From: Solitalea longa | Lineage (GTDB): Bacteria > Bacteroidota > Bacteroidia > Sphingobacteriales > Sphingobacteriaceae | Direction of reading: 5' to 3' | Assembly (NCBI RefSeq): GCF_002920915.1 | Contig: NZ_PQVF01000003.1 | Coordinates: 248,001 to 312,000 of the forward strand | DNA: 64,000 bases | Part shown: positions 1-64,000 of the stretch, one piece after another | How positions within the stretch are numbered: the first letter of the stretch is position 1 | Layout of the letters: each line of letters begins with the position of its first letter | Translations under genes and position numbers: made by a program | Notes under the pieces: generated by a model | The model's input: only the letters and a program-made list of their open reading frames with translations | Told to the model about the DNA's origin: nothing | Databases searched by the model: none

Positions 1-2846
1 GTTATTCTTATTCTGAAGTGCAGGGTAATGAGCTTAAAAAAGCCCGCGAAACCAATGTGATCAATTCGCTGGCCGGACGTGTTCCTGGGCTGGTGGTGAA
101 CAGCACCGCCGGTGGTCCTGCAGGTTCTTCAAGGGTAACGATCAGGGGTAATACCTCAATTACCGGAAACAACCAGCCATTATACGTGGTTGATGGTATG
201 CCGATCGATAACTCCAACTATGGCCAGGTGGGCAGCGATAAATTTTCGGGTGGTGTTGATATGGGTGATGCCATTTCGGCCATTAACCCAGATGATATCG
301 AGAAAATCAGTGTGCTCAAAGGTCCTTCAGCTTCGGCATTATACGGTAGCAGGGCCGCCAATGGGGTAATTTTAATTACCACCAAAAAAGGTAGTGCCAA
401 CAAAGAATTGGGTGTTGAGTTTAACAGCTCTTCAACCTTTGAAAATCAATTGACAAGTTTTGACGGCTACCAATATTTATACGGACAAGGTTCTAACCAG
501 AACATCCCTCAGGATGCCAGTCAGGCCCGTACAACTTTGTTTGCTAATTTTGGTCCAAGGCTCGATGCCGGCTTATCAGCTCCTTCTTTTGATGGTGTTG
601 TTCGCCCATATGCCTTGGTAAAAGATAATATCAGCGGATTTTTCAGAACCGGCTCCACATTTACTAATACCATTTCCTTAACGAACTCTACTGAAAAATC
701 ATCGTTCCGATTCTCTGCCTCTAATCTTACCAATAATGATATCGTTCCGGGAAGCGATATGAAACGTAACTCATTCACCTTTAACGGTAATTCACAGTTC
801 GGTTCTAAGCTTAACCTCGAAGCACGTGCCTTTTACATGAATGAAAAGGTGACCAATCGTCCGGCAATGGCCGATGATCCGAGTAACATCGGAAACAGCT
901 TTGTGGGATTGGCTAACAACGTGGATCAGGCGCAGTTTTCAACCGGATACAAAGATGAACTTGGAAATTATGTTGATTGGGGTGGCGGACAGTATCGCAT
1001 TAACCCGTACTGGGTAATTAATGAGATGGAAAACACCACGAAAAAAGACCGCATCTTAGGTGCTTTACAGGCCAATTATACTTTTACAAAATGGCTGAGC
1101 CTGCAGGGAAGAGCTTCTACCGATATTACTTTCCTTGATTACAGCAAATTCAGCCCGAAAACAACTCCCGGTGCCCTAACCGGTCGCCTTGATAAAAGAG
1201 ACCAGCGTTATTCTACCACTGAAGCCGATATGTTATTGTCGTATCAGCAACAGCTTAGCAAGGATTTTAACCTGGCAGTACGTTTAGGTGCCAGTTTGTC
1301 GCGTGTTAACAGCTTTGGTACCTCCACCGTTTATAACAACATGACGATGACTGATGTGGTAAGCGGAAACAGTTTTGCAGAAGACTTTCCGGTAGAGATT
1401 CCGTATGAGAAAAATACCAATTCGTTCTACCTTGTAGCCAGTACCGCTTATAAAAACTTCTTATACCTCGATGCAACAGTGCGAAGAGATGCTTCTTCAA
1501 CCTTGCCCGAAGAAAATAACACGTATTACTACCCATCGGTAGGCGCCAGCTTTGTATTTACTGATGCCTTTAAGCTTAATAATAATATCATCTCGTTTGG
1601 TAAAGTAAGAGCTTCGGCTGCTGAGGTAGGTAATGATACCGACCCATATCAGCTCGATTTATATTATTCATTAAATCCTATAACCGCTAACGGTAATTCG
1701 GCAGGCGGAATTTCATCGAGTGTTTTACCTAACAAGAATTTGAAACCTACACGTACTCGTTCATTTGAATTAGGAACTGAGTTGAAGTTTTTGAAAAACA
1801 GGTTAGGGGTTGATTTAACTTATTATAACTCTGAATCAAGAGATCAGATCAACAGGGTTCCGGCTCCAATTTCTTCAGGATTCACTTACCAGATCATCAA
1901 TGCAGGGGTGATTTCAAACAAAGGGGTGGAACTATTATTAACCGGTAAACCTGTTGTGTCTAAGAATTTCACTTGGGACATCGGTTTTAACTTCGCACGA
2001 AACGTAAACAACGTGGAGTCGCTGGCAGAGGGTGTTCCGTTCTTAACGCTCTCGGATGCCCGTTGGATGGGTGTTTCGGTAGTGGCCATGCCTGGTGCTC
2101 CTTACGGTTCAATTCTGGCTTTTGATTACCAGAAAGATCCTTCAGGTAATGTTATTCTTGATCCGGTTACCTTAACTCCACTAACCAGCAACAACCGCGA
2201 ACTGGTGGGTAAGGGAACTTTTAGCTGGACCGGTGGTTTATCGAATACGTTTGCCTATAAAAATTTCGCTCTAAATGCTATTGTTGATATTAAACAAGGT
2301 GCTGACCTGTTTTCTATGACCAACCTTTTTGCAGCCATTCGCGGAAGCCTTTCTTCAACTATTGAAGGTCGGGCAGAATGGATCGAATCAGAAGAAAGAC
2401 GTATGTCGGCAGGTAAAACTCCGGATGAGTGGAAAGCGATGGGTAATGTAAAAGGTTACGTTCCTCAAGGGGTGGTCCAAACAGGAACCGACCAGCAAGG
2501 AAACCCGATCTATACTCAAAACAGTCAGGCGGTTGATCCTTCAGTGTACTGGGGGCAGATCTATACCGACGGTAACGGTGTTGCTCGTCCATATATCTAT
2601 GATGCTACTTATGTGAAAATGCGCGAGCTCTCGCTAAGCTATTCGCTTCCTCCTGCACTATTATCGAAATGGAAAGTTAAAGCGTTATCAGTTGCACTGG
2701 TAAGCCGTAATCCGTTCATTATTTATAAAGACGTTCCGAATGTTGATCCGGATTCAAATTATAATAATGGAAACGGACAAGGTTTTGAGTATGGTTCGCT
2801 GCCATCACGCCGCAGCTGGGGTATTAACCTTAATCTGAGATTTTAA
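1..2846 (+). CDS. SusC/RagA-family TonB-dependent outer-membrane transporter, 5' truncated by the window
   Basis: The reading frame is open from base 3, so the gene starts upstream of the window; the GTG at 18 is an internal codon. The visible part (about 945 residues) begins in the SusC linker before the plug. The plug contains VPGLVVN, the VTIRGN motif, [11 protein letters not shown] and the SusC signature [20 protein letters not shown] long beta-barrel with many aromatic strands follows and ends in NLNLRF, a typical barrel C-terminus ending in Phe. SusC proteins import oligosaccharides together with a SusD lid lipoprotein, powered by TonB. A SusD gene follows after a few bases and two GH18 genes come next, which fits a glycan-utilisation locus for an N-acetylglucosamine-containing substrate (inference). 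Confidence 0.97.
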
Positions 2847-2875
2847 CCATGGCATTTTATCTTAATAACAATAAA

Positions 2876-4462
2876 ATGAAACGATTATATAAAGGAAAAC
2901 TGTTTCTGATAGCAACATTATCGTTGTTGTCAACTTCCTGTAATGATTTTGGAGATTTAAATACCGATCCTACAAAGTCAGCCAACCTGGATGCATCAAA
3001 ACAGCTGACATTGGTGCAGATTCGTTTCTCGGGAGATTTAGAGGTGAACGAAAAGCTGGCCGGTGTAATGACCATGCCGATTGTTCAGCAAGTAGGAGGG
3101 ATTTGGCTAAACCGATATGGTCAGATGTATATCAAAAGTAAGCCTTATTTAACTTCACTTTGGGATTTTACTTACGGTAATGATGTCTTAAACATTATCG
3201 ATGCGGTTGAACGGACGAAAGGTAATCCTCAGCAAAGCAATCTGAATGCGGTTTGTCGCATTATGAAAGTATATGAGTTTGCCCGTATGACCGATTTATA
3301 CGGAGATATTCCTTATTTCCAGGCGGGAAAAGCGTATACCGAAGGTATTGTACGACCTGAATACACGCCGCAGGAACAGATCTATGATGATTTCTTTAAA
3401 GAACTAAGCGAAGCTTCTGCGCAGTTAGATGCTTCAAAAGATCCGGTTTCGGGCGATCTGTTTTACAATGGAAATATAGCGGCATGGAAAAAGTTTGCCA
3501 ATTCGCTGCATTTGCGCCTGGCCATGCGCCTGGTAAAAGTGAATCCAACGAAAGCTAAAACAGAAGCTGAAGCTGCCTTTAATGCCGGTGTGTTTACCAG
3601 TAATGGGGATATCTGTATGCTTAAGCACGAAAATGTGCAGAACGATTATTCCGATTACCGTGGGAATGGCGTTTCGGTGGCCTTCAACCAGTCGGAAGTA
3701 GTTCCCCGTGTTTGTAATACGTTTATTCAGCAACTAAGAGATACCAATGATCCTCGATTAAAATACCTGGTTAAATATTATCTCGACATGCCTTATAAGC
3801 CTTTTGAGAGGACCGATGTAACTGAACAGGTGGTTGCTAAAATTGGGTACCAAGGGGTTGCTAAAGGAAGTTATATATGGGATGATTGGATGAGCGGATT
3901 TGATATTGAAGTGCCGGGCAAAGGAACAGTAACGCTTACCAATAATGAACAAAAGGCACAGCTCGATAATTGCATGATCCGCAATAATGCACCTTTTCTT
4001 CATTTAACCTATGCCGAAGTAGAGCTTTTACTGGCCGATGCCGCTTTCCGCTTTGGTGTTAACTGGGGTGGCGATGCCGAGTCGCATTATAAAAAAGGTA
4101 TTGCAGCAGCAATGAGTCAATTGAGTTTGTATCCGGGCGGTCCGGTTATTCCGGCATCTGAGATCAATACTTTTATTCAGGGTAATGGATTTGTGCCGGG
4201 CAGAGAGCTACAGGCAATCAATACGCAATTATGGATCGCTCTGTTGATGAATGGTCCTGAGGCATATGCTAACTGGCGCCGTTCAGGCTTTCCGGCTTTA
4301 ACACCTGCTCATAATCCTGATTCGGAAGAAACTTCTATTCCACGTCGATTTGAATATCCGCTAACGGAGCAGGAGCAAAACGCAGCTAATTACAATAAGG
4401 CTGTTCAGGCTTTAGGTGGAGCTGATAGCTGGCTGAAAAACGTTTGGTGGGATAAGCAATAA
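2876..4462 (+). CDS. SusD/RagB-like nutrient-binding outer-membrane lipoprotein
   Basis: This is the surface glycan-binding lid that partners the upstream SusC. I take the ATG at 2876 because it gives a clean lipoprotein signal: MKRLYKGK, a hydrophobic stretch, then the lipobox LSTSC with the acylated Cys followed by NDFGDLNTDPT. An in-frame ATG at 2849 would add nine residues. The alpha-helical TPR-like core contains LNAVCRIMKVYEFARMTDLYGDIPY, and the C-terminal part has LLMNGPEAYANWRRSGFP, both typical of the SusD-like_2 group. The length of about 528 residues is normal. It is co-oriented with SusC, and the next gene begins 10 bases later, so one transcript is likely. Confidence 0.95.
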   Translation: MKRLYKGKLFLIATLSLLSTSCNDFGDLNTDPTKSANLDASKQLTLVQIRFSGDLEVNEKLAGVMTMPIVQQVGGIWLNRYGQMYIKSKPYLTSLWDFTYGNDVLNIIDAVERTKGNPQQSNLNAVCRIMKVYEFARMTDLYGDIPYFQAGKAYTEGIVRPEYTPQEQIYDDFFKELSEASAQLDASKDPVSGDLFYNGNIAAWKKFANSLHLRLAMRLVKVNPTKAKTEAEAAFNAGVFTSNGDICMLKHENVQNDYSDYRGNGVSVAFNQSEVVPRVCNTFIQQLRDTNDPRLKYLVKYYLDMPYKPFERTDVTEQVVAKIGYQGVAKGSYIWDDWMSGFDIEVPGKGTVTLTNNEQKAQLDNCMIRNNAPFLHLTYAEVELLLADAAFRFGVNWGGDAESHYKKGIAAAMSQLSLYPGGPVIPASEINTFIQGNGFVPGRELQAINTQLWIALLMNGPEAYANWRRSGFPALTPAHNPDSEETSIPRRFEYPLTEQEQNAANYNKAVQALGGADSWLKNVWWDKQ

Positions 4463-4472
4463 TGATGTTGAC

Positions 4473-5462
4473 ATGAAAGCAAGTAAGTTAATCATCGGTT
4501 TGTTAGGAATGCTGATTGTGCTGGCTGGTTGTAAAAAATCGGAAGCCAATGTTCCATCTAAATCTGAAAGTAAATTCAGGATTGTCGGCTATTTGTTCAA
4601 TACAGGAACTCTTTCGCAAGAATCGGCTTCTGTTGATTTTAACAAGATCACCCATTTGAATATTGCATTCATTAATCCCGATGCGAATGGAAATTTAACC
4701 GCTAGCGCCGATTTGGATAAAGTAATTGCCAAGGCACATGCCAGCAATGTTAAAGTGCTGTTTTCATTCGGTGGAGGTGACCCTCCGGCGCACTTGAAAG
4801 AGTTGGTGAAGCAAGATAAACGTACTTCATTTGTCGCCAACCTGGTTGGTCTGATGCAAAAGCACGGTTTTGATGGAATAGATGTGGATCTGGAGGGTGA
4901 TTTTATCGATGCCAATTATGAAGCGTTTATTACTGCTTTGGCCGTTCCTGTAAAAAACAACCAAAAATTACTTACTGCTGCAGTAGCATCATGGAATCAT
5001 TACAGTATCTCTGATAATGCGCTGGCTCAATTCGATTTCATTAATGTGATGTCGTATGATAAAACCGGCCCATGGAATAAAGCCAACCCCGGACAACATT
5101 CACCCTATTCACTGGCGGTGGATGACATTCAGCTTTGGAATGTAACACGTAAGGTCCCTGCCGAAAAAATAAGCCTCGGACTGCCTTTTTATGGTTATTG
5201 CTTCGGAACAGATTTACCCGACTATATGACCTATAAGGAAATTGTTACAGCTTTCCCTGTTTCTGAGAAAACAGATCAGGTGGATATTCCGAATAAAGGC
5301 ACGGTGTATTATAACGGCATTCCAACTATAAAAAGCAAGGTTGCCCTTGCTTATGAAAAGCAATTGGGAGGAGTTATGATCTGGCAGCTATTGCAGGATA
5401 CGAATGATTCGAAATCATTGCTGAAAGCCATAAATGACGTGGTTAACGAGCATACTAATTAA
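4473..5462 (+). CDS. GH18 glycoside hydrolase lipoprotein (chitinase or endo-beta-N-acetylglucosaminidase type)
   Basis: The protein has a lipoprotein signal (MKASKLIIGLLGMLIVLAGC) and a TIM-barrel with the intact GH18 catalytic signature DGIDVDLE at residues 134-141, where Glu141 is the expected acid/base. Other family marks are the beta-3 SFGGG motif, the NVMSYD strand and the late GGVMIWQLLQD strand. GH18 enzymes hydrolyse beta-1,4 bonds next to GlcNAc by substrate-assisted catalysis. Whether the substrate is chitin or an N-glycan cannot be read from the sequence. Its place directly after SusCD suggests a surface or periplasmic enzyme that feeds the transporter. Confidence 0.9.
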   Translation: MKASKLIIGLLGMLIVLAGCKKSEANVPSKSESKFRIVGYLFNTGTLSQESASVDFNKITHLNIAFINPDANGNLTASADLDKVIAKAHASNVKVLFSFGGGDPPAHLKELVKQDKRTSFVANLVGLMQKHGFDGIDVDLEGDFIDANYEAFITALAVPVKNNQKLLTAAVASWNHYSISDNALAQFDFINVMSYDKTGPWNKANPGQHSPYSLAVDDIQLWNVTRKVPAEKISLGLPFYGYCFGTDLPDYMTYKEIVTAFPVSEKTDQVDIPNKGTVYYNGIPTIKSKVALAYEKQLGGVMIWQLLQDTNDSKSLLKAINDVVNEHTN

Positions 5463-5485
5463 GTAATCAATAAAATTTACTTGAA

Positions 5486-6817
5486 ATGAAAAGACTATTA
5501 TATTTTTTGATTCCGGTGCTGTTGTTTGCGGTGGTAAGCAGCTGCGAAAAGGAATACAAGGGTGTTGACGATGAACCTATTTATCCTCGAATTTTTGATA
5601 ATAAGGGCGTGTTCAGAACACCATCGCGTATTATTTCCGAAGGAGAGTCTGCGGTATATAATGGAATTACCTATTCTCCGTCTGGTGGCATGAGTGTTAG
5701 CTGGCTGGTAAATGATGTACAGGTTTCCACTGACACCGCATATACTTTTAAACCCACTGAAGGGGGTGAATATACCATTGTATTGCGGGTAACTACTCCC
5801 AATGGCGATACTACCAGCAGAACCTCGAAGGTATTGGTAAATCCAACCAATTATACCTTTAAGACTTATACAAATGTGGCCATGTCTTACTTATCAGAAA
5901 ACGGAAAGGCGGCAGATGTAAACTGGGATTTGGTAACCCATCTGGCATTCAAATGTGCGAGGGTGCTGCCTGAAGGTACTTTAGATGTATCTAACGGAGA
6001 GGTGAACCAAACAGCCGACGAAATTGTTGCCCGTGCCCACATTAACGGCGTTCCGGTATTGTTGGGTGTGAGCGGACGTTTATCAGGTATTGATGGCTGG
6101 GCCTTATATGGAAGCAATGATTTTGGTTCGGTAATTACAGATGCAGCCAAAAGAGCGGCACTGGTAACAGCGATCAAAAATTATGTGACCAATAAGCGTA
6201 TGGATGGCGTTGATATTATGATGACGGATATAAATGGGGTGGATGTGGATGGAAACCTTGCAGCTGCGGCTAAGTTATTAACCGCCTTGCGTGCCGAGCT
6301 TCCTGCAACTGCAATTGTTACAGTAACGGTTGCCGCAGGTTGGCAGCATTGGAGTTATCCTGATCTGTCAGCTGCTGATTGGGTAAACGTACATGCTTTC
6401 GAAGATGGCTTAACGGTTGGGCCGGGTGCTCCACGAGGTCAGGCATCGAGCTATGATTACATGGTTTCTTGTGCCAATATCTGGAAGAATTTCCACCTGC
6501 CTGCAAGCAAAATTGTAGTGGGTATTCCGGGCTTCGGATTACAATACAATGCTATTGATGCAAACGGCAATAACGAAAGCTGGGGTTCATATGGTTATAC
6601 TACATTTAAAGAGATATTAAGGCAAGATCCTGCAGCGTATGAAAAAGAGTTTGCCAATATTGCTTTTGGTATCTACTACAACGGAGGTCCGTTAATTGAT
6701 AAAAAGACCGAGTTTATAAAAAACAATGGTTTTAAAGGGGCTTATTTCTGGGGTGGAGATTATGATGTTGCCGGAGAAAAATCGTTGATGGCAACCATTC
6801 ATAAAACATTGAAATAG
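5486..6817 (+). CDS. GH18-like lipoprotein with PKD-like domain and a degenerate catalytic motif
   Basis: The lipobox VVSSC is followed by a PKD/Ig-like module at about residues 45-125 and a GH18-type barrel from about 128. The position of the GH18 signature reads DGVDIMMT (residues 240-247): the first two Asp are kept, but the third Asp is Met245 and the catalytic Glu is Thr247. The barrel therefore should not hydrolyse glycosidic bonds in the usual way. The late strand GAYFWGGDYD resembles the GH18 Trp strand. It is the fourth gene of the SusCD-GH18 locus, a position often held by surface glycan-binding proteins, so a carbohydrate-binding pseudoenzyme is the best guess (inference). Confidence 0.8.
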   Translation: MKRLLYFLIPVLLFAVVSSCEKEYKGVDDEPIYPRIFDNKGVFRTPSRIISEGESAVYNGITYSPSGGMSVSWLVNDVQVSTDTAYTFKPTEGGEYTIVLRVTTPNGDTTSRTSKVLVNPTNYTFKTYTNVAMSYLSENGKAADVNWDLVTHLAFKCARVLPEGTLDVSNGEVNQTADEIVARAHINGVPVLLGVSGRLSGIDGWALYGSNDFGSVITDAAKRAALVTAIKNYVTNKRMDGVDIMMTDINGVDVDGNLAAAAKLLTALRAELPATAIVTVTVAAGWQHWSYPDLSAADWVNVHAFEDGLTVGPGAPRGQASSYDYMVSCANIWKNFHLPASKIVVGIPGFGLQYNAIDANGNNESWGSYGYTTFKEILRQDPAAYEKEFANIAFGIYYNGGPLIDKKTEFIKNNGFKGAYFWGGDYDVAGEKSLMATIHKTLK

Positions 6818-6838
6818 ATAGTTTTAGTAAGCCACTGC

Positions 6839-6943
6839 TAATTGACTGGCTCTGCAAGTGCGTCAATTAAAATGGTTGGAAATAATAATGCCGGTAGCGT
6901 AAGCCTTGCTTTATAGAGAGTAGCGTTTACGTGATCCGGCATT
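6839..6943. terminator. Two hairpins between convergent genes, possible weak terminators
   Basis: TAATTGAC (6839-6846) pairs with GTCAATTA (6862-6869). AATGCCGG (6887-6894) pairs with CCGGCATT (6936-6943), with CGTAA/TTACG pairing inside it. Neither has a strong T-run. They lie between the converging GH18-like gene and the sigma factor gene, so a bidirectional stop is plausible. Confidence 0.35.
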
Positions 6944-6969
6944 CGTATTTAAAGTGTAAGCGGAAGCAT

Positions 6970-7575
6970 CTATTTTAATGGTAATTGAATTCGGAATAAG
7001 ATCATTAAGGTTGATACTAATGACTCTCTTAAGGTTTTAATGGCATTGTGAAGCGTATTGTAAACTGTTCGCTCAGAAAGGGAGGTGATTTGAGCAATTT
7101 CCTGAAAAGAAACACCTTCGAAATAACGAAGCTGAATGATTTGCTTTTGGCGGGGAGAAAGTTTTTCTAAAGCCTGTAAAAGCTTCTTTTTCTTGTATTC
7201 GTCGGTTTGGTTGTTAACTAATATGGTTTCGTAGGAGTTTTGGATCAGTAAGCGTTCATCAAGGTTTTCAAGTGAAACCGATGGGTCGCAGTTTTGCCTG
7301 AATTTGTCTTTATAAGATTTGTAAATAATGCGTTTGTAAATGGTGAAAATATATTGCTGAACATGCGTAACCTCTGAAAGCTTATCGCGCATTTGCCACA
7401 GTTCAATAAATAAATTTTGGATACTTTCCTTGATCAGTTCATGATCTTTATACAACGACAAGCCAAAACGATACAGGTCATCATGAAAAATGTCAAAGCA
7501 TTCATAAAGACCTTGTTTTTCTCCTTCAACAAGCAAACTCCAATTTTTCTTAATTCTTGTTTGTTTGGAACTCAT
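6970..7575 (-). CDS. ECF-type RNA polymerase sigma factor
   Basis: The 201-residue protein has the sigma-70 region 2 helix pattern (DDLYRFGLSLYKDHELIKES, then LFIELW) and a region 4 helix-turn-helix (LSPRQKQIIQLRYFEG, then ISLSERTVYNTLHNAIKTLR). This is the layout of the extracytoplasmic-function sigma factors that Bacteroidota often pair with FecR anti-sigma factors and SusC transporters. No FecR-like gene lies beside it; the neighbours are the convergent GH18 locus and pflA. It might regulate the glycan locus, but nothing in the sequence proves that. Confidence 0.9.
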   Translation of the reverse strand: MSSKQTRIKKNWSLLVEGEKQGLYECFDIFHDDLYRFGLSLYKDHELIKESIQNLFIELWQMRDKLSEVTHVQQYIFTIYKRIIYKSYKDKFRQNCDPSVSLENLDERLLIQNSYETILVNNQTDEYKKKKLLQALEKLSPRQKQIIQLRYFEGVSFQEIAQITSLSERTVYNTLHNAIKTLRESLVSTLMILFRIQLPLK

Positions 7576-7720
7576 TAACTAAGCAATGTTACATTCAGGG
7601 TATTAAAGTATAAATAAAAATTAATTTTAAGTAAAGAGAAAATTAATAGTTGGAAAATATTGTATAGGTGGGGTTAAAATAATGCAGTTGAAGCAAGTGA
7701 TTTACTCAAATCAATAGATT

Positions 7721-8503
7721 TTATTTTATGATTACATTATCCAGATGCTTACTAAAGATGTCGAAAGCTTTTTTTATAATTTCTTCAGAAGGTGATTTAA
7801 GGTCCTTAAGTACATAATCCATTCCGATAGCTTCCCATTTATGTTCTCCCAACTGATGGAACGGTAAAATTTCCACTCGTTGCATAGTTTTATAATCTTT
7901 AAAATAAAGTGCCCATTCTTCCAGGTATTCCTCCTGGTCGGTCCAGCCGGGAACCAATACATAGCGTAGCCACATTGGCTTACCGGTCGACTCGCGGTAA
8001 GCAGCCAGTTCTAATGTGTTTTTGTTGGTAACGCCGGTGAGTTTGTGATGCCAATCGTCATTAATATGTTTTACATCCAGCAACAGCAGGTCGGTATGCT
8101 CAAGTAGTTCATGTACTTCATCATTGTTTAAGCGGCCATTAGTATCTAAGCAGGTATTGATGCCTTCGTTATGCAGCTTCTTGAAAAATGTGGTCAGTTT
8201 GCTGCGTTGTAATAGGGGTTCTCCACCCGAAACCGTAACACCGCCCTTTTTTCCAAAAAAAGCCTTCTGCCGGTTAGCTCTAGTCACCAGTTCATCAATG
8301 GTCACCAATGTGCCTCCTTTTACATCTAATGTTTCCGGATTTTGGCAATACACGCATCGAAACTGGCAGCCCTGTACAAATACCACCATCCGCAAACCCG
8401 GACCGTCATGGGTACCTAATGTCTCCAGTGTTTGTATCCGCAGATGATCGGGATCATTCACATTCAGTTTTGCGGCCTCTATATCTTGTAAAGGAAAATA
8501 CAT
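7721..8503 (-). CDS. pflA: Pyruvate formate-lyase-activating enzyme (radical SAM)
   Basis: This protein makes the glycyl radical of pyruvate formate-lyase using S-adenosylmethionine and a 4Fe-4S cluster. The cluster motif CxxxCxxC is present as Cys46, Cys50 and Cys53 in GCQFRCVYCQNP. The preceding LGTHDGPGLRMVVFVQ and the later GGVTVSGGEPLLQ and LLLDVKH motifs are typical of PflA. The length of 260 residues is slightly above that of the enterobacterial enzyme because of an N-terminal extension of about 20 residues. It lies downstream of pflB on the same strand, but a strong terminator separates the two genes, so it may have its own promoter. Confidence 0.95.
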   Translation of the reverse strand: MYFPLQDIEAAKLNVNDPDHLRIQTLETLGTHDGPGLRMVVFVQGCQFRCVYCQNPETLDVKGGTLVTIDELVTRANRQKAFFGKKGGVTVSGGEPLLQRSKLTTFFKKLHNEGINTCLDTNGRLNNDEVHELLEHTDLLLLDVKHINDDWHHKLTGVTNKNTLELAAYRESTGKPMWLRYVLVPGWTDQEEYLEEWALYFKDYKTMQRVEILPFHQLGEHKWEAIGMDYVLKDLKSPSEEIIKKAFDIFSKHLDNVIIK

Positions 8504-8581
8504 GCGTTCTTGTCTTGTTTAAAAAAGAAAGGTACTCAATTCGTGATTGTAAATTTATAAGAAACTGGCGTTAGGCACCAT

Positions 8582-8615
8582 AAAAAAAGCCAGAAAGGTA
8601 TCCCTTCCCGGCTTT
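8582..8615 (-). terminator. Rho-independent terminator of pflB
   Basis: On the minus strand, AAAGCC and GGCTTT form the base of a stem that continues with GGAAGG/CCTTTC and ends in a run of seven T. It starts about 20 bases after the pflB stop codon. Confidence 0.8.
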
Positions 8616-8633
8616 GATTCATATATACATAAA

Positions 8634-10871
8634 TTAGTTAAGACTTTCGTGGAAAGTACGTGCAATTACTTCCAGCTGGTGAGCTTTTGATAATCTCACG
8701 AAATTTACTGCATATCCTGATACCCGAATGGTTAACTGTGGATAGTTCTCCGGATGTTCATATGCATCCATTAACGTTTCTCTGTTCAGTACGTTCACAT
8801 TCAAGTGGTGAGCATTTTGACCAAAGTACCCATCGAAGATCGAAATAAGGTTTTCCACCTGTTCTTCGCGATCATTTCCTAATGATTTGGGTATCATTGA
8901 GAAGGTATTTGAAATACCATCCTGAGCACTTTCATAATCTAATTTCGCTACCGAATTCAATGAAGCAATTGCGCCGCTGCAATCACGTCCGTGCATAGGG
9001 TTGGCGCCAGGAGCAAATGATTCACCTGCTTTTCTTCCGTCAGGTGTTGCACCTGTATTAGTACCGTACATTACATTTGAAGTAATGGTTAGCAACGAAA
9101 GGGTTGGCGTTGAATTTTTATATGTTTCATGCTTACGCAATTCGCTAATGAAGTAACTGGTCACTTCTTTGGCAATGGTATCTACACGATCATCATCATT
9201 ACCATATTTAGGGAACTCGCCTTCAATAGTAAAGTCAACGGTTAAGCCATTTTCATTACGTACCGGTGTTACTTTGGCATATTTAATTGCCGACAGTGAA
9301 TCAGCGATGATCGAAATACCTGCAGCACCGTATGCAATATCAATACTTGGATCGGTATCTATTAGGGCCATTTGGGCATTTTCGTAGTAATATTTATCAT
9401 GCATGTAATGAATGATAAACATTGATTTGGCATATACACGGGCCAATTCACTTAAGGTGCGTTTGAAAACATCCAACACTTGATCGTAATCTAAATTTCC
9501 TTCAGGCAATGCCGGAATTCCTTTGATCAGTGAAGTGCCTTCTTTTTCTTCTTTACCTTCATTTAAAGCGATAAGTAATGCTTTAGGAAGATTGGCTCTC
9601 GCTCCAAAATGCTGGATTGTTTTACCGATTTCCTGGTAAGAAACACAACAGGCAATACCATAATCATCAGATCCTCTGTTTGAACGCATTAAATTATCGT
9701 TCTCATATTGAATTGATGAAGTATCGATAGATACCTGGGCACAGAAGTTTTTAAACCCTTCAGGAAGAGCATCAGACCATAGCACTGTTAAGTTAGGCTC
9801 AGGAGATGGACCCAGGTTATATAGTGTCTGTAAGAAACGGAATGAGGTTTTAGTAACCTTGGTACGGCCATCATGCAATATACCGCCAATAGCTTCAGTT
9901 ACCCATGTTGGGTCACCGCCAAATATCTCGTCATAAGCTCCCGGACGTAAGTGACGAATTAAACGAAGTTTCATCACAAACTGGTCAACCATTTCCTGTG
10001 CTTCCTCTTCAGTAATTAAGCCCGCCTCAATATCCTTTTCAATATAAATATCAAGGAATGAAGCTGCATTACCCAACGACATGGCCGCGCCATCTTGTTG
10101 TTTTACTGCTGCAAGGTATGCGAAATATAACCATTGAACGGCCTCTACTGCATTTTGTGCCGGACGAGCAATGTCGAAGCCATATTCGGCTGCCATTGCT
10201 GTCATGTCTTTTAAGGCAATAATTTGTTGGTTGATCTCTTCACGCAAACGCACTTTATGTTCGGTCATTGCGCCACCAACAGCATTGTAATCAGCTTTTT
10301 TGCCGGCTATTAAACGCTCGGTACCATATAGAGCTACGCGACGGTAATCGCCAATTATACGACCACGAGCATAGTTATCTGGAAGGCCTGTTAATACGTG
10401 TTTTGAGCGGAAGCCGCGAATCTCTGCATCATAAGCGTTGAATACACTTGAATTATGGTCACGTGCGTAATTGAAAATTTCAACCACCTTGTCAGAAACC
10501 TTTAAGCCACGTTCCTTAACTGCTGATTCAACTAATTTAATACCACCAAAGGGTTTCATGGCCCTTTTTAATAACTGATCGGTTTGTAAACCTACAATTA
10601 CTTCATCTTCTTGTTTAATATAACCCGGACGGAAAGCGGTAATAGTAGCAATAGTTTCGGTGTCAATTGCCAAACATCCATTGCTTTCACGTTCTGCTAA
10701 TAAAGCTTTTTTTGCTTCATCCCATAGTCTTTCGGTTTTTGGGGAAGGACCTTTTAGGAAAGAGGCGTCGCCTGTGTAAGGCTTTATATTTTTTACGACA
10801 AAATCATATACATTGATTGACGAGTTCCAAACACCTGGTTCGAAAGACAATACATTCAAATCTGTTTCCAT
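8634..10871 (-). CDS. pflB: Formate C-acetyltransferase (pyruvate formate-lyase)
   Basis: This enzyme converts pyruvate and CoA to acetyl-CoA and formate without oxygen. I chose the ATG at 10871 ([15 protein letters not shown]) over an in-frame ATG nine codons upstream, because homologues begin near this point. The adjacent catalytic cysteines are Cys408-Cys409 in GIACCVSY, and the radical glycine is Gly719 in RVSGYAVNF near the C-terminus. The length of 745 residues is normal. Its activase lies downstream and a formate/oxalate-type carrier upstream, so the block forms an anaerobic pyruvate-to-formate module. An FNR/CRP-like palindrome sits about 60 bases before the start. Confidence 0.97.
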
Positions 10872-10925
10872 GATTGTTTTATTTGTTTGATGGTACAAAG
10901 GTACCCCCTCTAGAATTGAGCAAAA

Positions 10926-10938
10926 TTGACGAAAGTCA
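10926..10938 (-). promoter_or_regulatory. FNR/CRP-like palindrome upstream of pflB
   Basis: TTGACgaaaGTCA contains TGAC-N4-GTCA, the arm and spacer layout of CRP/FNR-family operators. Its centre is about 61 bases before the pflB start. A similar palindrome occurs at almost the same distance before the neighbouring MFS gene. Confidence 0.5.
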
Positions 10939-11053
10939 TTTTTTTTAAATTAAGGTTAAAAAAAGAGGGTTTGTTTACATTTTAATGACTTATTAAATTG
11001 AAATTCAGTGTGTTTTTATTGTGTAGTTTTTACACTTTGTTGGATTTGTTTTT

Positions 11054-11091
11054 ATAAAAAAAGGCAAAAGACCGGAATGTGCTTTTGCCTT
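11054..11091 (-). terminator. Rho-independent terminator of the MFS carrier gene
   Basis: AAGGCAAAAG (11061-11070) pairs perfectly with CTTTTGCCTT (11082-11091). On the minus strand the stem is followed by a T-run. It begins about 28 bases after the stop of the MFS gene. Confidence 0.85.
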
Positions 11092-11118
11092 CATTAAAAG
11101 AAGAATTATTTTAAAATC

Positions 11119-12402
11119 TTAGTGACCTTCTTCCGCTAACAGTTCTTTTTCAGTTTCAACTGTAGCTTGAGTGCGTAATCGCTTAATTTCAAATCGAATT
11201 AAAAGAGAAAGTACGAAGGCCACTACAAATAAACCTGCAAAGAAATGGAGAGGAGTAGTGTAACCCTGGCTGCCTTCGCTTTTTAGTAAACCAAGAAGCT
11301 GAGGACCGGCAATACCGGCAGCTGCCCATGCTGTTAGCATATAACCTTGAATAGCTCCTAATTGCTTAGTTCCAAACATATCACCAATAAATGCCGGAAC
11401 GGTAGCAAAACCTCCGCCGTAGCAAGTCATGATTAGAAATACAACCACTTGGAACATGAAGGCATTCGTAATGGAAGGTAGGAAGAAGTATGCCGCCATC
11501 TCTATAATGAAAAACACGCTGAACATATTAGGCCGTCCAATAATATCAGAAAATGAAGCCCATCCGATGCGACCGCCACCATTGAACAATCCTATTACAC
11601 CTACCATTGAAGCAGCAGCTATGGCTGTAAGTCCAACCGATTCCTGAGCCATTGGCGCAGCTACGGAAATAATGGCAATACCGCCGGTTATATTGATGAA
11701 GAACATCAGCCACATATACCAGAAACGGCGGGTTTTAATGGCTTCATTAGCCGTAAGATAAGAAAGGTCTGTTTTGACTTCTTTTTTGTTCGACACTGCA
11801 GATGCGTCATATCCTTTGGGAGACCATCCCGGAGGAGGTGGGGCCAGGTATCGTGAGGAAGCAAAGATCAATGTAAAATAGGCTGCACCCATTATGAAGA
11901 AAGTATTGGCAATACCGATGTGATCGATCAAGTACCTGATCAAGGGAGCACTGATAAGGGCCGCAAAGCCGAAACCCATAATGGCCAAACCACTGGCTAA
12001 ACCTCTGCGGTCGGGAAACCATTTTAAGAGCGAAGGAACAGGAGTGATATAACCTATGCCTAATCCAATACCACCAATTACACCATAAGTAATATAAAGC
12101 AAATAAAGATTGCCGAGCATTACAGCCAGACCAGAACCGGCAATACCCAGGCCGAAGAAAATGGCGGCCAGCAACCCCGATTTACGTGGGCCATGCTTTT
12201 CAATATAATGACCTAAAAAGGCAGCCGAAATACCCAAAAAGAAAATAGCAATGCCAAATGCAAAGGATACTTCCTTTTGCTCCCAGCCAAATTGTGCCAT
12301 AAGGGGTTTTGTGTAAACGCTCCAGGCGTAAACCGAACCGATAGAAATATGCATTCCTACTGCAGATGCAGCAATTAACCATCTGTTTTTAACTTTTGTC
12401 AT
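11119..12402 (-). CDS. MFS transporter of the oxalate/formate antiporter (OFA) type
   Basis: The 427-residue protein has about 12 hydrophobic segments. It begins with RWLIAASAVGMHISIGSVYAWSVYTKPL, which is characteristic of OFA-family proteins (oxalate:formate exchanger OxlT and the pyruvate-responsive YhjX). Further marks are the MFS-type loops FPDRRGLASGLAIMGFG and FSDIIGRPN. It lies next to pflB on the same strand with its own terminator and an FNR-like site upstream. A role in moving formate, pyruvate or another monocarboxylate during fermentation is likely; the exact substrate is not visible. Confidence 0.85.
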   Translation of the reverse strand: MTKVKNRWLIAASAVGMHISIGSVYAWSVYTKPLMAQFGWEQKEVSFAFGIAIFFLGISAAFLGHYIEKHGPRKSGLLAAIFFGLGIAGSGLAVMLGNLYLLYITYGVIGGIGLGIGYITPVPSLLKWFPDRRGLASGLAIMGFGFAALISAPLIRYLIDHIGIANTFFIMGAAYFTLIFASSRYLAPPPPGWSPKGYDASAVSNKKEVKTDLSYLTANEAIKTRRFWYMWLMFFINITGGIAIISVAAPMAQESVGLTAIAAASMVGVIGLFNGGGRIGWASFSDIIGRPNMFSVFFIIEMAAYFFLPSITNAFMFQVVVFLIMTCYGGGFATVPAFIGDMFGTKQLGAIQGYMLTAWAAAGIAGPQLLGLLKSEGSQGYTTPLHFFAGLFVVAFVLSLLIRFEIKRLRTQATVETEKELLAEEGH

Positions 12403-12454
12403 AATTTCATTTCTAAAACCAGCACCAAGTTATTTCTCTGTTACTGTTTGAAAA

Positions 12455-12468
12455 ATGATTCAAATCAT
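12455..12468 (-). promoter_or_regulatory. FNR/CRP-like palindrome upstream of the MFS gene
   Basis: ATGATtcaaATCAT is a perfect 5-bp palindrome with a 4-bp spacer and closely matches the FNR pattern TTGAT-N4-ATCAA. Its centre is about 59 bases before the MFS start codon. Confidence 0.6.
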
Positions 12469-12507
12469 ACAATGCTGAATATTATGGCTACTTATTGCAA
12501 ACTTTTC

Positions 12508-12807
12508 TCAAAACATAAGAACTTGATAAGAAATTCCTGCCCCTGTTTCTGTGGCCAGTTGCTCAAGCTCATTACTGCTGATTGGATAGGTTTTGCCTTT
12601 GCTGCTGTACCAACTGGTATGTATAATAAAAAATTGTTTACTGGCTTCTGCTTCCAACGGATACAATAAATAGGCAGCCTCAATTGTATTATCAGGTTGA
12701 TGAAACCACGGAATATAAATCGGATACTCACAAATGCTTGTATAACCAGCCTGTTTAAGTCGGTTTAATAGTTTCGGTGTTAAATAATCAATTGCCTCAA
12801 CACTCAT
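12508..12807 (-). CDS. Small protein of unknown function, partner of the XRE regulator
   Basis: The 99-residue protein overlaps the upstream XRE gene by four bases, so the two are translationally coupled. I do not recognise its family. It has no signal peptide or membrane segment and contains a Trp/Tyr-rich middle (YPIYIPWFHQP) and HTSWYSSKG. Coupling to a repressor that faces dinB-dnaE suggests it senses or modulates the repressor, or acts in the damage response (inference). Confidence 0.7.
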   Translation of the reverse strand: MSVEAIDYLTPKLLNRLKQAGYTSICEYPIYIPWFHQPDNTIEAAYLLYPLEAEASKQFFIIHTSWYSSKGKTYPISSNELEQLATETGAGISYQVLMF

Positions 12808-13076
12808 GGTGTAATTCTCTTTTTAATTTTTTCAGCTTCCAATAACTCTCTGAACGGCAGCTCATGGTAAGCAGCCAAATTGGTTCGCAATAACGTGTCG
12901 GTGCTTAATTCAAAATAATCTGCCATAACCAATAACAGCTCCAATGGAGGTTTGGCTATGTTGTGCTCGTAGCTATTAATAACGGCTCGCGAAATATTTA
13001 ATTGTTCAGCTAATTCGGCCTGGCTTTTTTGGGCCCTCTTTCTCAGCCATTTAATGTTTGAACCTACATAAAGCAT
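12804..13076 (-). CDS. XRE-family helix-turn-helix regulator
   Basis: The 90-residue protein is almost entirely a Cro/C1-type DNA-binding domain: IKWLRKRAQKSQAELAEQLNISRAVINSYEHN, followed by PPLELLLVMADYFELSTDTLL. It has no S24 peptidase, so it cannot self-cleave like LexA or CI. It is divergent from dinB-dnaE, and two 19-bp palindromes lie in the shared promoter region. It is probably a repressor of the translesion genes and of itself (inference). Confidence 0.88.
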   Translation of the reverse strand: MLYVGSNIKWLRKRAQKSQAELAEQLNISRAVINSYEHNIAKPPLELLLVMADYFELSTDTLLRTNLAAYHELPFRELLEAEKIKKRITP

Positions 13077-13095
13077 TTGGTTTTCTTAAATTTTA

Positions 13096-13114
13096 TTGCT
13101 AATTTATTTAGCAA
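13096..13114. promoter_or_regulatory. Candidate XRE operator 1
   Basis: TTGCTAATTTATTTAGCAA has 7-bp perfect arms (TTGCTAA/TTAGCAA) around a 5-bp centre. It lies between the divergent XRE and dinB genes and shares length and outer bases with the next palindrome, 22 bp away. Confidence 0.65.
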
Positions 13115-13117
13115 ATC

Positions 13118-13136
13118 TTGATAAAAAATTTATCAA
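13118..13136. promoter_or_regulatory. Candidate XRE operator 2
   Basis: TTGATAAAAAATTTATCAA has 8-bp perfect arms around a 3-bp centre. Aligned with operator 1 it gives TTGMTAA-N5-TTAKCAA. It ends 16 bases before the dinB start codon, where a bound repressor would block transcription. Confidence 0.65.
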
Positions 13137-13152
13137 AAGCAAGTGTTTTTTT

Positions 13153-14331
13153 ATGAGCAGGAATATTGTGCATTTAGATCTCGATTCGTTTTTTGTATCG
13201 GTAGAACAGTTGAAGAACAGTAAGCTGATCGGCAAACCGGTACTGATTGGTGGTACATCTGATAGGGGAGTGGTGGCGTCCTGCAGCTATGAAGCACGCA
13301 AGTTTGGAGTAAGTTCGGCAATGCCTATGCGCATGGCCCGCATCCTTTGTCCCGATGCTATTATTGTTCGGGGTGATATGGAGGAGTATTCGCGCTACTC
13401 AACCATGGTAACCGATATTATTACCGAACGGGCTCCCGTAGTTGAAAAAGCTTCAATTGATGAACACTATCTCGATATTACCGGTATGGATAAGTTTTTC
13501 GGCTGCCACCTTTGGGCGCACGAGCTCAGGCAAGTGATTATGAAAAACACCGGTTTGCCTATATCTTTTGGTCTTTCTGTAAATAAAACTGTTGCCAAGG
13601 TGGCTACCGGCGAAGCTAAACCCAATGGCGAAAAATACGTGGAGCCTCCTCTGGTGCAGTCGTTCCTAAACCCGCTTTCCATTAAAAAGATACCCGGTGT
13701 TGGCGATAAAACCTATCGGCAATTGCGCAGCATGGGCGTGGAACGAATTCAAACCTTAACGCAAATTTCGCCTGAGCAACTGTATCGTTTATTGGGCGAA
13801 AACGGTGTTTCTATTTGGCAAAAGGCCAATGGTATTGATGAAACACCGGTTATTCCGTATGTAGAGCGTAAATCGGTTAGCACCGAAACCACCTTTGATA
13901 AAGATACTACCGACGTGGCTTACCTCTATCAACTACTGCAAGCCATGGTAATGGAGCTTACTTTTCAACTCCGGCGCGACCGGCGTTTAACCTCTTGCGT
14001 AACGGTAAAACTGCGTTATTCCAACTTCGATACCGAAACCAAGCAAATGCGAATTACTTATACGGCATTAGATAAACCGTTGGTAGAGATTACCCGCCAA
14101 TTGTTTGATAAACTTTATTCGCGCCGTATGCTGGTGCGCTTGATAGGAGTGAGGTTCTCTCACCTGGTTTCAGGTTTTGAACAAATTGACCTGTTCAGTG
14201 AGTCGATTGAGCATTATAATCTTTACCAGGCAATGGATAAGATCAGAAGGCGCTTTGGTGAAAAAGCTATTACCATAGCCGGTGCGGCCTCCCCACGATC
14301 TCATGAGGAAAGGGAGCATATTATGTTTTAG
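13153..14331 (+). CDS. dinB: Y-family DNA polymerase (DNA polymerase IV type)
   Basis: This is a translesion polymerase that copies damaged templates with low fidelity. I use the ATG at 13153 (MSRNIVHLDLDSFF). A TTG start at 13096 would place both operators inside the coding region. Catalytic acids are visible as Asp9 in HLDLDSFF and Asp103-Glu104 in SIDEHYLD. The SYEARKFGVSSAMP motif and the helix-hairpin-helix KKIPGVGDKTYRQL are typical of DinB. A little-finger domain follows. The length of 392 residues is normal. It forms an operon with the dnaE-type gene 11 bases downstream. Confidence 0.95.
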   Translation: MSRNIVHLDLDSFFVSVEQLKNSKLIGKPVLIGGTSDRGVVASCSYEARKFGVSSAMPMRMARILCPDAIIVRGDMEEYSRYSTMVTDIITERAPVVEKASIDEHYLDITGMDKFFGCHLWAHELRQVIMKNTGLPISFGLSVNKTVAKVATGEAKPNGEKYVEPPLVQSFLNPLSIKKIPGVGDKTYRQLRSMGVERIQTLTQISPEQLYRLLGENGVSIWQKANGIDETPVIPYVERKSVSTETTFDKDTTDVAYLYQLLQAMVMELTFQLRRDRRLTSCVTVKLRYSNFDTETKQMRITYTALDKPLVEITRQLFDKLYSRRMLVRLIGVRFSHLVSGFEQIDLFSESIEHYNLYQAMDKIRRRFGEKAITIAGAASPRSHEEREHIMF

Positions 14332-14342
14332 GAGAAAAGGAA

Positions 14343-17282
14343 ATGTATTTGAATTGTCACAGTTGGTATAGTTTGCGTTATGGCACCTTTGATATTGAGC
14401 GTTTGGTGGAGCTGGCAAAACTTAATAAGATCGAATGCCTGACTCTTACCGATATTAATAATTCAACCGGTAGCTGGGAGTTTGTAGAAAAATGCGAAAA
14501 AGCAGGTATAAAACCGCTCGTGGGGATAGAGTTCAGACGTGATGGAAAGTTGTTGTATATCGGCATTGCAAAAAATAATGAAGGTTTTAGAGAGCTCAAT
14601 GAATTTTTAACAACGTATAATCTTTCAAAAAACGAATTGCCCGATCAGCCTGCAGATTTTCTTAATGCTTATATCATTTATCCTTTGGGTAGCCGAGATG
14701 AATGTTTATTAAAAGAGAATGAATACATAGGTATTCGGGCAACAGAGTTAAATAAACTGTTTGGTAAACCTCTGGAGCGGTTACGTAATAAATTGTTGGT
14801 ATTGCATCCGGTTACATTTGAAAATAAACAAGGCCGTTTTTTGCATGCGCATTTGCGGGCAATTGATTTTAATACCTTGTTCAGTAAGCTTCAAAAGGAG
14901 GACGTGGCTCTTGAAAACGAATTTATGGTGCCCAATGAAGAGCTGCAACAACAGTTCAGATCGTATCTTTTTATTTTAGAGAATACGCAACGATTAATTG
15001 ATTCGTGTGAGCTGAACTTCAACTTTAAAGAATCAAAAAATAAAAAACTGTTTACCGAAAATGCCTGGCAGGATCAGGAGTTACTGCGGAAATATGCTTA
15101 TGATGGCATGATTTACCGCTACGGAAATAATAGTCCGGATGCGAAAAAACGCATTGAAAAGGAACTGGCCATTATCAACAGCCAGGGTTTTGCAGCGTAT
15201 TTTCTGATTACGCATGATATGATCAGCTATACCAGGAACAAAGGTTTTTATCACGTAGGCAGAGGTTCGGGGGCCAATAGCATAGTGGCCTACTGCATGC
15301 AAATTACCGACGTTGATCCGCTGGATCTCGATCTGTACTTTGAGCGATTTTTAAATCCCAAGCGCTCAGTACCTCCCGATTTTGACATTGATTATTCCTG
15401 GGATCAGCGTGATGCCGTGCATGAATACCTGTTTAATAAATATGGAAAAGACCATACGGCATTGCTTGGAACGGTTTCTACTTTTCAGCGAAGTGCCGCT
15501 ATTCGTGAGTTAAGTAAGGTTTATGGTTTGCCTAAAGAAGAGATCGATGAGTTTGCCGATTTTCCGCATAAGGTTTGGGATCGGAATGAGCTTACCCGAA
15601 AAATAAAACGTTTGTCGGAATCAATGATGAATATGCCCAACCAACGCTCCATTCATGCTGGAGGGGTATTGATCGCCGAAAAATCGTTGACCTATTATAC
15701 GGCACTTGATCTGCCTCCTAAAGGTTTACCAACCGTTCAGTGGGATATGTATGCCGCCGAAACCATCAACTTTGAAAAATATGATATACTCAGCCAGCGC
15801 GGTATTGGGCATATAAAAGAAGCGGTTGATATTATTCAGCAGAACAGGGGAGTAAGCATCGATATTCATAATGTACCCAAACTAAAGAATGATGCACGGG
15901 TGAAGCAACAGCTTAAAAGCGGCGATTCAATAGGTTGTTTTTATGTGGAGAGTCCGGCTATGCGCGGCTTATTGAAAAAGCTGCATTGCGATGACTACTT
16001 AACCCTGGTAGCAGCAAGTTCCATTATCCGGCCGGGAGTGGCCAAATCGGGAATGATGCGCCAGTATATTCAACGTTATCATCAACCCGATAAAATTGAA
16101 TACCTGCATCCGGTTATGAAAGAACAATTGGAAGAAACCTTTGGCGTGATGGTTTACCAGGAAGATGTGTTGAAGGTTTGTCACCATTATGCAGGGCTCG
16201 ATCTGGCTGATGCCGATGTGTTGCGCCGCGCCATGAGTGGCAAATACCGGTCAAAAGCCGAGTTTGAACGGATCGTTCAACGCTTTTTTGAAGGAAGCAA
16301 GGAACTTGATCGCCCTGATGATGTTACTCAGGAAGTTTGGCGGCAGGTTGAATCATTTGCCGGCTATAGTTTCTCTAAAGCCCATTCGGCTTCTTATGCG
16401 GTAGAAAGTTTTCAGAGCTTGTATTTGAAGACCTATTATCCAAAGGAGTTTATGGTGGCCGTTATTAATAATTTCGGTGGATTTTACCGCACATGGGTTT
16501 ATGTACATGAAGCTAAAAAGGCAGGCTGTGTGATCTTAAATCCTTGTGTGAATGAAAGCGAACGGTTTACCTGTATTAAAGGTGCCGATGTATACCTGGG
16601 TTTTATTCATATCAGCAACCTGGAAAGTAAATATGCCGAACTGATTCCACAGGAGCGCGAAAAGCATGGCCCTTATTTAAACCTTGAAGATTTTATAACC
16701 CGCACTCAAATTACGCTTGAACAGATCTTACTGCTCATTCGTTTAAATGCACTCCGGTTTACACGGAAGACTAAAAAAGAATTACTTTGGGAGGTTTATA
16801 ACTACCTGGGCCATCAAAAAGCGCATAAAGATGAGCCTCGTCTTTTTAATCCGCCAGCTAAAAATTATCAGTTACCTGTGCTTGAACATTCGATGCTGGA
16901 AGACGCCTTTGACGAGATGGAACTGCTGGGCTTTCCGGTTACGATGGATCATTTCGACTTGTTGCAAACCAATTATCGCGGACATGTTTTTACCAGGGAT
17001 CTTATCAATCATGTAGGGAAGAAGGTGAAGATGCTTGGCAATTTTGTAGCCTATAAACCTGTGAAAACGGTGAAAAAGGAAATGATGTATTTCGGGACCT
17101 TCTTTGATGTTAAAGGCGATTTTTTTGATACCACGCATTTTCCCGGCAGTACTCCTGAAATGCCATTTAAAGGTGGTGGCTGCTACCTGATCTTAGGAAA
17201 AGTAGTTGAAGAGTTCGGTTTTCCGAGCCTGGAAGTAGAAAAGTTTGCTAAACTGCCAACGGTTAAAGATCCGAGGTATTAG
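14343..17282 (+). CDS. dnaE: DNA polymerase III alpha subunit, short accessory (error-prone-like) form
   Basis: The 979-residue C-family polymerase starts with a PHP domain (NCHSWYSLRYGTFDIERLVELAK). The palm carries GRGSGANSIVAYCMQITDVDP and the catalytic pair Asp346/Asp348 in PPDFDID; NFEKYDIL is the likely place of the third Asp. The PHP metal motif usually written DHGN reads DINN here, so the PHP domain is probably not an active nuclease. The protein is shorter than replicative DnaE, and its operon with dinB under an XRE repressor points to the damage-induced mutagenesis class often called dnaE2. No imuA or imuB lies beside it. Confidence 0.92.
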   Translation: MYLNCHSWYSLRYGTFDIERLVELAKLNKIECLTLTDINNSTGSWEFVEKCEKAGIKPLVGIEFRRDGKLLYIGIAKNNEGFRELNEFLTTYNLSKNELPDQPADFLNAYIIYPLGSRDECLLKENEYIGIRATELNKLFGKPLERLRNKLLVLHPVTFENKQGRFLHAHLRAIDFNTLFSKLQKEDVALENEFMVPNEELQQQFRSYLFILENTQRLIDSCELNFNFKESKNKKLFTENAWQDQELLRKYAYDGMIYRYGNNSPDAKKRIEKELAIINSQGFAAYFLITHDMISYTRNKGFYHVGRGSGANSIVAYCMQITDVDPLDLDLYFERFLNPKRSVPPDFDIDYSWDQRDAVHEYLFNKYGKDHTALLGTVSTFQRSAAIRELSKVYGLPKEEIDEFADFPHKVWDRNELTRKIKRLSESMMNMPNQRSIHAGGVLIAEKSLTYYTALDLPPKGLPTVQWDMYAAETINFEKYDILSQRGIGHIKEAVDIIQQNRGVSIDIHNVPKLKNDARVKQQLKSGDSIGCFYVESPAMRGLLKKLHCDDYLTLVAASSIIRPGVAKSGMMRQYIQRYHQPDKIEYLHPVMKEQLEETFGVMVYQEDVLKVCHHYAGLDLADADVLRRAMSGKYRSKAEFERIVQRFFEGSKELDRPDDVTQEVWRQVESFAGYSFSKAHSASYAVESFQSLYLKTYYPKEFMVAVINNFGGFYRTWVYVHEAKKAGCVILNPCVNESERFTCIKGADVYLGFIHISNLESKYAELIPQEREKHGPYLNLEDFITRTQITLEQILLLIRLNALRFTRKTKKELLWEVYNYLGHQKAHKDEPRLFNPPAKNYQLPVLEHSMLEDAFDEMELLGFPVTMDHFDLLQTNYRGHVFTRDLINHVGKKVKMLGNFVAYKPVKTVKKEMMYFGTFFDVKGDFFDTTHFPGSTPEMPFKGGGCYLILGKVVEEFGFPSLEVEKFAKLPTVKDPRY

Positions 17283-17580
17283 TTCTTAGTTTATAGTCCC
17301 TAGTCGATGGTCCATAGTTTTCAGTCATCAGTCGGCAGTCAGCATTTCCCAAAATGTCGGTAGTCGGTAGTCGGTACTCGGTAGTCAGCCTGAGCGAAGT
17401 CGAAGGCAGTCAGCAGTACGCAACTATCGTCTATCGACTATGGACTATCGACTGTGAAATTACTGGGTGGGGATTAGGAGTTTGAGTGAAGGAAATGCAA
17501 ACTTTTTAACGAGCTGCTAGTTCTCTATAAACGATAGTCCATGGTCTATTAACTATCGACTATGGACTACGAACTATTGA
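17283..17580. repeat. Gene-free block of short inverted and direct repeats
   Basis: The 298 bases consist of variants of 'gtcggtagtcggtagtc' and 'ctatcgactatggactatcg' and their reverse complements, plus one copy of CAGCCTGAGCGAAGTCGAAG (about 17386-17405). The same unit recurs at 44.2-44.9 kb. No coding potential is visible. It lies between convergent genes and may end both transcripts. Confidence 0.8.
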
Positions 17581-18618
17581 CTAACTAACAGCTGCCTGTA
17601 TGGGTAAACCTGTTGATTCTCGTTCTAATAAAATTGGTTCAAGGACTATTGTTTCGGGCGGGTGAGCATAAAAGTTATGGTCTTTGTGAAGTTTTAAAAA
17701 CAAACGTGCAACTTCTTCGCCCATACGTACACTCTGTTGGTCAATTGTGCTTAACGAAGGAGAAATGTAGGCGCCAAATGCTTCGTTGGCAAAACCTATT
17801 ACTTTAACCTTTTCAGGCACCTTAATATCATGCACTTTTAGCTGTTGCATAACACCCAAAGCAGTGTAATCTTCAAAAGCAAAAACACCGTCAAAATCTA
17901 CTTTATTGTCATATAGCTGCTCAATACAACGCCGACCAAGTTTTATCGAAGGTTTACCGTAAAAAATAAGGTCCTCATCCAAGGGAATTTTATAATAGTT
18001 GAGGGCATCCTTGTAGCCCTGCAAGCGCTCTTGAAAGCTTTTTACATCTAAATTGGCCGAAATATGAACAATTCTTTTGCATCCCTGCTTAATTAAATGC
18101 TCTGCCGCTATAAACCCTCCCCGATAATCGTCGATACGAACCGTTGGGACGCTTAACTCATCAACGGCCCTGTCAAACAGGAGTAATGGGATATCGTTTC
18201 TTTTTATGTCTTGGTAATGAGTGAAATCAGAGGTTTCCATGGCCACTGACGCAAAAATACCTTCAACTCTTGATTGCATAAAGGTTTCAATTCCCTTGTT
18301 TTCATGAGAAAATGATTCACCCGACTGATAAAGCAGAATGCTATAGCCATTTTCATTCATCACCTTTTCAATTCCTAAAATTGTTGAGTTAAAGAAGTTG
18401 GCGGCCAAATTGGGAACCATAATACCTATAACGTTCGAGCGACCCGAACGAAGGGAGGAGGCAACTTTGTTTTGCTGATAATTTAATTTCCGGGCCACTT
18501 CTCTAACGGCTTCTTTGGTTGCTACACTAATGGCCGGATGATCATTTAATGCCCGGGCAACAGTAGAAAAAGTGACATTCAGCTCTCTGGCAATGTCGTG
18601 AATAGTGACCTTTTTCAA
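17581..18618 (-). CDS. LacI/GalR-family transcriptional regulator
   Basis: The 345-residue protein has the N-terminal LacI helix-turn-helix (VTIHDIARELNVTFSTVARALNDHP) and hinge (ASSLRSGRSNVIGIMVPN), then a periplasmic-binding-protein-like effector domain with FDGVFAFEDYTALGVMQQL and GFANEAFGAYISPSLSTIDQ. The family usually represses sugar-use genes and releases DNA on binding a sugar. No transport or sugar-kinase gene is adjacent, so the target is unknown. A perfect palindrome with the CG centre common in LacI operators sits 182 bases upstream of its start. Confidence 0.93.
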   Translation of the reverse strand: MKKVTIHDIARELNVTFSTVARALNDHPAISVATKEAVREVARKLNYQQNKVASSLRSGRSNVIGIMVPNLAANFFNSTILGIEKVMNENGYSILLYQSGESFSHENKGIETFMQSRVEGIFASVAMETSDFTHYQDIKRNDIPLLLFDRAVDELSVPTVRIDDYRGGFIAAEHLIKQGCKRIVHISANLDVKSFQERLQGYKDALNYYKIPLDEDLIFYGKPSIKLGRRCIEQLYDNKVDFDGVFAFEDYTALGVMQQLKVHDIKVPEKVKVIGFANEAFGAYISPSLSTIDQQSVRMGEEVARLFLKLHKDHNFYAHPPETIVLEPILLERESTGLPIQAAVS

Positions 18619-18799
18619 ATGAAATTACTTAAAACTTAAAAAAATAATTAAAAAATTACAGAGAGTTGAAATGCGTAAAAAATACACTTAGAAGCCCGTT
18701 AAACTTAGTTTTTTAAAAGGGTTAGAAGCCCAAAGGATATTGATTACGCAATAAAAGTATAGAAAAATTTTGTTTTCAAAAATTTAAGATTAATTTTAC

Positions 18800-18811
18800 G
18801 CCAACGTTGGC
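18800..18811. promoter_or_regulatory. Candidate LacI-family operator
   Basis: GCCAACGTTGGC is a perfect 12-bp palindrome with a central CG in otherwise AT-rich DNA, the usual form of LacI/GalR operators. It lies between the LacI gene and the candidate small RNA. Confidence 0.5.
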
Positions 18812-18894
18812 ATAATAATAAAGTTTATAACGACGTTCATCTTCTGAAATAGCATGGATTTGTACGAAAGAAAAGAAGGTGATTTTTGAAATAG

Positions 18895-19062
18895 AAGTTT
18901 AATAAAAACACATAAAAAAACACTAGCCGGATCCCCTCCACCTAGTGTCTAAAGGTAGAACAAGATTTACTGGCTGTTTTTCGGTTCTACCAAAAGAATG
19001 TATAACTGGCTGTTATATATCTTATTAAATTAAAACCTGCGAAGACGTCGCGGGTTTTTTTA
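18895..19062 (+). ncRNA. Candidate structured small RNA with its own terminator
   Basis: The stretch contains hairpin 1 (ACACTAG 18920-18926 with CTAGTGT 18942-18948; a C-rich 15-nt loop) and hairpin 2 (GGTAGAAC 18954-18961 with GTTCTACC 18984-18991). It ends in a rho-independent terminator (19033-19061). Upstream, TTTG (18859-18862) and GATTTTTG (18881-18888) are spaced like the Bacteroidota -33 TTTG and -7 TAnnTTTG boxes and predict a start near 18895. No ORF fits. I cannot assign it to a known RNA family. A leader of the downstream protease gene is a less likely reading because the terminator is 216 bases before that gene. Confidence 0.45.
19033..19061 (+). terminator. Rho-independent terminator of the candidate small RNA
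   Basis: AAACCTGCG (19033-19041) pairs with CGCGGGTTT (19049-19057, one G-T wobble), and the stem runs into seven T. Confidence 0.75.
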
Positions 19063-19277
19063 TTTTAAGGCACTATTTTAAGCAAAAAATCACAAAAATC
19101 GAAATTTCTGTTGATGATTGATGGTCAAAAGATGCTAATTGCTACCTGTATTTTCTTTTTAGTTCTTTTTTCAATACTCTGAATAATTATTCCTTTGTAA
19201 CCAAAATAATATTCTAATTATAGATTACTAAGTATATTTTTGGCTCGATTTAACTTATATATAACCAATCAGACGTT

Positions 19278-22214
19278 ATGAAATTTAGAGCATTGCTGCT
19301 AATGGCGGCACTTGCCTTTTCGTTTCAATTTGCCTACTCACAAAGCAAGTATGAATGGAAACAGGCTTCTTCAGCGGGTTACTCCTATAAATATGTAACC
19401 AATGATCCGATGCAAACGCGTTTTTACACCTTAAAAAATGGATTAAGTGTAATGTTGAGCGTCAATCACAAGGAACCAAGTATAACCACCAAAATTGCTG
19501 TAAGAGCTGGTAGTAATTCGGATCCGAAAGATCATACCGGTTTAGCACATTATCTTGAGCATTTATTATTTAAAGGCACCGACAAGTACGGAACCTTAAA
19601 CTGGGCAAAAGAGAAACCATTGATCGATAGTATTGAAAATCTTTACGAAACCTATAATTCTACAACTGATGTAGAAAAACGTAAAGAGATCTATAAGCAA
19701 ATTGACAAGGTTTCGGGTGAGGCCTCTAAGTTTTCCATTGCAAACGAATACGACAAATTAATGTCGGCAATGGGCGCGCAGGGCACAAACGCACATACTG
19801 CGGTTGAAGAGACTGTTTATGAAGAGCAAATCCCTTCTAATGCTTTAGATAAATTTTTAACGGTACAGGCAGAACGATTCCGTTATCCTGTATTCCGTAT
19901 TTTCCATACAGAGTTAGAAGCTGTTTACGAAGAGAAAAATCGTGGCTTGGATAACGATGGAAGAAAAATGTATGAGGCCATGCAATATTATGTATTTCCA
20001 ACGCATAACTACGGCCAGCAATCAACCATTGGTACCATTGAACACTTAAAAAATCCATCTCTAAAAGCTATCCGCAAATTTTATAATCAATACTATGTTC
20101 CAAATAACATGGCTATTATTATGAGCGGTGACTTTAACCCTGATGAAGTGGTTAAAAAAATTGATGAGCATTTTGCTTACATGCAAAACAAACCGGTTGA
20201 AAATTATACAGCGGCTCCGGAAGCTCCTATTTCAGCACCAATTGTAAAGGATATCTATGGTCCTAGCGCAGAGAATATGCGCGTTTGCTACCGTACACCT
20301 GCCGAAGGTTCTCATGATGCTTTAATCCTTGATCTTATTGCAAATGTTTTAAACAATGGCAAAGCCGGATTAATGGACCTGAACTTAAATAAGCAGCAGA
20401 AAATGCAAAGTGCCGGAGCAGGGATGGTGCAGTATAAAGATTATGGAATTTTTGTTTTAACTGGTTCGCCAAAACAAGGTCAATCACTTGAGGAGGTTAA
20501 AGATCTGTTGCTGTCGCAAATTGCGTTGCTTAAAAACGGAGATTTTGATGAGTCTTTAATTCAGGCAACTATTGCAAATGCTAAATTAGCCGAATTGCAA
20601 GGTCTTGAAGGTAACGATAACCGTGCTGCAGCTTTAATGTCGACCTACATTCAAAATAAAGGTGATGGATGGGATAAAAGCGTTTCATGGTTAAGTGATC
20701 AGTCTAAAATTACCAAACAGGAAGTAGTTGAGTTTGCTAAAAAGTTTTTTGTTGAGAATTATGTAGTTCTTTACAAACGCAAAGGCGAAGATAAAAATAC
20801 GCTTAAAGTCGAAAAACCACCAATTACACCGGTGGAGACCAATGCAGGTAAAGAGTCGGAGTTTGTGGCTAAGATCAACAGTATGACTGAAGCTCCTATT
20901 CAGCCTCAGTGGGTAGATTTTAGCAAAGATGTTAAAAAGAGCAAAATTGGTAAGGCTGATGTATTGTATACGCAAAACGCCGATAATCAATTATTCCGCT
21001 TGTACTATAAATTTGATATGGGCAGCTGGAATAATAAATTGTTACCATTAGCATTCTCTTACCTATCGTTTTTAGGAACTGATAAATATACAGCAGAGCA
21101 AATTAGTAAGGAGTACTATAAAATTGCTTGTAGCTTTGGAATGTCAGCCGGTACCGAAGAGAGTACTGTTAGTATTTCAGGCTTGCAGGAGAACTTTGAT
21201 AAGGCCGTTTCGTTATTTGAACACATTCTAGTAAACTGTAAAGCAAATGATGCAGCATTGGCGGCATTAAAAGGCCGTATCATGAAATCGCGTGGTGATG
21301 CTAAGCTTAGTAAAGATGCGATAATGAAGGGCTTAAATAGCTACGCATTATTTGGGTCAAAAAATCCGTTCAACTACACTTTAAGCGATCAGGAAATTGC
21401 AAATATAACTGCTCAGCAATTGGTTGATCTGTTACATGATGTGATGAACTATAAGCATACTGTAATTTATTACGGTCCTCAAGCATTACCTAAGTTTACT
21501 GCTGAGCTTACAGCTCTTCATAAACTTCCATCCTCATTTAAAACTAATACTGCCGCTGTTAGCTTTAACAGAACTAGCCAAACTGCCAACCAGGTATTGT
21601 TTGCTAACTATGAAATGGTTCAGTCGGAAGTACAATGGTTGAGAAGCACTTCTAAGTTTAATATTCAAAAACAACCAACCGTTGATTTGTTCAATAGCTA
21701 TTTCGGTGGTGGTATGGGTTCTATTGTATTCCAAACCATTCGTGAATCGAAAGCTTTAGCTTATTCAACGTACGCTGTTTATGGTATACCTGCTAAAAAA
21801 GAAGACCCTTATACCATTAAAGCCTATGTTGGTTGCCAGGCTGATAAAATGAATGAAGCGTTAAAAGGAATGAATGAACTTTTAACAACATTGCCTCAGG
21901 TAAGTCAAAACTTTGAAGCCGCTAAATTAAGCGAGAAAAAAGCAATTGAGACAGAGCGCATTACCCAGGATGGTGTAATATTCAGTTATCTTTCTGCTTT
22001 GAAAATGGGTATAACAGAAGATCCTCGTAAAAAGAAATACGAAGAATTGGGTAAAATTGCTTTGAGCGATATTACAAAGTTCCACCAGGAAGAATTGGCG
22101 AATAAAGCGTATACCTATTGTGTAGTTGCTTCGGATAAGAGAGTTAACCTCGACGACTTGAAGAAAGTTGGAGAAGTTAAAACGCTTACATTGGAAGAAA
22201 TATTTGGTTACTAA
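19278..22214 (+). CDS. M16-family zinc metalloprotease, two-domain (pitrilysin-like)
   Basis: The protein has an N-terminal signal peptide (MKFRALLLMAALAFSFQFAYSQ), so it is exported. The inverted zinc motif HxxEH is His91, Glu94 and His95 in GLAHYLEHLLFKG, and the further ligand lies in AVYEEKNRGLDND. The second M16 repeat (from about residue 540) lacks HxxEH but keeps the conserved RESKALAYSTYAVYG segment, as usual for the inactive half of the clamshell. The length of 978 residues fits the two-domain class. These enzymes degrade peptides in the periplasm. It stands alone with a strong terminator. Confidence 0.93.
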   Translation: MKFRALLLMAALAFSFQFAYSQSKYEWKQASSAGYSYKYVTNDPMQTRFYTLKNGLSVMLSVNHKEPSITTKIAVRAGSNSDPKDHTGLAHYLEHLLFKGTDKYGTLNWAKEKPLIDSIENLYETYNSTTDVEKRKEIYKQIDKVSGEASKFSIANEYDKLMSAMGAQGTNAHTAVEETVYEEQIPSNALDKFLTVQAERFRYPVFRIFHTELEAVYEEKNRGLDNDGRKMYEAMQYYVFPTHNYGQQSTIGTIEHLKNPSLKAIRKFYNQYYVPNNMAIIMSGDFNPDEVVKKIDEHFAYMQNKPVENYTAAPEAPISAPIVKDIYGPSAENMRVCYRTPAEGSHDALILDLIANVLNNGKAGLMDLNLNKQQKMQSAGAGMVQYKDYGIFVLTGSPKQGQSLEEVKDLLLSQIALLKNGDFDESLIQATIANAKLAELQGLEGNDNRAAALMSTYIQNKGDGWDKSVSWLSDQSKITKQEVVEFAKKFFVENYVVLYKRKGEDKNTLKVEKPPITPVETNAGKESEFVAKINSMTEAPIQPQWVDFSKDVKKSKIGKADVLYTQNADNQLFRLYYKFDMGSWNNKLLPLAFSYLSFLGTDKYTAEQISKEYYKIACSFGMSAGTEESTVSISGLQENFDKAVSLFEHILVNCKANDAALAALKGRIMKSRGDAKLSKDAIMKGLNSYALFGSKNPFNYTLSDQEIANITAQQLVDLLHDVMNYKHTVIYYGPQALPKFTAELTALHKLPSSFKTNTAAVSFNRTSQTANQVLFANYEMVQSEVQWLRSTSKFNIQKQPTVDLFNSYFGGGMGSIVFQTIRESKALAYSTYAVYGIPAKKEDPYTIKAYVGCQADKMNEALKGMNELLTTLPQVSQNFEAAKLSEKKAIETERITQDGVIFSYLSALKMGITEDPRKKKYEELGKIALSDITKFHQEELANKAYTYCVVASDKRVNLDDLKKVGEVKTLTLEEIFGY

Positions 22215-22233
22215 GTTTTCTCAATAATAGATC

Positions 22234-22260
22234 AAAGGCCCGATAATCAATCGGGCCTTT
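22234..22260. terminator. Bidirectional rho-independent terminator
   Basis: AAAGGCCCGAT (22234-22244) pairs perfectly with ATCGGGCCTTT (22250-22260) around a 5-nt loop. It lies between the convergent M16 protease and nuclease/phosphatase genes. Confidence 0.9.
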
Positions 22261-22263
22261 GTT

Positions 22264-23232
22264 TTATAGATCCAGTTCAACCCACACCGGGCAATGGTCG
22301 CTGGCTTCGGTATGTTCAAGGCCGATGGTTGGATAACGGTCGCCGGTATATTGCTTGCATTTTAGGGTCAGCCCTTTGCGCCAGATACCTTTATCAACAA
22401 TGGCCGTCTCGAGATCTTTATGAACAAAAATATAATCGAGTTTGCTGATCTTCTTTCCGGAAGTATAATAATGCGAACACCAATCCAGGGGTATTGCTTC
22501 AGCTAAAAAAGGTTCTGTTAAGTTAGGATGATCATTTAAGCTTTGCAGCGAATCATCGTTATGATTGCGCAAAATGTCGGTATTTAAGTCACCCAGCACA
22601 ATTGGCGATTTCCCATCAGCTACAATACGTGTAACATATTCTGCCACTTTTTCGGCCTGTTTTTTTCTGCGTTCTTTAGAGTTAGGAGTTTGATCCTGTG
22701 CCTTCAGGTGGTTTACCAGCAAGCATAATTGCGAATTACCCACCTTAATATCCACTTCCAGGCAATCTCTCGAAAATACGCTGCCTCTAACTTTATAACC
22801 AAAGTTAACCACTGTTTGGCGCTTGGTCACTCCATCGTCTACATGCGTTCTGATATTTAAAACTTCACAAGGAAAATTGTTTTTGATCATCAAACCCAAA
22901 TCAATACCTCGCGGGTCATTACCCTCAATAACAATGATCCGATCGAAATAATCATCTAAAAATTCATTATTAAAAATGCGCAGGGTTTCAATGTTTTCAA
23001 TTTCCTGAACCGCCAAAATATCCGGCTCAATATCAAGAATTGCTTGTGCGGTATTATTTCGTTGGATGTTGGTTGTGGAATAAGCAACCAAACTGCCATC
23101 GCGTCCGGCAATAGAAACCAAGCCTACAGCCTGGATAAAGTTTTCGTAATTGCGTTCATCCCATGGCTGGTCGAGAAAGGCATAACGGTTAAACAGATTT
23201 TCGACATTAAAGGTGGCAATGCGGGTTTTCAT
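22264..23232 (-). CDS. Endonuclease/exonuclease/phosphatase-family protein
   Basis: The 322-residue protein opens with RIATFNVENLFNRY, the first metal-binding strand of the EEP fold. It continues with ILAVQEIENIETL (the Glu ligand), LLVNHLKAQ, VLGDLNTDI (Asp/Asn active-site pair) and ends with EASDHCPVWVELDL (catalytic SDH). All core residues are present. Such enzymes cut phosphodiester or phosphomonoester bonds; the substrate cannot be told. There is no signal peptide, so it is probably cytoplasmic. Confidence 0.88.
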   Translation of the reverse strand: MKTRIATFNVENLFNRYAFLDQPWDERNYENFIQAVGLVSIAGRDGSLVAYSTTNIQRNNTAQAILDIEPDILAVQEIENIETLRIFNNEFLDDYFDRIIVIEGNDPRGIDLGLMIKNNFPCEVLNIRTHVDDGVTKRQTVVNFGYKVRGSVFSRDCLEVDIKVGNSQLCLLVNHLKAQDQTPNSKERRKKQAEKVAEYVTRIVADGKSPIVLGDLNTDILRNHNDDSLQSLNDHPNLTEPFLAEAIPLDWCSHYYTSGKKISKLDYIFVHKDLETAIVDKGIWRKGLTLKCKQYTGDRYPTIGLEHTEASDHCPVWVELDL

Positions 23233-23352
23233 AAGCGTAGAATTTTTGTTCTTTAAATTTAATTATTTGTTCATTAATAGATCGTTAAACGGCTGTTAAT
23301 AGTTTGAGTAACCTTTTTCTAATTCAAATTCTATTTTTGTGCAAATACTTTT

Positions 23353-24048
23353 ATGAGGAAATTTTTTTTTAGGATGGTTGACTTCTGGTCGCACGACCGA
23401 AGTTTTTCAGTAGTGCTCGTTCTCCTTTGCATCGTTATCTTTTTACTCTCACCATTAAAAAGCATTGGGGTGCCTTATGCCGATACGCTATTGGAACTTT
23501 TCCTTACTGTTTTGCTTATTTCAGGCGTGTTTGCCGTGTCTGAACGCCGGGCGGTTAGGTATCCGGCGGTTATTATTGGAGTGTTTTCATTCGTTATTAA
23601 ATGGTTAAATACGCTGAATTATGATCAGGATTTAACCCGCCTCGATCTGCTTTTGTCGATGGTGTATTTTACGGGCCTTTTAATTGTGATTTTGAAGAGG
23701 GTATTGGGTGAAGGCAAGATCAGTGTAAACAGAATTGAAGGAGCCATTTCGGCCTATCTGATCATTGCCATTTTGTTTTCCTTTAGCTTCCGAATTGTTT
23801 ATTCATACATTCCTAATGCTTTTTTACTGCATTTTTCAACGGAGCATTTATGGGTAGAAGATATCGCCGGGCATTTCACCTACTTTAGTTTTGTTACCTT
23901 AACCACTACCGGTTACGGCGATATTACTCCATTGCATCCCTTTGCCCGTTCATTGGCAATGCTCGAAGGTTTAATAGGCCAGCTTTATCCGGCTGTATTA
24001 ATTGCAAGGCTGGTTTCTATGGAGATAGAAGCACGAAAGGGAAAGTAG
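23353..24048 (+). CDS. Potassium-channel-type membrane protein
   Basis: The 231-residue protein has about five or six hydrophobic segments. Near its C-terminus lies a pore loop with the K+ selectivity filter TTTGYGD followed by ITPLHPFARSLAMLEGLIGQLYPAVLIARLV (pore helix and last membrane segment). No cyclic-nucleotide or RCK domain follows, so gating is unclear. It is similar to the small two-pore-helix ion-channel proteins common in Bacteroidota. It is divergent from the nuclease gene and its stop lies 2 bases from that of the convergent Gre-like gene. Confidence 0.88.
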   Translation: MRKFFFRMVDFWSHDRSFSVVLVLLCIVIFLLSPLKSIGVPYADTLLELFLTVLLISGVFAVSERRAVRYPAVIIGVFSFVIKWLNTLNYDQDLTRLDLLLSMVYFTGLLIVILKRVLGEGKISVNRIEGAISAYLIIAILFSFSFRIVYSYIPNAFLLHFSTEHLWVEDIAGHFTYFSFVTLTTTGYGDITPLHPFARSLAMLEGLIGQLYPAVLIARLVSMEIEARKGK

Positions 24049-24050
24049 GT

Positions 24051-24500
24051 TTAGTATACTTCGTTGATCAGGTAATTTTTATCGTTAAACTGAAATGAAG
24101 CGCCTTTTTTTAACCTCATCAATTTGCTGCCAATTGGCGAGGCCTGGGAAACAGCAAAATAACTGACGCCTTCAATATTAAGACTTCCTGCACTGATCGA
24201 AAGGTAAAACGAGCCATTATTGGTTATTACCAAACTTCCCGGTTGAACAATCTCCGATAGAGTGTCTGGTTTTATCAGCGCCAGCGCCTGTTTCAATTTT
24301 AAAGCTTCATTTAACTGAACCGTATTCCGGTCAATTTCCTGCTGCATCATTTCCCGGGTGGTTTCATACTTGTCGCCGGCACTGCTCTTGGTATCATCGG
24401 TTGAAGCATCACGGGCCGCTACAATTGCTTTGTCAATTGTAGCGATCCTTAGATCAATATAAGCCTGGCAGGCCTGGTAAAGTTTCCGTTTAATTTCCAT
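24051..24500 (-). CDS. GreA/GreB-like protein
   Basis: The 149-residue protein has a charged N-terminal helical part (YETTREMMQQEIDRNTVQLNEALKLKQAL) that could form the Gre-type antiparallel coiled coil, then a C-terminal domain with VSQASPIGSKLMRLKKGASFQFNDKNYLINEV. The latter matches the S-P-x(G/A) ... G.K.GD ... Y.I..V pattern of the Gre C-terminal (FKBP-like) domain. The tip residues of true GreA are not clearly kept. It may bind the RNA polymerase secondary channel as a Gre homologue (inference). Close relatives are, I believe, sometimes labelled otherwise in databases. Confidence 0.6.
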   Translation of the reverse strand: MEIKRKLYQACQAYIDLRIATIDKAIVAARDASTDDTKSSAGDKYETTREMMQQEIDRNTVQLNEALKLKQALALIKPDTLSEIVQPGSLVITNNGSFYLSISAGSLNIEGVSYFAVSQASPIGSKLMRLKKGASFQFNDKNYLINEVY

Positions 24501-24649
24501 TGAACTTGCAAAGAAACAGATTTTTTATGGCTCAATAGGGTGCTAATTTTTTGTTTTCGTTCCAAATTTTTAATGTTTTTTAGTTTAAGGCTTATTAAAT
24601 AATAAATTTGCGCGCTTCATCTATTGATGATAATATATTTAAACGCCGC

Positions 24650-25474
24650 ATGCCATTTTTTGAAACTGATCAGGTGAAATTTCACTATGAAGAATACGGT
24701 TCGGGTCCGAATATTATGCTTGCCTTTCATGGTTTTGGAATGCGGGGCACTCAATTCCGGCACTTGGAACCTTCTTTAGGAGCGCGCTATAAAATCTATA
24801 GTTTCGATTTGTTTTTTCACGGACACACTTCTCTAAAGAATAATGCATTAGATGTAATTCGTAAAGGAATGACCCCAACGGAGTTTGCCGCGCAGTTAAA
24901 ACCGTTTATTGATCAGGTAAGTAAAAGTGCTAAGATCAGTTTATTATCCTACAGTATTGGTTCGTGCCTGGCGCTGGCGCTATTGCAGGAGCTACCCGAA
25001 ATGGTTGAAGAGGTCTTTTTTATAGCTCCTGATGGAATAAAACCTAATAAACTATTAAGGATCGGAGCCTCATTTAAACCGGCTAATAACTTTCTCTGGA
25101 AACTGGTAAATAGTCCCAAAGTCGTAAACTTCTCCTTAAGGCTATTAAATAAGCTTAATTATATTGATGATTCCCTGTGCTCAATACTTGACCGCGAATT
25201 TGGTACTACCGAAAGCCGTATGGTGAGCTACAACACGATAACCTTTAACTCAAAAATGGTTTTCGACAAGGAAAAGCTGGCTCAATTGATCAATGCAAAT
25301 AACATAAAGTGCTATCTCTATTTTGGTCGTAAGGATGTGTTATTTCCGCCATCAATTGGAAAAGAGTTTTCTGCTTTGCTCGAAAACAGTGTGCTCCATA
25401 TCGAAGATGATGGGCATGATTTAGTGAATCCACGATTAAATAATGTAATAGCGAATCATTTAGCAGTATATTAA
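24650..25474 (+). CDS. Alpha/beta-hydrolase-fold protein
   Basis: I use the ATG at 24650 (MPFFETDQVKFHYEEYG); the frame is open 14 codons further up to a TTG. The fold shows the oxyanion strand IMLAFHGFGMRG, the nucleophile elbow LLSYSIGSCLALAL, Asp in YFGRKDVLFP and His in EDDGHDLVNP, so the Ser-Asp-His triad is present. The elbow is S-Y-S-I-G rather than the usual G-x-S-x-G. It overlaps the acyltransferase gene by one base (TAATG), which suggests a coupled two-gene lipid-modification unit. The substrate is unknown. Confidence 0.85.
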   Translation: MPFFETDQVKFHYEEYGSGPNIMLAFHGFGMRGTQFRHLEPSLGARYKIYSFDLFFHGHTSLKNNALDVIRKGMTPTEFAAQLKPFIDQVSKSAKISLLSYSIGSCLALALLQELPEMVEEVFFIAPDGIKPNKLLRIGASFKPANNFLWKLVNSPKVVNFSLRLLNKLNYIDDSLCSILDREFGTTESRMVSYNTITFNSKMVFDKEKLAQLINANNIKCYLYFGRKDVLFPPSIGKEFSALLENSVLHIEDDGHDLVNPRLNNVIANHLAVY

Positions 25475-26112
25475 TGATTAAAGATACCCCGGTAAAAATT
25501 ATACAATGGTTCTTTATAGGTGTTGAGAAATTCTTGTTGCGACACTTTGCTTCCGTAAAATACCTAAATGAACCAACAGCAAGCGAAGATAAAGGCACGC
25601 TGGTGTTGATGAACCATGTAAGTTTCCTCGACGGAGCAATTATGCACAACTTCTGCCGACAAGTATTAAAGAAAAGATTTAAGGTAATGATACTTGAAGA
25701 GCAATTGAAAGTGTTCGCCTTATTAAAGTATGTTGGAGGCTTCTCGGTTAACCGCAAATCCCGGAATGTAATCGAATCGCTAGAATATGCCGCTAAATTA
25801 TTGGATGACCCCAAAAACGCTGTAGTGATCTTCCCGCAGGGCGAATTGTACTCTATGCATTTGAACCGGATTCATTTCGAAAATGGATTGATACATGTGC
25901 TTAATAAAACAAAGAAGCCGGTTCAGGTTATTTTCGCTGTTTTCCTTATTGATTATTTAGATAGTCTGAAGCCCAAGGCTCGCATTTATTTACAAGAATA
26001 CATGGGGGAGAATACCCAATCGGCAATGCAGGATAGCTACAATATTTTTTACAACGACTGTAAAAAACAAAACCGAAATTTTCATAAACCACCGGCCTGG
26101 GTTACGGAGTAA
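25474..26112 (+). CDS. PlsC-type lysophospholipid acyltransferase family protein
   Basis: The 212-residue protein has the acyltransferase motif I NHVSFLD (NHxxxxD) in LVLMNHVSFLDGAIM, motif II GGFSVNRKSRN and motif III FPQGE, a variant of FPEG. These enzymes transfer an acyl chain to a glycerolipid or a related acceptor at the membrane. It is translationally coupled to the hydrolase upstream. Its 3' end (last 14 codons) is duplicated at 30900-30945 as part of a 161-bp repeat, and the cassette array starts right behind it. Confidence 0.9.
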   Translation: MIKDTPVKIIQWFFIGVEKFLLRHFASVKYLNEPTASEDKGTLVLMNHVSFLDGAIMHNFCRQVLKKRFKVMILEEQLKVFALLKYVGGFSVNRKSRNVIESLEYAAKLLDDPKNAVVIFPQGELYSMHLNRIHFENGLIHVLNKTKKPVQVIFAVFLIDYLDSLKPKARIYLQEYMGENTQSAMQDSYNIFYNDCKKQNRNFHKPPAWVTE

Positions 26113-26229
26113 CTTGATTTTTAATCAATTCATTTATTATATTCGGTCATTAAAAATAGCGACGTCTATATGAAATATATACGCAACTATAATTAAAAAC
26201 AAACAATGAGTTGCGTATAGCGACTCGTT
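26069..26229 (+). repeat. 161-bp direct repeat, left copy, including a cassette head site
   Basis: It matches 30900-31060 over 161 bases with about six substitutions and no gap. It covers the last codons of the acyltransferase gene, a hairpin with 11-bp perfect arms (TATACGCAACT 26178-26188 with AGTTGCGTATA 26209-26219), and ends exactly at CGTT, where the sequence of a different cassette begins in each copy. The motif ATATGAAATATA is at 26168-26179. Confidence 0.95.
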
Positions 26230-26262
26230 GTGGCTCATGCCGTATCGACAGACAGACTACGA

Positions 26263-26805
26263 ATGAATAGACTAATTTTACTTACCAAAGTACTTCTACT
26301 GTTACTCCTCTTTTACTCTTGTGACAACGACACACTGACGTATATTCAACATATTGAATCACCGGACAGACAATCAATTATTTGCTTGTACAAAGAGAAC
26401 ACGGGAGTCAGCAACGTTGAATTTCACATTCTAAAAATTGAAAAAGCGATTGGCCCTGATAGACAAATTAGCAAAACCGACTATGACTGGATTCTTGACA
26501 GAGAATTGATTAATAATTTCGAGGAGTCAATGACTTACGCAACAAATCCTAAGATTAAACTAATTGACAATAGGTTCTTAATTTTTTCACGGAGTGACTA
26601 TCAATTTGCTCTTTACGACTTGAAATTAAACAAAGATATTTTAAACATCCGTGATCCCTGGAGTGAATGGGCAAGCAAGAACATTTGGGCTGAGAATGGA
26701 ACTGACTACAAGACTGACATAAAAGACGAACGGACTGACTACGGCCTCTGGATTAAAAAGAATCTTGACGACAAAATCGTTGAGTACCTTAAAACTAACA
26801 GGTGA
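26263..26805 (+). CDS. Cassette 1: small lipoprotein of unknown function
   Basis: The 180-residue protein starts at the ATG at 26263 with a lipoprotein signal (MNRLILLTKVLLLLLLFYSC, acylated Cys at 20). The rest is soluble, with no family I recognise; it contains many Asp, Asn and Lys and a YDLKLNKDILNIRDPWSEW segment. It is more AT-rich than the neighbouring host genes and prefers GAC. The cassette (26228-26899) begins GTTGTGGCTCATGCCGT and its tail just after the stop codon reads ACGGCACGAGCCACAAC, complementary apart from one base. Confidence 0.75.
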   Translation: MNRLILLTKVLLLLLLFYSCDNDTLTYIQHIESPDRQSIICLYKENTGVSNVEFHILKIEKAIGPDRQISKTDYDWILDRELINNFEESMTYATNPKIKLIDNRFLIFSRSDYQFALYDLKLNKDILNIRDPWSEWASKNIWAENGTDYKTDIKDERTDYGLWIKKNLDDKIVEYLKTNR

Positions 26806-26815
26806 ACGGCACGAG

Positions 26816-26905
26816 CCACAACAAAATGTATAATCCATGGCGCTGCTAAGGAAGACATTTTTTTTATTTTTGCTCAGCGCCACGGCGTATAAATAAGCGT
26901 TACAC
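26816..26905 (+). other. attC-like site 1
   Basis: R'' CCACAAC is at 26816-26822, left inner arm TGGCGCTG at 26838-26845, right inner arm CAGCGCCA at 26875-26882, and core box GTTACAC at 26899-26905. The loop is T-rich. The predicted crossover is between G26899 and T26900. Confidence 0.7.
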
Positions 26906-26935
26906 GCAATAGTTAATGACCGAATTGGTTAATCC

Positions 26936-27661
26936 ATGAAAAGCTTTTCAAACTTATCTATCTTAATTGGACTACTTTTTACATCATATGGATGTGGGTT
27001 AGGGAAATGGGATGTTGGGGAACAGTACATCCAGAAAATCGAAGGAACTTCCAAGTTGCTATATAAGTACGACGCATGGGGAGGAAGAGATTCTCACTGT
27101 GCTGGGTATGTTATCCTTGATTCAAGTGAAACATTTAAAGTAGACCCAAAAGAGAACTTACCTTTCTATTATTTGATGGGAATTCCAAATAAGACAGTTA
27201 TCGAAGGAGTGAGCCACATTTGCGATAATAGCTGCGGTGAGGTCTATAAAAAAGCAATTTCAAATTTTATTCCCTTAAAGAAAGAGGCTAGTGAGAGACA
27301 AGGTATCCATGTAATAAATATCGTCTACCAATATAAAGGATTTGCTGAAAGAGGAGGAGGAATAGAGCGGTACCATTTTGAAAATTTTAAAGAAACACGG
27401 GATAGCTTGTTTTTTTACAATTTGGATGATGTTGAAAGCAGGAATGGACAACATGTGGATAGTTTGCAGTTCAGGAAAACAGATGTTACTATCATGCAGA
27501 ACGAAACCAATGATATAAATAAAATAATTATCCAAGATTTGGTTGTTGACAGAGCTGCATATGAAATTAAATCGAATATTACTTATTATTTAACGCCTAA
27601 AAGTAAGGTCAGGTCGAATTCATTTTCGGATTATGGAATCTTTAAAGAGGTTGCGAAATAA
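26936..27661 (+). CDS. Cassette 2: lipoprotein of unknown function
   Basis: The 241-residue protein has a signal with a lipobox-like TSYGC (Cys at about 20) and no domain I know. It contains a GGRDSHCAGYVILDSS stretch and two further cysteines in SHICDNSCGEV that could form a disulphide outside the cytoplasm. Base composition and codon use match the other cassettes rather than the host genes. The cassette spans 26900-27793; its head GTTACAC is complementary to its own R'' GTGTAAC. Confidence 0.75.
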   Translation: MKSFSNLSILIGLLFTSYGCGLGKWDVGEQYIQKIEGTSKLLYKYDAWGGRDSHCAGYVILDSSETFKVDPKENLPFYYLMGIPNKTVIEGVSHICDNSCGEVYKKAISNFIPLKKEASERQGIHVINIVYQYKGFAERGGGIERYHFENFKETRDSLFFYNLDDVESRNGQHVDSLQFRKTDVTIMQNETNDINKIIIQDLVVDRAAYEIKSNITYYLTPKSKVRSNSFSDYGIFKEVAK

Positions 27662-27667
27662 TACTGT

Positions 27668-27799
27668 GTGTAACAGTGTGTTTAAATTATGCCCTTGTGA
27701 TGTGGTTCTCGAAGTTTTCTGCTTTTTAATTACATGAGTTCGACTCGACACGGAAGTGATTCTAATCGGGCATAATATAAACACTAAGCGTCGCCGGCG
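27668..27799 (+). other. attC-like site 2
   Basis: R'' GTGTAAC is at 27668-27674. The left arm AGTGTGTTTAAATTATGCCC (27675-27694) pairs with GGGCATAATATAAACACT (27768-27785). The right core box reads GCCGGCG (27793-27799), apparently GTTGGCG with two T-to-C changes, judged from the complementary tail of the next cassette. Confidence 0.65.
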
Positions 27800-27831
27800 G
27801 CCATTCATTGAAACAAATCGGGTCGACAATG

Positions 27832-28353
27832 TTGCAGGACAAATATTTAAGACAATCTGACTTTTCTAAATCGGAATTCATTGAAATCAATGCTCCAATT
27901 GACAAGGTATATCTTGTAGTAGAGACATTGAATTTTGAGAAATCCAGAATAATTTATTGGCTCTTTAAGTTAAGGGGGATCCCTGTTCCAGAGAGTTTAA
28001 CGTTAAAAGGACTTGAGAAAATTAATTTTGTAAAACTGGAGACAATACCCAATAAGGAAATAATATTAGGACTCATAGGACAATTTTGGACTCCAACGGG
28101 TCGACTGAAAAAATTTAAACCAGAGGAATTCATAAACTTTGACGATTCAACGTTTGCAAAAGCAACCTGGAATTTTGAACTGACGGAAAGTAATGATCTT
28201 AAAACCAGATTAAATACGGAGACAAGGATATTTTGCCCGACAACTAAGACAAAAAAGAAGTTTAAAATATACTGGACAATCATTCAACCATTTAGTTCTT
28301 GGATTAGGAAAGAGATATTGAGAGCAATAAAAAACCAAGCGGAGAATAATTAA
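27832..28353 (+). CDS. Cassette 3: SRPBCC-like protein of unknown function
   Basis: The 173-residue protein begins at the ATG at 27832 (MLQDKYLRQSDFSKSEFIEINAPIDKVY). The opening strand FIEINAPIDKVY is typical of SRPBCC/START-like ligand-binding folds, and the length fits such a single domain. No signal peptide is seen. The ligand is unknown. The cassette (27794-28479) ends with ACGGCCGCCAAC directly after the stop codon, complementary to GGCGGCC at its head. Confidence 0.6.
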   Translation: MQDKYLRQSDFSKSEFIEINAPIDKVYLVVETLNFEKSRIIYWLFKLRGIPVPESLTLKGLEKINFVKLETIPNKEIILGLIGQFWTPTGRLKKFKPEEFINFDDSTFAKATWNFELTESNDLKTRLNTETRIFCPTTKTKKKFKIYWTIIQPFSSWIRKEILRAIKNQAENN

Positions 28354-28357
28354 CGGC

Positions 28358-28485
28358 CGCCAACAATAGCTGTTTGCAATGGCGAGGGTCGGTGTAAATT
28401 GGTAGTTTAGTTTTTAAATTATGTTTGGTCACGTTGACAATGACGTTTTCAAAAGCCAGCCACTGCAAATAACCAAACCTTATGT
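28358..28485 (+). other. attC-like site 3
   Basis: R'' CGCCAAC is at 28358-28364. The left arm TGTTTGCAATGGC (28371-28383) pairs with GCCACTGCAAATAA (28459-28472). The right core box CTTATGT (28479-28485) differs from GTTATGT by one base. No cassette gene follows; 285 bases without a recognisable gene lead to the beta-helix gene. Confidence 0.6.
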
Positions 28486-28770
28486 GTACAAATTTTAACA
28501 ACCGAAAATGCGTAAAAATCAATACTCTTAATTTCGATCATATTCTTCTTACTCGTAAATAGTACCGATTATTGGTTGATAGCCTGGACCATGGGATTTT
28601 GGTAGTTCAGTAATGATGTTCATTAGCTTTCCAACTCTTGCAATCATTCTAATAACCGTTAGATAGTCCATTGCTCTGCACGATAATAGTTGGTTTATTT
28701 ATCCTATCCAGATCACACACTCAAAAGCAACCCACAATAATCAAACAACTATACTGATACATAAAACCAC

Positions 28771-30882
28771 ATGAACAAACGATTGCTGTTAGTCATCACT
28801 TTTTTTAATGCTTTTATTCATTTTGCGAACGCAGCAGATATTACGCTATATGTGATTCCAAAAGGAAAGGGAAACGGAACCAAACAATCGCCGGCTTCTC
28901 TTCAACAAGTGATTTCCATGTTGCCACAACTGAAAAAGGAGAATCAAAAAGGAAGTATCTCTATCATATTAAAAAATGGCACTTATGAATTAAGCGAACC
29001 CATTCGTATCACGCCAGAAAACGGAGGTTCAAAAGATTTAAAAATCATCTTTAAGGCCGAAATCAATGCCCGGCCCATTATTAGCGGAGGGAAAAGGATT
29101 ACAATGACGGGAGATGGAATCCTGTCGGCTGATCTTTCTTCTCTTTTAAAAGGGAAAGAAGGAATGTTGCAGGATCTTTATATCGATGGCAAAAGGGCTG
29201 TTCGGGCAAGGAGGCCTAATATTGGTTTCTTGAAATTTAAAAAGACTTCTGAAAAAAAGACATCAGATTTACCCTGGCACGAAACTACTTCTGTTCAATA
29301 CTATGAAATTCCAGCAGAAACCTATACCGAACTAAAAAAACTTTCTCCTGAGAAATTAAAGAATGTACGATTCAACGTATATCATAAGTGGATCGTTACG
29401 AGCCGTAACATTGATTCATTGAGTACTACCAGCTCTGGCTTTTACTCCACCGGTCAGGGCCTGCCACCCTATAACAAGATTGATGAAACATCGCTTTTCT
29501 TTTTGGAAAACGTTGCCAATGCACTGGACTTAAAAAATGAATGGGTAATCGATGAAAACAATAGGGTGAATTATATTCCTGAGGATACCGGCAAAAAGAA
29601 AGTAGAAGCCATAGTACCCGTGGTGGAAAAATTATTACTTATTGAAGGTGATAGTGAAAACGTGGTAAACAATGTTTTTTTTCAGGGTATTTCATTTTGT
29701 TATGCGAATAAACCATTCACAGCCTCTAAATATGGTCAGGCTGCTGCGGCAGTTGATGCGGCTATTGTGCTAAATGATGCGGAAAATATTCGCTTCGAAA
29801 ATTGCAGCATTATGCATACCGGGCAATACGCCATTTGGTTCAAAAAAAATACAAAGTATTGTACCATGAGTAAGTGTTATGTCAATGATTTGGGTGCAGG
29901 TGGCGTTCGTATTGGGCCTATGGAACTTCCAAAGGATACATTAACACTTACTTCAAACATCAATATTGAAAACTGTATTATTCATTCGGGAGGGAAAAAC
30001 TATCCGCATGCCGTGGGTGTGCATATTACACATTCTGCCAATAACAATATTGTCCACAACGACATTGCTGACTTTGGATATACTGGCATATCCGTTGGAT
30101 GGGTTTGGGGTTATGCGTTCAGTCCTTCAATTAACAATAAAGTGCTGTATAATCATGTTCATCATATAGGTTGGGCAATTCTTAGCGATATGGCGGGAAT
30201 ATATACGCTTGGTGTTTCTCCCGGCACGGAAATAAGCCACAATGTCGTCCATGATGTGTATTCTTATGGTTATGGTGGCTGGGGATTATATACTGATGAA
30301 GGCTCTTCAAGTATTCGTATGGAAAATAACCTGGTGTATCATACCAAAACCGGTGGCTTTCACCAGCATTTCGGAAAAAATAACATTATCAATAATAATA
30401 TCATTGCCTTCAGTAAAAAGTTCCTGGCGCAGTTTACAAGGGCCGAAGACCATCAGAGTTTTGAATTCAAGCATAATATATTGTTGGCTGATGGGGAACG
30501 GTTTCTTGAAGGTCGCTGGCAACAGGGAATTATAAACATTGACAGTAATTGTTATTGGAATAGCAACAACAAAAAAAGCCTGTTTATGATTTCCTCTGTA
30601 AAGTATGGCAATAAAACCAATGATACCTTATCCTTTAAACAATGGCAACAAACCAGCGGCAAGGACAAAAACAGCCTATTCCAAAATCCTGGCTTTAAAG
30701 ACCCTGAGAAATATGATTTTACTATTCACAACCCTTCTGTCATTCAACAAATAGGGTTTATACCGTTTGATTATAACAAGGCAGGCGTTACAGGTGATAA
30801 GCAATGGAAGAAACTAGCTGTTCTGCCGGAGAATATTATCCGGGAGTTCGACAAATCGGTGCGAGAAACAATGTTGGAGTAA
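28771..30882 (+). CDS. Right-handed parallel beta-helix protein, exported
   Basis: The 703-residue protein has a signal peptide (MNKRLLLVITFFNAFIHFANA). From about residue 300 it has the repeating short strands of a parallel beta-helix (NIRFENCSI, CTMSKCYVNDLGAGGVRIG, NNNIVHNDIADFGYTGISVG, NNKVLYNHVHHIGWAI, ISHNVVHDVYSYGYGGWG). This is the fold of pectate lyases, alginate lyases and related polysaccharide-active enzymes. The catalytic residues cannot be named from sequence alone. Size and composition look host-like, and it carries no attC-like site, so it is not a cassette but separates cassette blocks I and II. Confidence 0.85.
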   Translation: MNKRLLLVITFFNAFIHFANAADITLYVIPKGKGNGTKQSPASLQQVISMLPQLKKENQKGSISIILKNGTYELSEPIRITPENGGSKDLKIIFKAEINARPIISGGKRITMTGDGILSADLSSLLKGKEGMLQDLYIDGKRAVRARRPNIGFLKFKKTSEKKTSDLPWHETTSVQYYEIPAETYTELKKLSPEKLKNVRFNVYHKWIVTSRNIDSLSTTSSGFYSTGQGLPPYNKIDETSLFFLENVANALDLKNEWVIDENNRVNYIPEDTGKKKVEAIVPVVEKLLLIEGDSENVVNNVFFQGISFCYANKPFTASKYGQAAAAVDAAIVLNDAENIRFENCSIMHTGQYAIWFKKNTKYCTMSKCYVNDLGAGGVRIGPMELPKDTLTLTSNINIENCIIHSGGKNYPHAVGVHITHSANNNIVHNDIADFGYTGISVGWVWGYAFSPSINNKVLYNHVHHIGWAILSDMAGIYTLGVSPGTEISHNVVHDVYSYGYGGWGLYTDEGSSSIRMENNLVYHTKTGGFHQHFGKNNIINNNIIAFSKKFLAQFTRAEDHQSFEFKHNILLADGERFLEGRWQQGIINIDSNCYWNSNNKKSLFMISSVKYGNKTNDTLSFKQWQQTSGKDKNSLFQNPGFKDPEKYDFTIHNPSVIQQIGFIPFDYNKAGVTGDKQWKKLAVLPENIIREFDKSVRETMLE

Positions 30883-30899
30883 GGGGAGGGACTTTGTTT

Positions 30900-31060
30900 A
30901 AAACCGAAATTTTCATACACCACCGGCCTGGGTTAGGGATTAACTTGATTTTTAATCAATTCATTTATTATATTCGGTCACTAAAAATAGCGACGTCTAT
31001 ATGAAATATATACGCAACTATAATTAAAAACAAACAAGGAGTTGCGTATAGCGACTCGTT
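30900..31060 (+). repeat. 161-bp direct repeat, right copy, with duplicated acyltransferase 3' end
   Basis: It is the partner of 26069-26229. The first 46 bases still encode the last codons of an acyltransferase (NRNFHTPPAWVRD and stop), with changes relative to the intact gene (NRNFHKPPAWVTE). ATATGAAATATA is at 30999-31010, the same hairpin follows, and it ends at CGTT, where cassette 4 begins. The sequence just upstream belongs to the end of the beta-helix gene. Confidence 0.95.
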
Positions 31061-31091
31061 ATAGGGCATTTTAAAGGACGATACAACGACA

Positions 31092-31583
31092 ATGATAAAT
31101 CAACTATTGAAAGGACTTGTTGACCTAATTTATGGAACAAGACGAGTAAGACGAAAATATCAACTAGACAATCCGACTGAAAAAGTTTTCGCAGCAGATG
31201 CCTGTAAAGGTATTATGACAACTTCCAACCAGGACATTCAACATGGACTTGACTGGATGATCTCACAACGTGCAGTAATAATGTTGACAAATAAAAAAAT
31301 AGTTTGTGGTAAATGGACAATTTTGCTTGATAACATTATATCAATACAGCTTCTAAAAATAAACTCGTTATTAGGGGGAGGGCAAGTATTAAAGATCCAG
31401 ACCAAAGAGGGTAAAAACTATCAATTCGGTATGCAACTAAATCCTGAGTGGACAAACCAACAGGTTTTACAATTGACACTTGAAAAGGGCCAAATAAAGC
31501 ACTCACCATTGAGTGTTATCATAAGATTAGCAGCAATTGGTTGTTTAATTTATTGGTTTTATGAAAGTTTTATTCAAAATTGA
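31092..31583 (+). CDS. Cassette 4: small protein with a C-terminal membrane segment
   Basis: The 163-residue protein is mostly soluble, with a short-strand pattern (AVIMLTNKKIVCGKWTILLDNIISIQLLK) that resembles bacterial PH/GRAM-like domains, and ends in one hydrophobic segment (LSVIIRLAAIGCLIYWFYESF). It is therefore likely a tail-anchored inner-membrane protein. The function is unknown. Cassette 31059-31739: head GTTATAGGGCATTTT against tail AAAACGCCCTATAAC, 14 of 15 bases complementary. Confidence 0.7.
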   Translation: MINQLLKGLVDLIYGTRRVRRKYQLDNPTEKVFAADACKGIMTTSNQDIQHGLDWMISQRAVIMLTNKKIVCGKWTILLDNIISIQLLKINSLLGGGQVLKIQTKEGKNYQFGMQLNPEWTNQQVLQLTLEKGQIKHSPLSVIIRLAAIGCLIYWFYESFIQN

Positions 31584-31612
31584 CGGTTTGGATGGTGGTA
31601 ACAAAAAACGCC

Positions 31613-31745
31613 CTATAACATCCGCTTGCCGCAAACGCGGTGGACGTGCAATTTTGAACTGAAAACTTAATTAATAAATTTACGCCACGGCTGACTTAGA
31701 CGCAGGTATTTTCACCGCGCCTTCGGCAAGCCCAAAACGTTAGCG
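31613..31745 (+). other. attC-like site 4 (family A)
   Basis: R'' CTATAAC is at 31613-31619, left arm GCTTGCCGCAAACGCGGTG at 31624-31642, right arm CACCGCGCCTTCGGCAAGC at 31713-31731, and core box GTTAGCG at 31739-31745. The arms pair with a central mismatch block. It is nearly identical to site 10 although the genes in front of the two are unrelated. Confidence 0.8.
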
Positions 31746-31755
31746 CGCATTTATT

Positions 31756-32376
31756 ATGACGAGTAGAGCAATAGACGACTTTATATTTTCTTGTGACTTG
31801 TCATTTGACTACGGACTCATTGACATTGAGACTTATCAATTCCGCCAAATTTCACTTTACGACCTACTTGACGTTGACAAAAATGTTATAGGTGATTTCA
31901 TTCCAAATTATATCGTTGAAGAATTTTACAAAGGACAGGAGAACGAAGGTGACAATGAGGTTGGGAATCTAATTGACGGACAAATTGGAAAAAGGGAGAT
32001 GACTAAAGACTCAAAAAATAATCTACTCTATCTCTACAAGACGACAACCAAAGGAAAGCATTGCAATTGGGTGTTTCACGAGCTCGATGCTGACCCGAGG
32101 CCCTCTGTCCCTCACGGACATGGTGTCGAAGTTGGACATTACAAACTTGACCCCTATTGCAGATTTATATACAACGTAAAAAATGGCCTTGACAAATGGG
32201 TTGACAAAGAGGACAAAAAGTACATAAAAGCGTTGTGGAACGATAATGAGTTCAGATATTGGACACTTTGGTCAATAAAAGAATTCATGAAATCTGGACA
32301 GGTTGGAAGAAACTACAATTGGCTTCGAATAAGAGGAATTGTAAATCCGACCAAGTTACCAAGGAAGAGAAAATAA
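31756..32376 (+). CDS. Cassette 5: protein of unknown function
   Basis: The 206-residue soluble protein has no signal peptide and no family I recognise. It has a His-rich stretch (PSVPHGHGVEVGHYKLDPYCRF) that could bind a metal and a basic C-terminus (PTKLPRKRK). The start is the only suitable ATG, 11 bases after the core box of attC-like site 4. The cassette spans 31740-32538; head GTTAGCGCGC is complementary to its tail GCGCGCTAAC. Confidence 0.7.
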   Translation: MTSRAIDDFIFSCDLSFDYGLIDIETYQFRQISLYDLLDVDKNVIGDFIPNYIVEEFYKGQENEGDNEVGNLIDGQIGKREMTKDSKNNLLYLYKTTTKGKHCNWVFHELDADPRPSVPHGHGVEVGHYKLDPYCRFIYNVKNGLDKWVDKEDKKYIKALWNDNEFRYWTLWSIKEFMKSGQVGRNYNWLRIRGIVNPTKLPRKRK

Positions 32377-32381
32377 ACGCG

Positions 32382-32544
32382 CGCTAACAAAATGTTTATG
32401 CAATTGCGGGGTACGGTGTTAAATTGTAGTTTGTGTTTCAAATGTAGTTCGGTCATGTGGGACAATTTGCGGCAGGTCGGGTTTAACATTCCGCTACGCT
32501 CCATTTTAAACCCTTCTATTCCCGCAACTGCATAAACGTTCCAA
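32382..32544 (+). other. attC-like site 5
   Basis: R'' CGCTAAC is at 32382-32388. The left arm GTTTATGCAATTGCGGG (32394-32410) pairs with CCCGCAACTGCATAAAC (32521-32537). The core box is GTTCCAA (32538-32544). A second hairpin, GGGTTTAA with TTAAACCC, lies inside the loop. At 163 bases this is the longest site in the array. Confidence 0.75.
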
Positions 32545-32559
32545 CTGATGAATAAGCCA

Positions 32560-32694
32560 CCTAATAGTTGCTTCCTGGCAAATGCTGTGGACTTGCAATT
32601 TTGAACTGAAAACCTAATTAACAAAATACAACACAGCGGAGAAATTGACGCAGGTGTTTTTACCGCGAATTTGTCAACCCCGAAACCATTAGAG
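32560..32694 (+). other. attC-like site 6, degenerate family A site behind a gene-less cassette
   Basis: The interior (TGCAATTTTGAACTGAAAAC and GACGCAGGTGTTTTTACCGCG) clearly matches sites 4 and 10. The arms are decayed and the core box reads ATTAGAG (32688-32694) instead of GTTAGAG. The cassette 32539-32688 is only 150 bases long and has no gene, so it is probably a deletion remnant. Confidence 0.55.
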
Positions 32695-32731
32695 GTAATT
32701 TTGCAAGACTGCTACCAAATGACAAAACAGA

Positions 32732-33202
32732 ATGAAAAATTCAAGACTTAAAACATTACTAATCGGACTAACAGCAGGAGTTGCTTATGCATTTCTGTCA
32801 ATGCTATTGGTGACACATTACCACGAAAATGTTTCAATAGCATATATTTTCATGTTGCCTATAATTTTAGGTGCAATTCCAGTTCTGTTTTCAACCAAAG
32901 AACAACTAAAAGCATATAAGTCTTATTTGCTTTTACCTTGGATAATAACATTTACTTTTTTCGTGTTAAGTTTTGTGACCGGATTTGAAGGAATGATTTG
33001 TCTTGTGATAATTGTTGCTCCATTTTTATTACTTGGTACACTCGGGGCCTTTGTTTTAAGACTTTTAAAATTGAGAGAAGAAGGAAATGGAACTAAACTA
33101 TATGTTTCGCTACTTTTTCCATTGATTATCCTTGGAATAGAAGTGAAGCTTCCAGTGGTAAGTTTTAACATTAGGTGCAACACTAAAAAAACAGAACTAT
33201 GA
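32732..33202 (+). CDS. Cassette 7: small membrane protein
   Basis: The 156-residue protein has about four membrane segments (LLIGLTAGVAYAFLSMLLV, AYIFMLPIILGAIPVLF, YLLLPWIITFTFFVLSFV, MICLVIIVAPFLLLGTLGAFV), followed by LKLREEGNGTKLYVSLLFPLIILGIEV. The last residues (VSFNIRCNTKKTEL) are encoded across a sequence that resembles a core box (ATTAGGT, 33170-33176). The original 3' end may therefore have been lost when its attC-like site was deleted. The function is unknown. Confidence 0.65.
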   Translation: MKNSRLKTLLIGLTAGVAYAFLSMLLVTHYHENVSIAYIFMLPIILGAIPVLFSTKEQLKAYKSYLLLPWIITFTFFVLSFVTGFEGMICLVIIVAPFLLLGTLGAFVLRLLKLREEGNGTKLYVSLLFPLIILGIEVKLPVVSFNIRCNTKKTEL

Positions 33203-34020
33203 GGGTAAGCATATATTTTATTATTGTTTTCTTCTTTTCAACTACTCTAAGCCTTAAAGGGCAATCCCGAACTATAATTGGACGAGTGATTTCTGAAAAT
33301 TTAGGACCATTACCAAGGTTAGAAATTAAAAACTCTGATACTGTACTCCTTGGGAAAACAGATATAGATGGTCGTTTTAAAATTAACATTCCACAAGAAA
33401 TTGACAGATTGCTGTTTGGTTATATAGGTATGGAATGGACTGAAATTAAATTGAGGAAAGATTGTGATACAATTGAGGTTGTAATGCTTTATAGGGGAAC
33501 TTACGATTTTATGTCCTTTAAAAAAATAGATAAAATTCGTAAGAAAAGTTTTGATGAATTACCCGGCTTACATTCAGATGCTGTAAAAGAAGGACTCTTT
33601 GCAACTAACACTATTTGTTACGAAAGAGTTTTTAAAGCAGATAAACCAAGTAAACCCGTCCTTGATAGCATTAGTAAAGTTTATAAATCAAAAAGTAAAC
33701 AAATCAAAGGAACGTTTAATAGACTTGCTTTAGGTGATACTATTAGGATTCCGTATTCTGGGTCTTGGAGAGATGATGGTACTGACAGAACAACTTTGCA
33801 TTTATATTCAAATGGTGTAGATGGTGAGGTTTTTAATTGCATTATCAGAGGAGTAATCACTGATAAAAATAAGCGCAATGGTGGATATAATTTAGTATGC
33901 AGAGTTATCGATTGCAAAGATTGTAATTACGATAATATCGTTCTAAATGGAAAGGATTTGAAAGTTGGAGAAACGATTGAGTATAATATGAAATTCTTTA
34001 AAGTATTAAATAACAATTAA
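33199..34020 (+). CDS. Cassette 8: exported protein with a carboxypeptidase-regulatory-like domain
   Basis: The 273-residue protein has a signal peptide (MRVSIYFIIVFFFSTTLSLKGQ), then a CarboxypepD_reg-like beta-sandwich (TIIGRVISENLGPLPRLEIKNSDTVLLGKTDIDGRFKINIP) as found at the N-terminus of many Bacteroidota outer-membrane proteins. The C-terminal part is of unknown fold with two closely spaced cysteines (VCRVIDCKDC). It starts four bases inside the end of the previous gene. No TonB barrel follows, so it is not a transporter. Confidence 0.75.
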   Translation: MRVSIYFIIVFFFSTTLSLKGQSRTIIGRVISENLGPLPRLEIKNSDTVLLGKTDIDGRFKINIPQEIDRLLFGYIGMEWTEIKLRKDCDTIEVVMLYRGTYDFMSFKKIDKIRKKSFDELPGLHSDAVKEGLFATNTICYERVFKADKPSKPVLDSISKVYKSKSKQIKGTFNRLALGDTIRIPYSGSWRDDGTDRTTLHLYSNGVDGEVFNCIIRGVITDKNKRNGGYNLVCRVIDCKDCNYDNIVLNGKDLKVGETIEYNMKFFKVLNNN

Positions 34021-34043
34021 ATACGGTTTGAAATTATAAAGTG

Positions 34044-34120
34044 GTTGCTAACATGTGCATATACTTGGAGTTGAGTGCTTCTAATGAACTTTAGTAATAA
34101 ATTGAAACTTTGCAATTTGA
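34044..34120 (+). other. attC-like site 8, truncated (family B)
   Basis: R''-like TGCTAAC (34046-34052) is followed by an interior shared with site 12 (GTGCTTCTAATGAA, then TTTAGTAATAAATTGAAACT). The right arm and core box are missing: the next gene starts directly after the shared part. Confidence 0.5.
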
Positions 34121-34453
34121 ATGAAATATAGACAAGTCACCTACTTAACTTTTTGTGGATTTCGAAAAATAATAGAACTTCCAGACAGTGCTTATGGAGA
34201 ATGGATTATATATCATAACAACACTCCCAAATTTTACATTAGTTGTTTTAGTCAAAATGAAAGTGACATTGTAATAAAGAATCTTTTAGATAAAAGCTCA
34301 GAGACGATAGAATCAATCATTAAGAGAATAAACCATAATCTTGGCATTAAGCTTTCATTCGGCAATAATCCATTAATTCACATCGAAGTTCAGACAGAAA
34401 TTATCGAGTTAGATCTCATTCCACTGCCTATTGATTGGATTATTGAGCTTTAG
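34121..34453 (+). CDS. Cassette 9: small protein of unknown function
   Basis: The 110-residue soluble protein has no signal peptide and no family I recognise. It starts at the edge of a truncated attC-like site, so its promoter and head box may have been replaced. Composition is AT-rich like the other cassette genes. It is plausibly a real cassette gene, but whether it is still expressed is open. Confidence 0.55.
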   Translation: MKYRQVTYLTFCGFRKIIELPDSAYGEWIIYHNNTPKFYISCFSQNESDIVIKNLLDKSSETIESIIKRINHNLGIKLSFGNNPLIHIEVQTEIIELDLIPLPIDWIIEL

Positions 34454-34510
34454 TTTGAATTTCGTTCGATCAAGTCGATCAATATTAATCTAATTCAACA
34501 ACAATCACTA

Positions 34511-34554
34511 TGAGACCTTTTCATCGCCCCTTCGGAAAGCCGAAAACGTTAAAA
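34511..34554 (+). other. attC-like site 9, right half only (family A remnant)
   Basis: CATCGCCCCTTCGGAAAGC (about 34522-34540) corresponds to the right arm of sites 4 and 10, followed by CGAAAACG and core box GTTAAAA (34548-34554). No left arm or R'' is seen. This marks the end of cassette block II. Confidence 0.5.
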
Positions 34555-34654
34555 GTTGACCTTTGTTGTTATTTGCCTACTCAGTCATTATCTTAGGAAT
34601 CTGGTCTCTTGTTAATGCAACAAGGAAATTGTTTCCAATTCAACTGTTTTTTAT

Positions 34655-35677
34655 ATGTCCACAGACTTTTGGGTAAGTATGCCCATTATCAGAAATATTG
34701 TTTTAGGAACCGAAGCTAGCACTGCGCAGATCGAAAGCATTTGCTGGGCCGGTGGAATTACTCCCCAAGAACTGGAAGATGCCGGCTACAGGCTGTCCCT
34801 GGAACAAAACTGTGCAATTATGGAAGCGGCATTGACCATTTCAGGGAAAAGGAACATGGGGCTGGAAATTGGCAAAAAAACAACTTCAGTGGTACTGGGC
34901 ATTACGGGTCATTTAATGCAGACCAGTAAAGATGTTTTAACGGCGCTTGAAAGCCTGCAGCAATTCACGGCGGCTTTTACCCGCTTGTACAATTTCTATA
35001 TTGAAGTGAAGGACCAGGATCTGTATTATTATTGTGAGCCCTTGCAGGTATGGAACGATATCTCGCCCGAAACTGCAAGACATAGTGTGGATATGGCCTA
35101 TGCCGGAACGCTGCATGTGTTGTATCTCTTAACAGGCAAGCTGTTTTCGTTGAAAAAGGTGATGTACCGATATTCAAGGGTCAGTGATACAAGTTTGCAT
35201 GAGCAGCTATTCAAGTGTCGGCCCACCTTCAATGAAACATGCAATTGCATGGTGTTTTCCATGGCAGATATGAAAACAACTGTTATTGGCTATAATAAAG
35301 AGCTGAATGAGGTGTTCAAAGCATTGTTGGAAAAAGAGATGGATAAAGAGAGGAGTGTGGCTGATTTTAGTGCTGAGGTGAGACAAAGCATTCTTAAGCA
35401 TTTTAATTATACGTTTCCGCAGTTGGAAGAAATAGCAGCACATCTGCGCTTAACACCCCGAACATTGCAGCGTAAACTAAAAATAGAAAACACCAGCTTC
35501 AGGGTATTGAGCGATAACATTAAGCATGAGCTGGCCTGTAGCTTGTTGCGCAGCGAAAAACTTACAATTGCTCAAATTTCCTATAAGCTGGGTTATACTG
35601 AACCAAGTACCTTTCAAAGGGCCTTTCGCGAATGGACTGGCACATCACCTAACGCTTATCGAAAAGCATTAATTTAA
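34655..35677 (+). CDS. AraC-family transcriptional regulator
   Basis: The 340-residue protein has an N-terminal effector-like region (about 1-190) of the Arabinose_bd type and a C-terminal AraC DNA-binding domain with two helix-turn-helices: FPQLEEIAAHLRLTPRTLQRKLK and LTIAQISYKLGYTEPSTFQRAFREWTGTSPNAYRK. The second helix-turn-helix carries the AraC signature. The likely targets are the convergent cytochrome c and membrane protein genes (inference). Codon use is host-like. Confidence 0.92.
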   Translation: MSTDFWVSMPIIRNIVLGTEASTAQIESICWAGGITPQELEDAGYRLSLEQNCAIMEAALTISGKRNMGLEIGKKTTSVVLGITGHLMQTSKDVLTALESLQQFTAAFTRLYNFYIEVKDQDLYYYCEPLQVWNDISPETARHSVDMAYAGTLHVLYLLTGKLFSLKKVMYRYSRVSDTSLHEQLFKCRPTFNETCNCMVFSMADMKTTVIGYNKELNEVFKALLEKEMDKERSVADFSAEVRQSILKHFNYTFPQLEEIAAHLRLTPRTLQRKLKIENTSFRVLSDNIKHELACSLLRSEKLTIAQISYKLGYTEPSTFQRAFREWTGTSPNAYRKALI

Positions 35678-35694
35678 TGGCATTAATGCTTTTC
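35661..35694. terminator. Bidirectional hairpin that overlaps both stop codons
   Basis: GAAAAGCATTAA (35661-35672) pairs perfectly with TTAATGCTTTTC (35683-35694). Each arm is part of the last codons of one of the two convergent genes, whose stop codons lie only five bases apart. Confidence 0.7.
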
Positions 35695-36576
35695 CCGAAT
35701 TTGCTGCAGGTACATGAAAATAGATTTAAGCTCTTCGTCAGTAAAATGGCCAATTGATTTCCAGGGCATATAATTATTATTCAATTCTTTTCCCTCAGGT
35801 GTTTTTCCATTTCTAATGGTGGCGATGAATGACTGCTCGTTCCAGTTTCCTACATTTCCATCGCCGGTAATATTGGGTACTGGCGGAAAACCAGGCGCCA
35901 AAGGGCCTCCTCCTTTCATGTCGGGCCGGTGACAGCCTTGGCAGCCAGAAGACAAATATTGCCCATAAGCTACGCCCGTTTTTTCTTTCAGCTTTTCTGT
36001 ATGGATGGCACGGTGATCGATCTTTTCTGCAGGTAGTACGGTAACCTGGTTGATGACCATTAACAGCCGTCCTATGGGGCCTATCGAATGAAGTTTTTCT
36101 TGCAGATTGGCAACAGGAGCCAGTTGCTTGCAATAAGCGATCAGGTTGGCCAGGTCTTCATTGGTGAGGGTGTTGATCTCATGAGATGGCATCATAAATA
36201 ATGACCTGCCGTTTTTGTCTACACCATGCCTAAGCACACGCAGCCAGTCGGTCGTTTTAAAAGCTGCAATTTCGCCATTGCCTTTCGTTAAGTTAGGTGC
36301 TGTAAGTTGTATGAGCATTTTATCATCCATAAACAGGCTACCTTCGCCCTTTTCGCCATGACAATCCTGGCAGCTTCTGATTTTATATAGATGTTCTCCT
36401 TTTGCTATCGATAAAGAATCGCTGGGAATACTGATCGCTGCATCAGTGTACGAATATGTCTTTTGAATCCGTTGTTGACTCAAATTATAGATAACAAGAT
36501 AGGCGATTGCGAGCACCAGCAATAGGGAGATAATAGTGATCTTTGACCACTTCAATAATTTCTTAAGCAGTTTCAT
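35683..36576 (-). CDS. Membrane-anchored di-heme cytochrome c
   Basis: I use the Met at 36576 (MKLLKKLLKWSKITIISLLLVLAIAYLVIY), which gives one N-terminal membrane anchor; three more codons are possible upstream. Two CxxCH heme sites follow, in RSCQDCHGEKGEG and SGCQGCHRPDMKGGG, with distal Met candidates (MMPSHEI, NNYMPWKS). This is the arrangement of periplasmic electron-transfer cytochromes that accept electrons from dehydrogenases. It overlaps the upstream membrane protein gene by 14 bases, so the two form an operon. Confidence 0.9.
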   Translation of the reverse strand: MKLLKKLLKWSKITIISLLLVLAIAYLVIYNLSQQRIQKTYSYTDAAISIPSDSLSIAKGEHLYKIRSCQDCHGEKGEGSLFMDDKMLIQLTAPNLTKGNGEIAAFKTTDWLRVLRHGVDKNGRSLFMMPSHEINTLTNEDLANLIAYCKQLAPVANLQEKLHSIGPIGRLLMVINQVTVLPAEKIDHRAIHTEKLKEKTGVAYGQYLSSGCQGCHRPDMKGGGPLAPGFPPVPNITGDGNVGNWNEQSFIATIRNGKTPEGKELNNNYMPWKSIGHFTDEELKSIFMYLQQIREKH

Positions 36577-37303
36577 GGGTAGCATATGGTAAAGTAGGGT
36601 GAAGAGTATCAGAAGGTTGTTTCATCGATTTTTTTAGAAGGAATATCCCAATGATGATTGGCCATATAATTCCAAGTATCAGGTAAAGGTTCAGGCCTGC
36701 ATCGGATAGCAGAGTTAGGTTAAACATATTACCCAATGCATCCGATAAAGTACTTAATCCAGCAATAAACGTTAGTACTCCCAGGCTCTTGTTTTCGCTG
36801 TAGATCAGTTTGCCTAAACCCATCCACCATACAGCTGCAAATAGAACTTCCAAAATGTTCCACATACCCACAGTAACCATGGTTGTAATAGCTTTGAACA
36901 GCTGAGTGATCATCATTTTGTTTTCAGGGTTAGCCGATGCATGATCAGTTAATAAACTAGGCCAAACCGCGGCAAGAATAGCTGCGCCAATTGCGCCTGT
37001 AAGTACATAGGCGCAACCCGAAAAAGTGATGAGCGGTGACCATGGTGTTCTATACCTGTATTGCTGATGGAAATAGAAGATCAAGGGTAGCAGCAAAAGG
37101 TAATAACCCAGCATATCTAGCAAATTGAACCATTTTACCAGTTGCATATTAGTTGCATACTTAATGGTGAGGGAAGGATCGGAGAATGCTTCAAAATGAT
37201 AATTTACTGCCAACACCCCAACTAGCAGGCAGCCTAGTGAAAGCAACCCGGCTACAATGCTAATTGCGCCAATTGCAAAGCGATATTCAAAAAAGTTTTT
37301 CAT
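36563..37303 (-). CDS. Polytopic membrane protein of unknown function
   Basis: The 246-residue protein has about six membrane segments, including FAIGAISIVAGLLSLGCLLVGVLAV and LDMLGYYLLLLPLIFYFHQQYRY. I do not recognise a specific family; DUF4386-like proteins have a similar layout. It is translated together with the cytochrome c gene, so it may be a membrane partner of that protein (inference). Confidence 0.75.
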   Translation of the reverse strand: MKNFFEYRFAIGAISIVAGLLSLGCLLVGVLAVNYHFEAFSDPSLTIKYATNMQLVKWFNLLDMLGYYLLLLPLIFYFHQQYRYRTPWSPLITFSGCAYVLTGAIGAAILAAVWPSLLTDHASANPENKMMITQLFKAITTMVTVGMWNILEVLFAAVWWMGLGKLIYSENKSLGVLTFIAGLSTLSDALGNMFNLTLLSDAGLNLYLILGIIWPIIIGIFLLKKSMKQPSDTLHPTLPYATHETA

Positions 37304-37512
37304 ATTATTTTTTTAACAAAAATGGAGGAAGCGGCATTTTAATCGGTTAACAGATGACGACAAAAAGCTGATATTTTGCGCCAAGCCGGAAGGTGGAACA
37401 ACTCATGAATAACTAAATAAGCAGGGACGATTTGGATAGAAAACTGAAATAGCTATTTTAGAGCACTGAGAACCTATAACGGTTTACCATTTAAATAAAC
37501 AAACATAAAGAC

Positions 37513-37555
37513 ATATGAAATATACATGCACTCGGGGTGTATGTAAAAACAAGTT
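37513..37555 (+). other. Cassette head site of block III
   Basis: ATATGAAATATA (37513-37524) runs into a hairpin (TACATGCAC 37523-37531 with GTGTATGTA 37537-37545, one G-T wobble). Seven bases then lead to GTTACAA (37553-37559). The head sites in the 161-bp repeats have the same motif, the same hairpin position and the same seven-base gap. No R'' box precedes the hairpin. Confidence 0.6.
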
Positions 37556-37569
37556 ACAAGCAATTTTAA

Positions 37570-37977
37570 ATGACGCTCGATCCCGAAAAATATCAACAGA
37601 AACTAGACCTTAGAATAGCAGATTTTTCAACTAGATTCATGAACAATGCTAAGTGGTCAAAATTGTTCAAAAAGTTGTCTGAAAACTGTGACTTAATTAA
37701 CAAGTGCCTTGTCAAAGATGTGCTGGACAATATATTGAGAGAAATAAAAATTCCGGCTCTTGAAAAGTTTGACGAAACATTTTACAGCAAAGGCATTAAT
37801 GATATTATGGTTGGAGGACCGTCAACTTTTAAAGCAATTGAGTGGATTGAATTTCCGTATCAAATAACCGAAAGACAAACACAAGATTTATTGAAAATTA
37901 AAAATCTGCTGGAGCAAATTGGACAATTGGAAATCGAATATACTCCAGAAAAGCTGATGGTTTTTGGGTACAAATAA
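37570..37977 (+). CDS. Cassette 10: small protein of unknown function
   Basis: The 135-residue soluble protein has no signal peptide and is mainly helical, with a DNILREIKIPALEKFDETFYSKG segment. I know no family for it. It begins 14 bases after the cassette crossover point. Cassette 37554-38124: head GTTACAAGCA is perfectly complementary to tail TGCTTGTAAC. Confidence 0.7.
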   Translation: MTLDPEKYQQKLDLRIADFSTRFMNNAKWSKLFKKLSENCDLINKCLVKDVLDNILREIKIPALEKFDETFYSKGINDIMVGGPSTFKAIEWIEFPYQITERQTQDLLKIKNLLEQIGQLEIEYTPEKLMVFGYK

Positions 37978-37996
37978 ATTACAAAATAAAAACTGC

Positions 37997-38130
37997 TTGT
38001 AACAGCCGCTTGCCGCAAACGCGGTGGAGGAGCAATTTTGAACTGAAAACTTAATTAATATTTTTACATCACGGCTGATAAAGACGCAGGTATTTTCACC
38101 GCGCTTTCGGCAAGCGCCAAAACGTTAGCT
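37997..38130 (+). other. attC-like site 10 (family A)
   Basis: R'' TTGTAAC is at 37997-38003, left arm GCTTGCCGCAAACGCGGTG at 38008-38026, right arm CACCGCGCTTTCGGCAAGC at 38097-38115, and core box GTTAGCT at 38124-38130. The left arm is identical to that of site 4, 6.4 kb away; the rest differs at few positions. Confidence 0.8.
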
Positions 38131-38154
38131 GCTATAATACCAAGAAATCAAACT

Positions 38155-38868
38155 ATGAACAAATATATTTCGCTATTAGTTTTATTAACAACATTCCTGT
38201 GCTCGTGTAATGAAGGGGCTAATAATAAAAGAGAGGATAAATCAGACTCCTTAAAATCAAATGAGCTGACGATTAAAACCGACAGTTTGAAAATAGAGCT
38301 GGAAAAAAACCTGGTTTTTTTTGCCGACACTCTTTTACATGGGAAAAGAGACCTAATCAAGAACTATGTAATTAGATATCAACCCGACACATGTGGTATT
38401 ATTGTTTACCCAGATACCCTGCTTAAAAGCGAATTTGAAGGCATTAAAGGTCTTGTAGACATTAATGGAAACAAGATAATTGATAGTGTTTTCGTAATTC
38501 CACCATTTAATTATTGTGACGAAGGAGAGTCGTATTGTTTTTTTGATAAATCCTTGCCAAGACTTTTTACTGATTCATACTGTTGCCAACCTGACAACTT
38601 ATTTGTTGTGGACGACATTGATGAAGACGGCATTAAAGAAATTGGTATTTTTTATTCAACTTGTGTTAGCAGATACAAATCATTAAGGATTTATAGTTTA
38701 AAAAATAACTCTTGGAATGAAATAGGCACATCAACATTTGACATTCAAACACAAGATCCAACAACTATTCAATTTGAAAAATTAGTAAAAAAGACATCAA
38801 AAAATAAATTCACAATCTGTGAGTTTAACGATGGAAAAACAGAATGGATAGAGCAAACAATGAAATAA
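38155..38868 (+). CDS. Cassette 11: lipoprotein of unknown function
   Basis: The 237-residue protein has a lipobox LCSC (MNKYISLLVLLTTFLCSC) and a Ser/Asp/Lys-rich linker. Its acidic repeat-like segment VVDDIDEDGIKEIGIFYS has the D-x-D-x-D-G calcium-binding loop pattern seen in FG-GAP/VCBS-like surface proteins. No other domain is recognised. The cassette starts at 38125; head GTTAGCTGC is complementary to its tail GCAGCTAAT except for the last base. Confidence 0.72.
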   Translation: MNKYISLLVLLTTFLCSCNEGANNKREDKSDSLKSNELTIKTDSLKIELEKNLVFFADTLLHGKRDLIKNYVIRYQPDTCGIIVYPDTLLKSEFEGIKGLVDINGNKIIDSVFVIPPFNYCDEGESYCFFDKSLPRLFTDSYCCQPDNLFVVDDIDEDGIKEIGIFYSTCVSRYKSLRIYSLKNNSWNEIGTSTFDIQTQDPTTIQFEKLVKKTSKNKFTICEFNDGKTEWIEQTMK

Positions 38869-38875
38869 TTACAGC

Positions 38876-38935
38876 AGCTAATACTCGTTTGAACGCAAGT
38901 CCGGGCGATGTGCAACTTGCAAATTCCACTAAGAC
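38876..38935 (+). other. attC-like site 11, shortened
   Basis: R''-like AGCTAAT (38876-38882) is followed by a small hairpin (GCAAGT 38895-38900 with ACTTGC 38915-38920). The core box before the next gene is not clear (CACTAAGAC), so this site is probably decayed. Confidence 0.45.
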
Positions 38936-38945
38936 GACTTGACAA

Positions 38946-39398
38946 ATGAAATTATTCGCTTATTTAATAATTCCGCTTCTAATTTTTAGTTGCGACAACG
39001 GACATAAAAAAATGACGACCGAAGAATATCTTGAAGCAGGCAAATTTATCTGGAAAACCTATGTTCCAAAATCTGGACAGGCGGAAACGGTTCAAGGCGA
39101 ACTTTTACGAGCAATAGAAAAACTCGCAGACGAGGCTCAACGAAACGGAAATATAAATTTTAATGAAGACTGTCATGTAATATTTATTTCATTCATTAGA
39201 AAATATCTCAATGACGAAAAGTTATTCGACAAAGCCACAATAAAGCAAATAAATCAAGACCTTGACTCAATTTCAATCGAGGACCAACCTTATACGGAGG
39301 ACGATCTTTACGATAGGCTAAGGGACAGAATTATTGACTGGTATATAAATAACAAGACACCGATTCCTAATTCAAAAAATCCGACATTAAACTGTTAG
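38946..39398 (+). CDS. Cassette 12: small lipoprotein of unknown function
   Basis: The 150-residue protein has a short lipoprotein signal (MKLFAYLIIPLLIFSC). The mature part is helical and charged, with EEYLEAGKFIWKTYVPKSGQAETVQGELLRAIEKL. I recognise no family. The stop codon lies inside a GTTAGAC sequence that resembles a core box. It is one of four cassette proteins with a lipoprotein-type signal. Confidence 0.7.
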   Translation: MKLFAYLIIPLLIFSCDNGHKKMTTEEYLEAGKFIWKTYVPKSGQAETVQGELLRAIEKLADEAQRNGNINFNEDCHVIFISFIRKYLNDEKLFDKATIKQINQDLDSISIEDQPYTEDDLYDRLRDRIIDWYINNKTPIPNSKNPTLNC

Positions 39399-39425
39399 AC
39401 AACTCAACTGGGTGAGGCGCACAGC

Positions 39426-39557
39426 AGGTAACACGGGTTTTGCATCAGGTGGGCTGACGTGCAAACATGGAGTTTTGTGCTTCTAATGAATTTTAGTAAT
39501 AAATTGAAACTTTGTGCTCTGAAATCCGACCGAACGCAAAGCCCTAAACCGTTATGT
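39426..39557 (+). other. attC-like site 12 (family B)
   Basis: R'' AGGTAAC is at 39426-39432, left arm GGGTTTTGC at 39435-39443, right arm GCAAAGCCC at 39536-39544, and core box GTTATGT at 39551-39557. The interior shares GTGCTTCTAATGAA and TTTAGTAATAAATTGAAACT with the truncated site 8. Confidence 0.65.
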
Positions 39558-39571
39558 GCAAGCTTAAAAAA

Positions 39572-40717
39572 ATGGAAGAAGACGTAAAATATAAACTCGA
39601 CCAAATAGAAGACATTTGGAATCATTTCATTTTGGAATATGCTTTTTGCAAGCACAAAATTAATTTTACACCAGAAGTAAGAACAAATTATTTAGGCGAT
39701 ATATTAGGATACTTTCAAGACACTTTTGACATAATATTTAACAATAGAGAATCCAAATCATATTCAGACAAGTTCTCTAACCAAATAAGCCTTTTACAGA
39801 GTATTTATGTCCAACAAGACTTTATAGAAGAGCTGTTGATAATCTTTAAATGTGGAATAGATAAAGGAGTTTTAAAAAAAGATTCTAACTATTCGATAAA
39901 CCGTGAAATAAGAAATGAATTAGTTGGTCATCCAATTAGAAAAATTAAAGGAGAATTCATTTCTTCTTGCTTATTTGGTTATAATGGAGGAAGTGATAAG
40001 ATTGTTTATTTAAGATATCATAAAGACAATAATTACAAATTTGAATCGATGGAATTTGCTGTGTCTGATATCATCTTAAGACATAAATTTTTTTTGGACA
40101 AATATTTTGATAAAATCCTGAATAAACTAAAAAGTATTCTATTAAGTTTTGTAAAGAAAATAGAGAATTTAGAAGTGTTAATTGGCACAAAAAGCTTTAA
40201 GGAAATCCTTAATATTATGTCTGTTTTTTATGAATCAATTTTTAAATATGATTTCATATATGATAAAGAATCTTTACTAAATATTTACGCTCGAAAAGAT
40301 GAACATAGAAGATATCAAAACTTAATTGATAAATTTTACTGTGATTTAAAAAGTTCTCTTAATGAAAAAAAAGAATATGCAATTACACTTTTTGAGCCTA
40401 AAAAAGTATTTGAAGTATCTGAAACTGAAAGACCAATATTCGACATAAATAACATAGAATTTATTGATACATCAGGAAGAACTCCATTTGAAGATATAGA
40501 AAGACCTGTAACGTATCATTATGAACTTGGAAAAATAGCAACAAAAAGAAATCCAATGGACTTTAATCATTTTGGAGGTTGTTTAAGAATAAAATGTGCA
40601 GATAATCAAATAGTTATTAATGAGCTGAAGCATATGGAATCGAATATATATAACGAGATTGAATATTATTCCGCATATAGATTAATTTGTACTGAATTAA
40701 AGGAAGATGATGACTAA
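39572..40717 (+). CDS. Cassette 13: protein of unknown function
   Basis: The 381-residue protein is the largest of the cassette set. I use the ATG at 39572 (MEEDVKYKLDQIEDIWNHF); another ATG at 39554 lies inside the core box. It is rich in Lys, Asn, Ile and Phe, has no signal peptide and no family I recognise. The NREIRNELVGHPIRK segment resembles the nucleotide-handling HEPN-type RNxxxH pattern (R-N-E-L-V-G-H), which hints at an RNase fold, but this is weak. No attC-like site follows, so the array ends here. Confidence 0.7.
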   Translation: MEEDVKYKLDQIEDIWNHFILEYAFCKHKINFTPEVRTNYLGDILGYFQDTFDIIFNNRESKSYSDKFSNQISLLQSIYVQQDFIEELLIIFKCGIDKGVLKKDSNYSINREIRNELVGHPIRKIKGEFISSCLFGYNGGSDKIVYLRYHKDNNYKFESMEFAVSDIILRHKFFLDKYFDKILNKLKSILLSFVKKIENLEVLIGTKSFKEILNIMSVFYESIFKYDFIYDKESLLNIYARKDEHRRYQNLIDKFYCDLKSSLNEKKEYAITLFEPKKVFEVSETERPIFDINNIEFIDTSGRTPFEDIERPVTYHYELGKIATKRNPMDFNHFGGCLRIKCADNQIVINELKHMESNIYNEIEYYSAYRLICTELKEDDD

Positions 40718-40734
40718 AAAAGCCTGCCCGTGTT

Positions 40735-40798
40735 CCTTTAAGTGTTCGCGCAGCGGTCACTTAAAGGTTAAAATAAAACAGAGGTCTCTGACCGGCAA
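40735..40798. repeat. REP-like hairpin element, copy 1
   Basis: CCTTTAAGTG (40735-40744) pairs with CACTTAAAGG (40758-40767), followed by AATAAAACAGAGGTCTC and GACCGGC, which contain a small GGTC/GACC hairpin. The same element occurs 189 bases downstream. Confidence 0.7.
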
Positions 40799-40923
40799 GA
40801 TGCATTAGCCAGCTTTTAATGTACTTTTTTGAACCAGGCCATCACAGCCAATCGGCGAACGATTAACCATCCCCCTTATTCTTTTCTCTTAAGTATAAAA
40901 TCCATAATACCTATCCCTTTGTT

Positions 40924-40985
40924 GTCTGAAGTGTTCAGCGAAGCGTCACTTCAGACCGTAAATAAAACAGAGGTCTCCGACCGGC
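40924..40985. repeat. REP-like hairpin element, copy 2
   Basis: GTCTGAAGTG (40924-40933) pairs with CACTTCAGAC (40947-40956), followed by the same AATAAAACAGAGGTCTC and GACCGGC. The stem has compensatory changes relative to copy 1, so the hairpin itself seems to be under selection. A shorter similar hairpin plus ACAGAGG lies at 41147-41178. The rest of the 471-base gap 40718-41188 shows nothing recognisable. Confidence 0.7.
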
Positions 40986-41188
40986 CAATTACACCAATGC
41001 TGAATCATTATTCATCAACCCAATACTCTTTGAGTAAAACCTTTTGGCTTAGGCATTTTTACTTGTACGGTTTTATTCAAACTTTTTGGCAAAATCATCA
41101 TAATACCTATCAATCATTGATCGCCTTGTTGTGCCCTAAGTAAAAAAACACTAACTTTTAAAGTGTTAAAAAACAGAGGGTTAAGGTT

Positions 41189-42388
41189 ATGAGAAAGTAT
41201 TGCCTTGTTCTTCTTATAAATCTTATTTATCTCAACCTGTTTGCTCAGGAGGAAGAGAAACCTGTATTTGTGATTGGAGGACAGATAATGGCTGACATGG
41301 GATATAACTTTAACCAGGTCAATCCTGATTGGTTCGATGTTATGCGCCCTACACAATTGCCTGCATTTAAAAATCAATATGGTACCGACGGCAATGTTTT
41401 TTTTGGTGTTCGCCAGTCGAGCTTGGATTTTAGAACGTATATGCCAACTCCCTTGGGTAAACTTAGGAGCCGTTTCGCATTTGACTTAATTGGGGTGGGA
41501 AAAGATGTAGGCAGAACGGCATTTCACTTATCATATGCTTATGTGGAGATTGGTAAGTTGGAATTTGGCCAGGACTGGAGTTTGTTTTGCGATTTAGGCT
41601 TATATCCTAATGCAATTGAATACTGGGGGCCTTCAGGTTTGTCATTTTTCAGAAATATCCAATTACGTTTTACTCCTCTTAACGGTGCAAACAGATTTGC
41701 TATTGCTTTTGAGCGGCCGGGAGGAAGTGCCGACCAGGGGATTTACCGCGATAGGATTGAACTCCAGGATGTGAAGCCAAAATTTCAGTTGCCTGACCTG
41801 TCTGCCGAATTTCGCATGACTCGCAACTGGGGCTATGCAGAGTTAGCAGGCTTGGTTCGTAGAATGGCCTGGGAGGATCAGGGTGCTCAACCCTATGATT
41901 TCAGTGGTTCTGCTATAGGATGGGGACTTAACCTAACTACCAATCTTAAATTAGGGCAGAAAAGTATGTTTCTTGGAGGGGTAATCATTGGGCAAGGTAT
42001 CGAGAATTATATGAATGATGCTCCCGAGGATGTGGGTGTTAAAAATGATTTTGATAATGTTAATGCCCCTTTTAAAGGAGTTGCTTTGCCGCTGTTTAGT
42101 TACTCTGCATACCTCAATCACCAATGGAATGAAAGGTTCAGTAGTATTATTGGTTTTTCTGCTATAACTATCGACAATACCGATGGGCAAAAAGAGGATG
42201 CCTTTCACATAGGCCGCTATGCCAGCACCAATTTATTGTATTACCCTATACCTAATCTTACCGCAGGCATCGAATTCCAGTGGATCCAACGTGAAAATTT
42301 TAACGATGGCTGGAAAACCTCCGCTTCTAAAATTCAAATTAGCTTTAGGTATTCATTTATGCATGAGTTTAATAAAAGTAAAATGTGA
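41189..42388 (+). CDS. DcaP-like outer-membrane porin
   Basis: The 399-residue protein has a signal peptide (MRKYCLVLLINLIYLNLFAQ) and a beta-barrel pattern with alternating aromatic strands. GVRQSSLDFRTYMPTPLGKLRSRFAFDL, then KLEFGQDWSLFCDL and GPSGLSFFRNIQLRFTP, match the DcaP-like trimeric porin family, where small acids or sugars diffuse through. The family match is from memory of these motifs. It stands alone after the cassette array. Confidence 0.75.
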   Translation: MRKYCLVLLINLIYLNLFAQEEEKPVFVIGGQIMADMGYNFNQVNPDWFDVMRPTQLPAFKNQYGTDGNVFFGVRQSSLDFRTYMPTPLGKLRSRFAFDLIGVGKDVGRTAFHLSYAYVEIGKLEFGQDWSLFCDLGLYPNAIEYWGPSGLSFFRNIQLRFTPLNGANRFAIAFERPGGSADQGIYRDRIELQDVKPKFQLPDLSAEFRMTRNWGYAELAGLVRRMAWEDQGAQPYDFSGSAIGWGLNLTTNLKLGQKSMFLGGVIIGQGIENYMNDAPEDVGVKNDFDNVNAPFKGVALPLFSYSAYLNHQWNERFSSIIGFSAITIDNTDGQKEDAFHIGRYASTNLLYYPIPNLTAGIEFQWIQRENFNDGWKTSASKIQISFRYSFMHEFNKSKM

Positions 42389-42484
42389 ACGGTGTCGGGT
42401 CCTTTTATTTATTTACGTATTGTGTAAGCCTATTTCGGGGCCAGACAGCAAATCCTAGCGTATCTTTAGAGAAAAAGAGATGCA

Positions 42485-42997
42485 ATGAGTCATTCTCCAG
42501 GTTTATTTGCTCACCTACGCGATGTGTTGATCTTGCCATTCACTATGACGGTAATAGTCCCATGGCTGATCTACAGCCCCTCAAAACTCTTTTTAACCAA
42601 TAATATTTACATTGATCTTGCAGGAGGAATTATCCTTCTGCTTGGATTAGGCATTTTTGTTTACACGGTTTTTCTATTTAAACATTTGGGTAAAGGAACG
42701 CTGGCTCCCTGGCAACCCACCCAAAAACTGATTGTCGCGGGGCCTTACCGTTATTGCCGCAATCCAATGATCACAGGTGTGTTTTTTATTCTTATCGGAG
42801 AATCGCTTATCACTCATTCCTTATCCATTGGCTACTGGGCGGTGCTATTCTTTATGATCAATACGGTTTATTTCATTTTAAAAGAAGAATCTGATCTTTA
42901 TAAACGTTTCGGGGAGGAATACCGTCGGTACAAATCAAATGTTCCAAGATGGTTGCCCCGCTTAACTCCTTATAAAACACCTCAAAACAATAGCTAA
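42485..42997 (+). CDS. Isoprenylcysteine/phospholipid methyltransferase-like membrane protein
   Basis: The 170-residue protein has about four membrane segments and the family C-terminal motif: GPYRYCRNPMITGVFFILIGESL, then EESDLYKRFGEEYRRYKSNVPRWLPR. The R-(H/C)-P and E-E motifs bind S-adenosylmethionine in ICMT/PEMT-type enzymes. Prokaryotic members methylate lipids or unknown small hydrophobic molecules. Context gives no substrate. Confidence 0.85.
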   Translation: MSHSPGLFAHLRDVLILPFTMTVIVPWLIYSPSKLFLTNNIYIDLAGGIILLLGLGIFVYTVFLFKHLGKGTLAPWQPTQKLIVAGPYRYCRNPMITGVFFILIGESLITHSLSIGYWAVLFFMINTVYFILKEESDLYKRFGEEYRRYKSNVPRWLPRLTPYKTPQNNS

Positions 42998-43132
42998 TAG
43001 CACTTAAATTTCCGTTCACCGATAGTTTCATTCTATTTACCGACTGAATGGGTTCGTCTGCCTTTTCAGGGTTCTGTTTTGCTTTTTCCCTGCCTAATTT
43101 TATATCAACAAAAAACACTAGCACACATTACT

Positions 43133-44068
43133 ATGACATTACAAACAATACTCGGAGCCGGAGGAGCAATTGGAACTGAATTGGCCAGGGAATTAAAAAG
43201 CTATACCAATCAAATTCGATTAGTTAGCCGGAATCCCCAAAAAGTGAACGATACCGATCAGTTATTTCCTGCCGATCTTACCGATGCACAACAGGTTGAT
43301 AAGGCAATCGAAGGATCATCAATTGTTTACCTCGTTGTTGGCTTGGAGTATAAAGTTGACGTTTGGCGTGAAAAATGGCCGGCGTTAATGTCAAATGTTA
43401 TTAAGGCCTGTGAAAAGCATAATTCAAGGCTGGTGTTTTTTGACAACATATATATGTATGACAGGGAGTTTCTTTATGATATGACTGAAGAAACACCTGT
43501 TCGTCCAACCAGTAAAAAAGGGGAGGTGAGGGCCCAGATCGCAGGCATGTTGCTTGATGAAGTGAAAGCCGGAAGACTCAACGCCTTAATTGCCCGTTCC
43601 GCCGATTTTATGGGCACAAAAAACAGTGTTCCTTATGAAATGGTTTATAAAAATTTAAAAAGTGGCAAGTCGGCCTATTGGTTCGCGAATAGTAACATCG
43701 TGCATTCCTTTACTGCAGTTGCTGATGCCGCTAAAGGCACCGAAATGCTTGGCAATACCCTTACTGCATTTAACCAGGCATGGCATTTACCAACCTCTTC
43801 CAACCAGCTAACCGGAACTCAATGGGTAGAATTGTTTGCCAAAGAATTAAATGTAAAAGCTAAAGTTTCAGTAATGCCGGGCTGGATGTTAGGAATCTTA
43901 GGGTTTTTTATGCCGAAAATGAAAGAGTTTAAAGAAATGCAGTATCAATACGACAGGCCCTATGTGTTCAATAGCTCCAAGTTTGAAAAGTACTTTAACT
44001 ATAAACCAGCAACACCAGAAGAAGCTGTTAAAGCGGTGGTAAGAGCGGCTGAAACGGCTGCCGTTTAA
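43133..44068 (+). CDS. NAD(P)-dependent epimerase/dehydratase-family protein
   Basis: I use the ATG at 43133 (MTLQTILGAGGAIGTELAREL). The Rossmann motif GAGGAIG lies right at the N-terminus, followed by VSRNPQK (coenzyme 2' site) and ADLTD. The usual YxxxK is not evident; the corresponding part reads SKKGEVRAQI. It thus belongs to the atypical extended SDR group rather than being a classical sugar epimerase. The length of 311 residues fits. Confidence 0.85.
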   Translation: MTLQTILGAGGAIGTELARELKSYTNQIRLVSRNPQKVNDTDQLFPADLTDAQQVDKAIEGSSIVYLVVGLEYKVDVWREKWPALMSNVIKACEKHNSRLVFFDNIYMYDREFLYDMTEETPVRPTSKKGEVRAQIAGMLLDEVKAGRLNALIARSADFMGTKNSVPYEMVYKNLKSGKSAYWFANSNIVHSFTAVADAAKGTEMLGNTLTAFNQAWHLPTSSNQLTGTQWVELFAKELNVKAKVSVMPGWMLGILGFFMPKMKEFKEMQYQYDRPYVFNSSKFEKYFNYKPATPEEAVKAVVRAAETAAV

Positions 44069-44079
44069 AATAACAAACT

Positions 44080-44980
44080 TGTGTCATGTTGAGCGTAGTC
44101 GAAACACCCTTCGACCCTGCTCAGGCTGACACAAGCCAGAGGCACTTTGTACTTCTAACTTTTAACTTCTGACTTTGGAATGTACTATGCATTTTTTAAT
44201 CTTGTACTTCTGACTTCTACTTTTCTGTCAGCCTGAGCGAAGTCGAAGGCCTGTTGCAATAGGCTGCGACTCCGCTCATGGGGACTATCGACCACCACTG
44301 CTTACAGGCAACAGCAAACTGCAAAATAGCGACTGCAAATCACCGAATGCCAACTGCGCGTCGACTATACGCCTAGTATACGTCTAGTATACGTCTAGTA
44401 TACGTCTAGTATGCGTCTAGTATACGTCTAATGCGCTTCGACTGCCTCAGTCCGACAACAAACTGTGAATTGCTTACTGCCGACTGCAAACTGCCTTCGA
44501 CTGCGCTCAGGCTGACTACCGGCTGCTGACTGCTTACTGCCTTCGACTGCGCTCAGAGTGACAAAAGCCAGCGGCACTTTGTACTTCTAACTTTTAACTT
44601 CTGACTTCTACTTTTCTGTCAGCCTGAGCGAAGTCGAAGGCCTGTTGCAATAGGCTTTGACTCCGCTCAGGGGGACAATCGACCACCACTGCTTACAGGC
44701 AACAGCAAACTGCAAAATAGCGACTGCAAATCACCGAATGCCAACTGCGCGTCGACTATGCGTCTAGTATGCGTCTAATGCGCTTCGACTGCCTCAGTCT
44801 GGCAACAAACTGTGAATTGCTTACTGTCGACTGCAAACGAAAGACTGCCCACTGCTGACTGCCTACTGCCTTCGACTGCGCTCAGGCTGACTACCGACTG
44901 CTGACTGTCGACTGAGTACTGCTAACTGCTAACTGCCAACTGCCGACTGAGGACTGTCAACTGTCAACTGCCAACTACCT
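44080..44980. repeat. Complex repeat block: 432-bp tandem duplication, 11-bp minisatellite, REP-like units
   Basis: The segment starting at 44134 recurs at 44566 (period 432). Each unit holds 'tttgtacttctaacttttaacttctgac', CAGCCTGAGCGAAGTCGAAG and long runs of ctgactgc-type words. An 11-bp unit TATACGTCTAG is present in about six copies at 44366-44431 and two at 44757-44778. CTTCGACTGCGCTCAGGCTG units appear in both orientations. No coding region is seen. Confidence 0.9.
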
Positions 44981-47900
44981 TCATTCCCAGCTTGCAAAAA
45001 TGCGGCTTCCTTTTTCAGGATCGTTTACAATACGCACATGGGTGTCAATTTCCTGCTGCAATTCTTCAACGTGCGAGATCAAGCCAACTATGCGGTTCTC
45101 TTTTCTTAATGATTTCAATGCTTCAAAAACTACCTGCAATGAATCTTTATCGAGTGAACCAAATCCTTCATCAAGGAAGAAGAAGCTTTGTTCCGATTTG
45201 TTGAAATGCTGCACACTTTCGGCCAATGCAAGCGCTAAGCAAAGAGAAGCCTGGAATTTTTGTCCCCCCGAAAGAGTTTTTACCAATCGCATGCGGCCAT
45301 CATTGAGCAAGTCGCGAACATGGAAATTGTTTTGTTCATCAACCTCAAGTTGCAGTTGCTGTCGCGTGAGCTTATGAAAACGGTCATTTGCCGCTTTGCA
45401 TAACTGCTGCATATAAATGGATGAAACATAATTAACAAAACCGCTACCCCTGAATAAACCTGAAAGAGTGCTTAAGTTTTCGGCTCTTTTTTGCAATAAG
45501 TTCAGTCTTAGCTGCAATGCTTCTTTTTTCTTTAAATCGTTTTCATGCTGAACAAGAAGTGCTGATAAACGTACCAAATGGTCGTTTTTATTTTGATACA
45601 GCACCTTAAGCGATTGTATTTCATTGAGCAGGCTTTCATACACAGCAGCGTCAAAAGCTTTGTTTTTGCTTTGATCTTCCAACCGTTGAATAATGCTTAA
45701 CAGCGAAGCGCGCCTTTCATTGTATTCATTTATCTGAGTTTGAATGGCCGCCACATTAAGTGGATTGTTTAAAACAGATTCCACATCTGTTAAACTGCTA
45801 AAGCTCGATGATTCAATGGCCTGGTTAAGCTCAACATCTATTGCTTTAAGTTGCGATTGAGCCATTTCCAATTCCTGCGTTAATGCCTTCAGCTGTCCCG
45901 AAATACTTGCTTTTTGCTGTTCCAGTTGCTGCAATTCCTGTTTCAGCTTTTCCATTTCCGTTTCAACGGTTCTGGCTTTCAATTCATATTTATCGGAAAA
46001 GTTTTTCAGTTCAACTTCTGATTGAGTCAGCTGGTCAGCTTTTAAATGCTTTAACAGGAGCTCTTTTTCCGCGTTTCTGGCCTGTAATGCGCTTAATTTA
46101 TTTTGATAATCCGTTATTTTTTCCTTGGCTCGTAAAAGATATTGATCCGCCTTGCTTACTTCTTCATCGGCTTTCTCTTTCTGAACTTCCAGATCGCGAA
46201 GTAGTTGATTGATGCTTTCTGCCGAAATAGCCAATGAACGCACTTTTTCTTCATCATTAATAGAAAAACCTTCAAAAGAAAAACCTTGGTTCCATTGCTT
46301 TAATGCTTGTTCAGCTTCATTAAGGCGTTGTTGTAGCTTGGTAATAGTGGAGCTGTTTTTTTCATGAACAGTTTCCCATTTAGCTAATGAAGTTTGGCTC
46401 TTCCAACAGGCTTCCTTAAGCGTTTTTAATGAGGCTAATTGCTGGGTTATCTTGTTGCCATGCTCCTGAACATCTTCGGTACTTAAAATGGAAGGGTGTT
46501 CTAAACTACCACATAAAGGACAAGCAACCCCTTCATGCAGTTGCTGAGCAAATTCTCCAAGTTTCGATTTTACCATGATCTCTTGCTGGAGACGCAAGAG
46601 CTCATTTTCTTGTTTAATATAAGTTTGAACAAGCTCTTCAATTCCCGAAACCACTTTTAAAGGATCGCTGGTTAATTGAAATTCGTGTTGAATTAACTCA
46701 GCAATACAAGAATTGATCGAACTGATATGTTGTTTCTGTTCTGCAAGATTATGCTCCAGTTCCGTTTTAACATTACTAGCCTCTTTTTGAAACACTGCCT
46801 TTTGATTAAACCAGGTTCCCAGTTTGTTGATCAAGGCCCAATCAGGAGCCTCTTTTCTTTTTTGAGTAATTTCTGCTTTTAACTTTTCAGCATGAGCTTT
46901 ATGGTTTACCTGAATTTCCTGTTGTTGTTGAACATATGCTTCACCTTTTTTAAGCGCGTCATTTACCTCTATCAATTGCTTGCGAATCGACAGAATGTCA
47001 ATAGCGGTTTTGTAATCCAGGGACAGTTCTTTAAACGTTCCAATTTTTTCAAAATCAGGAAGAAGAGCAGCTTGTTCTTTGCTTTTGTCTTCCAAATGCT
47101 TTTCAATTGAACTTAGATCGGCTTTTAAAATGGTTGTTCTGCCTTGCTTTTGTGTTAAGTCTGACTGTTTTTCTTTTTTTCTGTCTAAAACCGATTTAAA
47201 TTTCTCAACTGCATACCGGTAAAGTTCCAATTGTTGCTGCAGTTCTTTAACCACCTGTTCCTGTTGTTGGTGAAGCGACAGTTGTTGTTTAGAAAGTTCG
47301 AGTTCATTCAGAAGATTTTTTAGGTCGCTGAGTTCCTTTTGACCAGCTTCTTTCTGCTCTAGATCTTTTTTAGCCAGTTCAAGTTCGGTCTTTAACAATT
47401 GGATCTCATTCTTCATCAATTCAAGGTTTACTGTATCTAAACCCTCAAATTGCTTCATTTCACCTTCTAAGCCTGCTTTTTCATTGTTGTTTTGAGCAGC
47501 TAAGCGATTAATTTTATCCGAAAACTCAAACTTTTCCAATGAGAAAATATCCTTCAGCATCCGGGTTCTGTCGGTGGTGGAGAGTTCCAGAAACTCCTGG
47601 AATTTTCCTTGAGGGATAATGATCGTTCTTCTGAAATTATCGTAACTAAGTCCAATTAGTTCATCACCGTTCGAAATATCCTGGGCGATCCATTCATTAT
47701 TGATCAATTCATAAACTATGCGAGTGTAGGCTTTTACATCTTCATGCTTTTTACCACGCTTGCCGCTAACTACAGTACGATAGTGATTACCGGCATGGTT
47801 ATAAAACTCGAAATCAATAAGCAGGGAACCTGATTTAAGGTTCATCATATTGAAGTAGCGATTGTCGCCACTTTGCCCTAAACGTTCCACCGAACCGTAA

Positions 47901-48061
47901 ATAGCAAATGTAATAGCATCCAGAATAGAAGATTTTCCTGAACCCACACCGCCAAAAATCCCGAATAAATGACCTTCAGTTAACCTGGCAAAATCAATGG
48001 TTTGTTCCTGTTCATCCTGGTAAGAATAAAGTCCTTTTATTGTCAGTTTTACTGGAATCAT
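44981..48061 (-). CDS. sbcC: Exonuclease SbcC (Rad50-like ATPase subunit)
   Basis: The 1026-residue SMC-like protein has Walker A GGVGSGKSS at residues 37-45, two long coiled-coil arms, and the zinc-hook CPLC at residues 514-517 in the middle. The C-terminal ABC signature is LSGGQKFQASLCLALALAE and Walker B is FFFLDEGFGSLD. With SbcD it forms a complex that opens DNA hairpins and processes blocked ends. It overlaps sbcD by four bases. The order sbcD-sbcC is the usual one. Confidence 0.96.
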   Translation of the reverse strand: MIPVKLTIKGLYSYQDEQEQTIDFARLTEGHLFGIFGGVGSGKSSILDAITFAIYGSVERLGQSGDNRYFNMMNLKSGSLLIDFEFYNHAGNHYRTVVSGKRGKKHEDVKAYTRIVYELINNEWIAQDISNGDELIGLSYDNFRRTIIIPQGKFQEFLELSTTDRTRMLKDIFSLEKFEFSDKINRLAAQNNNEKAGLEGEMKQFEGLDTVNLELMKNEIQLLKTELELAKKDLEQKEAGQKELSDLKNLLNELELSKQQLSLHQQQEQVVKELQQQLELYRYAVEKFKSVLDRKKEKQSDLTQKQGRTTILKADLSSIEKHLEDKSKEQAALLPDFEKIGTFKELSLDYKTAIDILSIRKQLIEVNDALKKGEAYVQQQQEIQVNHKAHAEKLKAEITQKRKEAPDWALINKLGTWFNQKAVFQKEASNVKTELEHNLAEQKQHISSINSCIAELIQHEFQLTSDPLKVVSGIEELVQTYIKQENELLRLQQEIMVKSKLGEFAQQLHEGVACPLCGSLEHPSILSTEDVQEHGNKITQQLASLKTLKEACWKSQTSLAKWETVHEKNSSTITKLQQRLNEAEQALKQWNQGFSFEGFSINDEEKVRSLAISAESINQLLRDLEVQKEKADEEVSKADQYLLRAKEKITDYQNKLSALQARNAEKELLLKHLKADQLTQSEVELKNFSDKYELKARTVETEMEKLKQELQQLEQQKASISGQLKALTQELEMAQSQLKAIDVELNQAIESSSFSSLTDVESVLNNPLNVAAIQTQINEYNERRASLLSIIQRLEDQSKNKAFDAAVYESLLNEIQSLKVLYQNKNDHLVRLSALLVQHENDLKKKEALQLRLNLLQKRAENLSTLSGLFRGSGFVNYVSSIYMQQLCKAANDRFHKLTRQQLQLEVDEQNNFHVRDLLNDGRMRLVKTLSGGQKFQASLCLALALAESVQHFNKSEQSFFFLDEGFGSLDKDSLQVVFEALKSLRKENRIVGLISHVEELQQEIDTHVRIVNDPEKGSRIFASWE

Positions 48062-49281
48062 TCGTTGCCCTCCGCTTTTAGCTCTCTGAATAAATTTAAC
48101 AGTTCATCATTCGGTTCCTGGCCTTTACGATGTTTAAAGTATTGAATAAACAACGTCTCCATATCTTGCGAAAGATCAATGGACCGACCTGTGTTTTCGT
48201 TTTGATTTTCCGTTGATTTAATCTCGGGAATCAGCGTTACTATACCATTGTGAGCCTGTTCCAGTCGTTTACGGTCTTCAGATTTAAGGTATTCATCACT
48301 TACTATGGTCAGCTCAACCAGGTAGTTTGGGTTATCAGCCAGCCATTTTACAGCCTCGTCCACTTGTTCAAACCGTTTCCTGATCAGCGCTTTTCCTTTG
48401 GTTAAGGCAATTTTTTCAATTGCAGCCGGTAGCCCCGGAGTTAAGTCTACAATAGCAACTTGTTTAATTTGTCCGGCTTCACTGAAACTATAACTCAACG
48501 GACTGCTGCTGTACACCACCGGGCAAGGTTGGGTGTCGATCGTTTGATAGCGATGCAAATGCCCTAGTGCTGTGTATTGAATCTGTGAGGGGATGTTTTC
48601 TGAATAGATAGCCTGCGCTCCTCCAATATGTAAAATGGGCTTTTCATCTTCCGGTTCTTCAGGAGGGGTTTCACCTTTTTTCATAAAGAATAAGTGGGCC
48701 ATCAATACATTTACACCTTCCTTATCGCAATAGTTGTTGGCCAGGTCCTGCCATCTTTTTTGAAGCAAATTGCGTAATTCGTCCTCATTGTTTTCGGCCG
48801 AAAGCATCGTTTTTAGTCGAACCTCGTTGGCATAAGGCGTCAATAAAATTCGTAATGGATAGGAATAGGATGGAAGCTTAAGCTCCACAAAGCCAGCTTC
48901 GCTTCTAAGTATTTCAAGGCCTGTATCAAGCTTAATACTTTTCAAATCGGTATCAGGGTAACCGGCAAAGAAAATTCCGCACTCGCGTGCAATAGCATCA
49001 GGTGCATCAATGCGCTCAGGCGAATCATGGTTGCCGGCAATTGCAATAACTGGCCGGCTTCCATTATTGCTTAAGCGTTTTAAGGTTTTATAAAGTAACT
49101 CAACGGCCTCGGTAGGAGGGTTGAACGTATCAAACAGATCGCCTGCAATTAAAACTGCATCAACATGTTGTTCATTGGCTATTTGACATATTTCCTCCAA
49201 TACTTCACGCTGTTCGTCTATGCGTGAAAAACGTTCCAGTCGCTTTCCAAGATGCCAATCGGCGGTATGAAGAATTTTCAT
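48058..49281 (-). CDS. sbcD: Exonuclease SbcD (Mre11-like nuclease subunit)
   Basis: I use the Met at 49281 (MKILHTADWHLGKRLE), the family start; five more codons are open upstream. The calcineurin-like phosphoesterase motifs are HTADWHLG, AGDLFD, AGNHDSPER and ALGHLHRYQ, so the two-metal nuclease centre is complete. The length of about 407 residues is normal. It is coupled to sbcC. Hairpin-rich repeats downstream of sbcC are by coincidence the kind of DNA this complex cuts. Confidence 0.95.
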   Translation of the reverse strand: MKILHTADWHLGKRLERFSRIDEQREVLEEICQIANEQHVDAVLIAGDLFDTFNPPTEAVELLYKTLKRLSNNGSRPVIAIAGNHDSPERIDAPDAIARECGIFFAGYPDTDLKSIKLDTGLEILRSEAGFVELKLPSYSYPLRILLTPYANEVRLKTMLSAENNEDELRNLLQKRWQDLANNYCDKEGVNVLMAHLFFMKKGETPPEEPEDEKPILHIGGAQAIYSENIPSQIQYTALGHLHRYQTIDTQPCPVVYSSSPLSYSFSEAGQIKQVAIVDLTPGLPAAIEKIALTKGKALIRKRFEQVDEAVKWLADNPNYLVELTIVSDEYLKSEDRKRLEQAHNGIVTLIPEIKSTENQNENTGRSIDLSQDMETLFIQYFKHRKGQEPNDELLNLFRELKAEGNE

Positions 49282-49635
49282 GCGTAAATGATTCAATTCA
49301 AAATGCGAGTTTCCTACTTAATTTTTAGCAAAACAAACTAAGCTTTCCACATTCTTAAACGGGGTTGCTTTTTGTGTATCTATTTCCACAGTATTGGTAC
49401 TTCTGCCACTGTTTGTTCAACTCTTTTTTTAGTTGTTTTATTAAAGCCGAATTGTAATAAAGTTAAATATGCTTAAAGTGTAATAACTTAGATAGTTGAT
49501 AGATAAAAGGTTATTGCGGTTTCTTGCTTAATAATTCTATTTTTTCACTTTTAGATAAAATTGTTACCAATTCACTAAGCATATATGGCATATAATTGGC
49601 ACTTTTGCTGCCTTAAAAATTAAACAAAACCAGGA
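49282..49635. other. AT-rich divergent promoter region
   Basis: The 354 bases between sbcD and the barrel gene are very AT-rich. I find no ORF, RNA or strong repeat. CACTTTTG just before 49612 is a poor match to the Bacteroidota -7 box; no clear -33 box is seen. Confidence 0.4.
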
Positions 49636-50133
49636 ATGAAAAAATTACTTTCGTTAACAGTCATTGTTCTTTTATTTGCGGCAACTACCGTTAAAGCACA
49701 AAGTTACACTACTGCATTAGGTGCCAGAATTGGTACTGAAAGCGGTATTACTTTAAAACATTTCATAAAATCTAAAGCTGCTCTTGAAGGTATCTTAGCT
49801 TTTGATCATCATAGTTTTGATATTACAGGTTTGTACGAAGTGCAAGGAAATGCATTTAGCGAGCCTGGGTTAGATTGGTTTGTAGGTGGGGGAGCGCACA
49901 TAGGTTCGTTTCGTTATCATCACAATGATTACGATGATCATGCAGTTAAATTCGGTTTAGATGGTATTTTAGGATTGGAATACACATTTGCAGGAGCACC
50001 TATTAATGTTGGTGTTGACTGGAAACCAGAAATCAACTTTACAGGATATGACGATCATAATGGTCATCATTATGGCGAAGGATTTTATGCAGATAATTTT
50101 GCCTTATCTGTCCGTTTTACTTTTGGTAGATAA
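49636..50133 (+). CDS. Small outer-membrane beta-barrel protein
   Basis: The 165-residue protein has a signal peptide (MKKLLSLTVIVLLFAATTVKAQ) and alternating strands that end in ALSVRFTFGR, an outer-membrane barrel-like end. It is rich in His and Asp (HHSFDITG, RYHHNDYDDHAVKFG, YDDHNGHHYGEG), mainly in loops, which might bind metal (inference). I cannot name the family; eight-stranded OmpW/OmpA-like barrels have this size. A perfect terminator follows. Confidence 0.75.
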   Translation: MKKLLSLTVIVLLFAATTVKAQSYTTALGARIGTESGITLKHFIKSKAALEGILAFDHHSFDITGLYEVQGNAFSEPGLDWFVGGGAHIGSFRYHHNDYDDHAVKFGLDGILGLEYTFAGAPINVGVDWKPEINFTGYDDHNGHHYGEGFYADNFALSVRFTFGR

Positions 50134-50162
50134 TTATCGGATAAGCTTAAGATAACTTGATG

Positions 50163-50195
50163 AAAAACGCCTCGGCTGAACCGAGGCGTTTTTTT
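50163..50195 (+). terminator. Rho-independent terminator
   Basis: AAAAACGCCTCGG (50163-50175) pairs perfectly with CCGAGGCGTTTTT (50181-50193) around a 5-nt loop, with a T-run. It lies 30 bases after the barrel gene. Confidence 0.92.
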
Positions 50196-50280
50196 GTTTA
50201 TCGTCATAAATGTTTTACAGTTTCAGGGGTTGTCTTATTCACACTTAATATTCTATTTTTAGCGTTTCAAATTAAAAGGA

Positions 50281-51387
50281 ATGAACAAGTTTATAATTAT
50301 AACAGCAGCTGCATTAGCTTTTGCGGCTTGCAATAAAGGTGGCGAGTATAAAATCAGCGGTGATATAAAAGGTTTACCTGATAATAAAAACGTATACCTG
50401 ATCGCGAAAAATTTCGAAGCTCAAAAGTTTGATACCCTTTCAAAGGCCGTTAGTAAAGATGGCAAGTTTACATTAACAGGTAGTTTAGCTGCTCCGGATT
50501 TTTGTGCTTTAGTGGTTGAAGGTGCACAAAGCGCATCTGAAATAATGGTTGAAAACGCTGATATTACTATTAAAGGTAATATGGATAGCTTGTTTAAACT
50601 GGATGTGACTGGCTCAAAGTCGCATGAAGAGTTTAAAAAAGCGGAGGCGATTTTGAAGAAGAGCACGGATAAACTGCAAGAAATTCAGCAAAAAGCAATG
50701 GCAATGGGTCAGCAACCTGATGAACATCAAATGCAGGCTTTGCAAATTGAATACATGGCTATTCAAAATCAAATGCAAAATGATATCAGAACCTACGCCA
50801 AAAACAATCCTTCATCTGCGGTTGGACCGGTATTGTTGGTAAACACTAACCAGGAATATGATCCAACGGTGTTTAAACCTATCTATGATAATTTTACCAA
50901 TGAAGTAAAAGCTACTCCAACGGCTAAATACATTAAGTTTAAACTAGATAAACAAGATGCATTGGCCATTGGTAAAAAGGCACCTGAATTAAAAGCCTTA
51001 ACTCCTGAGGGTAAAGAATTGTCGCTTAGCCAGGTAAAAGGGAAAGTGACCATGATCGATTTCTGGGCTTCTTGGTGTCAGCCATGTCGTCAGGAAAATC
51101 CTAACGTGGTAAAAGTATACGAGAAATATCATGCAAAAGGTTTTAATATTTTAAGCGTTTCTTTAGATAAAGAGGCTGAGGCATGGAAAAAGGCAATTGC
51201 TGATGATAAACTAAACTGGAATCATATTTCAGATCTGAAATTCTGGAGTTCTCCAATGGCCAAGGAATATAATGTTGAATCCATTCCTTATTCTATTTTG
51301 ATAGATCAAAATGGTGCTATTGTTGCCAAAAACTTAAGAGGAGAAGAATTGGAGAAAAAAGTGGCTGAGTTGATGGCCAAAAACTAA
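50281..51387 (+). CDS. TlpA-like thioredoxin lipoprotein with a DUF4369-type N-terminus
   Basis: The 368-residue protein has a lipoprotein signal (LAFAAC, Cys at 17) and an N-terminal beta domain (YKISGDIKGLPDNKNVYLIAK) of the DUF4369 type. A helical linker and a C-terminal thioredoxin fold with the redox site WCQPC in DFWASWCQPCRQENP follow. Such proteins reduce disulphides outside the cytoplasm. The next gene is a close paralogue, so the pair arose by tandem duplication. Confidence 0.92.
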   Translation: MNKFIIITAAALAFAACNKGGEYKISGDIKGLPDNKNVYLIAKNFEAQKFDTLSKAVSKDGKFTLTGSLAAPDFCALVVEGAQSASEIMVENADITIKGNMDSLFKLDVTGSKSHEEFKKAEAILKKSTDKLQEIQQKAMAMGQQPDEHQMQALQIEYMAIQNQMQNDIRTYAKNNPSSAVGPVLLVNTNQEYDPTVFKPIYDNFTNEVKATPTAKYIKFKLDKQDALAIGKKAPELKALTPEGKELSLSQVKGKVTMIDFWASWCQPCRQENPNVVKVYEKYHAKGFNILSVSLDKEAEAWKKAIADDKLNWNHISDLKFWSSPMAKEYNVESIPYSILIDQNGAIVAKNLRGEELEKKVAELMAKN

Positions 51388-51416
51388 GTAATAATTTAAT
51401 CTAATCAATAAACTAA

Positions 51417-52538
51417 ATGAAGAAATTTCAAGTATTAACAGTGGCTTCACTGTTCATGGGCAGTGTTGGGGCATTTGCTCAATCCGGAGGATTTACCATC
51501 AATGGTAAACTAACCGGTTTAGAAGATGGTAAAAAAGTTTACTTGGTTAAAGTAACTCTTGAAAACCGTAAAATGGATACCACCGCTTCTGCGGTAGCTA
51601 CTGCCGGAGCATTTACAATGAAAGGCAAAGTAGTAAACGGAGAGTTTTGTTTATTTTCTGTTCAAGGGGTAAAAGGCAATAGTCAGGTATTTATGGAAAA
51701 TACCAATATTACCATTGAAGGCGATGTTGCGAAGATCAAAGAAGTTAAAGTGAGTGGTTCTAAAACGCAAGATGACTTTAATGCATATAATCAGCAAATG
51801 GCGCCTTACTTTGCTCAGCTAAATACATTGAACAGTGATTATGTAGAAGCTCGTAAAGCCGGTGACAAAGCGAAAATGGAAGAGATCAATACGAAGTTCG
51901 AGGCCATTGATACGGAGAAAAACAAAGCTAGCGATGCTTTTGCAGCAAGCCACACTCAATCATTTGTTACTCCTTTCTTGTTATTTCAAACAATAGGAGA
52001 TGATAACCTGCTTGCTTACAGTAAAATTTACGATAAGTTTTCTGCTGCCGTTAAAGAGTCGGCTGCGGGTCAGCTGATGAAAAAGCGTATTGATGTGTTA
52101 AGCAAAACAGCTGTTGGGCAGCAAGGCGCTATGTTTACCGCTAAAACTCCCGAAGGAACTGATTTGGCTTTAAAAGATGTGTTGAGTAAAGGTAAATATA
52201 CATTGCTTGACTTCTGGGCTTCATGGTGTGGTCCTTGTCGTGCCGAAAACCCTAATGTGGTTAAGATGTATGAAAAATACCATGCTAAAGGCTTTAACAT
52301 TCTTAGTGTTTCTTTAGATCGCGATGGTGAAAAATGGAAACAAGCAATTGCTGCTGATCATTTGACTTGGAATCATGTTTCGGATTTGAAGTACTGGCAA
52401 TCGGAATATGCAGCTATGTACGGAGTACAGGCTGTTCCGGCTACATTTTTACTAGATGCTAACGGTAAAATCGTTGGCAAAAATCTTAGAGGTGAAGAAT
52501 TGGCCAAAAAACTTGAAGAACTGTTAGGTTCACTGTAA
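51417..52538 (+). CDS. TlpA-like thioredoxin, periplasmic paralogue
   Basis: The 373-residue protein has the same domains as the upstream gene but a cleavable signal peptide (MKKFQVLTVASLFMGSVGAFAQ) instead of a lipobox, so it should be soluble. The redox site is WCGPC in DFWASWCGPCRAENP. The shared stretch KGFNILSVSLD and the ending NLRGEELAKKLEELL confirm the duplication. The different dipeptide between the cysteines (GP here, QP upstream) predicts a different redox potential. Confidence 0.92.
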   Translation: MKKFQVLTVASLFMGSVGAFAQSGGFTINGKLTGLEDGKKVYLVKVTLENRKMDTTASAVATAGAFTMKGKVVNGEFCLFSVQGVKGNSQVFMENTNITIEGDVAKIKEVKVSGSKTQDDFNAYNQQMAPYFAQLNTLNSDYVEARKAGDKAKMEEINTKFEAIDTEKNKASDAFAASHTQSFVTPFLLFQTIGDDNLLAYSKIYDKFSAAVKESAAGQLMKKRIDVLSKTAVGQQGAMFTAKTPEGTDLALKDVLSKGKYTLLDFWASWCGPCRAENPNVVKMYEKYHAKGFNILSVSLDRDGEKWKQAIAADHLTWNHVSDLKYWQSEYAAMYGVQAVPATFLLDANGKIVGKNLRGEELAKKLEELLGSL

Positions 52539-52566
52539 TCAATATAAATATTGATCTTAAAATCTT

Positions 52567-52603
52567 ACCCGTCGGGCCATTGGTTCGACGGGTTTCTTTT
52601 TTA
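52567..52603 (+). terminator. Rho-independent terminator of the thioredoxin pair
   Basis: ACCCGTCG (52567-52574) pairs with CGACGGGT (52586-52593), followed by TTCTTTTTT. The convergent glycosyltransferase gene ends just beyond it. Confidence 0.82.
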
Positions 52604-52604
52604 T

Positions 52605-53966
52605 TTATCTTGTTGTCAATTCGACTGTTTTCTCAATTGATGAGATATTGCCGTCGATCAGGTTACGTTTGCTAATTAATTCAAATACTACAAAGCCTAA
52701 TACTAAAACATATTCCAATACAATGATCCATGTGTTTTCGGAAGAAAGTACGGTTTGGTAGTTAAGATAACTAAGCGGAACTAACATTGTCCAAATAACC
52801 GGAAAACGATAATTTGAAAACAGGCCTAATGCAAGTAAAGCTATTGTGTACCATGGAAAAACGGCCGGAGAAAGTAATAGAAATGCAAATAATGCCCACA
52901 TCATTCTTACCGGAAGCTTAATGACTTGTTTCGATGTGAAAAATGTTAAGTACAGTAATACAAGCAGGAACATCCCAATGATTGCTTTTTGTACTAAAAG
53001 CAAATGATGAATGCCAGCAAATTTAAAAATGAAGTACTTGATCAGGTAGTAGAAACTTGCGTTAAATTCTAACTGATTGTAGAAAAACTCAAGGCTTTCG
53101 AAAATGTGAATGATCTGTTCAACTTTGTAAACAAAGGGCAGTGAAAAAATAGCTGCTACTACAAGTCCTAAAAAAGCAATATCAAAAGTTTTTCTAAAGC
53201 CAAATGGTTTTAATAGTAGCGGAATGAAAATGGCCGGCAATAATTTTATGCAAAATGCCATCGCCATAAATACACTGGCCAGCAATGTTCGGTTTATAAC
53301 TAACAGATAAATTACCAGCAGGGTAAAGAATATCATTCCGGCATCGAAATGTAAGTTGCCACAGAATTCAATAATGCATAAAGGGTTTAATGCGTAAATA
53401 AAAATTCTGTTTTTGGGCAGATTGAATCGTTTTAAAAGTAAACTCAACATCCAAATTGTACCCAGTTCAAACAAGAATACAAAGCCTTTCATCACCAATA
53501 CTGCTTTGTATATATCAGTTGGGAATATTTTGCAGGCAATACCAAAAATTGACTGGCAGAACGGGGGGTAAATTGAATAAAGCTGTTGGGAAGCAAGTTT
53601 TTGATATAAGGAAGCGTCAATGCCCTCAATTTGTACTCCCGCAACCATATAACTTTCGGGACGGTGGGCAAAAGGGTCGAAACCAAGGCGTAATAATTGG
53701 CCATCCCAAACAAACCGATAGAAATCTTGTGTTAAAAATGGCAAGGCGAATAAAACTGCCAACCGAAGTATAATGCTGCTCCAAAAGTTTAACCGATAGA
53801 ACTTTTCATCGTTATAAAACTTCAGGATGGCTATATAAGCAGCAAATGAAAAGAAGAAAAGTAGCAGCAGTTGTGCGCTTTCGGTCTTTTGGGTGAAATA
53901 AGATAAAAATACAAGTGTAATTAAGAGCGCCAGATTAATGGCGAAAGGTATAACTTTCTTCATCAC
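52605..53966 (-). CDS. GT-C-fold membrane glycosyltransferase (mannosyltransferase-like)
   Basis: The 453-residue protein has about 11 membrane segments. After the first segments there is a loop with acidic residues (FLTQDFYRFVWDGQLLRLGFDPFAHRPESY) and then IYPPFCQSIF. This DxxRxxWDG-G-xPF/Y pattern is typical of polyprenyl-phosphate-sugar-dependent GT-C enzymes such as the GT87/DUF2029 group. It probably adds a sugar to a lipid or glycan on the outer face of the inner membrane. The sugar and acceptor are not visible. Confidence 0.78.
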   Translation of the reverse strand: MMKKVIPFAINLALLITLVFLSYFTQKTESAQLLLLFFFSFAAYIAILKFYNDEKFYRLNFWSSIILRLAVLFALPFLTQDFYRFVWDGQLLRLGFDPFAHRPESYMVAGVQIEGIDASLYQKLASQQLYSIYPPFCQSIFGIACKIFPTDIYKAVLVMKGFVFLFELGTIWMLSLLLKRFNLPKNRIFIYALNPLCIIEFCGNLHFDAGMIFFTLLVIYLLVINRTLLASVFMAMAFCIKLLPAIFIPLLLKPFGFRKTFDIAFLGLVVAAIFSLPFVYKVEQIIHIFESLEFFYNQLEFNASFYYLIKYFIFKFAGIHHLLLVQKAIIGMFLLVLLYLTFFTSKQVIKLPVRMMWALFAFLLLSPAVFPWYTIALLALGLFSNYRFPVIWTMLVPLSYLNYQTVLSSENTWIIVLEYVLVLGFVVFELISKRNLIDGNISSIEKTVELTTR

Positions 53967-54033
53967 TGCAAAATTAAAAGATACTTTGTTTCTTTACAGT
54001 ACTAATCGAAATTAGTGTTATCAAAATAAGCCA

Positions 54034-54837
54034 ATGGCGAAAAAACAGTTTACCGATCAAATGGGTAGAACCATTGAAGTTAATTTTCCGCCTCAACGCA
54101 TTGTTTCATTGGTTCCATCTCAAACAGAGCTTTTATTTGAATTGGATCTTGGGAATAAAGTTGTGGGTATCACCAAGTTTTGTATTCATCCCGAAGAATG
54201 GTTTAAAAATACCCCAAAAGTAGGAGGGACAAAGAAACTAAATATTGAAGAGATCAGAGCCTTAAAGCCAGACCTGATCATTGGGAATAAGGAAGAAAAT
54301 CAGCGGGAACAAATTGAAATGTTAATGAAGGAGTTCCCGGTTTGGATGAGTGACATCTCAACCTTTGACGAGGCCTGTGAAATGATAGTACAAGTTGGCG
54401 CTTTGGTTGATAAGGAAAAGGAATCTAAAACTCTTGCCGAAAATATTCGAGGATCTTTTGATGAGCTGTTTCAATCGGAAGAAATTAAAAGGATAAAGGA
54501 GCGTTCACCAACGATAGCTTATTTTATTTGGAAAGATCCTTATATGGTGGCAGCCAGCAATACGTTCATTGATCACATGATAAATCTATTGGGAATGAAA
54601 AATTGTTTTCAGTTCTTGGATCGGTATGCTGAAATAAAGTTGGAAGACCTTAAAAGTGCAGCTCCCCAGTTCGTCTTTCTGTCATCGGAGCCGTATCCAT
54701 TTAAAGATAAGCATGTTACAGAAATAGGCCTTGAGATGCCCAACACCCATGTTTTAATTGTTGATGGGGAAATGTTCAGCTGGTATGGGAGCCGTTTACT
54801 GCATGCTTCAAAATATTTTAAAAAAATCTTTAGTTAG
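54034..54837 (+). CDS. BtuF-like helical-backbone metal-receptor protein without a signal peptide
   Basis: The 267-residue protein has the cluster-B solute-binding fold: RIVSLVPSQTELLFELDLGNKVVGITKFC, KPDLIIGNKEENQ, then a long backbone helix and YFIWKDPYMVAASNTFIDHMINLLGMKN. It resembles the B12/siderophore-binding proteins BtuF and FecB. It starts with MAKKQFTDQMGRTIEVN and has no signal peptide or lipobox, so it appears cytoplasmic, unlike normal transport receptors. No ABC permease is nearby. Confidence 0.85.
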   Translation: MAKKQFTDQMGRTIEVNFPPQRIVSLVPSQTELLFELDLGNKVVGITKFCIHPEEWFKNTPKVGGTKKLNIEEIRALKPDLIIGNKEENQREQIEMLMKEFPVWMSDISTFDEACEMIVQVGALVDKEKESKTLAENIRGSFDELFQSEEIKRIKERSPTIAYFIWKDPYMVAASNTFIDHMINLLGMKNCFQFLDRYAEIKLEDLKSAAPQFVFLSSEPYPFKDKHVTEIGLEMPNTHVLIVDGEMFSWYGSRLLHASKYFKKIFS

Positions 54838-54897
54838 GTGTTGTAAATTAAAATAAGATTTCTACTTTTGCAGTCCCGAAACACAACAACGGGGAAT

Positions 54898-54979
54898 GCG
54901 GAAGTGGCGTAATTGGTAGCCGCACCAGACTTAGGATCTGGCGCCGCGAGGCGTGGGGGTTCGAGTCCCTTCTTCCGCA
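54898..54979 (+). tRNA. tRNA-Leu (anticodon UAG)
   Basis: The acceptor stem GCGGAAG pairs with CTTCCGC (54972-54978), with discriminator A54979. The anticodon stem CCAGA/TCTGG encloses the loop CTTAGGA with anticodon TAG, which reads the Leu codon CUA and other CUN codons. A long variable arm and T-arm GGGGGTTCGAGTCCC follow, as in class II tRNAs. CCA is not encoded. Confidence 0.95.
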
Positions 54980-54990
54980 CAGGAAAATAA

Positions 54991-55027
54991 AAGAGCAGTT
55001 CAGGTTAATTCCGAGACTGCTCTTTTT
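54991..55027 (+). terminator. Terminator behind tRNA-Leu
   Basis: AAGAGCAGT (54991-54999) pairs perfectly with ACTGCTCTT (55016-55024), and the stem runs into a T-run. Confidence 0.8.
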
Positions 55028-55112
55028 GTTTATGACTATTTTAATAGTGTCGCTATTTTTAAATTAGTTAGGAAAAAATAAAGAAAAAAACTAGCTTTGC
55101 GCCTCCAAAATG

Positions 55113-55163
55113 CGGACGGATGCGAGAGAAGGTAAAGAAGCAGTTTTCCTTCTTCCGCACAGA
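55113..55163 (+). pseudogene. Decayed tRNA-Leu copy or integration scar
   Basis: GCGGA (55113-55117) resembles the tRNA 5' end, and CCTTCTTCCGCACAG (55149-55163) is a perfect 15-base repeat of the tRNA 3' end plus flank (54968-54982). The centre of a tRNA is missing. It is either a deleted tandem copy or the footprint of an element that integrated at the tRNA 3' end. Confidence 0.5.
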
Positions 55164-55169
55164 ATACTA

Positions 55170-55195
55170 TCCTCCGTATATGTGGAGGATTTTTA
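55170..55195 (+). terminator. Terminator-like hairpin upstream of tig
   Basis: ATCCTCC (55170-55176) pairs with GGAGGAT (55185-55191), followed by TTTT. It may end transcription that reads through the tRNA remnant. Confidence 0.65.
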
Positions 55196-55260
55196 ATTTA
55201 AAAACAAACGAGTATTAATGAATACTCATCTGGTAGATCAAAAAATAATTCTTTTTTAAG

Positions 55261-56607
55261 ATGAATATCACCCAAGAAAAAATCAACGACTTAAGCTCAG
55301 TAGTAACTATCAACATTAAGCCTGAAGACTATAAAGCTAAAGTAGAAAAAGCAATTAAAGAGCAAGGTAAAAAAGTACGTATGCCAGGTTTTCGTCCGGG
55401 TATGGTGCCTGCAGCTCATATTAAGAAGCTTTACGGTAAAAGCATTCTGGTTGATGAGATCAACAACCTGCTTTCGGATTCGTTGAACAATTATATTGCC
55501 GACAATAAATTAGAGGTTTTGGGTCAACCATTGCCTAAAGTTGACAAGGATAAAAACTACAACTGGGATTTTGAAGATTCATTTGAATTTAGTTATGAAT
55601 TAGGTTTAGCACCTGAATTCAAAGCTGAATTCTCTTCAAAAGATAAGTTCAAAAAATACAAAATCACTGCTGACGCAGAAACCATTAAAAGTCGTACCGA
55701 AAGCTTACAACGTGCTTACGGTAAAATGACTAACCCAGAGGTTTCAGAAGAAGGAGATAGCTTATACGGTGATTTCGCTCAATTAGCTGAAGATGGTTCA
55801 GTACTTGAAGGCGGAATTGCTCATACTACTTCATTACGTATTGAATTAGTAGAAGATGCTAAAATCAAAAAATCATTGGTTGGCTTGAAAAAAGATGATG
55901 TTGTTTCTTTCGATATTCAGAAAGCTTATAAAAACAATGCTCATCAGATTCACAATCTCTTAAATATCAGCGAAGAAGAAGCTGAAGCATTAAAAGGAAA
56001 CTTCCAGTTTACAGTTAAAAACGTTAACCGTTTAGAAGCTGCTGAATTGAACGAAGAATTCTTTGCAAAAGTATTCCCTGATGGCAGCGTAACAACTGCA
56101 GAAGCATTCAATGCTTATGTTATTGAGGAGATTGAGAAACAAATGGAAATGAACGCTGATCGTAAATTCTCAAATGATATTTACGAGTACGCATTAGCTA
56201 ACATCAAATTCGAACTTCCTTCAGATTTCTTAAAACGTTGGTTAAAAGCTACCAATGAGCAATTAAGCGATGAAGAATTGGAAAAAGATTTTGATTCATT
56301 TGAGAAGAACCTTAAATGGACTTTGATCGAAAACAAACTTGTTCAATCGAACAATCTTGAGATCAAACCTGAAGAGGTGGTTGCATTAGCTAAAGAGCGC
56401 ATTTCTGCTCAGTTTGCAATGTACAGTCCAACCCCAATTGATGATACTCAGTTGAACCAGTATGCTAGCAACTTCCTGCAAGATCGTGAACGTGCTACTC
56501 AAATGTATAATGAGGTTCGTAGCAACAAAGTATTTGAGTTCTTAAAAAGCACTGTTGCAACCGAGGAAAAAGTAATCGATTATAAGTCATTCCTTGAGTT
56601 GAAGTAA
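55261..56607 (+). CDS. tig: Trigger factor (ribosome-bound chaperone)
   Basis: The 448-residue protein has an N-terminal ribosome-binding domain with RMPGFRPGMVPAAHIKKLYG, the trigger-factor signature loop (here GFRPGM where many bacteria have GFRxGK). A short degenerate middle domain and a helical C-terminal substrate-binding domain follow. It shields nascent chains and has low overall conservation in this phylum. It precedes clpP and clpX, the conserved tig-clpP-clpX order. Confidence 0.93.
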   Translation: MNITQEKINDLSSVVTINIKPEDYKAKVEKAIKEQGKKVRMPGFRPGMVPAAHIKKLYGKSILVDEINNLLSDSLNNYIADNKLEVLGQPLPKVDKDKNYNWDFEDSFEFSYELGLAPEFKAEFSSKDKFKKYKITADAETIKSRTESLQRAYGKMTNPEVSEEGDSLYGDFAQLAEDGSVLEGGIAHTTSLRIELVEDAKIKKSLVGLKKDDVVSFDIQKAYKNNAHQIHNLLNISEEEAEALKGNFQFTVKNVNRLEAAELNEEFFAKVFPDGSVTTAEAFNAYVIEEIEKQMEMNADRKFSNDIYEYALANIKFELPSDFLKRWLKATNEQLSDEELEKDFDSFEKNLKWTLIENKLVQSNNLEIKPEEVVALAKERISAQFAMYSPTPIDDTQLNQYASNFLQDRERATQMYNEVRSNKVFEFLKSTVATEEKVIDYKSFLELK

Positions 56608-56645
56608 TTCAAATGAATTTTGACGTCATATTGTCATAAATATTG

Positions 56646-56679
56646 GAAATCTGTCATGCACATGACAGATTTCTTTTTT
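56646..56679 (+). terminator. Rho-independent terminator of tig
   Basis: GAAATCTGTCATG (56646-56658) pairs perfectly with CATGACAGATTTC (56661-56673), with a T-run. It separates tig from clpP; the remaining 212 bases to clpP are AT-rich and show no other feature. Confidence 0.85.
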
Positions 56680-56891
56680 AGTGGCAATTTGTTGATTAAA
56701 AGATAATTAGATGATTTTGATGCCTTGCTGAACATTTTTAAAATCAGCTAATCCGGTACAAGGTTTTTTATGTATGATATTTGATTATATTAGTTTTATA
56801 AGCAAATAAACAAAAGTTAACTATTGAGTACTGATGCTCAATTGTTTAGGTTCAGAAAATATTGAAACAGTAAAAATCTAATTTAAAATAC

Positions 56892-57599
56892 ATGAAAGAC
56901 AGAATCGACAGAAACGAATTTCGTAAATACGCTGTAAAACATCACCGTATTAATAGCCTTGCAGTTGACGGTTTTATCTCTCGTGTTGAGAGCAGAAAAT
57001 TGCCAACCAATATTACTCCGTATATTATCGAGGAACGCCCTATGAATGTTGCTTCAATGGATGTGTTTTCTCGTTTAATGATGGATCGTATCATTTTTTT
57101 AGGTGATCCAATCTATGATGTTACAGCAAACATCGTACAGGCTCAGTTGTTGTTCCTTCAATCAGTAGACGCTAAACGAGATATTCAACTATATTTGAAT
57201 AGTCCGGGAGGCTCAGTTTACGCGGGTTTAGGTATTTATGATACCATGCAGTTTGTAGAGCCTGATGTAGCAACTATTTGTACAGGAATGGCAGCCTCTA
57301 TGGGTGCTGTATTATTGTGCGCAGGTGCTGCAGGTAAACGTGCAGGTTTGGCACATTCAAGAGTGATGATTCACCAGCCAATGGGTGGTGCCGAAGGACA
57401 AGCTTCAGACATTGAAATCACCGCTCGTGAAATTGGTAAATTGAAGAAGGAATTATATGAGATCATCGCACGTCATAGTAATCAACCGTATGAAAAAGTA
57501 TGGGAATGCTCTGACCGCGATTACTGGATGATTGCCGATGAAGCGAAAGCCTTTGGTATGATCGACGAAGTATTGACCTCAAACAGAGAGACTAAATAA
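56892..57599 (+). CDS. clpP: ATP-dependent Clp protease proteolytic subunit
   Basis: The 235-residue serine peptidase has its catalytic Ser136 in CTGMAASMGAVLL and His161 in MIHQPMGG, with the third residue in the following helical part. The N-terminus is about 40 residues longer than in E. coli ClpP and could be a propeptide. It forms a barrel that degrades proteins unfolded by ClpX, which is encoded 96 bases downstream. A large inverted repeat lies between the two genes. Confidence 0.96.
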   Translation: MKDRIDRNEFRKYAVKHHRINSLAVDGFISRVESRKLPTNITPYIIEERPMNVASMDVFSRLMMDRIIFLGDPIYDVTANIVQAQLLFLQSVDAKRDIQLYLNSPGGSVYAGLGIYDTMQFVEPDVATICTGMAASMGAVLLCAGAAGKRAGLAHSRVMIHQPMGGAEGQASDIEITAREIGKLKKELYEIIARHSNQPYEKVWECSDRDYWMIADEAKAFGMIDEVLTSNRETK

Positions 57600-57610
57600 T
57601 TTTAAGTGCG

Positions 57611-57682
57611 ATTTTAGAAGTACAAAGTACAAGTAAATGAGTTATACTCATCTGTACTATTCTGAAATTGTACTTCTAAAAT
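57611..57682. repeat. Long imperfect hairpin between clpP and clpX
   Basis: ATTTTAGAAGTACAA (57611-57625) is a perfect 15-base inverted repeat of TTGTACTTCTAAAAT (57668-57682). Inside, AGTAC/GTACT and ATGAGT/ACTCAT continue the stem. The word GTACTTCTAA also occurs in the repeat block at 44 kb, so this may be a member of the same repeat family. Confidence 0.8.
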
Positions 57683-57695
57683 CTAAAGTTAGATA

Positions 57696-58937
57696 ATGAG
57701 TAAGAATCAAAAAGATGTAAGGTGTTCATTTTGCGGATCTTCTAAACAAGATGTTGCTTTAATGATCGCTGGTATCGACGGACATATTTGTGATCGCTGC
57801 CTTGAGCAAGGTTACCAGATATTGAATGAGGAGACTGTTCAGAACAAGGCTAAAAAGGCACAACTTGAATTGAACCTGGTTAAACCTGTGGAAATCAAAA
57901 AGCATCTCGATCAATATGTAATTGGACAAGATGATGCTAAGCGTGTGCTTGCTGTGGCTGTTTACAACCATTATAAAAGGTTGAATCAAAAGATTGATAA
58001 GGATGAGGTAGAGATTGAAAAATCGAATATTCTTATGGTTGGTGAAACAGGTACAGGTAAAACGCTTTTAGCCAAAACCATTGCTAAAACTTTGCATGTG
58101 CCTTTTTGTATTTGTGATGCTACTGTTTTAACGGAAGCCGGATACGTTGGGGAAGATGTTGAAAGTATTTTAACGCGTTTACTCCAAGCTGCTGATTATG
58201 ATGTAGCCGCAGCCGAGCGTGGCATCGTTTATATCGATGAAGTGGATAAAATTGCCCGTAAAAGTGATAACCCTTCGATCACTCGCGATGTTTCCGGTGA
58301 AGGTGTTCAGCAGGCTTTGTTGAAAATCTTAGAAGGTACTGTTGTAAATGTTCCGCCTCAGGGTGGACGTAAACATCCTGATCAAAAAATGATTGCTGTT
58401 AACACCGGCAATATTTTGTTCATATGTGGTGGTGCATTTGATGGTATTGATAAAAAAATCGCCAATCGTTTACAAACACAGGCAATTGGCTATGGAGCAA
58501 GAAAAAATACGGAGAAAGTAGATAAGAGCAATATGCTTCAATACATAACTCCAAAAGATTTAAAAAGCTTTGGCCTGATTCCAGAATTGATTGGTCGGGT
58601 ACCTGTTCTTACTTATTTGAATCCTTTAGATCGTGATACATTACTTTCAATTTTAATTGAGCCTAAAAATTCACTGATCAAACAATATGTCAAATTGTTC
58701 TCTTACGAAGGCATTAAGCTTTCTTTTGAAAATGATGTGTTAGAGTATATTGTGGATAAAGCAATGGAATTTAAGCTGGGTGCCCGTGGTTTGCGTTCTA
58801 TCTGCGAAGCCATTATGATTGATCATATGTTTGAATTGCCTTCAGTTAATGATGTAAAAGAACTTGTGATCAGCCTGGACTATGCCAGAGAGAAGTTTGA
58901 AAAATCAGCCAATATGAAGAAGTTGAAAGCGGCCTGA
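57696..58937 (+). CDS. clpX: ATP-dependent Clp protease ATP-binding subunit
   Basis: The 413-residue AAA+ unfoldase begins with the C4 zinc-binding domain ([11 protein letters not shown] and CDRC), followed by Walker A GETGTGKT, Walker [12 protein letters not shown] and the pore-loop segment GYVGED. It delivers substrates to ClpP. All core motifs are present and the length is normal. A perfect terminator follows. Confidence 0.97.
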
Positions 58938-58962
58938 TCTAAAAAAAATGATACAGACAAAT

Positions 58963-58994
58963 AAAAAAAGAGATTAGAAATAATCTCTTTTTTT
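58963..58994 (+). terminator. Rho-independent terminator of clpX
   Basis: AAAAAAAGAGATTA (58963-58976) pairs with TAATCTCTTTTTTT (58981-58994) around a GAAA tetraloop. The 365 bases from here to the next gene start at 59360 are AT-rich and show no further gene. Confidence 0.9.
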
Positions 58995-59359
58995 ATTTGT
59001 GAAAAGTTGCCCCAATATCTGCCTAAGACGAATTAGTTAAAAATTATTTTTAATGGTTAAGTTTTTGTTAATTGTTGATAACTTTATGTTATAATTTATG
59101 ATAATAATTTTATGTCATAAAAATTAAAATGATAAAATTTAATCGATATTTAATATATTTACTTATTATTATATTTGCAGGTAAATTTTCATTTTTATTA
59201 AGCAAATTTAAAACGTTAATCAATCTATTTTTTGCCGCTCTAAATGCTCAAAAAATGACTTTTTTGTCATTTTTTTTGAAAGTTATCCATTGCAAATACA
59301 TCATTAACCAACTTTTGCTTATGGAACTCGTATACATGCCAAAACCCAAGCCCAACCCA

Positions 59360-61897
59360 ATGAAATTCAAAAGCTGTATCACAGTCCGGCTAGCCGCATT
59401 AGTGAGTTTATTGTTGACTATTGTTTTAGGCCAACAGGCAGCTGCATTTCCTTCACTTCTATCAGTGAAGAACAAAACCGATATTAACCATCAGTTATAT
59501 TTTTCGTTTTTAGATCAAACTACTTTTGGGTTTGCTGCGATCTCCAATAACTTTATAATTCAGCCTACTAATCCTGGTAATTGTCCTGCCACATTTTTTG
59601 ATCCTTCAGCAATTGTGGGTACTGACGCATTACCTACCGGAACAACTTATAAATGGCAAAAGAGTATTGATTTAGGAGCTACCTGGGCCGATATTGGTAT
59701 AGCCACCCGCGATTATAATCCGCCAACTTTAGTAAAAACCACCTGGTATCGTCGTATTGCACTAAATGGATCTGATCAGGATATCAGTAATATTATTCGT
59801 TTTGTAATTGCGCCTGTAACTGTAGGTAATAACACTATCACAAAAGATCAGGATCTTGTTTCAGGAGCCACCCCAAAACTGCTGGCAGGTTCAACTCCAA
59901 ATGGAGGTGATGGAATGAGCTACGAATATTTGTGGGAGCAATCTACTGATGGTGAAAACTGGCAAGTAGTATCGGGAACTTTTGACGCAAAAGATTACCA
60001 GCCTCAGGCTATAACTGTAACCACTTATTTTCGCCGAACGGTCAAAATGGGACTTTGTACTGAACTCAGAAGCAATACCGTTAAGATTTCAATTGTTCAG
60101 GTTCAAATTTCAAACAATACCATTATCCAACCATTAGATAATGAAAAATGTGGTATTGCAAGTTTTGACCCTCAGCCGATCACTGGTGCAGCGGCAACAG
60201 TTACAATTGGAGCTACGCTTACTTATCAATGGGAGCGAAGCGTTGATGGTGGTGCTACTTATAGTGATATTCCGGGAGCGAAGACTCAAAATTATGACCC
60301 GCCTTCCCTAACTCAAACGGTTAGGTTTAGACGTAAAGTAATTGCAGATACCAAAACTGATTATAGTAATACTGTATTTATTATAGTAAACCCTGACGGT
60401 ATAACAAACAATACGATTTATGCAATTTCGGATGTTAAGGCCGGAGTAACTCCTGAATTGATTGCCGGCAGTGATCCATTGCCAACAGGACGGGTTTATG
60501 ATTACCAATGGGAGCAAAGTGATGATAATTCTAGCTGGTCGCCAGCAATAGGAACCGTATCTGGTAAAAACTATCAGCCTCAACCATTAACAAAAACAAC
60601 TTACTTCCGCCGAAAAATAGGTTCAGGGGTATGTCCATCAACAATAAGTAATTCGATAAAGGTAACGGTCCTTCCATCATTACCTATCTCAAACAATAAA
60701 ATTACTGCTCCGCCAACTACAGTGTTTTGTGGTTTGGCATCCGTTGACCCAAGTGTTATTACAGGTACAACCGCAAATAACGTGATCTCATATCAATGGC
60801 AGCAAAGCTTTAATAATAGTACCTGGGGTAATATTACTGATGCGGTATCAATAAATTATGATCCATCGAACTTAACCCAAAAGACTTATTTCCGTCGTAT
60901 TGCCATTGCCGGTTCATTAAGAGACACCAGTAATGTGGTTCCTTTTATTGTAACTCCCATAGCACTTGATAATAATGAAATAATAAGTCCAGCACAATCT
61001 ATTCAATCGGGAGGGGTGCCAAGCGTTATAGCTGGTTCACAGCCAAGCGGAGGTGATGGAACTTATAAATATTTCTGGGAGAAGAGTGAGGGAGGCCAAA
61101 ATAACTGGGTTGCCGCAACGGGAGTTAATAATCAAATAAACTATCAGCCTCCATCGCAAACTGCTCCGGTTTATTACCGCAGAACGGTTACTTCAGGAGC
61201 CTGTACGATTACCAGTGAAAAATACCTCGTAGCTATTATTACTACTGCTGATTTGGTTATTGAAAAAACTGGAGGTATTAGTGATGATGTGGAAGGAGCT
61301 GTTCAGTTTAATATTAAGATCACTAACAATGGTCCTCAGGATGCCAGCAATGTGTTGGTTACCGATACTTTAAGTGATGACCTTGTTTATATTTCAGCTA
61401 AATCTGATGATGGTATAATTGATTATGATCCGGTTAAAAAAATAATTACCTGGGAAATTGATGAATTGCCCGATCAAAAGGAAATGAAATTAAGGATCAA
61501 CGCTACTCCGTTAAAAAATCGAAATATCAAAAATACCGCATATATACAAGCTTCAGTGGTGGATATTGATCTGTCTAATAACTTATCCAAAGCAATTATT
61601 AAAGAAGTAACATTCGGAATTGATGAAGCATCGGTTCCAAATATGATTACACCGAATGGGGATGGTAAAAATGATGTATTCAAAGTTCCGAACATTGCAA
61701 GTTTCCCGGCCAATGAGTTAACGATTATGGACCGTTGGGGTAACCGCGTTTTTACGATCAAAGGATATCAAAACGATTGGAGTGGAGAAGGGCTGCCGGA
61801 AGGCACTTATTTCTATGTATTAAAAATTACCGTTGGAAATAAGTTGAAGGTGTATAAGGGATTTATGACATTAATGAGAAGCAGAATCAGTGGTTAA
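59360..61897 (+). CDS. Type IX secreted repeat protein with a gliding-motility-associated C-terminal domain
   Basis: I choose the ATG at 59360 because it gives a clear signal peptide (MKFKSCITVRLAALVSLLLTIVLG); in-frame ATGs at 59321 and 59336 and a longer frame from 59129 exist. The mature protein has about six repeats of roughly 95 residues with the pattern W-(E/Q)-x-S ... Y-x-P ... T-x-(Y/F)-x-R-R. A DUF11-type domain (LVIEKTGG ... FNIKITNNGPQDASNVLVTDTL) follows, then a type B sorting domain (NMITPNGDGKNDVFKVPN, LTIMDRWGNRVF, LPEGTYFYVLK). It is likely a large surface adhesin exported by the type IX system. Confidence 0.92.
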   Translation: MKFKSCITVRLAALVSLLLTIVLGQQAAAFPSLLSVKNKTDINHQLYFSFLDQTTFGFAAISNNFIIQPTNPGNCPATFFDPSAIVGTDALPTGTTYKWQKSIDLGATWADIGIATRDYNPPTLVKTTWYRRIALNGSDQDISNIIRFVIAPVTVGNNTITKDQDLVSGATPKLLAGSTPNGGDGMSYEYLWEQSTDGENWQVVSGTFDAKDYQPQAITVTTYFRRTVKMGLCTELRSNTVKISIVQVQISNNTIIQPLDNEKCGIASFDPQPITGAAATVTIGATLTYQWERSVDGGATYSDIPGAKTQNYDPPSLTQTVRFRRKVIADTKTDYSNTVFIIVNPDGITNNTIYAISDVKAGVTPELIAGSDPLPTGRVYDYQWEQSDDNSSWSPAIGTVSGKNYQPQPLTKTTYFRRKIGSGVCPSTISNSIKVTVLPSLPISNNKITAPPTTVFCGLASVDPSVITGTTANNVISYQWQQSFNNSTWGNITDAVSINYDPSNLTQKTYFRRIAIAGSLRDTSNVVPFIVTPIALDNNEIISPAQSIQSGGVPSVIAGSQPSGGDGTYKYFWEKSEGGQNNWVAATGVNNQINYQPPSQTAPVYYRRTVTSGACTITSEKYLVAIITTADLVIEKTGGISDDVEGAVQFNIKITNNGPQDASNVLVTDTLSDDLVYISAKSDDGIIDYDPVKKIITWEIDELPDQKEMKLRINATPLKNRNIKNTAYIQASVVDIDLSNNLSKAIIKEVTFGIDEASVPNMITPNGDGKNDVFKVPNIASFPANELTIMDRWGNRVFTIKGYQNDWSGEGLPEGTYFYVLKITVGNKLKVYKGFMTLMRSRISG

Positions 61898-61912
61898 GAT
61901 AAAAGAGGTAAA

Positions 61913-63931
61913 ATGATTAAAAAAATACAACTGCTGTTTTCCTTATGTTTGCTATTTGCTCTGCCAGCTATGGCACAGCAGGATGCGCAATTCAGCCAGT
62001 ATATGTTCAATGGATTATATATCAATCCGGCGTATGCGGGCTATAAGCAAAACCTGAACATTAATACCTTTTACCGTACGCAGTGGACGGGTTTTCAGGG
62101 ATCTCCCCGAACCATGACACTTTCGGTGGATGCGCCCATGTATGATAATGCAATGGGTTTAGGTTTTCAGGTAGCAAGTGACAAAATAGGATATTCTGAC
62201 GAGCTATCGGCTTATGGTATTTATTCTTACAGATTACAGCTCGATGATGAAGAATCGCGATTAGCTTTTGGCTTAGGCGTTGGCTTTTATCGTTATGCCT
62301 TTAAAGGATCCAACAGTATTGTGGATGACCCGAGTGATCCATTGTATTCTGACAATAATTCAAGTACCATCCATCCAGAAATCAAATTCGGATTGTTTTT
62401 TAATTCGGATCGGTTTTATGCAGGGCTTTCGGCAAACAATTTATTATCACCTTATCTTAAGTACGAACCCGATGCAAGTACATTGGCACCTAAAAAATCG
62501 ACGCAGGTATATTTAACTGCAGGTGCTGCCTTACCGCTGAGTGATTATGTGGTGATGAAGCCATCATTTTTAATCAAGCAAGATGTTAAGGGATATTCAA
62601 CCATCGATATCAATACCTTTTTCTTATTGTATGACAAAGTTTGGGTAGGAGGATCTTTCCGTAATAGTTTCAGATTCATCAATAAACTACCTAATCAACC
62701 TGTATATAATACTAATGCTGCTGTTTTAATGACTGAGCTATTCCTTAGCGAGAAGTTCAGATTAGGATATGCCTATGATATGTCATTGAGTGCGGTAAAA
62801 GACCTTAATGCCAGTTCACACGAAATTTCTTTGAGCTACAGTTTAGATGTTGAGGATCTTTTCCCTCCAAGATCGCCTAGTGCGGGTAATGTAAGAGGGA
62901 TTACCGAACGTGCGGATAAGGCTGAACGGGAAGCAAAACAAAAAGAAAAACCGAAAGAACCGGTAAAAGAACAACCTAAAGCTCCGGCACCGGAAAAACC
63001 GAAGCCAGAACCTAAAAAAGAAGAGCCTAAAGCTGTTGATAATAGCTTGCAGGAAAAAGCAGCGAAAGAAGCCAAAATTAAAGCAGAGGCCGAGGAGAAA
63101 CAAAAACGCGAGGCGGAAGCGAAACAGGCCGAAGAGCAAAAAGCTGCTAAAGCACAGGCCGAAGCAGAGGCGAAGAGGAAACGTGAGGCAGAAGCTAAAC
63201 AAGCTGAAGAGATGAAAGCTGCTGAAGCTCAAAAAGCGAAAGATGAAGCGAAAGCTAAAGCACAAGCCGAAGCCGAAGCGAAGAAAAAACGTGAAGCGGA
63301 AGCTAAGCAAGCGGAAGAACAGAAGGCTGCTGAAACTCAGAAAGCAAATGATGAAGCGAAAGCTAAGGCACAAGCAGAAACTGAAGCGAAGAAAAAACGC
63401 GAAACGGAAGCTAAGCAAGCTGAAGAACAGAAGGCTGCCGAAACTCAGAAAGCAAATGATGAAGCGAAAGCTAAGGCACAGGCAGAAACTGAAGCGAAGA
63501 AAAAACGTGAAGCTGAAGCTAAACAGGCTGAAGAACAAAAGGCTGCTGAAGAGCAAAAAGCGAAGGATGAAGCTAAAGCTAAAGCCATGTCAGAGGCGGA
63601 AGTGCAGAAAAAACGTGAACAGGAAGAAAAAGATAGAGTTAAACAGGAAGAGCGTGCAATAGCTGAACAGAAGAAACGTGAAGCTGATGAAAAACGTGAA
63701 ACGGAACGTAAAGTTCGTGAGGCTGAAAAAGAAAGAAAACTAGCAGAGCAACGTGAACGTGATGCCGAAAAAGAGAAAGAACGCCTGGCGAAAGAGAAAG
63801 AAGAGCAAATGAAGGCGAATGAAACTCCATTCGAACGTGAGGAAAGACGTAAAGCTGAAAAAGAAGAAGAAAAACGAATTAAGAAATTAAAACGAATGAA
63901 AGGGGCAATGGCCTCACCAAGGTATTTCTAG
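61913..63931 (+). CDS. PorP/SprF-family protein with a long Lys/Glu/Ala-rich repeat tail
   Basis: The signal peptide (MIKKIQLLFSLCLLFALPAMAQ) is followed by a PorP/SprF barrel domain to about residue 310 (QDAQFSQYMFNGLYINPAYAGYK, RTQWTGFQGSPRTMTLSVDAP, SLSYSLDVEDLFPP). Such proteins help type IX secretion or anchoring of substrates, and the gene often follows a type B substrate gene as here. Family members usually stop near residue 310-340. This one continues with a Pro/Lys linker and about 300 residues of charged helix that contain four 36-residue repeats. The tail resembles TolA domain II in composition, so it may span the periplasm (inference). Confidence 0.9.
   Translation: MIKKIQLLFSLCLLFALPAMAQQDAQFSQYMFNGLYINPAYAGYKQNLNINTFYRTQWTGFQGSPRTMTLSVDAPMYDNAMGLGFQVASDKIGYSDELSAYGIYSYRLQLDDEESRLAFGLGVGFYRYAFKGSNSIVDDPSDPLYSDNNSSTIHPEIKFGLFFNSDRFYAGLSANNLLSPYLKYEPDASTLAPKKSTQVYLTAGAALPLSDYVVMKPSFLIKQDVKGYSTIDINTFFLLYDKVWVGGSFRNSFRFINKLPNQPVYNTNAAVLMTELFLSEKFRLGYAYDMSLSAVKDLNASSHEISLSYSLDVEDLFPPRSPSAGNVRGITERADKAEREAKQKEKPKEPVKEQPKAPAPEKPKPEPKKEEPKAVDNSLQEKAAKEAKIKAEAEEKQKREAEAKQAEEQKAAKAQAEAEAKRKREAEAKQAEEMKAAEAQKAKDEAKAKAQAEAEAKKKREAEAKQAEEQKAAETQKANDEAKAKAQAETEAKKKRETEAKQAEEQKAAETQKANDEAKAKAQAETEAKKKREAEAKQAEEQKAAEEQKAKDEAKAKAMSEAEVQKKREQEEKDRVKQEERAIAEQKKREADEKRETERKVREAEKERKLAEQRERDAEKEKERLAKEKEEQMKANETPFEREERRKAEKEEEKRIKKLKRMKGAMASPRYF
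63161..63592 (+). repeat. Four tandem 108-bp repeats inside the PorP-like gene
   Basis: Units start at 63161, 63269, 63377 and 63485. Each encodes 36 residues of the type EAEAKKKREAEAKQAEEQKA followed by AETQKANDEAKAKAQA. The DNA is nearly as conserved as the protein, especially between units 2 and 3, so copy number is likely to vary by slippage or recombination. Confidence 0.92.
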
Positions 63932-64000
63932 GTGTTAGCAGGTCAAGATTTTTATTAACATGTTATTAACAAAAAAAAGGGGATAACTTTTATTAAAATC

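Follow-up and report, generated by a model that had tools for sequence, protein, structure and literature searches.

The analysed window is a stretch of 64,000 nucleotides from the genome of Solitalea longa (G000). It contains an array of gene cassettes, partly degraded and interrupted by a non-cassette block, with an acyltransferase gene (PF01553; 25474–26112, plus strand) as its left chromosomal flank. A 161-bp direct repeat is present in two plus-strand copies, at 26069–26229 and 30900–31060. The initial annotation described them as an ungapped match with about six substitutions; pairwise alignment reproduced the match without gaps, with 156 of 161 bases identical, and set the count at five (left-copy positions 26087, 26105, 26109, 26150 and 26207). 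One copy matches the other in a genome search with E = 8e-73, which excludes chance. In each copy, the final 44 bp of the acyltransferase reading frame are followed by approximately 117 bp of non-coding sequence, and thus both carry the last codons of the gene and its stop (ending at 26112 in the left copy), as had been annotated. The common end point was also given correctly: the identity stops at CGTT, since the cassettes begin with TT, and different cassettes follow (26227–26822 and 31058–31619).

It had been proposed to look in relatives for the acyltransferase gene followed by a single 161-bp unit. This arrangement was found at the same chromosomal place in the sister genome (G001), where a protein 97% identical to the acyltransferase precedes one 161-bp-like unit and other cassettes. 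G001 has the base of the left copy at all but one of the five differing positions; these four are changes of the right copy, and three of them alter codons of the dead acyltransferase tail. A decayed duplicate is therefore a likelier reading of the right tail than another functional allele, which counts against the earlier suggestion that the right copy came from a related, non-identical allele. The left copy is the ancestral one.

Units of the array and the attI-like site

All cassettes of the window lie on the plus strand. Cassette A (26227–26822, ORF 26230–26805) reads GTTGTGGCTC...GAGCCACAAC at its boundaries; it has complementary ends (GTTGTGGCTCATGCC / GTTGTGGCTCGTGCC) and an attC-like site at about 26808–26898. 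It is followed by cassette B (26899–27674, ORF 26936–27661), whose ends are complementary with two changes, and by cassette C (27790–28364, ORF 27808–28353), which has degraded ends, was delimited by reading the sequence, and has an attC-like site extending to about 28479. The next unit (28480–31057, plus strand) contains a gene for a beta-helix protein (28771–30882) and the right attI-like site at its end, and lacks a complementary end of its own. Downstream of the right repeat copy are cassette E (31058–31619, ORF 31092–31583; boundaries GTTATAGGGC...GCCCTATAAC; attC-like site 31605–31738) and cassette F (31739–32388, ORF 31756–32376). The non-cassette block inside the array (34561–37555) contains an AraC-type regulator and its neighbours on both strands and is 94% identical in G001. 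The array then continues with cassette H (37553–38003, ORF 37570–37977, attC-like site 37989–38123) and cassette I (38124–38868, ORF 38155–38868), the latter with a degraded end. The three cassette ORFs between the repeat copies, which share this interval with the beta-helix gene, have no Pfam match; overall, Pfam recognised the cargo of two out of ten cassettes. In all 35 listed units, the array strand carries the longest ORF.

Several other repeats were seen in the window: 108-bp tandem repeats (63038–63685) within ORF 61913–63931; short-repeat families of the CGACTGC / CGACTAT type at 44108–44973 and 17359–17586, 27 kb apart and partly mutually inverted; and two 66-nt copies (40731–40985), each with a hairpin-like start and then AAATAAAACAGAGGTCTC(T/C)GACCGGC, to which no gene was assigned.

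The repeat was searched against its own genome. Beside the two copies, three partial matches were obtained, each of which stops at this CGTT point or slightly beyond it, and a fourth, marginal match covers positions 51–75 only. The best partial match (contig C14, 24638–24698, 82% identity) covers approximately the last 60 bp of the repeat. It is located between the stop of a gene encoding a 536-aa tyrosine recombinase (C14:22959–24569) and a cassette array, and has no acyltransferase sequence beside it. Many homologous loci have comparable short stretches with a TATA-rich end motif ahead of their first cassette. Given these stretches and the C14 match, the non-coding part of the repeat is read as an attI-like site, with its core in the left copy at about 26170–26229 and the crossover before 26228; the attI next to the recombinase gene is likewise defined by sequence only, as the conserved stretch between the recombinase and the first cassette. 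Two further attI-like sites of this genome (C31:220076–220133 and C1:98117–98182) have no recognised recombinase gene nearby, and a tblastn search found no recombinase remnants near them.

Cassette ends and their predicted folding

A cassette opens with 15 nt that are reverse-complementary to its own end, except at position 11: ten complementary nucleotides are followed by the mismatch and then by about four more. The mismatch is nearly constant, A at the start and C at the end. On the bottom strand these bases form a G.T pair, and the stem there continues without a break. Eighteen cassettes of this genome were compared; for 16 of them the limits had been set from attC-core similarity only, with the ends unused, and the remaining two are those starting at attI-like sites. 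At all seven variable positions the start agreed with the cassette's own end in 15 of 18 cases, compared to none of the 306 non-own pairs, and 0 of 20001 permutations reached the observed start/end total. Three pairs failed the rule; for two of them the cause was decay of the ends or the skipping of intermediate cassettes whose attC went unrecognised. In three additional sets of loci, where no base was prescribed at position 11, almost every pair again follows this pattern. Cassette starts such as GTTATAC, GTTACAT and GTTGTGG lie outside the core consensus GTTRRRY / RYYYAAC.

The predicted DNA folding energy was lower for the bottom strand at 31 of 32 sites (mean difference 4.7 kcal/mol). When position 11 was changed in silico to a standard pair, the mean difference decreased to 3.6 kcal/mol, so the share of this position is about 1.1 kcal/mol. 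Position 11 as the sole cause of the strand bias was thus rejected.

The C14 recombinase and its homologs

The best NCBIfam match of the C14 protein is the integron integrase TIGR02249, with 221.5 bits, below the cut-off of 265; XerA is next (213.6 bits). The genome contains no TIGR02249 match over the cut-off. IntI4 (2a3v) is the best sequence match in PDB, and against both TIGR02249 and IntI4 a gap falls exactly at the IntI-specific domain, which known integron integrases are held to require. The insert is also missing from all 15 homologs examined. The tyrosine-recombinase active site R-K-H-R-H-Y is present in invariant alignment columns. In the phylogenetic tree, all nine IntI proteins group together with 100/100 support, and the module-bearing proteins described below fall outside this clade; the tree does not settle the order relative to Xer.

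At the N-terminus, the C14 protein weakly matches the HARP domain PF07443 (21.2 bits, the cut-off being 25), and one of 18 homologs matches it at E<=0.01. We refer to these N-terminal modules, which the recombinases linked to cassettes usually carry, as HARP-like because of such weak or below-cut-off matches; the module was also defined by an HMM of our own. The AlphaFold model of the homolog from Flavobacterium enshiense (mean pLDDT 81) contains a confident beta-beta-alpha-beta-beta-alpha module at residues 7–60. The rest of the model resembles IntI4 and Xer, with PDB fold matches covering the SAM-like and catalytic parts. Animal HARP proteins of the SMARCAL1 type are described as annealing helicases in PMC4035279. 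By this analogy an annealing-type role of the module here is only a guess, resting on the weak sequence match; more generally, the module may work with single-stranded or folded DNA.

The end rule, as learned from the S. longa genome, was used to scan the recombinase loci of further species. It detected cassettes at many loci in Flavobacteriaceae, Cyclobacteriaceae, Hymenobacteraceae, Chitinophagaceae and other families, the first one starting mostly about 70–160 nt past the recombinase match. No cassette matches in the reverse direction were observed downstream of the recombinases, and a part of the homologs have no recognised cassette nearby. Cassettes are present at 22 of 30 loci with the HARP-like module and at 6 of 38 without it, an association confounded by kinship. 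A homolog (E<=1e-75) is encoded in 91 of 296 sampled Bacteroidota genomes, and not all of these head arrays. As a control, 51 classical IntI loci yielded three end-rule matches, and the complementarity of starts and ends there fades after 7–10 nt.

On a Chryseobacterium plasmid (NZ_CP041688.1, 6995–11255; L322), a recombinase of the family is accompanied by three cassettes delimited by the same rule. Four genomes from three families share the cassette that comes first behind the recombinase (loci L218, L226, L231, L238); its product resembles the lincosamide nucleotidyltransferase Lnu(H), with 452 bits against a cut-off of 540 for NF040958. Short recombinases outside the module-bearing group (L176, L250, L256) have cassettes with a similar end rule on their other side, and hence the rule may extend beyond Bacteroidota; of these, L176 was tested for the HARP-like module and lacks it.

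Cassette movement was visible as traces in genomes. G000 and G001 have, at the same chromosomal place, common flanks, an attI-like site, attC-like sequences and the 94% identical non-cassette block, and no cassette ORF of one genome matches one of the other there. In the genome of another species (G013), the 520-bp cassette adjoining attI is an exact copy of the cassette two positions down. The left limit of the identity is precisely G|TT; at the right it runs six bases further, into the following cassette, a stretch in which cassette starts resemble one another. The exact copy and the cassette turnover are consistent with insertion and excision of cassettes.

Origin of the second copy and the proposed system

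The repeat is very probably the end of a host gene fused to an attI-like site, which provides two insertion points for cassettes in an integron-like system that the C14 recombinase would serve in trans. The enzyme would be the 536-aa tyrosine recombinase, whose gene is directly followed by an attI-like site and an array of its own; such linkage of recombinase and array is seen across the phylum. Single-ORF cassettes end in attC-like sites; a long hairpin is the predicted fold of their bottom strand. The recombinase would join cassettes at the G|TT point as integrons do, probably using the folded bottom strand. Since the recombinase gene is on another contig, we infer rather than observe its action on the window sites. 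The acyltransferase tail would have been duplicated together with the attI-like site.

The duplication itself may have happened without the recombinase, by homologous or illegitimate recombination (a segmental duplication or a single-crossover insertion from a related strain) that carried the attI-like site along. The second copy includes 44 bp that are coding and belong to no recombination site, has just five changes in 161 bp, and is joined to the beta-helix sequence at a junction, 30899/30900, that is no recombination point. Under this explanation it would be a coincidence that unit 28480–31057 is bounded by two crossover points, the left one at the end of an attC-like site and the right one that of attI. 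We consider the chances of this explanation about even. A somewhat more tentative possibility, which we place a little below even, is that the beta-helix unit is a delta-attI-type cassette, that is, an ORF with attI as its 3' site, moved by the recombinase. Its bounds, an attC-like end and the attI crossover with no complementary end of its own, agree with this, and such cassettes are known and functional in class 1 and 2 integrons (PMC12901181). The left border of the unit, however, is C|TT instead of G|TT, and no second example was found among the loci studied here. The beta-helix gene is absent from this place in G001, and segment 28480–28790 has no match elsewhere in the genome. The gene was rejected as an old fixed neighbour, since its homologs in the genus are 31–41% identical and located elsewhere.

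The initial annotation favoured integration or recombination at a gene 3' end by a site-specific element that rebuilds its target gene. The former part holds insofar as an apparent site-specific site lies directly behind the 3' end and heads the cassette blocks. A direct repeat spanning the gene 3' end would also fit an element that duplicated and restored it, but its own integrase was looked for among the ORFs between the copies (26230–30900) and is absent; the intact gene end is the left copy, matching the sister genome; the right tail, just 44 bp long, has altered codons; and no acyltransferase sequence flanks the attI-like core on C14. Such an element is thus very unlikely. Still less credible, indeed very improbable, is a classical integron remnant that has lost IntI (CALIN) with the C14 recombinase unrelated: CALINs are common (PMC9024848) and the site architecture is like that of attC, but the genome lacks an above-threshold TIGR02249 match, and across the phylum the end rule tracks the C14-type recombinase, not IntI.

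By anatomy and genomic traces, the proposed system works like an integron. A strict classification as an integron was withheld, since the tests for the IntI-specific domain and the GTTRRRY consensus gave negative results. The case is evenly balanced for a broader reading, that these arrays represent a second Bacteroidota integron lineage outside the IntI clade, in which HARP-like modules in place of the IntI domain handle folded single-stranded sites and the position-11 pair (A/C on the top strand, G/T below) helps to mark the strand. Surveys defining integrons by the IntI-specific domain detected almost none in Bacteroidetes, at first only In0 and later one complete integron, in Salinibacter (PMC9024848). 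If the arrays are active, capture of gene cassettes would be common in a major environmental phylum and missed by standard criteria, and the system makes the need for the IntI-specific domain in recombination of folded attC directly testable. It may also matter for resistance tracking, given the Lnu(H)-like first cassettes and the plasmid-borne array. A description of such a system was not found in the open literature, which is no proof of novelty.

With sedentary chromosomal integrons the system shares a tyrosine recombinase, an adjacent attI-like site, one-direction arrays of single-ORF cassettes with mutually complementary ends, the G|TT crossover and fast cassette turnover. It differs in that the recombinase has HARP-like N-terminal modules and no IntI-specific domain, the complementary ends span 15 nt, compared with about 7 nt in integrons, and have the nearly constant A/C mismatch at position 11, the GTTRRRY consensus is absent, and the array is usually downstream of the recombinase gene and co-directional with it. 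Xer proteins (XerA, XerC/D) have the same fold and catalytic residues, with sequence scores near those to IntI, whereas the C14-type recombinases are linked to cassette arrays and have the extra N-terminal modules. As in the delta-attI-type cassettes of class 1 and 2 integrons (PMC12901181), an attI site ends an ORF unit within the array; in contrast to them, the attI-like site here carries the tail of a chromosomal gene, and movement of the unit is hypothetical. Finally, the window array resembles a CALIN in having no recombinase gene of its own, yet contig C14 of this genome encodes a matching recombinase alongside the same attI-like core.
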